Shown here piece after piece: positions 1 through 38,289 of a DNA stretch of 38,289 bases. The notes under the pieces were generated by a model. It was not told where the DNA came from. It saw only the letters and a list, made by a program, of their open reading frames with translations, and did no database searches. Numbering within the stretch: position 1 is the first letter of the stretch; each line of letters begins with the position of its first letter. The DNA is from Pontiellaceae bacterium (GTDB lineage: Bacteria; Verrucomicrobiota; Kiritimatiellia; Kiritimatiellales; Pontiellaceae), in contig JAFGVP010000153.1 of the NCBI GenBank assembly GCA_016937945.1, positions 1 through 38,289 on the forward strand. Direction: 5' to 3'. Position numbers and translations under genes: made by a program.

Positions 1-20
1 ATGCCGCCATTCGTTTTCAT
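1..20 (-). CDS. Start of a further operon gene (partial, runs off the window)
   Basis: An ATG at 20-18 overlaps the TGA (19-17) of the preceding 58-codon gene in the same ATGA arrangement used by most junctions of this operon. Only six codons are visible, beginning MKTNGG, so no function can be given. The conserved overlap geometry is the only reason to call it a gene. Confidence 0.45.
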
Positions 21-193
21 TTCAATCCGGCCCCGCATTTTCCGTGTTCAAACTGCGGACACTGGCTGCATTGATCCGAGCACGTGACCTTGTCGTCGCG
101 GGAAAGGAGTACAGCTCCCATACCGACCAATCCGGCCAGCGCGCCCCAACGGCCAACCTCTTTCATGAATTTTAAACGGGTTATCTTTTTCAT
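17..193 (-). CDS. Small membrane-anchored cysteine-motif protein (58 aa)
   Basis: This 58-residue protein has a basic N-terminus (MKKITRLKF), one hydrophobic segment at about residues 14-31 rich in Gly, Ala and Leu, and a short C-terminal tail with four cysteines (C38, C42, C45, C53; spacing Cx3Cx2Cx7C). By topology the cysteine tail should lie outside the cytoplasm. The cysteines could bind an Fe-S cluster or another metal, or form disulfides; the sequence does not decide. The start ATG overlaps the TGA of the NHL-propeller gene (ATGA), and its own TGA overlaps the next ATG, so it is translationally coupled on both sides. I do not recognise a named family. Its position suggests a partner of the NHL protein, which also has a cysteine cluster. 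Confidence 0.72.
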   Translation of the reverse strand: MKKITRLKFMKEVGRWGALAGLVGMGAVLLSRDDKVTCSDQCSQCPQFEHGKCGAGLK

Positions 194-1137
194 GGTTTCA
201 CCTCAAATCTGCGTACTTCATTCCGGACGGCATCCAGCACGAGAATGCGGCCCTGCGGATCCACGGCCAGATCAAGACCGGAGGGATCGTCCCCGAACAG
301 ATCAGGAGCAGCAACCACACAGCGGAACGAGCCGTCCGGATTATGCACTTTCACCCGTTGCAACCCCTTTTCCGCCGTCACAAACGAGCCATCGCGAAGA
401 AGCGTAAAATGAGCCGGATTACAGCATCCGCAGAAACCCTCCAGCGTCATGGAACTGTTTTCCCAGCGCGCCAGCAGAACGCCCTTTGCGGAATAGTGCT
501 CGAACGCATGGTATCCGGGATTCACCGCCCAAAGGCTTCCGTCCGACTCCAGATCAATATCAAAAAACGGGCTGGGCACATAAAATCCGCGATTTCCCGG
601 CCCGTCTTCCCGGCCGATTTCAAAGGCCTCGCCGCCGTCCCGGGGGAAGCGCCAGATCCTGCGGCTTCCGGCATCGGCGGCAAAGACATACTCCTCGCTC
701 ACCGCCAGCGAGGTGATATAGGACCGATCGGACGGCACATTCAGGGAGGCATAATCACCATCGGGAGAAATGGTCTTCAGCTTTCCCTCCAGCCCAATAT
801 AAATCATCCCGTCAGAGCCTACTGCCAGCGCAGTGGGTGTTCCATCAATACCGATTCGGCGATTATCCGGGTAAATAATAATTCTATCTTTCCCGGCCAC
901 ATAAAGTTTCCCCTCATCATCCACCGCCAGCGCAGAGAGCTCGTCCAGCTCAATAGGAATCGGCTCCACCTCCCGGTACCCGATCGCGGATTCATCAACC
1001 TGCCGATAGCTATCCAGCGAGTAGCTGAAGTTTTTCCCGGGGTCGCGCCGGCGACTGTTTCCGAGATAAATTCCGAGACCGAGCACCATCGCCATGATGA
1101 TCAGGAACCATGTCCAGTTCTGTGTCCGTTTCTTCAT
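190..1137 (-). CDS. Membrane-anchored NHL-type beta-propeller with CGCCNP motif
   Basis: The 315-residue product starts with MKKR and a single hydrophobic segment at about 10-26, followed by a soluble domain with repeated blades of the NHL type (for example LAVDDEGKLYV near 70-80 and LAVDPQGRILVLD near the C-terminus). This predicts a propeller held on the outer face of the inner membrane. A cysteine cluster CGCC (C236, C238, C239) followed by Asn-Pro sits between blades, with a well-formed blade DGSFVTAEKG just after it; such a cluster is unusual for a plain NHL scaffold and could bind a metal or cofactor. The gene overlaps both neighbours by ATGA. NHL propellers are usually binding scaffolds, so no enzymatic role is claimed. 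Confidence 0.82.
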   Translation of the reverse strand: MKKRTQNWTWFLIIMAMVLGLGIYLGNSRRRDPGKNFSYSLDSYRQVDESAIGYREVEPIPIELDELSALAVDDEGKLYVAGKDRIIIYPDNRRIGIDGTPTALAVGSDGMIYIGLEGKLKTISPDGDYASLNVPSDRSYITSLAVSEEYVFAADAGSRRIWRFPRDGGEAFEIGREDGPGNRGFYVPSPFFDIDLESDGSLWAVNPGYHAFEHYSAKGVLLARWENSSMTLEGFCGCCNPAHFTLLRDGSFVTAEKGLQRVKVHNPDGSFRCVVAAPDLFGDDPSGLDLAVDPQGRILVLDAVRNEVRRFEVKP

Positions 1138-2573
1138 TGCGAAGCTCCTATATCAATGCAGACCATCCGGGTTGAATCCCGCAGCAGCATCCGGTTTCCG
1201 ACCACCGCAATGGGGCCCCACGCATCATGACCATCCAGAACCCGGAACCGCGCCAGCGGTTCATATCCGCCGCGGCTGTACGCCAGCATGCTCAGAGTCC
1301 CGTCATCATCGAGAATATAAAAACGGTCGTTCGCCAGAATATACGGTCCCAAACCGAAGCGGGTTTCCTTGCCGCTGGACCAGACCAGCTCTCCGCTGTC
1401 CGGATCGTAGCAGACGAACTGCTGCTTCAGGGCACCGGCATCCTTGGGCATGATTCCGAACAGGAGTCCGTCGCGATAAATCGGGGTTTGCTGTTCACTC
1501 GCCAGCCACTCTTTGGGACCGTTCCGGGACAGCTCCGTCGCCGTAAATTCATCGTCCTTCCGGTCGATGCGGAACATCAGGCTGCCGGCCCCATAACCGG
1601 CGGTGATAAAGATGCGGTTATCGTCAAGCAGCACCGGAGACGGCGCAACCACCGAGGCGTTCCATGGAATCTCCCACAGCCGACGCCCCTCTTTGGATAC
1701 ACCGGTAATTCCGCCGACCGCCACATAGACATACATTTCCTCCCCGTGGATCGTCATCGGCATGATGGAGGAATGCGACATGCTCCAGCCGTTTGGATTC
1801 GGCACGGTCCATTTCACCGACCCATCGGCACAATCCACCGCCATCATCAGCACATCCGGCCCGCCGGGTGCAATAATCGCCCGTCCGCCATCGATCAGCG
1901 GGCACTGTCCGGTAAACCAGAGCGGCTCCGTGGTTCCATATTCCTTCTGGAGATCAATCCCCCAGAGAAACCGGCCGGTTCCGGTATCCACGCAGGAAAC
2001 GTGACAGCGCGGCCCCATGGTGACGGTCCACTGTTCCGTTACCGCCGGAATCGTACGCGACAGGCCATGATTCCGTTTGGCCGGCAGCGGATAGGAGCGG
2101 CGCCAGATTTCCTTCCCGTCCTCGAGGGAAAAGCAGCGAAGCGCATCGGCGCGATTTTCTTCGTCATAATCCAGCAGGTAAACGCAGCCGTCAAATACCG
2201 CCGGCGCGGCATGCCCCTCGCCCAGCGCCACCGACCAGAGGATGCGCGGCCCGCTCTCCGGCCACTGATCGGCCAATGCCGTATCGGATTCGACCATGTT
2301 ATCAAAGGACGCTCCCCGGAAACGCGGCCAGCGCCCCGGCAGCTCCGATGCCACGCCGTCGTAGGTCTGCAGCGAACCGGACAGATCAATATCGGGCGAC
2401 GCCGTTACCGCCCGTTCCGCCGGTGTCGGTCCGCCATCCATGCCCGGCAGGCTCGGCATAACCACCAGATGCGGTGCCGGCACCATCCACCGGAAAAGCA
2501 GCGTGCCGCCGATTCCGGCCGACAGCAGGATGACCGGAAGCATAACGAACAGGATGGAGGAACGGGATTTCAT
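1134..2573 (-). CDS. Membrane-anchored PQQ-like beta-propeller protein
   Basis: The 479-residue protein begins MKSRSS and has one strong hydrophobic segment at about 7-29, then a soluble domain of PQQ-type blades (repeats such as GKEIWRR, GRFLWGID, GSVKWTV and GELVWSS). The hydrophobic segment has no obvious signal-peptidase site, so a membrane anchor is more likely than secretion. PQQ-like blades of this type occur in BamB-like scaffolds and in dehydrogenases. I see no clear calcium/PQQ active-site signature, so a structural or binding role is safer. It follows another propeller gene after 14 bases and overlaps the NHL gene by ATGA. It shares the blade pattern of the two other PQQ-like proteins in the operon, which suggests duplication within the cluster. 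Confidence 0.82.
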   Translation of the reverse strand: MKSRSSILFVMLPVILLSAGIGGTLLFRWMVPAPHLVVMPSLPGMDGGPTPAERAVTASPDIDLSGSLQTYDGVASELPGRWPRFRGASFDNMVESDTALADQWPESGPRILWSVALGEGHAAPAVFDGCVYLLDYDEENRADALRCFSLEDGKEIWRRSYPLPAKRNHGLSRTIPAVTEQWTVTMGPRCHVSCVDTGTGRFLWGIDLQKEYGTTEPLWFTGQCPLIDGGRAIIAPGGPDVLMMAVDCADGSVKWTVPNPNGWSMSHSSIMPMTIHGEEMYVYVAVGGITGVSKEGRRLWEIPWNASVVAPSPVLLDDNRIFITAGYGAGSLMFRIDRKDDEFTATELSRNGPKEWLASEQQTPIYRDGLLFGIMPKDAGALKQQFVCYDPDSGELVWSSGKETRFGLGPYILANDRFYILDDDGTLSMLAYSRGGYEPLARFRVLDGHDAWGPIAVVGNRMLLRDSTRMVCIDIGASQ

Positions 2574-2587
2574 GAATGCCTGAATGA

Positions 2588-3901
2588 TTATCTGAGATCA
2601 ACGCACTTGAGCGTGGTCCAGTCGCGAACCAGCAGCTTTCCGTCCGACAATGCCAGCGGCGCCCACGCCATATCGTTTTCCTTGACCATCGGCGCCGACG
2701 CCAGCTCCTTGTAGCCGGAGACATCGGCCCGCAGCAGATGCAGCATACCGGTCTTGGCATCGAGAATCACAATCTTGCCGTCCACCAGCAAAAAGCCGCC
2801 GCGTTCAAATGTCGGTCCGTTTTCGGCATCCTTGCTGCGCCAATCGACGATTCCATCCATCGACACGCAGATCAGCCCGTCGTTTTTCCGGTTTCCGTTG
2901 TTGGCCACGAGCAGATGACCGTCGAGATAAACGGGTTGATGAATCTGCGGGCTGACATCGTCAATCTTGAACAGCTCTTCCGCTTCATATCCCGTTTCTG
3001 TTTTCTTAATGCGGATCATGGCGGATCCGGCATCGTAGCCCCCGGTAATAAAGAGCCGCTCATCCGGCAGCCGCGTCGGGAACGGCACGGCATTACGGCA
3101 CTGCCAGCCGCTGTAATGCCACAAAACCGAACCGTCTGATGGAGATAATCCGAAGACTCCGCTCTTCGGCGGCGCGGCGGGCGTTTCTTCGGGCGTCTCA
3201 TTGCGCCGGCGCCGGCCGCCGGCTTCTGAACCGATCGCAACGATCATGTCCGTTCCACACAGCGAATACATCACCGGCGATGAAAATGTGTAGCCGCCGA
3301 TCGACTCCGACTTCCATGCAGGTGAACCGTCTTTGCAATGGTAAGCCGCTACGCCGGTTCTGTCGGAAGTGATTGCGACAATCACGAGATCGCCATACAG
3401 CAGCGGCGACTGCGACAGCCCCCATCGATTCAGTTCCATTTCAAATTCGCTGAGCAGATTATGTTTCCAGATCACCGATTTGGTTGCCAGATCAACGCAG
3501 ACCAGCGAACCCCAGCCGGTCACGAAATAGGCGGCATTATCGGTCACGGCCGGCGTACCACGCGTACCGGCAAACTGCTTGTGCGACATCGTGCCCGGAT
3601 CTTCCACGCCCACGTTCCAGAGTTCCGTCCCTTTTTCCAGATCCATGCAGCGAAGCAGGCTCACCTCTTCGCTGCGATCCACAAAGTAGACCTTTCCGGC
3701 GCGAATCGCCGGGGACGAGTAACCGTCATTCACCGACATTTCCCACAGAACTTTCGGCCCCGACTCCGGCCACGAATCCGCCAGTCCGGTTTCCGTGGAA
3801 ATGTTATCCCGCGCCGGTCCGCAGAACTGCGGCCAGTCGGCAGCCGATGCCGACAAAACCATCGCCGCACCGATCATTGATGCAATCCCGTGTTTCCCCA
3901 T
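2588..3901 (-). CDS. Secreted PQQ-like (BamB-like) beta-propeller protein
   Basis: The 437-residue product starts MGKHGIASMIG, has a hydrophobic signal segment and a likely signal-peptidase I site after SASA, and then enters the mature domain with ADWPQFCGPARDN, a hallmark opening of secreted PQQ-repeat proteins common in Planctomycetes and Verrucomicrobia. Blades include GTELWNVG, KSVIWKHN, GSVLWHYS and GIVDWRS. A Pro/Arg-rich insert (GRRRRNETPEETPAAPP) lies in the middle and is probably a surface loop. An AAGGAG Shine-Dalgarno sequence lies just upstream of the ATG, so this gene can start translation independently, unlike its ATGA-coupled neighbours. The gap to the upstream cyclase gene is 20 bases. 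Confidence 0.85.
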   Translation of the reverse strand: MGKHGIASMIGAAMVLSASAADWPQFCGPARDNISTETGLADSWPESGPKVLWEMSVNDGYSSPAIRAGKVYFVDRSEEVSLLRCMDLEKGTELWNVGVEDPGTMSHKQFAGTRGTPAVTDNAAYFVTGWGSLVCVDLATKSVIWKHNLLSEFEMELNRWGLSQSPLLYGDLVIVAITSDRTGVAAYHCKDGSPAWKSESIGGYTFSSPVMYSLCGTDMIVAIGSEAGGRRRRNETPEETPAAPPKSGVFGLSPSDGSVLWHYSGWQCRNAVPFPTRLPDERLFITGGYDAGSAMIRIKKTETGYEAEELFKIDDVSPQIHQPVYLDGHLLVANNGNRKNDGLICVSMDGIVDWRSKDAENGPTFERGGFLLVDGKIVILDAKTGMLHLLRADVSGYKELASAPMVKENDMAWAPLALSDGKLLVRDWTTLKCVDLR

Positions 3902-3921
3902 GACCCACTCCTTGTCTTGTA

Positions 3922-5577
3922 TTATTCCGGACTTCGCTCCCCTGCGACGTCCTTCCCCTGTTTATCTCCACAGCGCTTCAGCGCCTCGGTTATGAATATC
4001 AGGGGATACAGCTTTTCTGAATACCATAGACTCGCAAAATACAGGCCGATCGGACTAGCAGAAAACTGCGTTCCCTGAACGGTCAAATCCCGTATTTTAT
4101 CAACCCCATTCCCCGTCATTCCCACCAATAGAGCCAGATCCTCCAGCCCGCAATATTCCGGATGCTCCGCCGTTTTCGCCAGCCAGGTTCGGCCCTGGGA
4201 ACGCATCCATTCCAGCCGTAGAAAATCCTGTTTGTCCAACGTTTCCAGCGCCTCCATGACGCGCACGGTTCCGTACACCGGATTTTCTTTCTTTGGATGT
4301 AGCTGGCTTCCGAACCAGAGCGGAATCCATGATCCGTCCGGACGCTGGTTTCTCAACAGGTAATCCAGACCGATCTGCATGGCATTATACATGGCGGCAT
4401 CAAAATCTTCACCCAAATACCTGCGCCATAACGCAAATGCGCGAATCATGTGGGCCGTCAAATCGGGACAACTGCGATCGAACGGCAGCTTGCCCCACCC
4501 CTTGCAGAACGTCGGAATCCCGCCGTCGCGATTCTGCAGATCAATCAGCCACTCCACGCCGGAACGAACCGCCGGAAGAATCCGGGAAGTGACATCGCTG
4601 TCATCCTGCGGCCACAGATGATACAGGGCAATCAGGGCGGCCGCGGTATCATCCGCATCGGGAACGCCGCCGGGCCGGTTCGTCCAGCTCCACCCGCCGG
4701 GAGCCGCATGGGTAAAGGGATGCTCCTCCGTCATCTGATTTTGCAGCAGGTGCTCACGAATCGCATTGGTCTGCTCGACCGAAAGATCGCCGTCAAGCGC
4801 ACGTACACTCAGGGAGGTAAGCCAGGTTGAAAGATCCACATCGATCGGCCAGCTGCCATCGTCACGCACGGTGTTTTCAAGAAAGGAGAGACACTTCTGC
4901 GTGACCGGATGATCGCGATATCCGGCGCCGATCAGGCTCATGGCCACGAAACCGGTCAGCGGGGCCGCCTCCAGAAATCCACCGCTTTCCGGCTGAATGG
5001 ACCTGAGAATATCAAGTACCCTGCCGATCGCGCGTCGGCGCCAGAAGGCCCCGCGTACCGGCCGCTTCTCGTGCCGGACCAACCCCATGGAAATCAGGGC
5101 GGGCAGCGCATAGCTGACAACCGGCAGGCGCACCAGGCGGTAGAATCGATGCGGAAGCACGGCCAGTTCAAACGGGAGCTGCGGGATCACCGACCAGTCC
5201 GCACCCAGCTTTCCGGCCAGCATGCACAGGGTTAGGATCGGAATCGAAAAGGTCCGGTCCTCGCCATAAAAACCGAGGATGGCATCGCGCACCTTTTCGG
5301 GCGGACCGATCTCTTCACCCAGCACACTGCGGCACAGCAGGGTCGCGGTAAAGTTGCTCGGACTTTCCGGACTGTCGCCCCAGCCGCTGTCCGCATTTCG
5401 GTGCGTCCGTATCCACTGAAGACCGCGTTCGGCAAGCGCCGTTCGTCCGCCCAGAGCGAGGGCAAACGAGGCTACCGCCGTGGCCAGCGCGGAACTGGAG
5501 AGTTTCCCTTCCCAGAATCCCCGGTCATTGAGCTCGGCCAGCAGCCGATTGCGGCAGTTGTCGAGCAGGTCCGTCAT
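3922..5577 (-). CDS. Class II terpene (squalene-hopene-type) cyclase-like protein
   Basis: The 551-residue protein belongs to the squalene-cyclase/prenyltransferase alpha-alpha-barrel superfamily. It carries DADDTA at residues 307-312, matching the DXDD general-acid motif of class II cyclases, and QW-like repeats such as QNRDGGIP (348-355) and DGSWIPLWFG (414-423). The C-terminus (GLYFASLWYSEKLYPLIF, 511-528) strongly resembles squalene-hopene cyclases. It is shorter than a typical hopene cyclase (about 630-720 residues), closer in size to bacterial class II diterpene cyclases. The likely reaction is proton-initiated cyclisation of a linear isoprenoid, perhaps the product of the synthase two genes upstream; the substrate is not readable. 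I chose the ATG at 5577 because it forms an ATGA overlap with the upstream gene; an in-frame ATG at 5589 is an alternative. No signal peptide is evident. Confidence 0.8.
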   Translation of the reverse strand: MTDLLDNCRNRLLAELNDRGFWEGKLSSSALATAVASFALALGGRTALAERGLQWIRTHRNADSGWGDSPESPSNFTATLLCRSVLGEEIGPPEKVRDAILGFYGEDRTFSIPILTLCMLAGKLGADWSVIPQLPFELAVLPHRFYRLVRLPVVSYALPALISMGLVRHEKRPVRGAFWRRRAIGRVLDILRSIQPESGGFLEAAPLTGFVAMSLIGAGYRDHPVTQKCLSFLENTVRDDGSWPIDVDLSTWLTSLSVRALDGDLSVEQTNAIREHLLQNQMTEEHPFTHAAPGGWSWTNRPGGVPDADDTAAALIALYHLWPQDDSDVTSRILPAVRSGVEWLIDLQNRDGGIPTFCKGWGKLPFDRSCPDLTAHMIRAFALWRRYLGEDFDAAMYNAMQIGLDYLLRNQRPDGSWIPLWFGSQLHPKKENPVYGTVRVMEALETLDKQDFLRLEWMRSQGRTWLAKTAEHPEYCGLEDLALLVGMTGNGVDKIRDLTVQGTQFSASPIGLYFASLWYSEKLYPLIFITEALKRCGDKQGKDVAGERSPE

Positions 5578-6347
5578 TTCATCAGGCATCCAATGCTGAG
5601 CAGAGCATAAAAGGTGTATTCCACGTCTTCAAAAGCGTCGCCCGGATAGCCGGCAAAGCCGCCGGAATCGCGCCACTGCGATTCAATAAAATCAAAGCAG
5701 GCCGCACGAATACCGGAAAGATCGATATTCAGATTGCGAAGAGCCATCAGCGCCGTCGCCGTCGAGAGCAGATCGGCATGCGGTACATTGTTCGATGCGG
5801 CAAACCCGCCCTGCGGACAGAAGCGTTTCATCAGGATCGCTTCCGCCACAGGATCCGGACGATCATTGATCATTACGGATGCCGCCAGATTCGGCGTGGT
5901 CTGCGAATCGGAAATCAGCAGGTTTGCCTCCGGCTCATCATTGTGAAGAATCAGTTGCGATGCCGATACCTTGAAGAATAGATCATACGGCGTTTCCGCG
6001 GCCTTGGATTCCAGCATACCGGCAAAGCGGCGTCGCATTCCTGCAGTACAGGGAAAGATCAGGCGCAGGCGCAGCAGGCAGAAAAAATGGGCGGCATCCA
6101 GCGACGATCCGTCCCCGAAGGTCCGCAGATAACGATACAGGCGGAACCATGGAATCCGGCCGCGCAGGGCCACCATACTGAGCGTAGCAAAAAAGGTGTA
6201 ATATAGATCGCTTTTGGAATCGCGTCCCCGAACCCCTCCATCGGGATTCCAGCAGCGGGAGATAAATCCGACCACATGACGCCGGGAAACCGCATCCAGA
6301 TATTTTCGGGCTGCCGATGCTGCGCCCATGATCTGCCGGTCAATCAT
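5574..6347 (-). CDS. Prenyltransferase-repeat (squalene-cyclase-fold) protein, short
   Basis: This 257-residue protein contains blades typical of prenyltransferase beta-subunit/squalene oxidase repeats: NPDGGVRG near 34-41, CPQGGFAAS near the middle, and SGGFAGYPGDAFEDVEYTFYALLSIG close to the C-terminus (written here as a run of short motifs: GGFAGYPGD, then DVEYTFYALL). In protein prenyltransferases the last motif carries a zinc-ligand histidine; here that position region reads DVEYTFY, so the zinc site does not look intact. It may therefore be a non-catalytic or differently acting relative, possibly a partner of the adjacent DADD cyclase as a split alpha-alpha barrel. Its start overlaps the synthase stop and its stop overlaps the cyclase start, both by ATGA. 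Confidence 0.75.
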   Translation of the reverse strand: MIDRQIMGAASAARKYLDAVSRRHVVGFISRCWNPDGGVRGRDSKSDLYYTFFATLSMVALRGRIPWFRLYRYLRTFGDGSSLDAAHFFCLLRLRLIFPCTAGMRRRFAGMLESKAAETPYDLFFKVSASQLILHNDEPEANLLISDSQTTPNLAASVMINDRPDPVAEAILMKRFCPQGGFAASNNVPHADLLSTATALMALRNLNIDLSGIRAACFDFIESQWRDSGGFAGYPGDAFEDVEYTFYALLSIGCLMK

Positions 6348-7882
6348 GCCCGACCTCCCGCCGGCGTGAGCATCTTCGAGGTCGTGCGGCGCAGCAGGCT
6401 TTTCAGCGGAGCACTGGCCAGCGGATTCAGGGCCCGGATGGCCTCGTTTTTATAATGCTCCAGCAACTGGGCCGCTTTTTCCTCCACCATCATTTCCCGG
6501 AAGACATGATCCAGATTCGGCGAGTCTGGCGCATACCACTCCAAAGGACGCTGATCATTGGCCAGCGCGAGCAGGATCGACGCCCGCAGATCATGCTCTT
6601 CGCCGCTGCGGTATTCCTCCAGATCGTCGTGAATCTGATAGGCAATCCCGAGCGATTCGCTGAAACGGCGCAGGGCGGCATCCAGCCGATCATCCCCGCC
6701 GGCGGCCAGTGCCCCCAGCCGTAACGCGGCACCGAATGCCGGCGCGGTTTTGCGCCGGAATATTTCGATAAGCTGCGCCGCGGTGAACGGCGGCGTATCC
6801 ACCAGTCCTCGCAGCTCCTCGCCCTGACCGACGCACAGCATCCGATGGTTTTCCACCGCAATCCGCATCAGGTCCGCCGTCCGGGAAGGCACCGAAGCAA
6901 TCAGCCGGTATCCTTCGCCTACCAGAAAATCGCCGGCATTCAATGCAACGGGAATTCCATATTGGCAGTGCAGGGTCGGCGCGTTGTACCGCACCTCGTC
7001 ATCATCCTCGATATCGTCATGAATCAGGGATGCCTTGTGAAAACATTCAACGGCCAATGCCAGGCGGCGCACTTTCTCGGGGAAGATTCCATCTGCACCG
7101 GAAAGGGCGTCGTATGTGCAGGCCAGCAGATACGGCCGCCAGCGCTTCCCCTCCCCGCAGACCCATTCATAGGCAATCTGCTCGGTACGGGTATCCATCG
7201 AGTCGATCTCGATCGCAGAGAACCAGCCCTCAACCATTTCCCGGATCCGGGCGGTATCCACCTGATTTACCCAGGACGCGTCGGAGCGCAACCGGATCGC
7301 ATTACGCACATGCTCAACATCGGTGGTGGTGTCAATACACCCGCCGGCATTCAGCGGAATCGCCAGTCCGGGAATCGCGCCGTCCGCCATATGCGGAAAT
7401 GATTTTTCCAGCGCATTGAGACAGCTGACACCGATCACGGCATCGACTTTTCCTCCGTCGAGCAGGCGGGTCACCACGGTGGATCCTTCGGCGACGAGCA
7501 CGACATAACCGAGATCCTCCGCCAGCGACTGGAGCTCGCCGATATTGCAGCGGCCGCACTCTTCGCACAACAGGCCGAATTCATCCATTTCGGCGGGACA
7601 GTTTTTAAAATCGCGCAGACACTGAGGGAGCAGGAGAAGACGGCGCTCATAGGGAATGGATGCAACCGTTTCGCGCCAGACGGCGTTGTTCAGCAGGACC
7701 ATGACATAGTCCACGGAAACAGAGGACGGCGCCAGCTCCAGTGCATGATCGCGCAGTTCCTCCATCGAGAGCGGCGGTACAAGCCCCTGCTGATCAGCAT
7801 AGGTCTCTACCCGGAGGCGCAGCGAATCGCGCTCCTGCAGCGTTGAAGGAATTCCGTGTACACCGGTCTTTTCCATTTTCAT
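6344..7882 (-). CDS. DUF116 domain fused to a polyprenyl (isoprenyl) diphosphate synthase
   Basis: The 512-residue protein has two parts. Residues about 50-205 match DUF116: Cys residues at 88, 95, 106, 109 and 112, a VDAVIGVSCLNALEK segment (146-160) and NAGGCIDTTTDVE (178-190). Residues about 215-512 are a trans-isoprenyl diphosphate synthase, with GKRWRP (245-250), the first aspartate-rich motif HDDIEDDDE (288-296), KT at 378-379 and a second motif YQIHDDLEEY (415-424). The second motif ends in Glu instead of the usual Asp of DDxxD. The synthase would condense IPP with an allylic diphosphate and probably feeds the cyclase downstream. The DUF116 cysteines may bind an Fe-S cluster, which would fit the radical SAM and ferredoxin neighbours. 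The ATG at 7882 is chosen for its ATGA overlap with the radical SAM gene. Confidence 0.85.
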   Translation of the reverse strand: MKMEKTGVHGIPSTLQERDSLRLRVETYADQQGLVPPLSMEELRDHALELAPSSVSVDYVMVLLNNAVWRETVASIPYERRLLLLPQCLRDFKNCPAEMDEFGLLCEECGRCNIGELQSLAEDLGYVVLVAEGSTVVTRLLDGGKVDAVIGVSCLNALEKSFPHMADGAIPGLAIPLNAGGCIDTTTDVEHVRNAIRLRSDASWVNQVDTARIREMVEGWFSAIEIDSMDTRTEQIAYEWVCGEGKRWRPYLLACTYDALSGADGIFPEKVRRLALAVECFHKASLIHDDIEDDDEVRYNAPTLHCQYGIPVALNAGDFLVGEGYRLIASVPSRTADLMRIAVENHRMLCVGQGEELRGLVDTPPFTAAQLIEIFRRKTAPAFGAALRLGALAAGGDDRLDAALRRFSESLGIAYQIHDDLEEYRSGEEHDLRASILLALANDQRPLEWYAPDSPNLDHVFREMMVEEKAAQLLEHYKNEAIRALNPLASAPLKSLLRRTTSKMLTPAGGRA

Positions 7883-9072
7883 CCGTAGGCTCCAAATCCG
7901 AAAAACCAGTTTTTCTTGGCGAAACGGTAGGCCCAGCTGCGTTCCGGAATCTCCTTGCCCGGCTGATGATGACTCCCGCAGGCGCACATGTCGTCCAGCT
8001 CGTTCAAAAAGGTTCCCCGGCCGGAGCTGTCGACCGCATCTTCTTTCCGGATAAAATCCGCAAGCAGATCCGGATGCTCCATGATGATGCAGCCGCGCGT
8101 GGTATCGCAGCTCATCTGCCTGAATCGGGCAAGGAATTCCGACCGGTTGAACAGATCATACAACCCGGTCCCATCCCCGATGTTTTCTTTCGCAAACTGA
8201 AGCGGCGGACAGGGTTCAACCCAACCGTCCGGAGTGATATGATTGGCCATGCCGACCGCCGCCGGACACAGCGCCCGGCCTTGATCATCCCAATAGGCGT
8301 CCACCACCATCAGCGGCGCGGTTTTACGGATATCGACGATGAAACGGCGCAATGCCACAATCTGCTCCGCATCCAGAGCCAGTTCCGGCGTCGGATTCGG
8401 CCCGACCGGGCGGTAGATATAATACCAGAGATAATGCGCACCAAGATCGGCAACGCGCCGGACAAATTGTTCCGTGGCCAGATCCTCGATATTGGTTCGG
8501 CAGATACTCGTCGCCACGCCCGTTACCAGCCGATGCTCGCGACAATGAGCCAGGCCGGCCAGCGTCTGGCCGAAAACATTTTCGCCGCCGCGCCGGACAT
8601 CGCTGACCTCCTCGAGCCCCTCGATGCTGATCAACGGACTGATATTACCCAACCGGCGAATCTCCCGCGCTACGGAATCCGAGATCAGCGTGCCGTTGGT
8701 AAAGAGCAGGAAATAGCAGTCCGGATGCTTTTCAAACACCTCGAACAGCCCGTCATGCAACAACGGCTCTCCTCCGAGAATGCCGAAGAAATACGATCCA
8801 TGCGCCTTGCACTCCCGAATCAGGTTATCCAGAGTCTGCGGCGAAATATGTTTCGGAGGATTGGACTGCGACACCCAGCATCCCTGACACGACAGGTTGC
8901 AGGCGTTGGTGATGGAGATAAACAGGAAGGCCGGAAAATATTCGCCGCGCTTCAGGCGGTGGTTAAAGCGCTGCACGGCACGCATGCCCTTATAGCCGAA
9001 GTTATAGGCAAACTTCCAGAGCAGCCGTTTATCCGGCTCGGTCATCAGGCGCCCAATCATGGAATCACTCAT
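7879..9072 (-). CDS. Radical SAM protein with SPASM-like C-terminal cysteines
   Basis: The 397-residue protein has the radical SAM CxxxCxxC motif at C58, C62 and C65 (within NACNLSCQGCW), which binds the catalytic 4Fe-4S cluster, and a GGEPLL motif at 100-105 for SAM contacts. The C-terminal third has further cysteines (C269, C288, C322, C328, C363, C365) placed like a SPASM or twitch region that would hold one or two auxiliary clusters. The general chemistry is reductive cleavage of SAM to a 5'-deoxyadenosyl radical; the substrate is unknown. Its coupling to a dicluster ferredoxin upstream and an isoprenyl synthase downstream suggests lipid modification. HpnH, which attaches adenosine to hopene, is a precedent for radical SAM in terpenoid lipids, but I cannot claim orthology. 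The start at 9072 is chosen for the ATGA overlap; an in-frame ATG lies at 9090. Confidence 0.87.
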   Translation of the reverse strand: MSDSMIGRLMTEPDKRLLWKFAYNFGYKGMRAVQRFNHRLKRGEYFPAFLFISITNACNLSCQGCWVSQSNPPKHISPQTLDNLIRECKAHGSYFFGILGGEPLLHDGLFEVFEKHPDCYFLLFTNGTLISDSVAREIRRLGNISPLISIEGLEEVSDVRRGGENVFGQTLAGLAHCREHRLVTGVATSICRTNIEDLATEQFVRRVADLGAHYLWYYIYRPVGPNPTPELALDAEQIVALRRFIVDIRKTAPLMVVDAYWDDQGRALCPAAVGMANHITPDGWVEPCPPLQFAKENIGDGTGLYDLFNRSEFLARFRQMSCDTTRGCIIMEHPDLLADFIRKEDAVDSSGRGTFLNELDDMCACGSHHQPGKEIPERSWAYRFAKKNWFFGFGAYG

Positions 9073-9758
9073 TGGTCGCCTCCCGAGCACTTGCGCCGTT
9101 CCTCCAGCGCCCGCTCAATTTTTTTACGGTTGAGCAGCGCTTTCCGCTTCTGCTTTCGCGCCCGCAGGGCGGCATAGACATCGTCGCCAAGAATCTCATC
9201 TACATTCACCCGGATATTGGCACGGACGGCGGCTTCATCGTCGATCTCCGCCCCGTTGATCGGCACCTCGACCGACTTTGGGAAAATGATGGCGGCTTCG
9301 GGACAGATGCGAGCACAGGCCGGACAGTTATTCTTGCACTGATCGGGATTCACAACGCGGATTCGGCCATCCGGCGCTTTTTCGTAGACCCCGAAAAGAC
9401 AGAATTCAAGACACTGCCCGCAGCTGCTGCAGCGGTCATAATCAATGACCGGATACCATGCCGGCGGCTTGTCTTCCATCGTGCCCAAAGCGGCATGTCC
9501 GGCCCCGTCACATCGACAATCGATTACTTGCGTTGTATCCGGAAGCGGATGCCCCGCAAAACGAAACAGCGACTGCACCGCCCGGGGATGGCAGGCATGC
9601 ACTTCTGAAAACGCGCCGCCAAGCATCGGATCACCATCGGCAACCGCGCGACACAGATCAGGAATCACCAGAACCGATTCGCCCCCGGCAATTCCATCGG
9701 TATCCACCAGCCCCCGCTCGGCGCAGCGACAAACAAGAATGGACTTATTTGCTGACAT
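9069..9758 (-). CDS. 4Fe-4S dicluster ferredoxin-like protein with N-terminal Cys domain
   Basis: The 229-residue product has two ferredoxin motifs: C110xxC113xxC116xxxC120 and C141xxxC145xxC148xxxC152. The second has one extra residue between its first two cysteines. The N-terminal 100 residues are a separate domain with CRC at 10-12, further cysteines (C36, C56) and a second CRC at 81-83, which could hold another cluster. The C-terminal 40 residues are strongly charged and helical (RKQKRKALLNRKK). No signal peptide is seen, so it should act in the cytoplasm, plausibly as electron donor to the radical SAM protein encoded immediately after it. The ATG at 9758 overlaps the end of the propeller gene by 14 bases; an ATG at 9812 is less likely because it would increase the overlap. 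Confidence 0.82.
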   Translation of the reverse strand: MSANKSILVCRCAERGLVDTDGIAGGESVLVIPDLCRAVADGDPMLGGAFSEVHACHPRAVQSLFRFAGHPLPDTTQVIDCRCDGAGHAALGTMEDKPPAWYPVIDYDRCSSCGQCLEFCLFGVYEKAPDGRIRVVNPDQCKNNCPACARICPEAAIIFPKSVEVPINGAEIDDEAAVRANIRVNVDEILGDDVYAALRARKQKRKALLNRKKIERALEERRKCSGGDQ

Positions 9759-10923
9759 CAACGGCAACCAGCGTTCCCTTGTCATTCCGGCAGTACACGG
9801 TTCCGTCTGCAAGAACCGGCGAAGTCCAGCACAGCTGCTTCAGGCCGGTTTCGAACCGGGCAAGCTCGTCATATTTTTCCGGCGCCGCCTGCACCACATA
9901 GAGAGAACCCCGCTCATCCAGCACAATCAGTTTTCCATCGGCGGCAATCAGCGATCCGAACCCGATCTTCGTGCTCCATTTTTCGGATCCGTCTTCGGCG
10001 GAAATACAACGAAGGGATCCCTTATTCTTGGTCTGCCCATCGATACCGTAAATGTAGCCATCCAGATAGATACAGCTGCTGAACTGACTTTGGATCAGTT
10101 TGTTTTCCCAAACCTTTTTCAACGATCCCGACGCGAAGTCCAGCATGGCGCATCCATGCCCGTATCCCGATGTAATAAAGATCCGTTCCCCGATAACCAT
10201 CGGGTCGGCACCGTTGACATCCCAGGAGGTTTTCCACTCGTAGGAATCCACCTTTTTGCCGGTACGAACATCGGCAAGCTCCAATCCGGCGGCGGTAAAG
10301 AAGAGTCCCACGGATTTTCCCTTGCGCTCCATGATCACCGGCGACGCATAGCTCTGGTCGCCTTTGCTGGCCCATGCCACCTTGCCGCTGTTTTTATCAA
10401 GTGCCGTTCCGTGATCCCCGATATTGACCAGCAGCAGATCTCCGGCAATTACGGCGGAGGAGGCAATGCCCCACTTGCTGTTGTTGCTGCCCGACTCCTT
10501 GAGCGCTTCCGTTTTCCAGACCAGCTTTCCGCTGTCGGCATTGAGACAGAAAACCTCACCGTCGCGGCTCACCATGTAAAGTCGTTCATCTTCGACAATC
10601 GGCGTGGCACGCGGTCCTTTAAAGCTTCCGGTTGAACAGGGATAGCTGTAGCGCCAAGCTTCCTTGCCGGAACCGGCATTCAGGCAGTAGACGATATCCA
10701 GACCATCCACATGGCCGGCGGAATAGACTTTTCCGTTTTTCACACTGACCGAGGAATAGCCATCTCCCAGCTCCACGGTCCATTTGACCGATGCCGCACG
10801 CATGCTCCATCCGGTCTCTGCTGAAATTCCGTTCTGCTCCGGTCCACGCCAGACCGGCCAATCGTCTGCCCGCACCTGATCTGCAACCAGACCGGCGAGC
10901 AATAATGCTGCCCAATGTTTCAT
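9745..10923 (-). CDS. Secreted PQQ-like (BamB-like) beta-propeller; first gene of the operon
   Basis: The 392-residue protein starts MKHWAALLLAG, has a signal peptide ending near VRA and a mature domain opening DDWPVWRGPEQNG, the same hallmark as the other secreted propeller of this cluster. Blades include GKEAWRYS, GKLVWKTE, GKVAWASK and GSEKWSTK. A GGGGAG Shine-Dalgarno sequence sits upstream of the ATG at 10923. The frame stays open upstream to 11061, but no ribosome site is seen there and the upstream residues are not signal-like, so the shorter start is preferred. The product should be periplasmic or bound to the outer envelope. It is the promoter-proximal gene, divergent from uvrB. Confidence 0.86.
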   Translation of the reverse strand: MKHWAALLLAGLVADQVRADDWPVWRGPEQNGISAETGWSMRAASVKWTVELGDGYSSVSVKNGKVYSAGHVDGLDIVYCLNAGSGKEAWRYSYPCSTGSFKGPRATPIVEDERLYMVSRDGEVFCLNADSGKLVWKTEALKESGSNNSKWGIASSAVIAGDLLLVNIGDHGTALDKNSGKVAWASKGDQSYASPVIMERKGKSVGLFFTAAGLELADVRTGKKVDSYEWKTSWDVNGADPMVIGERIFITSGYGHGCAMLDFASGSLKKVWENKLIQSQFSSCIYLDGYIYGIDGQTKNKGSLRCISAEDGSEKWSTKIGFGSLIAADGKLIVLDERGSLYVVQAAPEKYDELARFETGLKQLCWTSPVLADGTVYCRNDKGTLVAVDVSK

Positions 10924-11162
10924 TTTTAATTCTCCCCGTTTTAAGATCTGCGGCTCCGTTTTATTCCAGACCGCGAGATTGACTGACTTCAAATAACGGC
11001 TAAACACCCTGATTATTTCCGGATTCCTCCAAATACACGGCTTCACTATAATGCAAACCACCCGAATAGGCCAGACTCCTTAACGTCTCAATAAACACCC
11101 GTTATCGGTAATCCGTTCAACTTTCATTTTAATAAAGCGATATTCTGTGTACGATCGCCCTC
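10924..11162. other. Divergent intergenic region between the terpenoid operon and uvrB
   Basis: This 239-base spacer must hold promoters for both directions. Toward uvrB there is a TATTCT at 11141-11146 without a good -35 element. Toward the operon, a TATAGT-like box can be read on the minus strand near 11047, also without a convincing -35. I therefore mark only the region and not exact promoters. Confidence 0.4.
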
Positions 11163-13130
11163 ATGAAACGTGATTTTCTCATTCAGGCGGATTTTGATCC
11201 GACCGGCGACCAGCCCGAAGCCATCCGGCAATTATGCGCCGGACTCGCCAAAGGGCGGAAGTTCCAGACCCTTGAAGGGGTCACCGGATCCGGCAAAACC
11301 TTTACGATTGCCAACACCATTGCCCGGCATGGCCGCCCCACTCTGGTGCTGTCCCACAACAAAACGCTTGCGGCCCAGCTCTACGCCGAGCTGAAAACCT
11401 TTTTCCCGAACAACGCGGTCGAATATTTTATCTCCTATTACGACTATTACCAGCCGGAGGCCTATATCCCGCAGACCGATACATTCATCGAAAAGGATTC
11501 CTCCATCAACGAGGAAATCGAACGGTTGCGCCTTGCGGCGACAGACGCCCTGCTCAATCGAGAGGATGTCATCATCGTGGCGTCGGTCTCCTGCATTTAC
11601 GGCCTTGGATCGCCGGAGGATTACAAGGAGATGGTGGTAAGCGCCGATGTCGGTGAATCGGCCAATCGCGACGCCGTCCTGAAAAAGCTGGTCGATATCC
11701 AGTATGAACGCAACGACTATGAACCGGGACCGGGGCGTTTCCGCGTGCGCGGCGATACGCTCGATATCTTTCCGTCCTATGCCAAGGACTATGCCATCCG
11801 GCTCGAATTCTGGGGCGATGAGATTGATTCCATCCGCAAGATTGATCCCCTGACCGGCCACGCGCTCGACAGCTTTGAACACATCATGGTGTCTCCGGCA
11901 AAACACTTTGTCATGCCGCAGACCAAGATTGATGCGGCGCTCGTGGCGATCCGGCAGGAGATGGAAGAACAGATTCAGGTGTTCGAAAAGGAAAACCGGC
12001 TGATTGAAGCGCAGCGGATCAAGATGCGGACGGAATATGATCTGGAACTGCTCAAGGAGATCGGCTTCTGCGGTGGTATTGAAAACTATTCACGCCATCT
12101 GGCCGGCCGCTCCGCCGGAGACCGGCCGGAGTGCCTGCTGGACTATTTTCCCGGCGATTTCCTGACCATTATCGATGAATCCCACGTCACCCTGCCGCAG
12201 ATCCGCGGCATGTATAACGGAGACCAGTCGCGCAAGCGCACATTGGTGGAGCATGGATTCCGCCTGCCGTCGGCTCTCGATAACCGCCCGATGAATTTTG
12301 AGGAATTCATAGCCGTCACCCACGAAATCATCTTCCTTTCCGCTACGCCGGGACCCTATGAAATCGAACATGGCGGGCAACCCGTCGAACAGATTATCCG
12401 TCCGACGGGCATCATTGATCCGCCGGTGGAGCTCCGTCCGCTGAAAAACCAGATCGACGACCTGATGGAAGAGATCCGGATCCGCGCCGAACGCGGGGAG
12501 CGCACGCTGGTAACCACACTGACCAAACGGACCGCCGAAGACCTGAGCGAATATCTGGAAAAAACCGGATTAAAGGTGCAGTACCTCCACTCCGACATTG
12601 ATGCGCTTGAACGCGTGGATATTCTTCGCGAGCTTCGGAGCGGAAAAGTCGACTGTCTGATCGGCATCAACCTGCTGCGCGAAGGACTCGACCTGCCGGA
12701 GGTATCGCTGGTGGCAATTCTCGATGCCGACAAAGAGGGCTTCCTGCGTTCAGAAACCGCCCTGATTCAGACCGCCGGCCGTGCGGCCCGCCATATTGAC
12801 GGATTGGTGATTATGTATGCCGACCACATGACCGATTCCATGCAGCGCATGCTCGACAAGTGCGATCTCCGCCGCGCCAAACAGGCCGCCTATAACCGGG
12901 AGCACGGCATCGTGCCGAAGGCGATCAAGAAACAGATTCAGGACAGCCTGAAAACGATCTATGAAAGCGCCGAGGAGACCGTCGAACTGGCCGTAGCTGA
13001 AACCGGAGCCGACTATGATGTCAACGAAGTGATCCGGCAGCTCGAAAAGGAAATGCTCGAAGCCGCCGAAGCGCTTGAATTCGAACGCGCCGCCGCCCTG
13101 CGCGACCAGATCAAAGAGTTGAAACGCTGA
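11163..13130 (+). CDS. uvrB: UvrABC excinuclease subunit B
   Basis: The 655-residue protein is a full-length UvrB, the damage-verifying helicase-like subunit of nucleotide excision repair. It has Walker A GVTGSGKT near residues 39-46, the beta-hairpin region YYDYYQPEAYIPQTDT, the DESHVT Walker B box, helicase motifs such as LREGLDLPEV, and a C-terminal UVR domain (residues about 615-655; EALEFERAAALRDQIKEL) that contacts UvrC. Length and motifs match the family with no damage. The ATG follows a weak leader (CGATCGCCCTC) with no clear Shine-Dalgarno sequence. It converges on a rhomboid gene, leaving only 10 bases between the stop codons. Confidence 0.98.
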   Translation: MKRDFLIQADFDPTGDQPEAIRQLCAGLAKGRKFQTLEGVTGSGKTFTIANTIARHGRPTLVLSHNKTLAAQLYAELKTFFPNNAVEYFISYYDYYQPEAYIPQTDTFIEKDSSINEEIERLRLAATDALLNREDVIIVASVSCIYGLGSPEDYKEMVVSADVGESANRDAVLKKLVDIQYERNDYEPGPGRFRVRGDTLDIFPSYAKDYAIRLEFWGDEIDSIRKIDPLTGHALDSFEHIMVSPAKHFVMPQTKIDAALVAIRQEMEEQIQVFEKENRLIEAQRIKMRTEYDLELLKEIGFCGGIENYSRHLAGRSAGDRPECLLDYFPGDFLTIIDESHVTLPQIRGMYNGDQSRKRTLVEHGFRLPSALDNRPMNFEEFIAVTHEIIFLSATPGPYEIEHGGQPVEQIIRPTGIIDPPVELRPLKNQIDDLMEEIRIRAERGERTLVTTLTKRTAEDLSEYLEKTGLKVQYLHSDIDALERVDILRELRSGKVDCLIGINLLREGLDLPEVSLVAILDADKEGFLRSETALIQTAGRAARHIDGLVIMYADHMTDSMQRMLDKCDLRRAKQAAYNREHGIVPKAIKKQIQDSLKTIYESAEETVELAVAETGADYDVNEVIRQLEKEMLEAAEALEFERAAALRDQIKELKR

Positions 13131-13140
13131 AATGCAGACG

Positions 13141-13959
13141 TTACCCTCGCGTAGCGCGCTTGAGCAGCTCGCGTTCGCGCGGCGTCAGAGCACCCATGCC
13201 TTCCTTGCCGATTTTATCGAGAATGCGGTCAATATCTTCGGGTGTCAGTCGATCCGGCTGATACGGATTCGATTTCCGGGAGGTCCGGCACGCCGGCCCC
13301 TTTTGTTTTAGTCCTGGAATATACTGCCGAATGCGCTGAACCACCTGTGGATTTTTCAGTGCCAGCGCATAGGACACACCGGCAATGGCACCGACCAGAT
13401 GCGCGGCATTGGCAATACCGCCCGTATGCTGTTTGGTCACGGTCTCAAAAAGTTCCCAGAGAATCAGGCCGATCACAAGCACCCAGGCCCTTACCGGAAG
13501 AATAAACCAGAGCAAGAGCTGGGCCTGCGGATAGAGCGCCCCGAATGCGCCGAGAATGCCCATTACGGCGCCGGAAGCACCAACACATGATGTTCCCGGA
13601 TCCGCCAGCAGAGACCAGCCAAGCCCGCCAAGAATCCCGCTCAGGTAATAGAGAATGAAGAAGCGATACGATCCCACCGTGCGTTCCACGGTCGGTCCGA
13701 TAAAGAACAGCGACACCATATTCAACAGCAGATGGGATACGCTGCCGTGAATAAACATATAGGTAAACAGCTGTAGAAACTGCAAGTTCTCCCACCAATG
13801 CGCCCGCAGGGCAAAGATATTGGCAAGAGTGCGATATTGCGGGTCGGGATTGGTAAACGAATCCAGAATATAGACCGCAACATTCAGAATAAGCAGGAAC
13901 TTCACCGACGGGGTTATCGCCGCTATGCCTCCGATATTCCTTGGGGACTGTTCAAACAT
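13141..13959 (-). CDS. Rhomboid-family intramembrane serine protease
   Basis: The 272-residue membrane protein has about six transmembrane segments, the catalytic GASG motif (Ser129) and the matching catalytic His187 in NAAHLVGA, so both residues of the Ser-His dyad are present. An HGSVSHLLLNM segment (71-81) is the conserved His/Asn region of rhomboid TM2. After the membrane domain there is a cytosolic tail ending in a helical segment (LTPEDIDRILDKIG...LTPRERELLKRAT), a tail seen on many PVC and Bacteroidetes rhomboids. The start is supported by AAGGAAG about 5 bases upstream. The substrate is unknown. It converges with uvrB. Confidence 0.92.
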   Translation of the reverse strand: MFEQSPRNIGGIAAITPSVKFLLILNVAVYILDSFTNPDPQYRTLANIFALRAHWWENLQFLQLFTYMFIHGSVSHLLLNMVSLFFIGPTVERTVGSYRFFILYYLSGILGGLGWSLLADPGTSCVGASGAVMGILGAFGALYPQAQLLLWFILPVRAWVLVIGLILWELFETVTKQHTGGIANAAHLVGAIAGVSYALALKNPQVVQRIRQYIPGLKQKGPACRTSRKSNPYQPDRLTPEDIDRILDKIGKEGMGALTPRERELLKRATRG

Positions 13960-14115
13960 AACTTCCTTTTTTAATGCGCGCTCCGATTCTTTTACAATTG
14001 CGGGGGCGCTGTCGAGCCTTCAGCCGCATCCGTACGCTCACATGAATTCGGTAAAGGAGACACAAATCGAAAGCAAAACGTTGAATCGATCCGGATAAAT
14101 CACGGCATTCAGGCA

Positions 14116-17100
14116 TTAAATGCTGAGCAGCTCCTGCACGTCTTCCCAGGTCAGCTTCTGCATGACCTGTTCATCGGTCGTCAGCGTGGCATCAATGATG
14201 TCCTTCTTGCGGGCCTGCATTTCGAGCACCTTTTCTTCAACGGTGCCCTTGGTGATCAGCTTGACGCTGTAAACCGTCCGTTTCTGGCCGATTCGGTGTG
14301 CGCGATCGGTAGCCTGATCTTCAACCGCCGGATTCCACCATGGGTCGAAATGGATCACCATATCGGCGCCGGTCAGGTTCAGTCCGGTACCGCCGGCCTT
14401 CAGGCTCATCAGGAAAACGGAAATACTGTGGTCCTTATTGAAGCGCCGGACCACGTCCTGTCGATCCTTGGTACTTCCATCAAGGTAGCAGTATTTCATC
14501 GAGCGCTGATCCATCTCCGCGCGCAGAATACCGAGCATCGAGGTAAACTGACTGAAGACCAGCACACGATGCTTGCTGTCGAGCGCCTCGTTGAGCAGTT
14601 CGAAAAAGAGTTCCATCTTGGCGGAAGGATGCTTGCTCTTCACGCCATCAAGCTTCAGCAGATCAATATGGTTACAGGTCTGGCGCAGACGAAGCAACGT
14701 CTTGAGAATTTCCATCCGGCTCTTGTTAAAGCCGTCCTTTTCAACCATGTTGGCAATCTTCTGCTTCGAATCCTCCAGCAGCTGCGTATACACCTTGTGC
14801 TGATCCTGCGTAAGCTTACAGGGCGCAATCTTTTCAATCTTCGGTGGCAGGTCCTTGGCCACCTGCTTTTTCAGGCGGCGTAGCAGGAATGGATGGAGCT
14901 TGCGGCGCAGGTTCAGCTGGGCGTGCTCGCCGTCGGCCCCGCCATTGATAATCGGCAGTTCATAGTGGTCGCGGAAATCCCTGTGGTGGCCCAGATAGCC
15001 CGGCATCAGGAAGTCCATGATCGACCAGAGATCCGTTACCCCGTTTTCGACCGGCGTGCCGGTGAGTACCAAACGATGATCCGCTTTGATCTTTTTGGAC
15101 ATGAGCGCATTCTGCGTGGCGCGGTTTTTGATGTGCTGTGCCTCGTCAAGCAGCGCAACGGCATAGGTGGTTTCCAGATGTTTGTCAATATCGCGCCGCA
15201 TCAGGGCATACGAGGTAATCACCAGATCCGATTTGCCGATATTCTTCCATTTACGATGGCGATCGGTACCATGAAGCACGAGTACCTTGAGGTTCGGCGT
15301 AAAACGCGCCGCCTCTTCGCGCCAGTTTTCAACGAGGCTGGTGGGACAGATGATCAGACTCGGTTTTCCGCGATGATCTTCATTGATGCGTTCCAACTGC
15401 AGCCAGGCCAGCGTCTGAAGCGTTTTACCCAAGCCCATTTCGTCGGCAAGAATTCCGCAGAAGCCGCGGTTTTCCAGGAAGCGCAGCCAGTTAACCCCTT
15501 CATGCTGATACGAGCGCAGGGTCGCCTGCAGATCCTTGCTGAGCTCGACCGTTTCTACGGTTTCCTGCTCGTTCTGCTGGCGGGCATGCTCCAGCCAGCC
15601 CGGCGTAGCCTCCATGCCAATGCCGTCCAGCTGATCAATGGAGGACTGGACATAGCTGCTGTAAATCTTGCTGATGCGGTAGGAACCCGGCGTGCCGGAC
15701 TCATCCATGGCGCACTCTTCAAAAACCTCGCGCGCCTGCATGATGGCGTCGCCGTCGAGCAGGATCGTACGGCCGTTTCGCTCGATAAAGGAATCCCCCT
15801 TCATCAGCGCGCGCTGAATATCCCGCTCCGAAATGCTGCCGGTGCCGACTTCATATTCGTAGCTGACGTCAAAATAGTTGCCGGATTCGTCCTCATTGAT
15901 GCGCAAAACGGGCGAGACATAGTCGGTCTTTTCGGCAAACGGCTTCACGCGGCCCTGTAGCTCCACCTCATAGCCCATGCGCCGTAACTTCGGAACACCG
16001 CTGCCGAGAAAGTTCAGCACCTCGCGCGGGCCTACGATATTGCGAAGGGTATCGCCGGCACGGCCGACAAACCCGACGGTCGAGAGCTTTTCCACACCGG
16101 CCTTTTCATAGCCCATGTTACGGATACGGTAGCGCAACAGATCCTTCGGGTCGGGAATTGCAAAATTACCGCGCATATCGGCGCGGCCGGCCACCAGCTC
16201 GATCTCATCGGTGTATCGGGCATACAACGTGGCGGCAAGCGAGGCCGGACTGCCTTTAACCACCAGTCGAAAAAAAACCTTTGCCGGCTTCATGTGGAAG
16301 AGATCCGGTGTGATCCGCGTCTGAATCGCAAACCGTTTCTCGATCTGCGGCAGCTCCGTCATGATGAACGCCGGAACCGATTCGCGCGCAATCTTTACCT
16401 GGCCGCGATAAATGTCGTGCAGGTTGCCCGGCAGAATGTCCGACAGCGGCCAGAACTGGTTATCCAGAAAGACCCATCCGGCGGAAGGCGTGATGATGTA
16501 AAGCGAGAAGAGTTCACGCTGAGCGTTCGGCACCTCTGTGGAGACATTGAGCAACAGCTCACCGGTATCCCGATCCATGTCCATCAACAGCACGGATTCG
16601 AGCAGGCTGCCGTTTACGTTGAATCCATGCTCCTGCCCCGCCAGCAGCAGCTTACGGCCATGCATCACGCGAAGCACATTGGCAAAATCACCAAGGGAAA
16701 GTTTGAAATCGCTGGGAACCGGTCCGCTGAGAATATCCTCGAGGATGGAAAGCAGGATCTCCTCTTCGCGGGGAAACGAAAAGGGAACATCGGTAGAAAC
16801 ATCGGAAGCCGGCGTGCGACCTTGCTGATAAGCGACAGAGACATGCAGGGTGATTCCTTCACTCTGAATCTGCTCCTGCCAGTTTTCATCCAGTTCCAGC
16901 ACCAGGTTTGCCTTGACGGCATCCTTGTCGCTCTTCTTGGCGCGTTTGATATATTTCTTATCGGCACCACGGGCAATCCGGTCGATCCGGCGCATATCCG
17001 CAAGCGCCTGTTCATCGCGAGACGGCTTTGAACTCTGGCGTAGGACTTCAAGTCCCATGGCCACCAGATGCGAGCAGATCAGCCCCCGCTCCTGATTGTC

Positions 17101-17319
17101 GCGGCACGGACAATGGTTTTCCACCAGCCCGTTTTTCAGGATTTCAAACTTACTGCGCATCCCGCGCGGCCCCAGACTCAGGGTCCCGACCACAAACGGA
17201 TGCTCATACGACACTTTTTCCACCACACCACGCTCAAACAAGGCGCGTCCGTCACGGAATGCGCGCCATCCGGCCCAGTCTTTCAGCTTTTTTTCAGTAT
17301 ATGGAATTTTAGTGTCCAT
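14116..17319 (-). CDS. SWIM zinc-finger SNF2-family helicase
   Basis: The 1067-residue protein has an N-terminal SWIM zinc finger (C70, C72, C82, H84; CxCx9CxH) and a long middle region of unknown fold. A C-terminal SNF2 ATPase follows, with motif I DEMGLGKT near 628, motif II DEAQ near 723, motif Ia-III region VLTGTPVENG, and motif VI DRAHRIGQKR near 1005. This is the HepA/RapA-like SNF2 group common in bacteria; roles proposed for the group include remodelling protein-DNA complexes, but the specific function is unknown. The ATG at 17319 is preferred because GAAGGA lies just upstream; an in-frame ATG at 17406 lacks a ribosome site. The gene is divergent from panD. Confidence 0.93.
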   Translation of the reverse strand: MDTKIPYTEKKLKDWAGWRAFRDGRALFERGVVEKVSYEHPFVVGTLSLGPRGMRSKFEILKNGLVENHCPCRDNQERGLICSHLVAMGLEVLRQSSKPSRDEQALADMRRIDRIARGADKKYIKRAKKSDKDAVKANLVLELDENWQEQIQSEGITLHVSVAYQQGRTPASDVSTDVPFSFPREEEILLSILEDILSGPVPSDFKLSLGDFANVLRVMHGRKLLLAGQEHGFNVNGSLLESVLLMDMDRDTGELLLNVSTEVPNAQRELFSLYIITPSAGWVFLDNQFWPLSDILPGNLHDIYRGQVKIARESVPAFIMTELPQIEKRFAIQTRITPDLFHMKPAKVFFRLVVKGSPASLAATLYARYTDEIELVAGRADMRGNFAIPDPKDLLRYRIRNMGYEKAGVEKLSTVGFVGRAGDTLRNIVGPREVLNFLGSGVPKLRRMGYEVELQGRVKPFAEKTDYVSPVLRINEDESGNYFDVSYEYEVGTGSISERDIQRALMKGDSFIERNGRTILLDGDAIMQAREVFEECAMDESGTPGSYRISKIYSSYVQSSIDQLDGIGMEATPGWLEHARQQNEQETVETVELSKDLQATLRSYQHEGVNWLRFLENRGFCGILADEMGLGKTLQTLAWLQLERINEDHRGKPSLIICPTSLVENWREEAARFTPNLKVLVLHGTDRHRKWKNIGKSDLVITSYALMRRDIDKHLETTYAVALLDEAQHIKNRATQNALMSKKIKADHRLVLTGTPVENGVTDLWSIMDFLMPGYLGHHRDFRDHYELPIINGGADGEHAQLNLRRKLHPFLLRRLKKQVAKDLPPKIEKIAPCKLTQDQHKVYTQLLEDSKQKIANMVEKDGFNKSRMEILKTLLRLRQTCNHIDLLKLDGVKSKHPSAKMELFFELLNEALDSKHRVLVFSQFTSMLGILRAEMDQRSMKYCYLDGSTKDRQDVVRRFNKDHSISVFLMSLKAGGTGLNLTGADMVIHFDPWWNPAVEDQATDRAHRIGQKRTVYSVKLITKGTVEEKVLEMQARKKDIIDATLTTDEQVMQKLTWEDVQELLSI

Positions 17320-17484
17320 CGGTCCTTCGAGCTCACCCTTCGTAAAATAGGATCCATATTCTCCGATTTCGGATGGAAAGCCACAAAAAACTGAATCAAT
17401 CAACACATCATTATTATGAGTCGGCCCACTTAAATTCCCGTGTCCCGTTTGGCGGCAATGACCTAAAATGGTTTTAAACTAATA

Positions 17485-17513
17485 TTGACGGACTCGCCGG
17501 CTCGTCACAATAT
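17485..17513 (+). promoter_or_regulatory. Sigma70-type promoter for panD and the methyltransferase
   Basis: TTGACG (17485-17490) is followed by a 17-base spacer and CAATAT (17508-17513). This is close to consensus with optimal spacing and would place the start of transcription about 20 bases before the panD ATG. Confidence 0.65.
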
Positions 17514-17539
17514 GCGCGCCTTTTAACCGAGGAAGACCC

Positions 17540-17893
17540 ATGCAGCGCATCATGAAAAAATCGAAAATGCATACCGCCACGATTACGGGGCTGGAACTGT
17601 ATTACGAAGGAAGTATCACGATCGACCGGGATCTGCTCGAACAATCCGACATTCTGCCGGGGGAACAGGTGCAGGTTGTTAACCTGAACAACGGCCAGCG
17701 CTTCGTCACGTATACCATTGCCGGCGAACGCGGCTCCGGCACTATCGAACTGAACGGTCCGGCAGCCCGGCTGGCGGCCGTGGGCGACAAGGTTATCGTC
17801 ATATCCTATGGAAACTATGACGAAGAAGAAGCCCGCAAGCTCGAGCCGATTGTCCTGTTTCTCGACGCAAACAACCGGCCCGTCCGGAAATGA
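17540..17893 (+). CDS. panD: Aspartate 1-decarboxylase (pyruvoyl-dependent)
   Basis: The 117-residue product matches PanD, which makes beta-alanine from aspartate for pantothenate and coenzyme A. The proenzyme self-cleaves between Gly24 and Ser25 in YEGSITID, giving the pyruvoyl group on Ser25; both residues are present at the family's usual positions. Conserved segments such as [12 protein letters not shown] and [10 protein letters not shown] follow. The N-terminus [16 protein letters not shown] lines up with typical PanD starts. The stop codon overlaps the ATG of the downstream methyltransferase gene (ATGA), so the two are translationally coupled, although no metabolic link is evident. Confidence 0.96.
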
Positions 17894-19032
17894 CCGGCTA
17901 TCTATACCGGCAGACCGGCCAGTATTACGGACAGCTTGCCTCCGGCGCTGAAAAATGCGGCGAAGCGGAACTGCGTGAACTCGGAGCCACCCGGATCAAG
18001 CAGGGCTATCTCGGCTTCTATTTCTGCGCCGACCAGCGGACGATTTATAACATTGTTTACCGCACACGGATCTTTTCCCGTATTCTTGCGCCACTGCTCG
18101 CCTTTGACTGCCACTCCGACAAATATCTGTACAAGACCGCACAGAATATCGACTGGTCCGAGCTGTTAACCCTGACCAAAACCTTTGCCATTACCGCAAA
18201 CGTGGCCGACAGCAACATCCGCAATTCGCAGTATGCCGGACAGATTCTCAAGGATGCCATCGCGGATCAGTTCCGCGCAAAAACCGGGGAACGCCCCAGC
18301 GTAGACACTCGAACCCCGGACCTGCAGCTCAATCTTTATATTCATAAGAACAAGGCGCGTATCAGTGTCGACCTCGGCGGCGGCTCGCTTCATAAGCGCG
18401 GCTATCGCGCCGAATCCGTGAAGGCGCCCATGCAGGAAACGCTCGCGGCCGCCATTATCCGGCTCTCGGAATGGAACGGCGAACGGCCGCTGCACGATCC
18501 GTTCTGCGGCTCCGGCACCCTGCTCTGCGAAGCTCTCATGAAACAGGCCCGGATTCCGGCCGCCTACCTCCGGAAAAAATTCGGACTGCTGCGCCTGCCC
18601 GATTTCGATGCCACGGTCTGGAATCAGGTGCGTACCGCCGCCAATGCCGAAATCGAAATTCCGGAAGCGCTTATCTCCGGAAGCGATGTCAGCGCCGAAG
18701 CCATTCAGTCCGTGCGCACAAACCGCAAGGAGCTTCCGGGAGGCGCCGTCATCAAAGTGCGCCGGACCGATTTCCATGATCTGGAAGGATTTCAGAACAC
18801 GACGATCGTCACCAACCCGCCATACGGCATCCGGCTTGGCGACGCCGACAGTACCGCCCTGTTGCTCAAGGAATTCGGTGACTTCCTGAAACAGAAATGC
18901 ACCGGATCGACCGCTTTTGTCTATTACGGCGAAATCAGCCTCGTCAAAAAGCTCGGCCTCAAGCCCGAATGGAAACTGCCGCTGAGCGCCGGGGGACTCG
19001 ACGGCATGCTCTGCAAATACGAGCTGTATTGA
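17890..19032 (+). CDS. THUMP-containing RNA methyltransferase, RlmL/YpsC type
   Basis: The 380-residue protein combines an N-terminal THUMP-like RNA-binding half with a class I SAM methyltransferase half. The methyltransferase has the [13 protein letters not shown] motif (203-215) for SAM binding and NPPYG (309-313), the N6/N2-type amino-methylating catalytic motif. This arrangement matches the RlmL N-terminal/YpsC family, which methylates N2 of a guanosine in 23S rRNA (G2445 in E. coli). The precise target here is inferred from the family. It is translationally coupled to panD and ends head-to-head with a rhomboid gene, with a perfect GC-rich palindrome between them. Confidence 0.92.
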
Positions 19033-19048
19033 TCCGGCGCGCGCCGGA
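19033..19048. terminator. GC-rich perfect palindrome between convergent genes
   Basis: TCCGGCGC followed directly by GCGCCGGA forms a 16-base perfect inverted repeat in the 21-base gap between the methyltransferase and the rhomboid gene. It could act as a transcript-end hairpin in both directions, but it has no T-run on either side, so a canonical intrinsic terminator is not proven. Confidence 0.4.
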
Positions 19049-19053
19049 CCGCC

Positions 19054-19710
19054 TCAGTTCTGCGGACGTTTCGTAATATAGATTCCGAAACCGACCGCCA
19101 GCACCATGATGACGGCATAGAGCAGCGGGTTTGCCGCAATGATTCCGGGCTGAAGCACGGTGGTAACCAACAGGCCGGCAATCGCACCGCCAAGATGGGC
19201 TTCGTGACCGATCGAGCTTCGTTGCGACTGAATCCCCCGCGCCGAAATAAACATAAAGATAATCGCGTAAAGCCACGCCGGAACCGGAATGGGAATAAAC
19301 ATGATGTATACACTGCTGCCCGGCAGCAGGAAGGTGGATGCAAAGATAACACCGCAAACGCCGCCGGACGCTCCAAGCGCCCGATATTCATGATTCCGGT
19401 GCAGATAGAGTGCAAACAGGTTCCCACCCAGCATGCTGACAAAATAGATCGCCAGAAACGTATGCAGTCCGAAGATCTGCTCAATGTAGTTTCCGAAGGA
19501 ATAGAGGCTGAACAGATTAAAAAAGAGGTGGCCCCAGTCCGCATGAATGAACCCGCTGGAAAAGAGGCGATAAAACTCCTTCCGGCGCAGAATGCCGTAA
19601 CTGCTGAACAGCCACCGATCGACCAGAGACGGATTCCGGAATCCCAGATAGGTCAGCACCGCCGTAATGACCAGAACCGCGGCAGTTCCAATTGCGAGGG
19701 TGTCGTTCAT
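19054..19710 (-). CDS. Rhomboid-family intramembrane serine protease (second copy)
   Basis: The 218-residue membrane protein has GASGG with catalytic Ser115, the partner His172 in GHEAHLGGAIAG, and the HADWGHLFFNLFSLYSFG segment (56-73) that forms the conserved TM2 His/Asn region. It is a compact rhomboid without the cytosolic tail found on the paralogue about 5 kb away. The ATG at 19710 is chosen because GGAG lies six bases upstream; an in-frame ATG at 19746 has no good ribosome site. The substrate is unknown. The aspS terminator lies just upstream, so this gene needs its own promoter. Confidence 0.9.
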   Translation of the reverse strand: MNDTLAIGTAAVLVITAVLTYLGFRNPSLVDRWLFSSYGILRRKEFYRLFSSGFIHADWGHLFFNLFSLYSFGNYIEQIFGLHTFLAIYFVSMLGGNLFALYLHRNHEYRALGASGGVCGVIFASTFLLPGSSVYIMFIPIPVPAWLYAIIFMFISARGIQSQRSSIGHEAHLGGAIAGLLVTTVLQPGIIAANPLLYAVIMVLAVGFGIYITKRPQN

Positions 19711-19763
19711 ATTGTCTCCAGCTTGAATTTCCCTATTTGTAATCACATACAGGGCAGCCGTTC

Positions 19764-19796
19764 AAAAAATAAAAGGCGAGGTTAAACCCCGCCTTT
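19764..19796 (-). terminator. Rho-independent terminator after aspS
   Basis: On the minus strand AAAGGCGGGG-TTTAA-CCTCGCCTTT forms a stem with one mismatch and is followed by TTATTTTTT. It lies about 55 bases beyond the aspS stop and has all the features of an intrinsic terminator. Confidence 0.85.
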
Positions 19797-19850
19797 CAAG
19801 CTTTGACGGCAGCACCATGTACCACACGCGCTCCGTCTGCTTATGTTCAA

Positions 19851-21653
19851 CTAGGCTTCTGCAGATTCGGCGTCTTCCTTCTCGAGCTTCTTCGGAAGGT
19901 GCAGACGCAGATGCAGGTCGCGGATCTGGTTGAATTCAACCTCGCCGGGAGCCCCCATCAACAGGTCCTGTGCCTTCTGGTTCATCGGGAACGCAATCAC
20001 TTCGCGGATGTTCGGCTCATCGGCCAACAGCATGATCATGCGGTCGACGCCGGGAGCAATACCCGCATGCGGCGGCGCACCATACTGGAAGGCCTTGTAA
20101 AGCGCCGGAAACTTGCTTTCCACTACGGTCTGGTCATAGCCGGCAATCGAGAAGGCCTTGATCATCATTTCCGGGCTGTGGTTACGAACGGCACCGGAGG
20201 AGAGCTCGGTTCCGTTGCAGACGATGTCATACTGATACGCGAGGATTTCGAGCGGGTTCTTGTTCAGCAGGTCATCCATTCCGCCCTGCGGCATGGAGAA
20301 CGGATTGTGGCTGAATTCCACCTTGCCGTCATCATCGAGTTCATACATCGGGAAGTCCACGATCCAGCAGAACTTAAAGACGTTCGGATCGATCAGGCCC
20401 AGACGCTTGCCGAGCTCATTGCGGACATGTCCGCCGATTTCGTTCGCAGCGGCCTCCTTGTCGGCAATGAAGAACATGACATCGCCGTCGCCCACTCCAC
20501 CGAGCTCCTTGAGCGCGTTGAGCGTATCCTCGGAGAGGAATTTTGCGATCGGGCTCTGTACTTCGCCTTCGTTCCAGCGCAGGTAACCCAGCCCCTTGGA
20601 ACCGACGGACTGGGCAAACTTGATCATGTCGTCGAAAAACTTGCGGGATTCGCCGGCGCAGCCCTTGGCCGCGATCGTCTTCACCGCACCGCCGGACGCA
20701 ACAACGCCGGCAAAGGCCTTGAAGTCGCAATCGCGGAACAGCTCAGTGGCATCCTGCATGATCAGCGGGTTGCGCAGGTCCGGCTTGTCGGAACCGTATT
20801 TATCCATCGCTTCGCGATACGGCAGACGGGTAAACGGCGGCTTATCCACTTCCTTATCCGAAAACTCGGTAAAGATCTGATAAAGGACCTTTTCGTTGAC
20901 TTCAAAAACGTCTTCCTGCGTGGCGAATGCCATTTCCATATCGAGCTGATAAAATTCGCCCGGCGAACGGTCGGCACGCGCATCTTCATCGCGGAAGCAA
21001 GGTGCAATCTGGAAATAGCGATCAAAGCCGGAGGTCATCAGCAGCTGCTTGAACTGCTGGGGCGCCTGCGGCAGGGCATAGAACTTACCGGGATGCACAC
21101 GGCTCGGCACCAGATAGTCACGCGCGCCTTCCGGCGAACTGTTGGTCAGGATCGGCGTCTGCATTTCCATAAAACCTTCGGCGGTCATCAGCTGGCGAAT
21201 GCGCGCGATCACCTTGGAGCGAAGGATAATGTTGTTGTGCAGGCTCTGGCGGCGCAGATCGAGGAAGCGGTATTCAAGGCGCAGCGTTTCGTTGCACTCC
21301 TCTTCCTTGGCAACCTGGAAGGGAATCACCTTGGATTCGCCCAGCATCTCCATCTCTTCCGCCACGATTTCAATCTCGCCGGTAGCCAGCTTGGGGTTGA
21401 CGGCTTCGGAGATACGATCAACCACTTTGCCGGTAAAGCAGATGGTGGATTCCACTCGCCAGTGCTCCACACCCTTGTAGAACGGCTGCTCCGGATCAAT
21501 CACAACCTGGGTCAGGCCATAGTGGTCGCGCAGGTCGATGAAAATAATTCCGCCGTGGTCGCGTACGCTATGCACCCAGCCGGAAATCTTAACGGTTTCG
21601 CCAACATTCTCTTTACGAAGCTGGCCGCAATTGTGAGTTCTGTATCTGTGCAT
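19851..21653 (-). CDS. aspS: Aspartyl-tRNA synthetase
   Basis: The 600-residue protein is a bacterial-type class II AspRS. It has an N-terminal OB-fold anticodon domain (VKISGWVHSVRDHGGIIFIDLRD, cited here by its core WVHSVRDHGG), motif 2 FRDEDARADRSPGEFYQLD and motif 3 GIAPGVDRMIML. An inserted GAD-type domain separates the catalytic motifs, as expected for the bacterial form, and the length is normal. AAGGAG lies three bases before an ATG at 21656 and six before the next ATG at 21653; the latter gives better spacing. The gene ends in TAG, showing that TAG is a working stop codon here. hisS lies 73 bases upstream on the same strand. Confidence 0.97.
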   Translation of the reverse strand: MHRYRTHNCGQLRKENVGETVKISGWVHSVRDHGGIIFIDLRDHYGLTQVVIDPEQPFYKGVEHWRVESTICFTGKVVDRISEAVNPKLATGEIEIVAEEMEMLGESKVIPFQVAKEEECNETLRLEYRFLDLRRQSLHNNIILRSKVIARIRQLMTAEGFMEMQTPILTNSSPEGARDYLVPSRVHPGKFYALPQAPQQFKQLLMTSGFDRYFQIAPCFRDEDARADRSPGEFYQLDMEMAFATQEDVFEVNEKVLYQIFTEFSDKEVDKPPFTRLPYREAMDKYGSDKPDLRNPLIMQDATELFRDCDFKAFAGVVASGGAVKTIAAKGCAGESRKFFDDMIKFAQSVGSKGLGYLRWNEGEVQSPIAKFLSEDTLNALKELGGVGDGDVMFFIADKEAAANEIGGHVRNELGKRLGLIDPNVFKFCWIVDFPMYELDDDGKVEFSHNPFSMPQGGMDDLLNKNPLEILAYQYDIVCNGTELSSGAVRNHSPEMMIKAFSIAGYDQTVVESKFPALYKAFQYGAPPHAGIAPGVDRMIMLLADEPNIREVIAFPMNQKAQDLLMGAPGEVEFNQIRDLHLRLHLPKKLEKEDAESAEA

Positions 21654-21726
21654 CATGATCTCCTTGCGTGACGATTGAATTGAAAAACGTGAGCGACTGC
21701 AACGAGGCAGCTTCACGCCTCATGAC

Positions 21727-22965
21727 TCAGGCATCACGAACAAATTCCTCTAAACTAATTTCCTGCTGCGATCCTTCCGCCATGTCCTTCACCACGGCGA
21801 TTCCCTTTTCAAGTTCTTCATCACCGCGGATCACCACGGTGTTCGCACCGCTCCGGCTGGCCTTGCGCATCTGCGCCTTCATGCTCTTGGCTTCCAGCTC
21901 CATGCCGCAGCGAATCCCTTTGGCACGCAGCTCGCGGGCGAGCTTCATGTTTTCCTTCAGGGCCGCCTCGCCGAGAGACACCAGCCAGATGCCGCCATCC
22001 GGCGCAAACTGTTCGCCGGTGATACCGCAGGCATTCAGCGCCATGATGGCACGCTCGAAACCGATCGCGAAACCTACACCGGGAATTCCCTTTTTACCAA
22101 GGGCGATCTCATAGCGGCCACCGCCGGCCAGCGCATCCTGCGCCCCCAGCGCCGAATGGGAGATTTCCCAGACGGTGTGGACATAATAGTCCAGTCCGCG
22201 AATCAGCTTCGGGTTTACGGTAACCTCAATATCCATGGCCGAGAGCGCCTCGACCACCTGATCCAGATAATCGCGCGACGCCGGACTCATGAATTCAATC
22301 GCCGAAGGAATCTGATCAACAATCTTTCCGCAGCTCTCGTTCTTGCAGTCAATCACGCGCAGCACGTTTTCATCGATGCGACGCTGGCAATCCTCGCAAA
22401 GCTCGTTCTCGAACGGACGGAGCGCGGCCCGCAGCCCTTCGGCCACCGGCTTGCGGTCCGACGGTTCGCCACGGGTGCTGATCTGGATTTTTGAACCGGT
22501 CAGCCCCCAGGCATCAAGCAGGTTTTTCTGCATGGCAATGCATTCCGCATCCGCCAGCGGATTGGCTTCGCCCGTGGCCTCCACGCCGACCTGATGGAAC
22601 TGGCGCTTACGACCGGCCTGAGGCCGTTCATAGCGGAACATCGGCGCAATGTAGAAAACCCTCGCATTAAGGCCCTCTTCGCCACGTCCGGCCAGATGAC
22701 GGATGGTTCCTGCGGTTCCTTCCGGACGCAGGGCGAGTTCATGCTTGCTGGGCTTAAAGGAATACATCTCCTTCTTCACCACGTCGGTTGTATCACCGAT
22801 GGAACGCTTGAATACGGACAGCTTCTCAAGCGAAGGCGTCCGCAGTTCATCGTAACCATATGCATTGAAAACCGCGCGGGCCCGCTCTTCCATCATGCGC
22901 CAGAGATAGATTTCCGGCGCATAGATATCGGACATTCCCTGCAGGGGCTGAAACTCGTTTGCCAT
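21727..22965 (-). CDS. hisS: Histidyl-tRNA synthetase
   Basis: The 412-residue protein has the class II HisRS signatures: LRPEGTAGTIR (motif region for histidine and ATP), motif 2 RYERPQAGRKRQFHQ, the HisA motif RGLDYYVHTVWE, and the glycine-rich GGGRYE. The C-terminal anticodon-binding domain (about 320-412) has the expected fold pattern (GIWLVSLGE, then ANTVVIRGDEE). Length is typical. The ATG at 22965 has GGAAAG about 6 bases upstream. It charges tRNA-His in translation, and the nearby aspS gene suggests a small synthetase operon. Confidence 0.97.
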   Translation of the reverse strand: MANEFQPLQGMSDIYAPEIYLWRMMEERARAVFNAYGYDELRTPSLEKLSVFKRSIGDTTDVVKKEMYSFKPSKHELALRPEGTAGTIRHLAGRGEEGLNARVFYIAPMFRYERPQAGRKRQFHQVGVEATGEANPLADAECIAMQKNLLDAWGLTGSKIQISTRGEPSDRKPVAEGLRAALRPFENELCEDCQRRIDENVLRVIDCKNESCGKIVDQIPSAIEFMSPASRDYLDQVVEALSAMDIEVTVNPKLIRGLDYYVHTVWEISHSALGAQDALAGGGRYEIALGKKGIPGVGFAIGFERAIMALNACGITGEQFAPDGGIWLVSLGEAALKENMKLARELRAKGIRCGMELEAKSMKAQMRKASRSGANTVVIRGDEELEKGIAVVKDMAEGSQQEISLEEFVRDA

Positions 22966-23067
22966 GGGTTTCTTTCCGGTTGATGATTTCCGATTTCAGG
23001 GTTTGCAACGCGCTTGATCAGTCTGGCCGTTCAAACGGCAATAGGCATTCCGCAATCGGCAATAAAT

Positions 23068-23349
23068 TTACTCGCCGGTAATCTTTTCGCGCATGATCTT
23101 GCCGGGCTTGAACTTGACCACCTTACGGGCAGGAATGGTCACTACGTTTTCCGGCTTGTTCGGATTGCGGCCAATGCGCTGTTTGCGCTCACGAACTTCG
23201 AAAACACCGAAGTTACGAAACTCTACGGTGTCATCCTGCTCAAGTGCTTCAACAATGTAATCCAGAGTCTTCTGGATAACGGCATATACATCCTGCTGAA
23301 TCAATCCGGTTTCGTCCGCAATACGCATCACCAAATCTCTTTTAGTCAT
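23068..23349 (-). CDS. HU/IHF-family nucleoid DNA-binding protein
   Basis: The 93-residue product has the HU/IHF fold: an N-terminal helical dimerisation part (MTKRDLVMRIADETG) and the beta-arm region FRNFGVFEVRERKQRIGRNP followed by IPARKVVKFKPGK. The arm tip has RNPN rather than the more common RNPxTG, and the alignment fits the general HU/IHF family without separating HU from IHF. A strong AAGGAG precedes the ATG. A promoter is visible about 70-100 bases upstream. The protein should bend DNA and help organise the nucleoid. Confidence 0.95.
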   Translation of the reverse strand: MTKRDLVMRIADETGLIQQDVYAVIQKTLDYIVEALEQDDTVEFRNFGVFEVRERKQRIGRNPNKPENVVTIPARKVVKFKPGKIMREKITGE

Positions 23350-23418
23350 TTTTATATCTCCTTGATTTTTAAATAGTTCAACAAAACGTAAGTCCGTTAT
23401 GCAAAAAGTGAACCCCGG

Positions 23419-23446
23419 ATATTATTCAGGCGGGGTGATCGGTCAA
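23419..23446 (-). promoter_or_regulatory. Sigma70-type promoter for the HU/IHF gene
   Basis: On the minus strand TTGACC (23446-23441) is followed by a 16-base spacer and TAATAT (23424-23419). It precedes the HU/IHF-like gene by about 70 bases, with a strong ribosome site at the gene start. Confidence 0.6.
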
Positions 23447-23483
23447 GTTAATCCGATCATTATTAATGGATTAGCACGAAAAA

Positions 23484-24269
23484 TTATCGCGCCAGAATAT
23501 GGATCCCAAGAAAGACCGTAAAGAGAATGAAACTCAATATGGTCAGGCTCTTGTTGAATGTGTAAAAATGGTCCTTCGGATCAATCACGAAAGCAGCTTG
23601 GCCGGCAATCACATCCCCTTCCGCCACAGACACCTTCACATCCACGACAGGAACCATTTCTTCGGAAAGTTCATGAACGGTCTCGTTTCCCTTCGAATCC
23701 TTCACGGTAATGCCCAGATCAGAAATTGCGGTAACGGTGCCGGTGGCGCGACTCTTCAAGACATCCACCAATGTATGCGGACCAATCATCACCTCGAGAA
23801 TCCTGCCCTTGCTGGGCGATAGCAGCTCGGCCGCATCCAGAATCGCACGCATTTCCTGTAATTTTTCATGCGTCCGGTCCATGTGCTCCTTGGCCGCCGT
23901 CAGCTGGGCCTTGATGGCCGTCGCATCGCCGGTGCCGATATTTTTCAGCTGCTTGCGAAGCGCTTCATATTCGTCCTTGGCCACGCCGTATTCCTTTACG
24001 CCATCATCAAACTCGGCGGTCAAACGATCCGTACGCAGCTTGGCGAGCACCGCCTTTTCCCCGACAGTATCATCGGCAGCCACATATACTTCCGAAACGG
24101 TTCCGGGCGCAGCAAAGGCTACAGTGGCCTCAAGCGGATGCTTTTTCAGCACCTTTTCAGAGGGAAACCACGCATCCTTGACGGCCCAGAGGCCCAGGAA
24201 AAAGAAGATCGCGGCGAGGATTAAAAAGTCGTTGGTTCCCTTAACTCGGTATTCTCGTTTAGCTGGCAT
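23484..24269 (-). CDS. HlyD-like (biotinyl-lipoyl/coiled-coil) protein with two membrane ends
   Basis: The 261-residue protein has a transmembrane segment near residues 15-32, a lipoyl-like beta segment (VAFAAPGTVSEVYVAADDTV, cited by FAAPGTVSEVYV), a helical hairpin of about 80-145 with heptad character, a second lipoyl half (SPSKGRILEVMIGPHT), and a second transmembrane segment near 244-259. The core resembles membrane-fusion proteins, but these normally have one N-terminal anchor. No transporter or outer-membrane channel gene lies next to it, so an efflux role is unsupported. Both ends would be held in the inner membrane with the middle in the periplasm. It is divergent from smc. Confidence 0.75.
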   Translation of the reverse strand: MPAKREYRVKGTNDFLILAAIFFFLGLWAVKDAWFPSEKVLKKHPLEATVAFAAPGTVSEVYVAADDTVGEKAVLAKLRTDRLTAEFDDGVKEYGVAKDEYEALRKQLKNIGTGDATAIKAQLTAAKEHMDRTHEKLQEMRAILDAAELLSPSKGRILEVMIGPHTLVDVLKSRATGTVTAISDLGITVKDSKGNETVHELSEEMVPVVDVKVSVAEGDVIAGQAAFVIDPKDHFYTFNKSLTILSFILFTVFLGIHILAR

Positions 24270-24441
24270 ACAGAAATCTCCCTGTCATCAACAAATGAAA
24301 CCAGACTGGCAAAGGACTCAAAGGATGTCGACCTTCAATTTCCGATCCGGCGCCGTTTCATACTTTCGCTCCAAAATCGGGTTTATCCCCACACCCTAAT
24401 TATGCTAGTTTATGTAATCTTTTTTCCGGAGGACGTGACAG

Positions 24442-27400
24442 GTGTACCTAAAAACACTCGAGATTGTCGGCTTTAAAAGCTTTGCGAACAAAACTCGGCT
24501 CGAATTCGAACCGGGCATGACGGCGATTGTCGGGCCGAACGGCTGCGGCAAGAGCAACGTGTCAGACTCCGTGCGCTGGGTTCTCGGCGAACAGCGGGCA
24601 CGTGCCCTCCGCGGCGCAAAGATGGAGGACGTCATCTTTAACGGGACCGACAGCGCCAAACCGCTCGGCATGGCGGAGGTCAGCATAACGCTGGCGGACT
24701 GCACTGCGGCGCTCGGCATTGAATACGACGAAGTCTGCATTACCCGTCGCGTTTTCCGATCGGGTGAAAGCGGCTATTTCCTGAACCGCAAAGCCTGCCG
24801 ACTGAAAGATATCCAACGACTGTTCATGGATACCGGCGTCGGCACAGACTCCTATTCCGTACTGGAACAGGGCAAGATCGACCAGATTCTGTCCGCCCGC
24901 CCCGAAGACCGCCGAACCGTTTTTGAAGAAGCCAGCGGCATCACCAAATACAAGGCCGACAAAAAAGAGGCTCTTCGCAAACTCGAACATACCGAAGCCA
25001 ACCTGCTGCGTCTGGCGGATGTGATTCGAGAGGTCAAACGCCAGATCATTTCACTTCAGCGTCAGGCCGGTAAGGCAAAGCGGTATAAGGAGCTCTCCGA
25101 GGAGATGCGCACGCTCGACATCTACGTCACCCGCGAACGCCTGCAGGAGTATGCGAAAAGGATCAACGCACTCACCGGCGAGTTGCAGGTGCTGGAACAG
25201 AAAGTCAATGCCCTGCATCGCGAGGTTGAGATCGCGGAGGCTGAGGCCGAAACATCCCGGCAGGCCCTCTCCCGCCTCGAACAGACCATCTCCGACGCCA
25301 TGGAACAGGCTTCTGCCGCACGAGGCGATCTGGAGCGAACCCGCAATCTGGTCACGATGAATACCGACCGCATTGCCGAGCTTACCACCCTTGCCCAGCG
25401 TAATACGCAGGAAACCGAAGAGGCGCGGATCCGGCTCACAGCCCATCGCGAAGAGCTGGAAAAGATTATCAGCGATCTTCAGCAGGCAAAGTCAGAGAAA
25501 GAAGCGGCACGACTGGAACTCGAAAAATCCACGCTGGCCCAGAAAGAGGTCGAAGACCGGATGAACGCCACCCGCGCACAGGTCAACAACCTGCGCAACG
25601 AGTCGGTGGCCCTCGACAGCAAAGCCTCGAAAATGCAGAACGAACTCAACGAGCTCGATGCACGCGACCGCTCGGCCATGCTGAAAAAGGAACGTCTTGC
25701 CACGGAAAAGGCGGAGCTCGAACGCTCCCTGAAACAGTTTATCGAACATCGCGAAGAGATGGATGCGCGGGTGGATGCGCTGACGGCCAAGGTGGCTGAA
25801 CAGTCGCAGTTGCTGACTACACTGAACGGCGAACGCACCGGCCGCAGGAATCTGATTGTCGACAACGACAAACAACTGAACGAACTGCAGAAGACAGCGG
25901 CCGCCAAGCGCGCCCAGCTTGAAATGCTCTCCGGCGGCGAGGCCCGTCAGGAAGGGTTTCCCCCCGGCGCACAGCTGTTATTGAATCCGCCGCCGGATTT
26001 TCTTTCCGACCGCTCCGGCATTATCGGTCCGCTGGCCGAACAGATGAAGACGACCGCGGAATACCAGACGGCACTGGAAGCGATTCTGCGTCCCTGCATC
26101 GATGCGATCGTGGTTCGCGACGAAGCCTACGCGCGTGATGCCCTCAACTGGCTGCGGGAGCAGGAAGCTGGCAGCGCACGGTTACTGAGCGTTGACACCA
26201 GTCAGGAAGATGCGACGTATGACACCTCCTCTCCGGTCGGACGCGGACTCATGGACTGCATTCAGTTCAGCGATGCCGTGGCTCCGCTGATCCGGCGCCT
26301 CTTCTGGAATGTGCGCGTCGTCGGCTCCGAAGCGGAAATTCCCCATGTACTCTCGGCCGACACGATCGTGGTTTCACAGAACGGCACCGTGATGTCCGGC
26401 GACGGATCCTCCGAAATATGGATGCCCGGCACCGAGGACAAGAGTCCCCTCGCCCGCCACCAGTTGCGCGAACAGCTGCAAGAAGATATTAACGAGATAG
26501 AACAGGAGATCAGCAAACTGGAAGAGACGATCGAAATCCTGCGCGGCGAAGAGTCCGGCATGGGAGCGGCCATTGAAAGTGCCCGCCAGATGCTTGAGGA
26601 ATACCGGCGCGAGCTGGCCCTTCAGGAAGGCGAACGTCAGGTCATTGTCCGAGAGACTAAAACCGCCAGCGAACGGGTTAAAACGGTTTCGTTCGAACTG
26701 AAGAGCCTTACAGAAACCGAAAGCAAAGGGGTCGAATTGCGCAGGAGTCTGGCGTCTGAACTGCAGGACACGCGCGACCGACAGGCCAATGTACGCACGC
26801 AGATTGCGGAGCAGACCAAAGCACTGAATGATATTGAAGAACGCCGCTCCGACGCCCTATCAATCACATCGGAACACCGGATCATCTATTCCCAGAAATC
26901 ATCCGCCCTTGATCATCTGAACAATCGGCGCAATCCCACGGAAGCCCGCATCAAGGAACTGGAAGAGCTGATCACGGAACGTACCGGAGGCATCGACTCC
27001 TACAACCGGCGCATCGAAGACCTGCGGTATTCCATCGACGAGGAAAATGCCAAGATTGAACCGCTTCAGATCAGACTCGAAGAAACCACGCTGGTGCTTG
27101 AACAGGAACGCGGCCGGCGCGAGGAAACCATTCGCGTGCTGTCCACCGCCGAAAACCGGTTGCGCGGACTGCGGAATAATCTGGAAGAGGAGCTGAATAA
27201 AAAGTCGACGCTGGAGGTGGAACGCGCCGAATTCAAGATGCGGCACGACAACGCGCTTGAACGCGTGACCGGCACCTATCACATCACCCGCGAAGAGCTG
27301 AAGGAAGCCGAAACCCCTCGCTGGGAAAACGACGAGGTTCCGGATCGCGAAACCATCGAAACCCGTGTTGCGGAACTGCGTGCAAAAATTGACATGATGG

Positions 27401-28020
27401 GCCCCGTCAACCTCGTCGCCATCGATGAACATGCAGAGTACGAAGAACGCCATGCATTCCTCAACCAGCAGCAGGAAGACCTCGTTGATGCCAAGCAGCA
27501 GCTGCTGGACATGATCAAGACCATCAATAACACCACCACCGAAATGTTCAAGGAGACCTTCGATAAGGTAAACGCCAATTTTGAGGGCATGTTCCAGCAG
27601 CTCTTCGGCGGCGGCTCCGCCAGACTGGTGCTGACTGATGATGAAGACATTCTCGAGGCCGGCATCGAAATCATTGCCCGCCCGCCCGGAAAAAAACTGC
27701 AGACTATATCCCTGCTGTCCGGAGGAGAACGCACCATGACCGCTGTGGCGCTGCTCTTCTCGCTCTTCAAGGTCAAGCCGAGCCCCTTCTGCGTCTTGGA
27801 CGAACTCGATGCCGCACTTGACGACGCTAACATCAACCGCTTCGTCGATTCACTCAAAGGATTCCTTCAGCAGTCGCAGTTCATCATTATCACCCACAGC
27901 CGCCAGACCATTGCCGCGGCCGACGTGATTTACGGGGTAACCATGCAGACCCGTGGGATATCAAAAGTGGTCTCCATGAAATTTGCCGATTACCAGGCCA
28001 ACGAGAAAAACCTGAAATAA
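24442..28020 (+). CDS. smc: Chromosome segregation ATPase SMC
   Basis: The 1192-residue protein is a full SMC. The N-terminal head has Walker A [20 protein letters not shown] (cited by GPNGCGKS, near residues 32-39). A long coiled coil (about 170-500) leads to the hinge (about 515-660, [10 protein letters not shown]...[12 protein letters not shown]), then the returning coiled coil (about 670-1000). The C-terminal head has the signature LLSGGER and Walker B [11 protein letters not shown]. It forms the condensin core with ScpA and ScpB, which are not in this window. Translation appears to start at GTG 24442: GGAGG at 24428-24432 is nine bases upstream, and an ATG does not occur earlier in frame. 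Confidence 0.97.
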   Translation: [1192 protein letters not shown]

Positions 28021-28279
28021 CCCGAATGAACCTGATCCAACGAAACCCGCCGACTACAGTTCGGCCTGCGCGACATATTGTGCCCCGGGGATAACGGCGC
28101 CATGGACAATTGCGATACGACCGAAGGCATCCCTCCTGCTAATATCAGATTCAAATGTAAGGCGGAGTAATTTCCACAAGCGGCGTAAGGAATAACTTTC
28201 CGCAACGAACAGTTTACACAGAAAGCAAGAAACGCTACCGCTAAATGGCAGGACAGAAACCCAGCTGCAAGATAGAACT

Positions 28280-28966
28280 ATGAATTCACAGAACCCATTT
28301 GATTTCTGGTATGCCGTAAACAACACCGAGCTGATCACGGCTCCGAGCAGCCGGCTCGAAACCTTTGGCGACACCATCGTAAACTATTATCTCGTCACCG
28401 AACTCATGGACAGCATCGATAAGGTCCGAATACGAGAAGGCCACCTCAAGGCGCTCAAGCCGGAAATTATTACACCGCAGGGACTCGGTCAGATGGATCT
28501 GCCGGATTTCGGATCCGAAGCCCGTAAATATGCCGACTGGCTGACCGAAAACGCCGGTGACCTCAGAATCCTTCAGTACGGCTTCCGCGTGCAGAAACAG
28601 GAACTTAAGGAATATGTCATCAGCGACAACATCGAGAATGTGCTCGATCGCGTTAAATCCGAGGTGGAAGCCAAGGACGACCCACTCAGTTCCATCCTGC
28701 GCGGCGTGGAGGACCCATGGGAAGTATGCCTGCTCAAACTGATGGTTGAACTGGTACAGCACTCCGCATCGGGTAACATCAAGGACATTCAAAACCGCGT
28801 ACGCGTACAGGAACAGAACCGGGTTCAACAGATTGATCAGGCCTTTCTGGATGCATCGCGGAATCACGCATTGATTAACGACCTCGCTGAAATGCTCCGG
28901 AAAAACGGCCTTTGGGATAAATACGAAGACCGCTTCTTCGCACTCGTCCGCGCTTCGGAACGGTAG
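28280..28966 (+). CDS. Conserved-looking protein of unknown function (228 aa)
   Basis: The 228-residue product starts MNSQNPFDFWYAVNNTE. It has no signal peptide, membrane segment or cysteine motif and is mostly helical by composition. Two regions look structured: TPQGLGQMDLPDFGSEARKYADWL and VEDPWEVCLLKLMVELVQHSASGN. I do not recognise the family. The gene follows smc after 259 bases on the same strand and ends with TAG. Codon usage resembles the core genes around it and not the damaged genes further right. A clear Shine-Dalgarno sequence is not visible, so the start may be elsewhere, although the N-terminus reads well. Confidence 0.72.
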   Translation: MNSQNPFDFWYAVNNTELITAPSSRLETFGDTIVNYYLVTELMDSIDKVRIREGHLKALKPEIITPQGLGQMDLPDFGSEARKYADWLTENAGDLRILQYGFRVQKQELKEYVISDNIENVLDRVKSEVEAKDDPLSSILRGVEDPWEVCLLKLMVELVQHSASGNIKDIQNRVRVQEQNRVQQIDQAFLDASRNHALINDLAEMLRKNGLWDKYEDRFFALVRASER

Positions 28967-29373
28967 AACAATAAGATCGTTCTACAGCCATGGAAAAATG
29001 TGATTTCTGCCATGGAAAACTCTCGAGGCTGCAGATCTGCTTGCGTTCGTTTTTTTGCTGTGTGGATTTTAGACAAGGCAGCCGGGACGGACACGATACG
29101 GACCAACAGGGGATTGCGCGCAAGAAAGCAATCGGCGCCTGCAAATTCCAGAACAAAAAAATCACCGGCATTATCGTACGCCTTGACGATCCATCAACCA
29201 CCGGATTTCATCCGGTCCATCCTGTGATCTCGTCAAAAACACGATTCAATCACCCGCCACAGAATAACATGAGGAACCACATACAAACATCCCATCAAAC
29301 CCTCTCCCGAAAACAGGGAAGAACCGGCATTCCCGACGCAACGAAACGATCTGTTTTTTTTACATCGAGCTGA
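28967..29373. other. Intergenic stretch before tRNA-Val
   Basis: About 400 bases with no convincing gene on either strand. A short direct repeat GCCATGGAAAA occurs twice near 28987-29020. Otherwise nothing is recognised until the tRNA promoter begins at 29374. Confidence 0.5.
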
Positions 29374-29402
29374 TTGACACACCCAGGTCCGATCCGTATA
29401 TT
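29374..29402 (+). promoter_or_regulatory. Near-consensus sigma70-type promoter for tRNA-Val
   Basis: TTGACA (29374-29379, full consensus) is followed by a 17-base spacer and TATATT (29397-29402). The predicted transcription start near 29409 is about 10 bases before the mature tRNA. Confidence 0.8.
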
Positions 29403-29419
29403 CCGTGCTTCTTTCTTGA

Positions 29420-29496
29420 GGGCGATTAGCTCAGTTGGTTAGAGCACTACCTTGACATGGTAGGGGTCGGAGGTTCGAATCCTCTATCGCCCACCA
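29420..29496 (+). tRNA. tRNA-Val (anticodon GAC)
   Basis: A complete cloverleaf can be drawn: acceptor GGGCGAT pairs with ATCGCCC, the D arm is GCTC...GAGC with AGTTGGTTA loop, the anticodon stem CTACC/GGTAG encloses TTGACAT with anticodon GAC, and the T arm GGAGG...CCTCT holds TTCGAAT. The discriminator is A and CCA is encoded at 29494-29496. This tRNA reads GUC and GUU valine codons. It lies at the border between dense core genes and looser, damaged genes, and tRNA 3' ends are common integration sites. Confidence 0.96.
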
Positions 29497-29816
29497 CCTT
29501 AAACCCAGTAATTTAAACGACTTACGGGGTTTTTATGCCCACGAAACAGCATGCAGATTACAAATCGTGGCAGATTCGTGTCAATTCGTGTTGATTTCGC
29601 CCCTCGAATTCCCAACGCAGAACGGCATTTCCTTTTTGACTCAATATCTATCGGGACAACAGAGATACCTTCCGCTTTCACATTCATCCCGACGTTCTCC
29701 TTCAAACACCTTTTCACATATTAATCGACACTCAAGACCGGAAATTGATACGTTTTCTTTTGCGCAATGCGTGATCAAGAGGAAAGAATCGCCTGTGCAC
29801 AACGGAGACGGATACA
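29497..29816. other. Spacer after tRNA-Val with ATTCGTGT repeats
   Basis: No gene is supported here. AAACCC near the tRNA end can pair with GGGTTTTT near 29528, a weak possible terminator with a long loop. At 29563-29599 a roughly 10-base unit appears as AATCGTGGCAG, ATTCGTGTCA, ATTCGTGTTG and ATTTCG. A spaced GGAG lies about 10 bases before the next ATG. Confidence 0.45.
29563..29599. repeat. Degenerate 10-base ATTCGTGT tandem repeat
   Basis: Two adjacent units ATTCGTGTCA and ATTCGTGTTG (29574-29593) are flanked by weaker copies AATCGTGGCAG and ATTTCG. Short repeats of this kind are seen between genes in several environmental bacteria. No function is claimed. Confidence 0.5.
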
Positions 29817-31115
29817 ATGAAGAAATGGGTGCTTATTTCGGGATGTATACTGACGACATCCTGCTGCATATGGGCAGAACCGGGAGGAACGTATACCCTG
29901 ACCGGGAAAGAAAAAGGGATTGAAGAAATTATTAAGGCCGATATGGCCCAATATCCGGAACTCTATAGAGGCGTCAACCTGCGCAACTATATATCCTCTT
30001 TTAAAAAGAAGAATAACGTTGGGAAACGGAAGTTTTCGCCCGGTGAGGTTTTATATTTTCCGGAAACAGACGCATCACTGAGTGCAAAAAAAGAGGGAGC
30101 AGAACAACAGGAGGAAAAAACCGAGGAAGCGGATGAATTACCATCCAATTTTAAACTTCGTGATCTGCCTGAAGTTGTTCAGGAAGGCAGCTATTGCGTT
30201 CCTGCCTGCGGAGAGTGGATTGCAAAATTCCATGGCATTAAGACGGATCAGCAGGAAATTGCCAAGCTCTCGTCGCAGGGCTCCATGGATAACTCGGGAA
30301 CGAATCCGCTGGATATGGCGCGTGCCATGGAGAACTTCGGGTTTCAATTCCGTCCGATTATAAATCAGCATACCGCAGGGGATGTTGAAGGCTTTACCGA
30401 AAAAACACTGCCCCTTTTTAAAGATGCACTGGTACACGATGGACCGATGTATATCTCTTTTAAGCCGGGAATATTCGGCGCCAACGGACATGGCTGCGTG
30501 GTAATCGGCTACAGCGATACACGCAAGGAAATGTATTTCTACAACCCCTGGGGACAGGAGTTTTCCGAGCCATACCGGGAAGTGGAAAAATACACCCGCA
30601 CGGCCATTGCATTTACTCCACCAAAACATCTGGGGGACGAAAACGTTGATTGCACTCTTTTGATCAAGTCGCTCCATCAGGCCATACCAAATAGTTCACA
30701 GAATTTCATGACGTTACAGGTCGCCCTCCAGATCGTCGGGATCTCTTTTAAATATGTCGAATGCAATCGAAGTGATCTGATGGATGATGCAAAGAAGACA
30801 GAACGACTGGCCCTGCGCGAGAGCCAGAAATTTATAGACCTCGCCATGGAGCGCGTACCGGCCATTCTTATCCCTCAAACGGACGATGAAAGCACAACCA
30901 GTTATGTGCTTATTCGCAAGTCACCGGAATCGAAAGGAAAACTGCTCATACAGCGTATCGATGCGTGCGGATGGGGAGATGAGGAGCTTTCAAGCTCAAA
31001 GCAACTGATCCGGAACTGGACCACCCCCATCACAACCAATGGGAAAAAGCTCTGGATGCTGCCTATGTTTGAGTTTTCAGGAACGGTAACGCCAATGAGA
31101 GTAGAAACCCGGTAA
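29817..31115 (+). CDS. Secreted C39-like (papain-fold) protein with N-terminal LysM-like part
   Basis: The 432-residue protein begins MKKWVLISGCILTTSC and has a likely signal peptide ending near CIWA. Residues about 25-82 end in SFKKKNNVGKRKFSPGEVLYFPE, which resembles the second half of a LysM-like domain. A Lys/Glu-rich linker follows (90-108). The middle matches the C39 peptidase-like fold: GSYCVPACG gives a candidate catalytic Cys127, GHGCVVIGY gives His225 and FYNPWG gives Asn243 where family members often have Asp. The last 160 residues may be a second, degraded copy of the same fold (YVLIRKSPE...WMLPMFEF) without the catalytic residues. The substrate is unknown; it could cleave peptide or serve in the envelope. 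It stands alone. Confidence 0.75.
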   Translation: MKKWVLISGCILTTSCCIWAEPGGTYTLTGKEKGIEEIIKADMAQYPELYRGVNLRNYISSFKKKNNVGKRKFSPGEVLYFPETDASLSAKKEGAEQQEEKTEEADELPSNFKLRDLPEVVQEGSYCVPACGEWIAKFHGIKTDQQEIAKLSSQGSMDNSGTNPLDMARAMENFGFQFRPIINQHTAGDVEGFTEKTLPLFKDALVHDGPMYISFKPGIFGANGHGCVVIGYSDTRKEMYFYNPWGQEFSEPYREVEKYTRTAIAFTPPKHLGDENVDCTLLIKSLHQAIPNSSQNFMTLQVALQIVGISFKYVECNRSDLMDDAKKTERLALRESQKFIDLAMERVPAILIPQTDDESTTSYVLIRKSPESKGKLLIQRIDACGWGDEELSSSKQLIRNWTTPITTNGKKLWMLPMFEFSGTVTPMRVETR

Positions 31116-31415
31116 GCGATGCGGATAAAACAAAAGTTATTACCCATCAGCGCCGGATCGAGCATTTATTGGAATGCGGCTACAGTTTCCCCGAAATACT
31201 CCACAATTAAAGGCGAATGAGCACCACAAGCCAACGCGCAGACCTCGTCATGCCGCCGAATTTAAAATGCACGTGATATCAAGCACAATGAAAACGACGC
31301 TCGTCGGTCTGAACCGGCATGGATAACCAGAGTAGACCACCCCGATTAACATTAACGGTAACGCCGCTCGGAATATATTTCCGTATGTTGCAATGCTGGC
31401 GAACCTTTTGCGTCG
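31116..31415. other. Intergenic stretch between convergent genes
   Basis: Three hundred bases with no convincing gene, RNA or repeat. The genes on both sides point toward it, so it should contain transcript ends, but no hairpin with a T-run was seen. Confidence 0.45.
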
Positions 31416-33302
31416 TCAATCCAGCGTTTCCCATTCATAAAATGTGGGGTTTTTCGGTCCGGTCGGATGCACGCGCCTGCAGTCAGTATTCATGTAGGCA
31501 CCCGCAGGCAGTTTTTCAAGCTTGTTCAGATTCTCGAACAGCCAGCTTGCGGATTCCCGATGGGCTATGATCTCTCCCCGTTCATCCCTGACCAGCACCA
31601 GATAGTGCGCAAACTCGTGCCCTCGATTAATATCCCGCTGTATATAATCCCGCAGTCGGATCTTTGCGCCTGATAGGATGATTTCTTCAGACTCCGATGG
31701 CACGAAAGTGCCCTTCCGTTTCTCGAGCAGTACATACTTATCACGATCCAGCCGCTGTCTGCCGATCGCATAGTAACTCACATGGAGTCCATGATGATAG
31801 GGTTTGGAACCCTGCGCCTTGACGCTGGCCTTAAAAGAATACTCACTCACAGAAGGCGGAATTTCTTCGTGAAGAAAAATCGTCCCCTTGTAATAACCTG
31901 TAAGCTGGTCCTGCTTGTTATGGAACTCAATATCAAGCTGGGGCGGATTATAAAGTTCAACATAGAAACGATCGGACTCCACCAGGGAATCCAGCGGGAT
32001 TTTGATCTCTTTCCTAGCCGCATCAACGAGCCAGACCCGATCCATCACCACTTTGTCATATTTGGCCTGTATTGTTTTTCCGGAAGTCGTGGTCCAAGTT
32101 CGTAACTCAGGCTCCTGTTTCTTATCGACAGACGCGTCCTTCTCCACATTGGCCTGCTTTGCGACATCGGTCGCAGTGGTGCTTGCACCGTAATCATTAA
32201 AGACCGGCCCGTTGGTCAGCTTGGCTTCACCATATACAAGATGCTCAGCGATGGCGTCGATCACACCCCACGAAGGCGTTTCCGTTGTGAACATGGGCAG
32301 AATCGGGCCACCCTGATCGTTGGTTTCATAGTCCACGCCATCGACCTCAACCAGCAACTGGGCGCAGAAGCTCCCTCCCGGAATCTCCCCAATCAGCACC
32401 TCCATGTCCAGAGGAACCCCGGGTTCTAGGGTGATCCAGTCACTGATCTGGGCTCCGCGGATTCCCAACCGATAGACGCCCGACTCCGGAGCAGGGCTAT
32501 GCCAGCCACACCCGACCTGCACCACCGAGTCCGGCCAACTTCCCGCCAGCACCAATTTGCCATCAAGCCGAACCATCAGGATATCGTCGCCAAACCCCCA
32601 GAACCGAAACTTGATGCCGTCTTTATGAACCAGCTTCCCCTTGTAGTGTACGGCCCAGCAATAGCCAGCAGCCCCCGGCTCGCCAAACGACTCCGGACCA
32701 AGGTCCGAAGGGATGCTGGGAACCATGAAGCAGGTGGCATATCGCTTATTGGGTGACTTGTAATATCGGCTGAACAGCGTAGTGTTCCAATCCGAAAGGA
32801 TGAAACGCAATATCGCCTCCTCGAAATCGTTCTGGTCTATGGACTGGCCGGCTCCGGTTGACCTACGGTTGAAATCATAGTATGTGCCGATGAAATCGCT
32901 GCCGGTGGAAACTTTGGAGCCCATCAATCGGACGGTGTTGATATCCGGAAGGTCCATGAATACCCCGCCATCACCGGTTCCCCCACTCAGCAATCCTTCA
33001 CCACTTCCCATCATATCGGGCAACTGGATTTCCGGCATATCCCGGCTCTTGACCTTGGCCACAATGCGCGAGGACGGTTTGGGTTGGGAACTTTTCTGAA
33101 CCTTCACCTTGGGTTTCTTAAGCTGCATCTTGGGCCGCTCGATCGGAGCGGGCTGCACAAATTCAGGCTCAGCCTTATTCACCACCGTGAATACGACAAA
33201 CAAGCCGGCAACAAAGAATACCGCCGCATGGAAAATCAGACTGACCAACAATCCGCTGGGAGCCCCTTTGTTTACGCTGGTCTTCCTGTTTTTCTTCGAC
33301 AT
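31416..33302 (-). CDS. TonB-like membrane protein with PA14-like region and SHD1 domain
   Basis: The 628-residue protein begins MSKKNRKTS, has one transmembrane segment at about 17-41, and then a Pro/Lys-rich stretch (PAPIERPKMQLKKPKVKVQK, cited as PAPIERPKM) like the periplasmic spacer of TonB. Residues about 136-330 resemble a PA14-type beta-barrel: GTYYDFNR, FSRYYKSP, and DDILMVRLDGKLVLAGSW. Residues about 399-450 match the SHD1 fold (RTWTTTSGKTIQAKY, KEIKIPLDSL). No TonB C-terminal domain is seen, so it is unlikely to energise a TonB receptor. SHD1 and PA14 together are typical of Verrucomicrobia-type envelope proteins and may bind sugars or protein. The ATG at 33302 has GGAGG five bases upstream; an ATG at 33314 is part of that site. 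Confidence 0.83.
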   Translation of the reverse strand: MSKKNRKTSVNKGAPSGLLVSLIFHAAVFFVAGLFVVFTVVNKAEPEFVQPAPIERPKMQLKKPKVKVQKSSQPKPSSRIVAKVKSRDMPEIQLPDMMGSGEGLLSGGTGDGGVFMDLPDINTVRLMGSKVSTGSDFIGTYYDFNRRSTGAGQSIDQNDFEEAILRFILSDWNTTLFSRYYKSPNKRYATCFMVPSIPSDLGPESFGEPGAAGYCWAVHYKGKLVHKDGIKFRFWGFGDDILMVRLDGKLVLAGSWPDSVVQVGCGWHSPAPESGVYRLGIRGAQISDWITLEPGVPLDMEVLIGEIPGGSFCAQLLVEVDGVDYETNDQGGPILPMFTTETPSWGVIDAIAEHLVYGEAKLTNGPVFNDYGASTTATDVAKQANVEKDASVDKKQEPELRTWTTTSGKTIQAKYDKVVMDRVWLVDAARKEIKIPLDSLVESDRFYVELYNPPQLDIEFHNKQDQLTGYYKGTIFLHEEIPPSVSEYSFKASVKAQGSKPYHHGLHVSYYAIGRQRLDRDKYVLLEKRKGTFVPSESEEIILSGAKIRLRDYIQRDINRGHEFAHYLVLVRDERGEIIAHRESASWLFENLNKLEKLPAGAYMNTDCRRVHPTGPKNPTFYEWETLD

Positions 33303-33377
33303 ATAAACCTCCATAGTCTAACAAACCTGAAAAAAATAATGCGGCAAATGGACCAAAGCTGACCGGTCCGACTTGAC

Positions 33378-33591
33378 GAAAATGCGAACCCCTCCAAAAC
33401 CACTCTCCATCAAGCAAGGTGTCGATTGAGGTGGAAATGCTAACTTAGAATTTCCCACTCCGTTTTCACAAGAAACTACGCATCAATGTTTTGCATATTA
33501 TTCCGACAAAAACGACTCAAATATCCTCTATTTTCTATTTTTGGATGCCTATACAGTACGAACCTCCTTGCTGGACGGAAATGCAAACTTG
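33378..33591 (+). repeat. Three dispersed copies of a GGAAATGCnAACT motif
   Basis: The copies are GAAAATGCGAACC (33378-33390), GGAAATGCTAACT (33433-33445) and GGAAATGCAAACT (33577-33589), all in the same orientation. Repeated short motifs of this kind occur at the ends of IS21-type insertion sequences. No istA or istB gene is present, so an old, deleted element is a possible but unproven explanation. Confidence 0.45.
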
Positions 33592-33728
33592 CCTCGGTTC
33601 TCCACCCCAACAGAGAGAGCATCATTTCAAACCTCCAAGCCAGGATTTTTTCAGCCTCAAATCCGACTTGGGGGTGGCGGAACACGCGGTGCTTGGGTAG
33701 ATTTTTAAATTAGTTTAACTTCCGAGGA

Positions 33729-33803
33729 GGGGTGCGAAAACGAATACCATTCCTTAACTCGTTGATGAGTAACGAAATTCGTCCAATGGGGTGCAAACGA
33801 ATA
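33729..33803 (+). repeat. Pair of GGGGTGCnAAACGAATA repeats before a transposase remnant
   Basis: GGGGTGCGAAAACGAATA (33729-33746) and GGGGTGCAAACGAATA (33788-33803) differ by a small indel and lie about 59 bases apart, just upstream of an integrase-like fragment. They resemble the terminal repeats of a mobile element. Confidence 0.4.
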
Positions 33804-33816
33804 TGAGCGGGTTTTC

Positions 33817-34050
33817 ATGCCACGTTACAATGCCAGACTCCAGATGCTGGAATATCAGATCAGGATGTTTCGAAACCGCATCGATGATTCCAAGATTATT
33901 CCGACCGAGGAAAAACGGGCCAACCTGATGCGACTGGGTTCGTTGCTCAATCACAATATCTACGGAGTACTGCTGGTCGTCAAGCCATCGGCCTATCGTC
34001 GCTTGCTGAATGCCACGAGGGAAAAGCAACTTAATCAGGGGGCGGCCGGA
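33817..34050 (+). pseudogene. N-terminal remnant of an integrase-type (rve) transposase
   Basis: About 75 residues from the ATG at 33817 look like the helical N-terminus of rve-type transposases: MLEYQIRMFRNRI, then TEEKRANLMRLGSLL, VVKPSAYRRLL and a GAAGHP end that parallels the GRP motif before the catalytic domain. The reading frame loses that character near 34050 and no DDE domain follows. This is therefore a truncated fragment. The match is by pattern memory only and is not strong; the two GGGGTGC repeats upstream support a mobile-element origin. Confidence 0.45.
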
Positions 34051-34063
34051 CACCCCTCGTTGT

Positions 34064-34411
34064 TTATGCAGCCAAGGCCTCTAGGATTTGTTTTATCACC
34101 GTCGCCGCCTGCCGCAATGGCTCAGGCAACTGTCTGGCCATGGCCAATGCGACTTTTGCGTCCTCAATGATACAGGCCTCCGTCTCATCTTTTTCCCACT
34201 CGTCCAGTTCCAGCCGACCGTCCAGGGCATCACCTTTCCATCGAACGCATTCCTGCTTTACCAGCCGTTCTAATCCCGTACGGAACTGCCCAATCGCAAC
34301 CTCTTGATCAAAGCCTTTCTCCCATTCCCGATATGTCCCGACATTTAGCTGGCTTCGCAGGTCGGCATCAGCCAACAGTGCGCAGGCCAAAACCGCCTGT
34401 TTAATGGGCAT
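34064..34411 (-). CDS. Orphan protein of unknown function, possibly truncated (115 aa)
   Basis: The 115-residue product reads like a real, acidic helical protein (QAVLACALLADADLRS, FRTGLERLVKQE, ARQLPEPLRQAATVIKQILEALA) but I do not recognise it. There is no ribosome site upstream of the ATG at 34411, and the reading frame continues upstream in a protein-like way (ILPRLIRDSGGS) to a stop codon, with no better start. It may be the 3' part of a gene whose 5' end was lost. It lies among mobile-element remnants. Confidence 0.45.
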   Translation of the reverse strand: MPIKQAVLACALLADADLRSQLNVGTYREWEKGFDQEVAIGQFRTGLERLVKQECVRWKGDALDGRLELDEWEKDETEACIIEDAKVALAMARQLPEPLRQAATVIKQILEALAA

Positions 34412-34484
34412 AGAGCCGCCAGAATCCCGAATAAGCCGGGGAAGGATAGCTGAATGAATTCAAACCGATTCTCCACATTCTGAT

Positions 34485-34586
34485 TTAGTTCCAATCAAGC
34501 GGCAGGATGCCGGGTACATTCAGGTGGTAGCGGGTGTACTTGAGCTCGCCGGTCCGGATATCTGTCGGGACTGGATGAATTAGCAT
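34485..34586 (-). pseudogene. Orphan C-terminal protein fragment (33 aa)
   Basis: On the minus strand, 33 codons ending TGELKYTRYHLNVPGILPL and then DWN-stop read as a folded protein end, but the frame opens only a few codons further upstream and has no ribosome site. It looks like the tail of a lost gene; the parent family is not recognised. Confidence 0.3.
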
Positions 34587-34673
34587 AGACGGAGCGATTA
34601 ACGACACGCTTTATAAGCATTGAGTCTTTTACAGAAAAGGACTATTCTTTGTGCCTAACCATAAGGGGGCAAA

Positions 34674-35252
34674 GTGAATGTGATCGAAAAGTGTCGCAAG
34701 CGCAAACTTAAACGAAAGATCGAATCCATCAGAAAAGACCTCGGAAGGCAATCTAAGAGAGTCCTGATTAGCCGCTACAAGCGCATCGCGAATCCAGAGT
34801 TGTTGGGTGCCGTGGTGGGCTCTTATGACTATGACCATAGCCGGGTGATGCGAAAGATCTCCCGGTACAAACGATTCGGTGTTTTCGTCCTGCTCTCGAT
34901 TCCAATTCTCAGCACGATCATTGCCTCCGCTGTCAATGTCGACCCGGATGCTGTAAAGCCACCGACCCTGCCGATATTCAAACTCCTTCACGAATGGGTG
35001 CCGGTGTTGAGCCTAGTGTTGGCGATCCTTTCGACGATGAATTCCATCTTCAAACCCTCGTCCCGTTTTGCAAAAGCCTGCGAGATCGAGAGCGCGCTGG
35101 ACCGCTGGCGCTTCCAGTTCCTTAAGGGCCTGCGGGTAAATGATCTTGAAAAGGATAGTGATCTGGCTAGCTATCTCCATGGGGAGCGTGAGTCCTTGCG
35201 GAAAATTCAGAAAGACCATGTATTCATTGCACTTCCGGAGCAGATGCAATGA
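34674..35252 (+). CDS. Two-TM membrane protein of unknown function, coupled to a GH13 gene
   Basis: The 192-residue protein has a basic N-terminal 65 residues (MNVIEKCRKRKLKRK), two transmembrane segments at about 68-86 and 106-125 separated by a short Pro-containing loop, and a charged cytosolic C-terminus (FKPSSRFAKACEIESALDRW). The layout resembles small SLATT/DUF4231-like proteins, but the match is only by topology. AAGGGGG lies upstream of the ATG. Its TGA overlaps the ATG of the following GH13 enzyme gene (ATGA), so the two are translated together, an unusual pairing. Confidence 0.65.
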   Translation: MNVIEKCRKRKLKRKIESIRKDLGRQSKRVLISRYKRIANPELLGAVVGSYDYDHSRVMRKISRYKRFGVFVLLSIPILSTIIASAVNVDPDAVKPPTLPIFKLLHEWVPVLSLVLAILSTMNSIFKPSSRFAKACEIESALDRWRFQFLKGLRVNDLEKDSDLASYLHGERESLRKIQKDHVFIALPEQMQ

Positions 35253-36475
35253 AACAACAGTCTGGCCCTGTGAAGGGAGTGGCTTCCGACAAAACGGCGG
35301 CACCATGGTGGAACGACGCAGTTTTCTACCAGATTCTCATCGATCGTTTCCGGCGGGCCGGATTTGATACGCTTCGCGGCGACCCGATGAAACCCGATTT
35401 CTGCGGCGGCAATTTGCGCGGGGTGATCGAGGCACTGCCCTATCTGCAGAAGCTCGGCATCGATGCCCTGTGGCTTTCTCCGATCCAGCCGACTGCCGCC
35501 TACCATGGCTACCATATTACTAACTTCGAAGGCGTCGAACAGCGGTTTGGCGGGATGGCTTCGTTCAAGGCACTGATGAATGCAGCCAAGCCGGATTTCC
35601 GCATCATCATGGATTTTGTGCCGAACCATGTTCATCGCTCGCACCCCATCTTCCTCGATGCGCAGAAACGGAAAAACAGTCACTTTCGCGACTGGTTCTT
35701 TTTCGACGACCAGGGCGGGTATCTCTGCTTCCTCGATTTTGGAGAACTGCCCAAGCTCAATCTCGACAATCCAGAAACGCGCCGATACGTCATCGACTGC
35801 GCATTGCAATGGCTGGAACTAGGGATCGACGGCTTTCGGCTCGATCATGTGCTCGGCCCTTCAATGTCCTTCTGGCACGCGTTCCATCGTGAAGTGAAGG
35901 CACGCTTTCCCTCCGCCTACTTACTCGGGGAAGCTTTGTTTCTTGGTGTCGGCGGCAAGCACATGAAAACGCTTGGGTTGCCGCATAAGCGGACCCATTT
36001 AAAAAAGGAGATGCGGGGCGAGTCCGTAATCGACGACATCATGCTCGAATACCGTGATGTGATGGACGGCGTGCTTGATTTCGGCTTCCGCGAAATCATG
36101 GTGAATGAAATTGCGCATGCCAAGCATTTGCCTTCAAAGCACCACGTCCAGTCACTGCTCGACAAGCACTACGCCAAATTCCCCGAAGGCTTCAGTCTGC
36201 CGTCGTTCCTCGACAACCACGACATCAACCGCTTTCTGTTCGAGGCGAAGGACCGAATCAACCGGCTCAAGCTTACCTCTGAAATCCAGTTTAAACAAAA
36301 GCAGCCGCCGATTCTCTACTACGGCACCGAAGCCGGCATGAGCCAAACCCGCGACATCTGGTGTTCACACGGCGATCTCCACGCCCGCCAGCCCATTCCC
36401 TGGAACAATCCCAATCCCAAACTCCTCGAATTCTACACCGATCTTATTCGTCGACGGAAAAGCCGCAACAGATGA
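35249..36475 (+). CDS. Alpha-amylase-family (GH13) glycoside hydrolase, short C-terminus
   Basis: The 408-residue protein has the GH13 barrel with all key motifs: DFVPNH (122-127), GFRLDH with nucleophile Asp199, LLGEAL with acid/base Glu228, and FLDNHD with Asp325. The start FYQILIDRFRRAGFD is typical. No signal peptide is present, so it should work in the cytoplasm on alpha-glucans or alpha-glucosides; exact specificity is not readable. The protein stops soon after the barrel (FYTDLIRRRKSRNR), where relatives usually continue into a beta-sheet C domain. The downstream DNA shows no continuing homology in other frames, so the 3' end was probably lost or replaced. It is translationally coupled to the two-TM protein gene. 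Confidence 0.88.
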   Translation: MKQQSGPVKGVASDKTAAPWWNDAVFYQILIDRFRRAGFDTLRGDPMKPDFCGGNLRGVIEALPYLQKLGIDALWLSPIQPTAAYHGYHITNFEGVEQRFGGMASFKALMNAAKPDFRIIMDFVPNHVHRSHPIFLDAQKRKNSHFRDWFFFDDQGGYLCFLDFGELPKLNLDNPETRRYVIDCALQWLELGIDGFRLDHVLGPSMSFWHAFHREVKARFPSAYLLGEALFLGVGGKHMKTLGLPHKRTHLKKEMRGESVIDDIMLEYRDVMDGVLDFGFREIMVNEIAHAKHLPSKHHVQSLLDKHYAKFPEGFSLPSFLDNHDINRFLFEAKDRINRLKLTSEIQFKQKQPPILYYGTEAGMSQTRDIWCSHGDLHARQPIPWNNPNPKLLEFYTDLIRRRKSRNR

Positions 36476-36664
36476 GTAGGAGACTAATCCGGGGTCGCGT
36501 ATCTCGGTCGCCGAAAGGCATGCATATGCCAATCCCATGAATAGCGTGGCAGAGATTTGCTCCAAGAAATTCCATGGTATATCTTTCTGACATGTCAAAG
36601 GTTGGAGATATGATCAGGCAATGGACCAACGAGCTACTGCAACCATCCGAATATGAAAGGGTCG

Positions 36665-37732
36665 ATGATGAAACGATTGATTGGCTTGGCATTGATGGCC
36701 TCAACCCTGTCGGCATTCGCACAAACGCCGGCCTTTGAGAAAAATGCAGAGCTGGGACGCGGTATTAATCTGGGAAACATGTTCGAAGCTCCCTCGGAGG
36801 CTGCCTAGGGAAACCCCTTTCAGGATGAATATATCGACAGGATTGCCAAGCTGGGCTTTCAGCATATTCGTATTCCAATTTCCTGGGAGACGGACCACAG
36901 GAGCATGGCCGAGCCGCCCTATACCATCAACCCGGCATTCCTGGAGCGAATCAGGCACGTTGTCGACCTGGCCACGAAACGGCATCTGCAGGTGATCATC
37001 AACATGCATCATCACGAAGATCTATTTAAGGACCCGGAAGGTCAAAGAAAACGGTTTGCCTCCATGTGGGATCAGATCACCCGATACTTTTCGGGATACC
37101 CGGACAACCTTGTGTTCGAATTAATGAACGAACCCCACGGCAACCTGACGGCCGAAAAATGGAACGGTCTTGTGGCGGATGGCATCCACGCGATCCGTCG
37201 AACCGATAAAAAGCGGTTCATTCTGGTTGGAACGGCCGAATATGGCGGCGTGGGCGGCCTGTCCAAATTGCATCTTCCAAAGGATGATCGATTGATCCTG
37301 ACCATCCATTACTACAATCCCTTCCATTTCACCCATCAGGGCGCGGAATGGGTTGGCAGCGAAGCGGAGAAATGGCTGGGGTCGCAATGGTTGGATTCGG
37401 AAAGAGAACGCCTGACTGTGCAATCGGATTTTGCCGCCGCCATTCAATATGGCCGGAACCAGCATATCCCTATTCATATCGGCGAGTTCGGCGCCTACAA
37501 CAAGGCCGGACTGGAATCGAGGGCTAGATGGACGACCTATCTTTCCAGATACTTTGAAAGCCAGGGATTCAGTTGGGCCTACTGGGAATTCAGCGCGGGA
37601 TTCGGGATCTACAATCCGTCGACGAAAACCTATGTCAAGGAGCTGGTCGATGCCCTGTTGCACAATCCCATGCCGGCACCCGTCGCACCCATCAACACGG
37701 ATTCCGCAACGAACAAAACCGCCGAACACTGA
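36665..37732 (+). pseudogene. GH5 glycoside hydrolase (cellulase-like) with in-frame TAG
   Basis: The frame starts MMKRLIGLALMASTLSAFAQ, a clear signal peptide, followed by ELGRGINLGNMFEAP, a classic GH5 opening. Codon 48 is TAG (36806-36808), exactly where relatives have Trp in a GNPW-like context (here stop-GNPFQDEY); a TGG to TAG change would explain it. After the stop the frame continues cleanly for 308 codons with both catalytic residues: the acid/base Glu156 in MNEPHG and the nucleophile Glu274 in IGEFGAY. TAG is used as a stop by other genes here, so recoding is unlikely. This is a recent nonsense pseudogene or a sequencing error. A restart at ATG 36905 would lack the signal peptide and first barrel strand. 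Confidence 0.85.
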
Positions 37733-37848
37733 ATTCCTAAAGGTTTGACCGTATCCGCCAACGTTTGGTGTGACTTTCTGGGCACATAAACTATGACCTA
37801 ATCAACTGGCGTTTTCCCGGTAAAGTCCATGCCCTGGTTCTGTCAGAT

Positions 37849-38154
37849 TTATTTCCACGCATTAGTGATGTCTTCGTCTGGAAGAATTTGACGGAAATGT
37901 CTGACGGTCAGAATTGAAACAACCTTTGACTCAACGCGGTAAATTATTCGGTAGTTCGCAATAACTAATTGTCGAATATCCTTTCGGTTGATTTCAGGAA
38001 CTGATTGGCCACTTTCTGAGAAATCTTTGACTTGTTCTACACGGTCAAAAATCGAGAGAACCCATCGCTCTGCCGCCATTGGACTGTCTTGGGCTATATA
38101 TTCTGAGATTTCACCAATACGTTCGACTGCAAGAGGAGACCATAGGATCTTCAT
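37849..38154 (-). CDS. ParE/RelE-family toxin
   Basis: The 101-residue protein has the ParE/RelE toxin pattern: SPLAVERIGEISEYIAQDSP at the N-terminus, then VEQVKDFSESGQSVPEI, IRQLVIANYRIIYRV and SILTVRHFRQIL at the C-terminus. ParE toxins inhibit gyrase and RelE toxins cut mRNA on the ribosome; this one looks more like ParE. The ATG overlaps the TGA of the upstream antitoxin gene (ATGA), the usual toxin-antitoxin arrangement. Confidence 0.9.
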   Translation of the reverse strand: MKILWSPLAVERIGEISEYIAQDSPMAAERWVLSIFDRVEQVKDFSESGQSVPEINRKDIRQLVIANYRIIYRVESKVVSILTVRHFRQILPDEDITNAWK

Positions 38155-38289
38155 CTGGATATTCTCTTCAGGATCATTGCTTTGGCTTTTTCATGAGGAA
38201 TCCCTTTTCCTTCATCAATCATGGATTCTCCCATGGCAATATCTTCAAGTAGCTCTAACCGCTGAGACATGGACTCAAATTCTGAAACA
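38151..38289 (-). CDS. Antitoxin partner of the ParE-type toxin (partial)
   Basis: The last 45 codons are visible, ending RISR before a TGA that overlaps the toxin ATG. They read SMSQRLELLEDIAMGESM and then HEKAKAMILKRISR, a small helical protein end consistent with the C-terminus of an antitoxin. The 5' part lies beyond the window edge, so the DNA-binding domain type is not seen. Confidence 0.7.
   Translation of the reverse strand, partial: VSEFESMSQRLELLEDIAMGESMIDEGKGIPHEKAKAMILKRISR

Follow-up and report, generated by a model that had tools for sequence, protein, structure and literature searches.

A conserved gene system that may couple polycyclic isoprenoid synthesis to electron transfer across the bacterial envelope

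The window analysed here is the whole of a 38,289-nucleotide stretch of DNA from a Pontiellaceae bacterium, and it carries a row of genes in which enzymes of isoprenoid assembly and cyclisation stand beside a radical SAM protein, a ferredoxin and beta-propellers. The association of these genes exceeds chance, because the same gene order recurs in other genomes. Our preferred reading, held tentatively and at nearly balanced confidence, is that the window preserves the first half of a conserved system built of three modules, in which a polycyclic isoprenoid lipid would be made from a prenyl diphosphate, exported, and coupled to an electron conduit leading from NADH to the periplasm.

Re-derivation of the gene boundaries confirmed what a sequence-only reading of this DNA had described, namely ten whole genes (p1-p10) and one partial gene (p11) in one row on the minus strand, with seven 4-base ATGA overlaps, counted where the start codon is the ATG inside ATGA (p2/p3, p3/p4, p4/p5, p5/p6, p8/p9, p9/p10 and p10/p11). 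The Pfam searches likewise agreed with the families it had named (PQQ_2 three times, NHL, 4Fe-4S dicluster, Radical_SAM, DUF116 and polyprenyl_synt in one protein, Prenyltrans, and SQHop_cyclase with a DADD motif). The features are:

p1, 9745..10923, minus strand: PQQ_2-type beta-propeller at the operon head (PF13360, E 4e-35)
p2, 9069..9758, minus strand: unassigned Cys-containing N-terminal domain and C-terminal 2x[4Fe-4S] ferredoxin (PF13237, 31 vs 25.5 bits)
p3, 7879..9072, minus strand: radical SAM/SPASM-like enzyme of an unnamed family (PF04055, 63 vs 29.5 bits)
p4, 6344..7882, minus strand: DUF116 (about 7295-7717) fused to a trans-polyprenyl synthase (about 6596-7180)
p5, 5574..6347, minus strand: alpha-alpha toroid (prenyltransferase-repeat) protein (PF00432, E 6e-10)
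p6, 3922..5577, minus strand: squalene-hopene-cyclase-like protein with a PDADDT acid motif (PF13243 and PF13249 above cut-off)
p7, 2588..3901, minus strand: lineage-restricted PQQ_2 propeller (PF13360, 63.6 vs 27.6 bits)
p8, 1134..2573, minus strand: PQQ_2 propeller (PF13360) anchored by a hydrophobic N-terminus, the gene that opens module 2
p9, 190..1137, minus strand: NHL-repeat propeller with an N-terminal hydrophobic anchor (PF01436, 30.2 vs 20 bits)
p10, 17..193, minus strand: 58-aa protein with four Cys and a moderately hydrophobic N-terminus (hydropathy 1.42)
p11, 1..20, minus strand: first codons of a presumed Tat-type ferredoxin

The ATG of p1 lies at 10923, the stop of p10 ends at 17 with p1 to p10 uninterrupted, and p11 begins at 20 and then runs off the contig; since the window is the entire contig (C82 of the window genome, G000), the operon is interrupted by the contig end. 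An overlap of 14 bases joins p1 to p2, and gaps of 20 and 14 bases separate p6 from p7 and p7 from p8. Alternative, longer open reading frames can be read for p2, p3, p4 and p6. Co-expression of the set, as had been proposed, is probable, and it is conserved as a single set.

The isoprenoid chemistry is centred on p4 and p6. In p4, the DUF116 half (PF01976, E 3e-37, 128.1 bits against a gathering score of 25) carries cysteines that are invariant among 36 aligned sequences (C88, C95, C106, C109, C112, C154 and C182), while the polyprenyl synthase half (PF00348, E 3e-39, 135.2 bits against a gathering score of 27) has both Asp-rich motifs, HDDIED and QxxDD, with D289, D290, D293, D419 and D420 invariant in the same number of sequences; the AlphaFold2 model has a mean pLDDT of 91.3. 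The cyclase p6 falls within the SQHop_cyclase superfamily (PF13243 and PF13249, 83.7 and 42.2 bits, each above its cut-off), and its DXDD acid motif (D307, D309, D310) is invariant in 21 aligned sequences. The best solved-structure matches of p5 are RabGGTase beta and SQHop-type cyclases. The ferredoxin p2, present in 65 of 80 loci and with a conserved Cys pattern among aligned homologues, is a probable electron donor. Among the NCBIfam models listed for p3, none reached its cut-off; in 10 of the 80 loci p3 is missing and a different radical SAM protein is found instead. Genes resembling GcvH, CobW and NifS occur in many core loci, in a role for which our preferred reading does not account.

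These enzymes invite comparison with the hopanoid pathway (squalene synthesis, SHC and HpnH), which shares an SHC-superfamily cyclase near a radical SAM enzyme. However, p6 was rejected as a squalene-hopene cyclase (TIGR01507, 66.8 bits against a curated cut-off of 431.1), as was p3 as an HpnH adenosyl-hopene transferase (TIGR03470, 36.6 against 225.05 bits), and the SQS/PSY-type squalene supply is missing from the window genome (94.6% complete), where no squalene/phytoene synthase (PF00494) was found at E 0.001. PF00494 is absent from 41 of the 51 core genomes and present in ten. The class II diphosphate cyclases offer another likeness, given that the SQHop_cyclase_C proteins 7xq4 and 8zg0, which we take to be cyclases of prenyl diphosphates, match the p6 profile together with ent-copalyl diphosphate synthase (5bp8), although more weakly (2e-13 and 4e-8) than does SHC (2e-35); we know of no class II diphosphate cyclase cluster with modules 2 and 3. 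The Bacillus C35 sesquarterpene pathway (HepPP, YtpB and SqhC), as set out in an excerpt of PMC8144471, resembles the window core in that a homologue of squalene-hopene cyclase works on what a prenyl synthase has made, with no squalene involved, whereas the excerpt makes no mention of a radical SAM protein, DUF116, an exporter or an electron module.

It is reasonable to postulate that a polycyclic isoprenoid is the product of module 1 (p2-p6). In p4, the synthase half would form a regular all-trans prenyl diphosphate, and p6 would cyclise this chain, and not squalene, through proton attack from the DXDD motif. As a second toroid, p5 may bind or present the chain, and p3 may modify either chain or head, with p2 feeding it and the Cys-rich DUF116 portion of p4 assisting. 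The cyclised lipid put forward by the sequence-only reading is kept as a prediction from enzyme families, and its chain length is likewise predicted.

Related arrangements recur across several phyla. In Verrucomicrobiota-type, Planctomycetota and Acidobacteriota loci alike, a core of the p2-p6 type (ferredoxin, radical SAM, DUF116-prenyl synthase, toroid and DXDD cyclase) mostly keeps the same gene order. Among 288 genomes of the phylum, 50 have both the p4 fusion and the p6 cyclase, one has p4 without p6 and one p6 without p4, and p3 is found in 47 of the 288, every one with p4 (47 of 51 p4 genomes vs 0 of 237 others). The Tat-type ferredoxin is present in 41 of 51 p4 genomes vs 6 of 237 others, and lies within 10 kb of p4 or p6 in 16 of the 41 genomes having both, spread over seven families; the Fisher tests applied to these co-occurrences ignore kinship among the genomes. 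Matches to the FtsX permease, at E 1e-20 or better, were found in 49 of 51 p4 genomes, in all six with module 2 alone, and in none of 23 hand-chosen others. Roughly twelve of these hits are weak, being partial or at 25-31% identity (E 1e-28 to 1e-71), and count only as candidate orthologues. A single conserved set in which isoprenoid synthesis and cyclisation are combined with radical SAM chemistry and propellers, as first suggested, is upheld, but it is larger than was thought: in G029, 18 recognised genes lie in order on one strand and span three modules, and G109, of a different family, has 15 (its p3 and p6 being placed by separate searches).

Module 2 comprises p8, p9, p10, the Tat-type ferredoxin, a NapH-like membrane protein, an anchored propeller, NuoEF and a NuoG-like flavoprotein, and module 3 a GT4 glycosyltransferase, a propeller, an ABC ATPase and the FtsX permease. 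In the window genome p11 and the rest of module 2 apparently continue on contig C51, in an order that matches G029, with no overlap between C82 and C51; the module 3 genes are on contig C127. The NuoEF of locus L164 scores over cut-off for PF01257, PF01512 and PF10589 (173.8, 147 and 119 bits). The NuoEF homologue on C51 is truncated, and it is from L164 that the domain scores come. A known arrangement close to module 2 is that of NapGH and the complex I peripheral arm, in which a polyferredoxin likewise accompanies a NapH-like Fe-S protein of the membrane and NuoE, NuoF and NuoG-type domains recur, but the NapH-like protein (from L082) was rejected as a NapH quinol dehydrogenase (TIGR02163, 50.7 against a cut-off of 213.05 bits), and the partners in module 2 are PQQ-like and NHL propellers.

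The propellers are probably extracytoplasmic. Compared with a value of 1.6, the N-terminal hydropathy maxima of p8 (2.27) and p9 (1.91) are higher and those of p1 (0.77) and p7 (1.26) lower; by eye, both p1 and p7 likely have a secretion signal. The p1 orthologue lies upstream of p2 in the clade of the window and heads module 2 in G136 and G273, and of 80 named loci only 5, all close to that clade, have a recognisable p7. Motifs of p8 are conserved across 25 rows, the GCCNP motif of p9 is shared by 85% or more of 20 rows, and p9 has matches in 40 of 288 genomes. As PQQ-dependent dehydrogenases the propellers were rejected, the best scores, both from p1, being 48.9 vs 480.05 (TIGR03075) and 18.1 vs 832.65 bits (TIGR03074). 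Electron transfer had been ascribed to the propellers together with small cysteine proteins. Only one such protein, p10, is whole in the operon part of the window, and the carriers are likely to be mainly the Tat-type ferredoxin, the NapH-like protein and NuoEF, all outside the window. By eye, the ferredoxin protein of G029 includes a segment like p10.

Under our preferred reading, module 3 would glycosylate and export the lipid, and module 2 would carry electrons through the membrane, from NADH to periplasmic propellers by which the lipid is bound, reduced or used, this lipid presumably being the link between the modules. An unlikely alternative is that the product is itself a membrane electron carrier, a redox-active cyclised isoprenoid (quinone substitute or meroterpenoid) reduced by the NapH-like protein and NuoEF and reoxidised by the propellers, which is close to the idea of the sequence-only reading. 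The core is genomically linked to an NADH-linked electron module that includes a NapH-like protein; of 58 genomes searched for PF02621, presumably of MqnA/MqnD type, only 16 have it, a count that covers one of the two menaquinone routes; and three p4 genomes (G205, G278 and G287) have no UbiA match. However, neither UbiA nor a recognisable head-group gene is among the Pfam matches of p1-p10, two PF02621 genes sit beside a UbiA on contig C140 of the window genome, UbiA was found in 55 of the 58 genomes, and ten p4 genomes are without the Tat-type ferredoxin. As such, the quinone-like product suggested at first is not supported.

We give still less credence to an isoprenoid attached to protein, whereby p5 and p3 would mature a lipidated periplasmic propeller or small Cys protein and the FtsX/ABC pair would release the lipoprotein. 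RabGGTase beta subunits are indeed among the best solved matches of p5, several radical SAM/SPASM relatives of p3 act on peptides, and FtsX permeases can handle lipoproteins. The zinc-ligand set of a protein prenyltransferase beta subunit is Asp/Cys/His, but no Cys of p5 reaches at least 90% conservation in 23 sequences, though one at 70% or more lies close to a conserved His. The locus gene maps omit short open reading frames, and a precursor peptide gene could escape them.

The modules are separable in some genomes, because six have modules 2 and 3 without p3, p4 and p6, and ten p4 genomes are without the Tat-type ferredoxin (two of them, G213 and G263, 84 and 88% complete); in G157, G225 and G095 module 2 and the core are on separate contigs, with module 2 well inside its own. 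That the modules are functionally unrelated, brought together only by a common regulation or by shared descent among PVC-type bacteria, would suit this separability and the clustering of phyla in the p4 tree, but is improbable indeed given the distribution of FtsX and the recurrence of propeller module and core side by side in seven families, in varied orders and orientations, an adjacency neither confined to one genome nor owed to separate known operons.

Retention across several phyla argues that the bacteria probably depend on the function of this gene system, of which a search of the full-text literature found no description. We regard as somewhat unlikely, in so complete a form, an undescribed envelope system, shared by several phyla, that would turn a regular polyprenyl diphosphate directly into a polycyclic lipid of a new class, export it, and pair it with a transmembrane electron conduit that is fed by NADH and ends in periplasmic beta-propellers. 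If such a system exists, some of the sedimentary tricyclic terpanes, whose origin is still debated, could be diagenetic products of its lipid. Should the product of the core be a cyclised regular polyprenoid, bacterial lipids would gain a new class, and an old geochemical question, namely which bacteria supply the precursors of tricyclic terpanes, would become testable; Ourisson et al. (1982), as told in an excerpt of PMC10464518, held that tricyclic terpanes may derive from bacterial cell membranes. Should the electron module act on the lipid of the core, NADH and the periplasm would be connected in a new way. Among the carriers of the core and part of module 2 is a named strain, Pontiella sulfatireligans F21 (locus L044).

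On the minus strand, from position 10,923 to the contig end, the window (contig C82, complete, of a 4.28 Mb genome, G000, in 183 contigs and 94.6% complete) carries ten complete genes and the first codons of an eleventh; neighbouring genes overlap by ATGA at seven junctions when the ATG within the overlap is counted as the start. The re-derived boundaries bear out the gene set described in the sequence-only reading, but the system to which it belongs is larger, conserved and multi-modular. The complete genes are:

p1, minus strand: PQQ_2 propeller
p2, minus strand: dicluster ferredoxin
p3, minus strand: radical SAM protein
p4, minus strand: DUF116-polyprenyl synthase fusion
p5, minus strand: prenyltransferase-repeat protein
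p6, minus strand: SQHop cyclase
p7 and p8, minus strand: PQQ_2 propellers
p9, minus strand: NHL protein
p10, minus strand: small Cys protein

Hydropathy places N-terminal hydrophobic anchors on p8 and p9, the latter also carrying a GCCNP motif, and p1 and p7 look secreted as judged by eye, although their hydropathy maxima (0.77 and 1.26) do not reach 1.6. Protein p10 may have split off from the N-terminus of a ferredoxin protein; by eye, one locus (L149, genome G029) has at 5877-6506 a single protein that combines a Cys segment like p10 with the ferredoxin. In three Pontiellaceae loci (L042, L043, L044) p7 is preceded by a gene for some 140 aa that looks VOC/glyoxalase-like by eye. Elsewhere in the window (13141-36475), Pfam identifies a rhomboid, an SNF2 helicase, a THUMP methyltransferase, SMC, a C39-like peptidase, an alpha-amylase and two class II tRNA synthetases, one of Asp type by its GAD domain and one His; ORFs 28280-28966 and 31416-33314 gave no Pfam match at 1e-5.

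The core, p2 to p6, is widespread and mostly collinear. A contig scan with p4 gave 503 candidates, and the best 80 were taken as named loci, hand-sorted by record title into 29 from Verrucomicrobiota, Lentisphaerota or Kiritimatiellota, 33 from Planctomycetota, 12 from Acidobacteriota and 6 other or unnamed. Among them the closest p4 (74% identity) is from a MAG labelled Lentisphaerae (L039), and the p4 tree groups the window's protein with Kiritimatiellales and Pontiellaceae in an 8-row clade. Clusters of neighbouring ORFs contain p4 in all 80 loci, p2 in 65, p5 in 63, p3 in 60 and p6 in 48, counts that are lower bounds because many loci are cut by contig ends, and the core genes share the strand of p4 in 95-100%. 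The usual order, p2-p3-p4-p5-p6, recurs in the Verrucomicrobiota-type, Planctomycetota and Acidobacteriota loci; exceptions include L044, where p6 and p7 precede p4, and L083, L112 and L116, where p3 is separate or on the opposite strand, and only p3-p4 is in view in L063 and L106. Across the aligned loci the DUF116 part of p4 keeps seven invariant Cys and its synthase part HDDIED and QxxDD; p3 keeps CxxxCxxC and p6 PDxDDT. Ten of the 80 loci lack p3 and carry another radical SAM protein of about 525 aa, placed 1.5-3 kb before p4 in nine (L050, L054, L066, L069, L082, L092, L096, L100, L110) and 10 kb in L075; this protein resembles the B12-binding type TIGR04013 below its cut-off (64.5 vs 251 bits).

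The proposed co-occurrence of radical SAM, DUF116-synthase and cyclase genes also held when each gene was searched in one common set of 288 genomes from the phylum. With a p4 presence cut of E 8.7e-79 or better, which we chose from the 83 matches listed, p4 and p6 each occur in 51 genomes and share 50 (G213 has only p4, G245 only p6), and all 47 genomes with p3 have p4. So do 34 of the 40 with p9, and 41 of the 47 with a twin-Arg ferredoxin that we take to be Tat-type, these 41 being drawn from 19 families. Fisher p values run from 2e-25 to 8e-54, kinship among genomes being ignored. In family f44 the core genes and the FtsX permease are dispersed across the genome (L160, L161 and L189 of G187; L176 and L190 of G066); no ferredoxin was found in these two genomes, and PF00494 is present there.

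Genes p8 and p9 open a second module. A small Cys protein comes next, then that ferredoxin, in which the twin-Arg is conserved, a NapH-like Fe-S protein of the membrane, a PQQ_2 propeller with an anchor (p1b), NuoE and NuoF fused in one protein, and a NuoG-type protein with [2Fe-2S]/[4Fe-4S] and FAD/NAD-binding domains. The best NapH match of G000 lies on contig C51 (5,388 bases), whose genes run ferredoxin (truncated by the contig end), NapH, p1b and NuoEF (also truncated); C82 and C51 do not overlap, so their adjacency is taken from the gene order of G029. Propeller and terpenoid genes adjoin in other genomes too, and are not peculiar to this one: module 2 lies downstream of the core in G029, G083, G191 and G227, upstream on its strand in L053 and L094, and beside it on the opposite strand in L050, L051 and L082. 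Of the 41 genomes that have p4 and the ferredoxin, 16, from 7 families, place the ferredoxin no more than 10 kb from p4 or p6. Against this, the ferredoxin of G157, G225 and G095 sits well inside another contig than the core. Six genomes have module 2 and lack p3, p4 and p6; in G136 and G273, among these, a p1 relative (41-44%) heads it. A second, diverged ferredoxin/NapH pair, 44% and 32% identical to the queries, occurs at G000:C174:4759-5879.

Several loci have a third module near the core: a propeller, a GT4 glycosyltransferase, an ABC ATPase and an FtsX permease, the last some 1,050-1,100 residues long. Among 80 hand-chosen genomes (cut E 1e-20), the permease was found in 49 of 51 with p4, in all 6 that have only module 2 and in 0 of 23 others; families f40 and f46, and some further genomes, give a weak or partial match, and orthology there is therefore based on context. 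Contig C127 of G000 holds a propeller end, the ABC ATPase and FtsX. All three modules stand together in G029, where 18 genes of one strand follow each other across some 27 kb in the order p1 to p9, ferredoxin, NapH, p1b, NuoEF, NuoG-like, GT4, propeller, ABC, FtsX; the gaps hold unassigned ORFs of 222, 331 and 110 aa. G109 belongs to another family, and there one strand reads p1-p6, p8, p9, ferredoxin, NapH, p1b, NuoEF, propeller, ABC ATPase and then FtsX, some members at 22-28% identity and p3 and p6 placed by separate genome searches.

As to the product, squalene/phytoene synthase (PF00494) is absent from G000 and, in all, from 41 of the 51 genomes with p4; p6 there is therefore not supplied with squalene by the usual route, and p4, its partner, is able to provide a regular prenyl diphosphate. 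There is precedent for a squalene-cyclase homologue outside the squalene route in the Bacillus C35 pathway (PMC8144471). Among solved structures p6 matches SHC best (2e-35) and class II cyclases more weakly, and it scores far under the SHC cut-off. No NCBIfam cut-off was reached by p3 among the models shown. The sequence-only reading had allowed a lipid or a quinone-like product, and the latter is not supported: UbiA adjoins PF02621 genes away from the operon in G000, which speaks against the operon as the quinone pathway of that genome, but PF02621 occurs in only 16 of 58 genomes tested (a count covering one of two menaquinone routes) and three p4 genomes gave no UbiA match. The product would instead be an isoprenoid lipid of polycyclic type, which may be glycosylated and exported, and genome context suggests a coupling between it and a conduit that takes electrons from NADH to the periplasm.

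Most of the chief proteins fall into known families, and any new chemistry is a proposal; as a conserved multi-module system, however, the cluster is apparently undescribed. Full-text searches, in a collection holding few subscription papers and no preprints, brought up no title or abstract opening that describes it. Archaeal DUF116 proteins are predicted to bind metal (PMC5898192) and planctomycete terpenoid clusters are treated in general terms (PMC8303584).

The neighbours of the core vary. Among the 80 loci are GcvH (33), a CobW-type GTPase (35, including 12 of 12 Acidobacteriota loci), a short relative of the p2 N-terminal domain (30) and a NifS-like protein (28), as in L049, L056, L107 and L116. 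A position of GcvH, presumably the lipoyl-lysine, is conserved in at least 90% of the 33 rows, and the GcvH/CobW/NifS-like set may be a further electron or sulfur supply to the core. Among GcvH/CobW loci module 2 is also in view only in L051, but in G109 and G115 a CobW relative lies near the core or module 3, along with module 2 genes.
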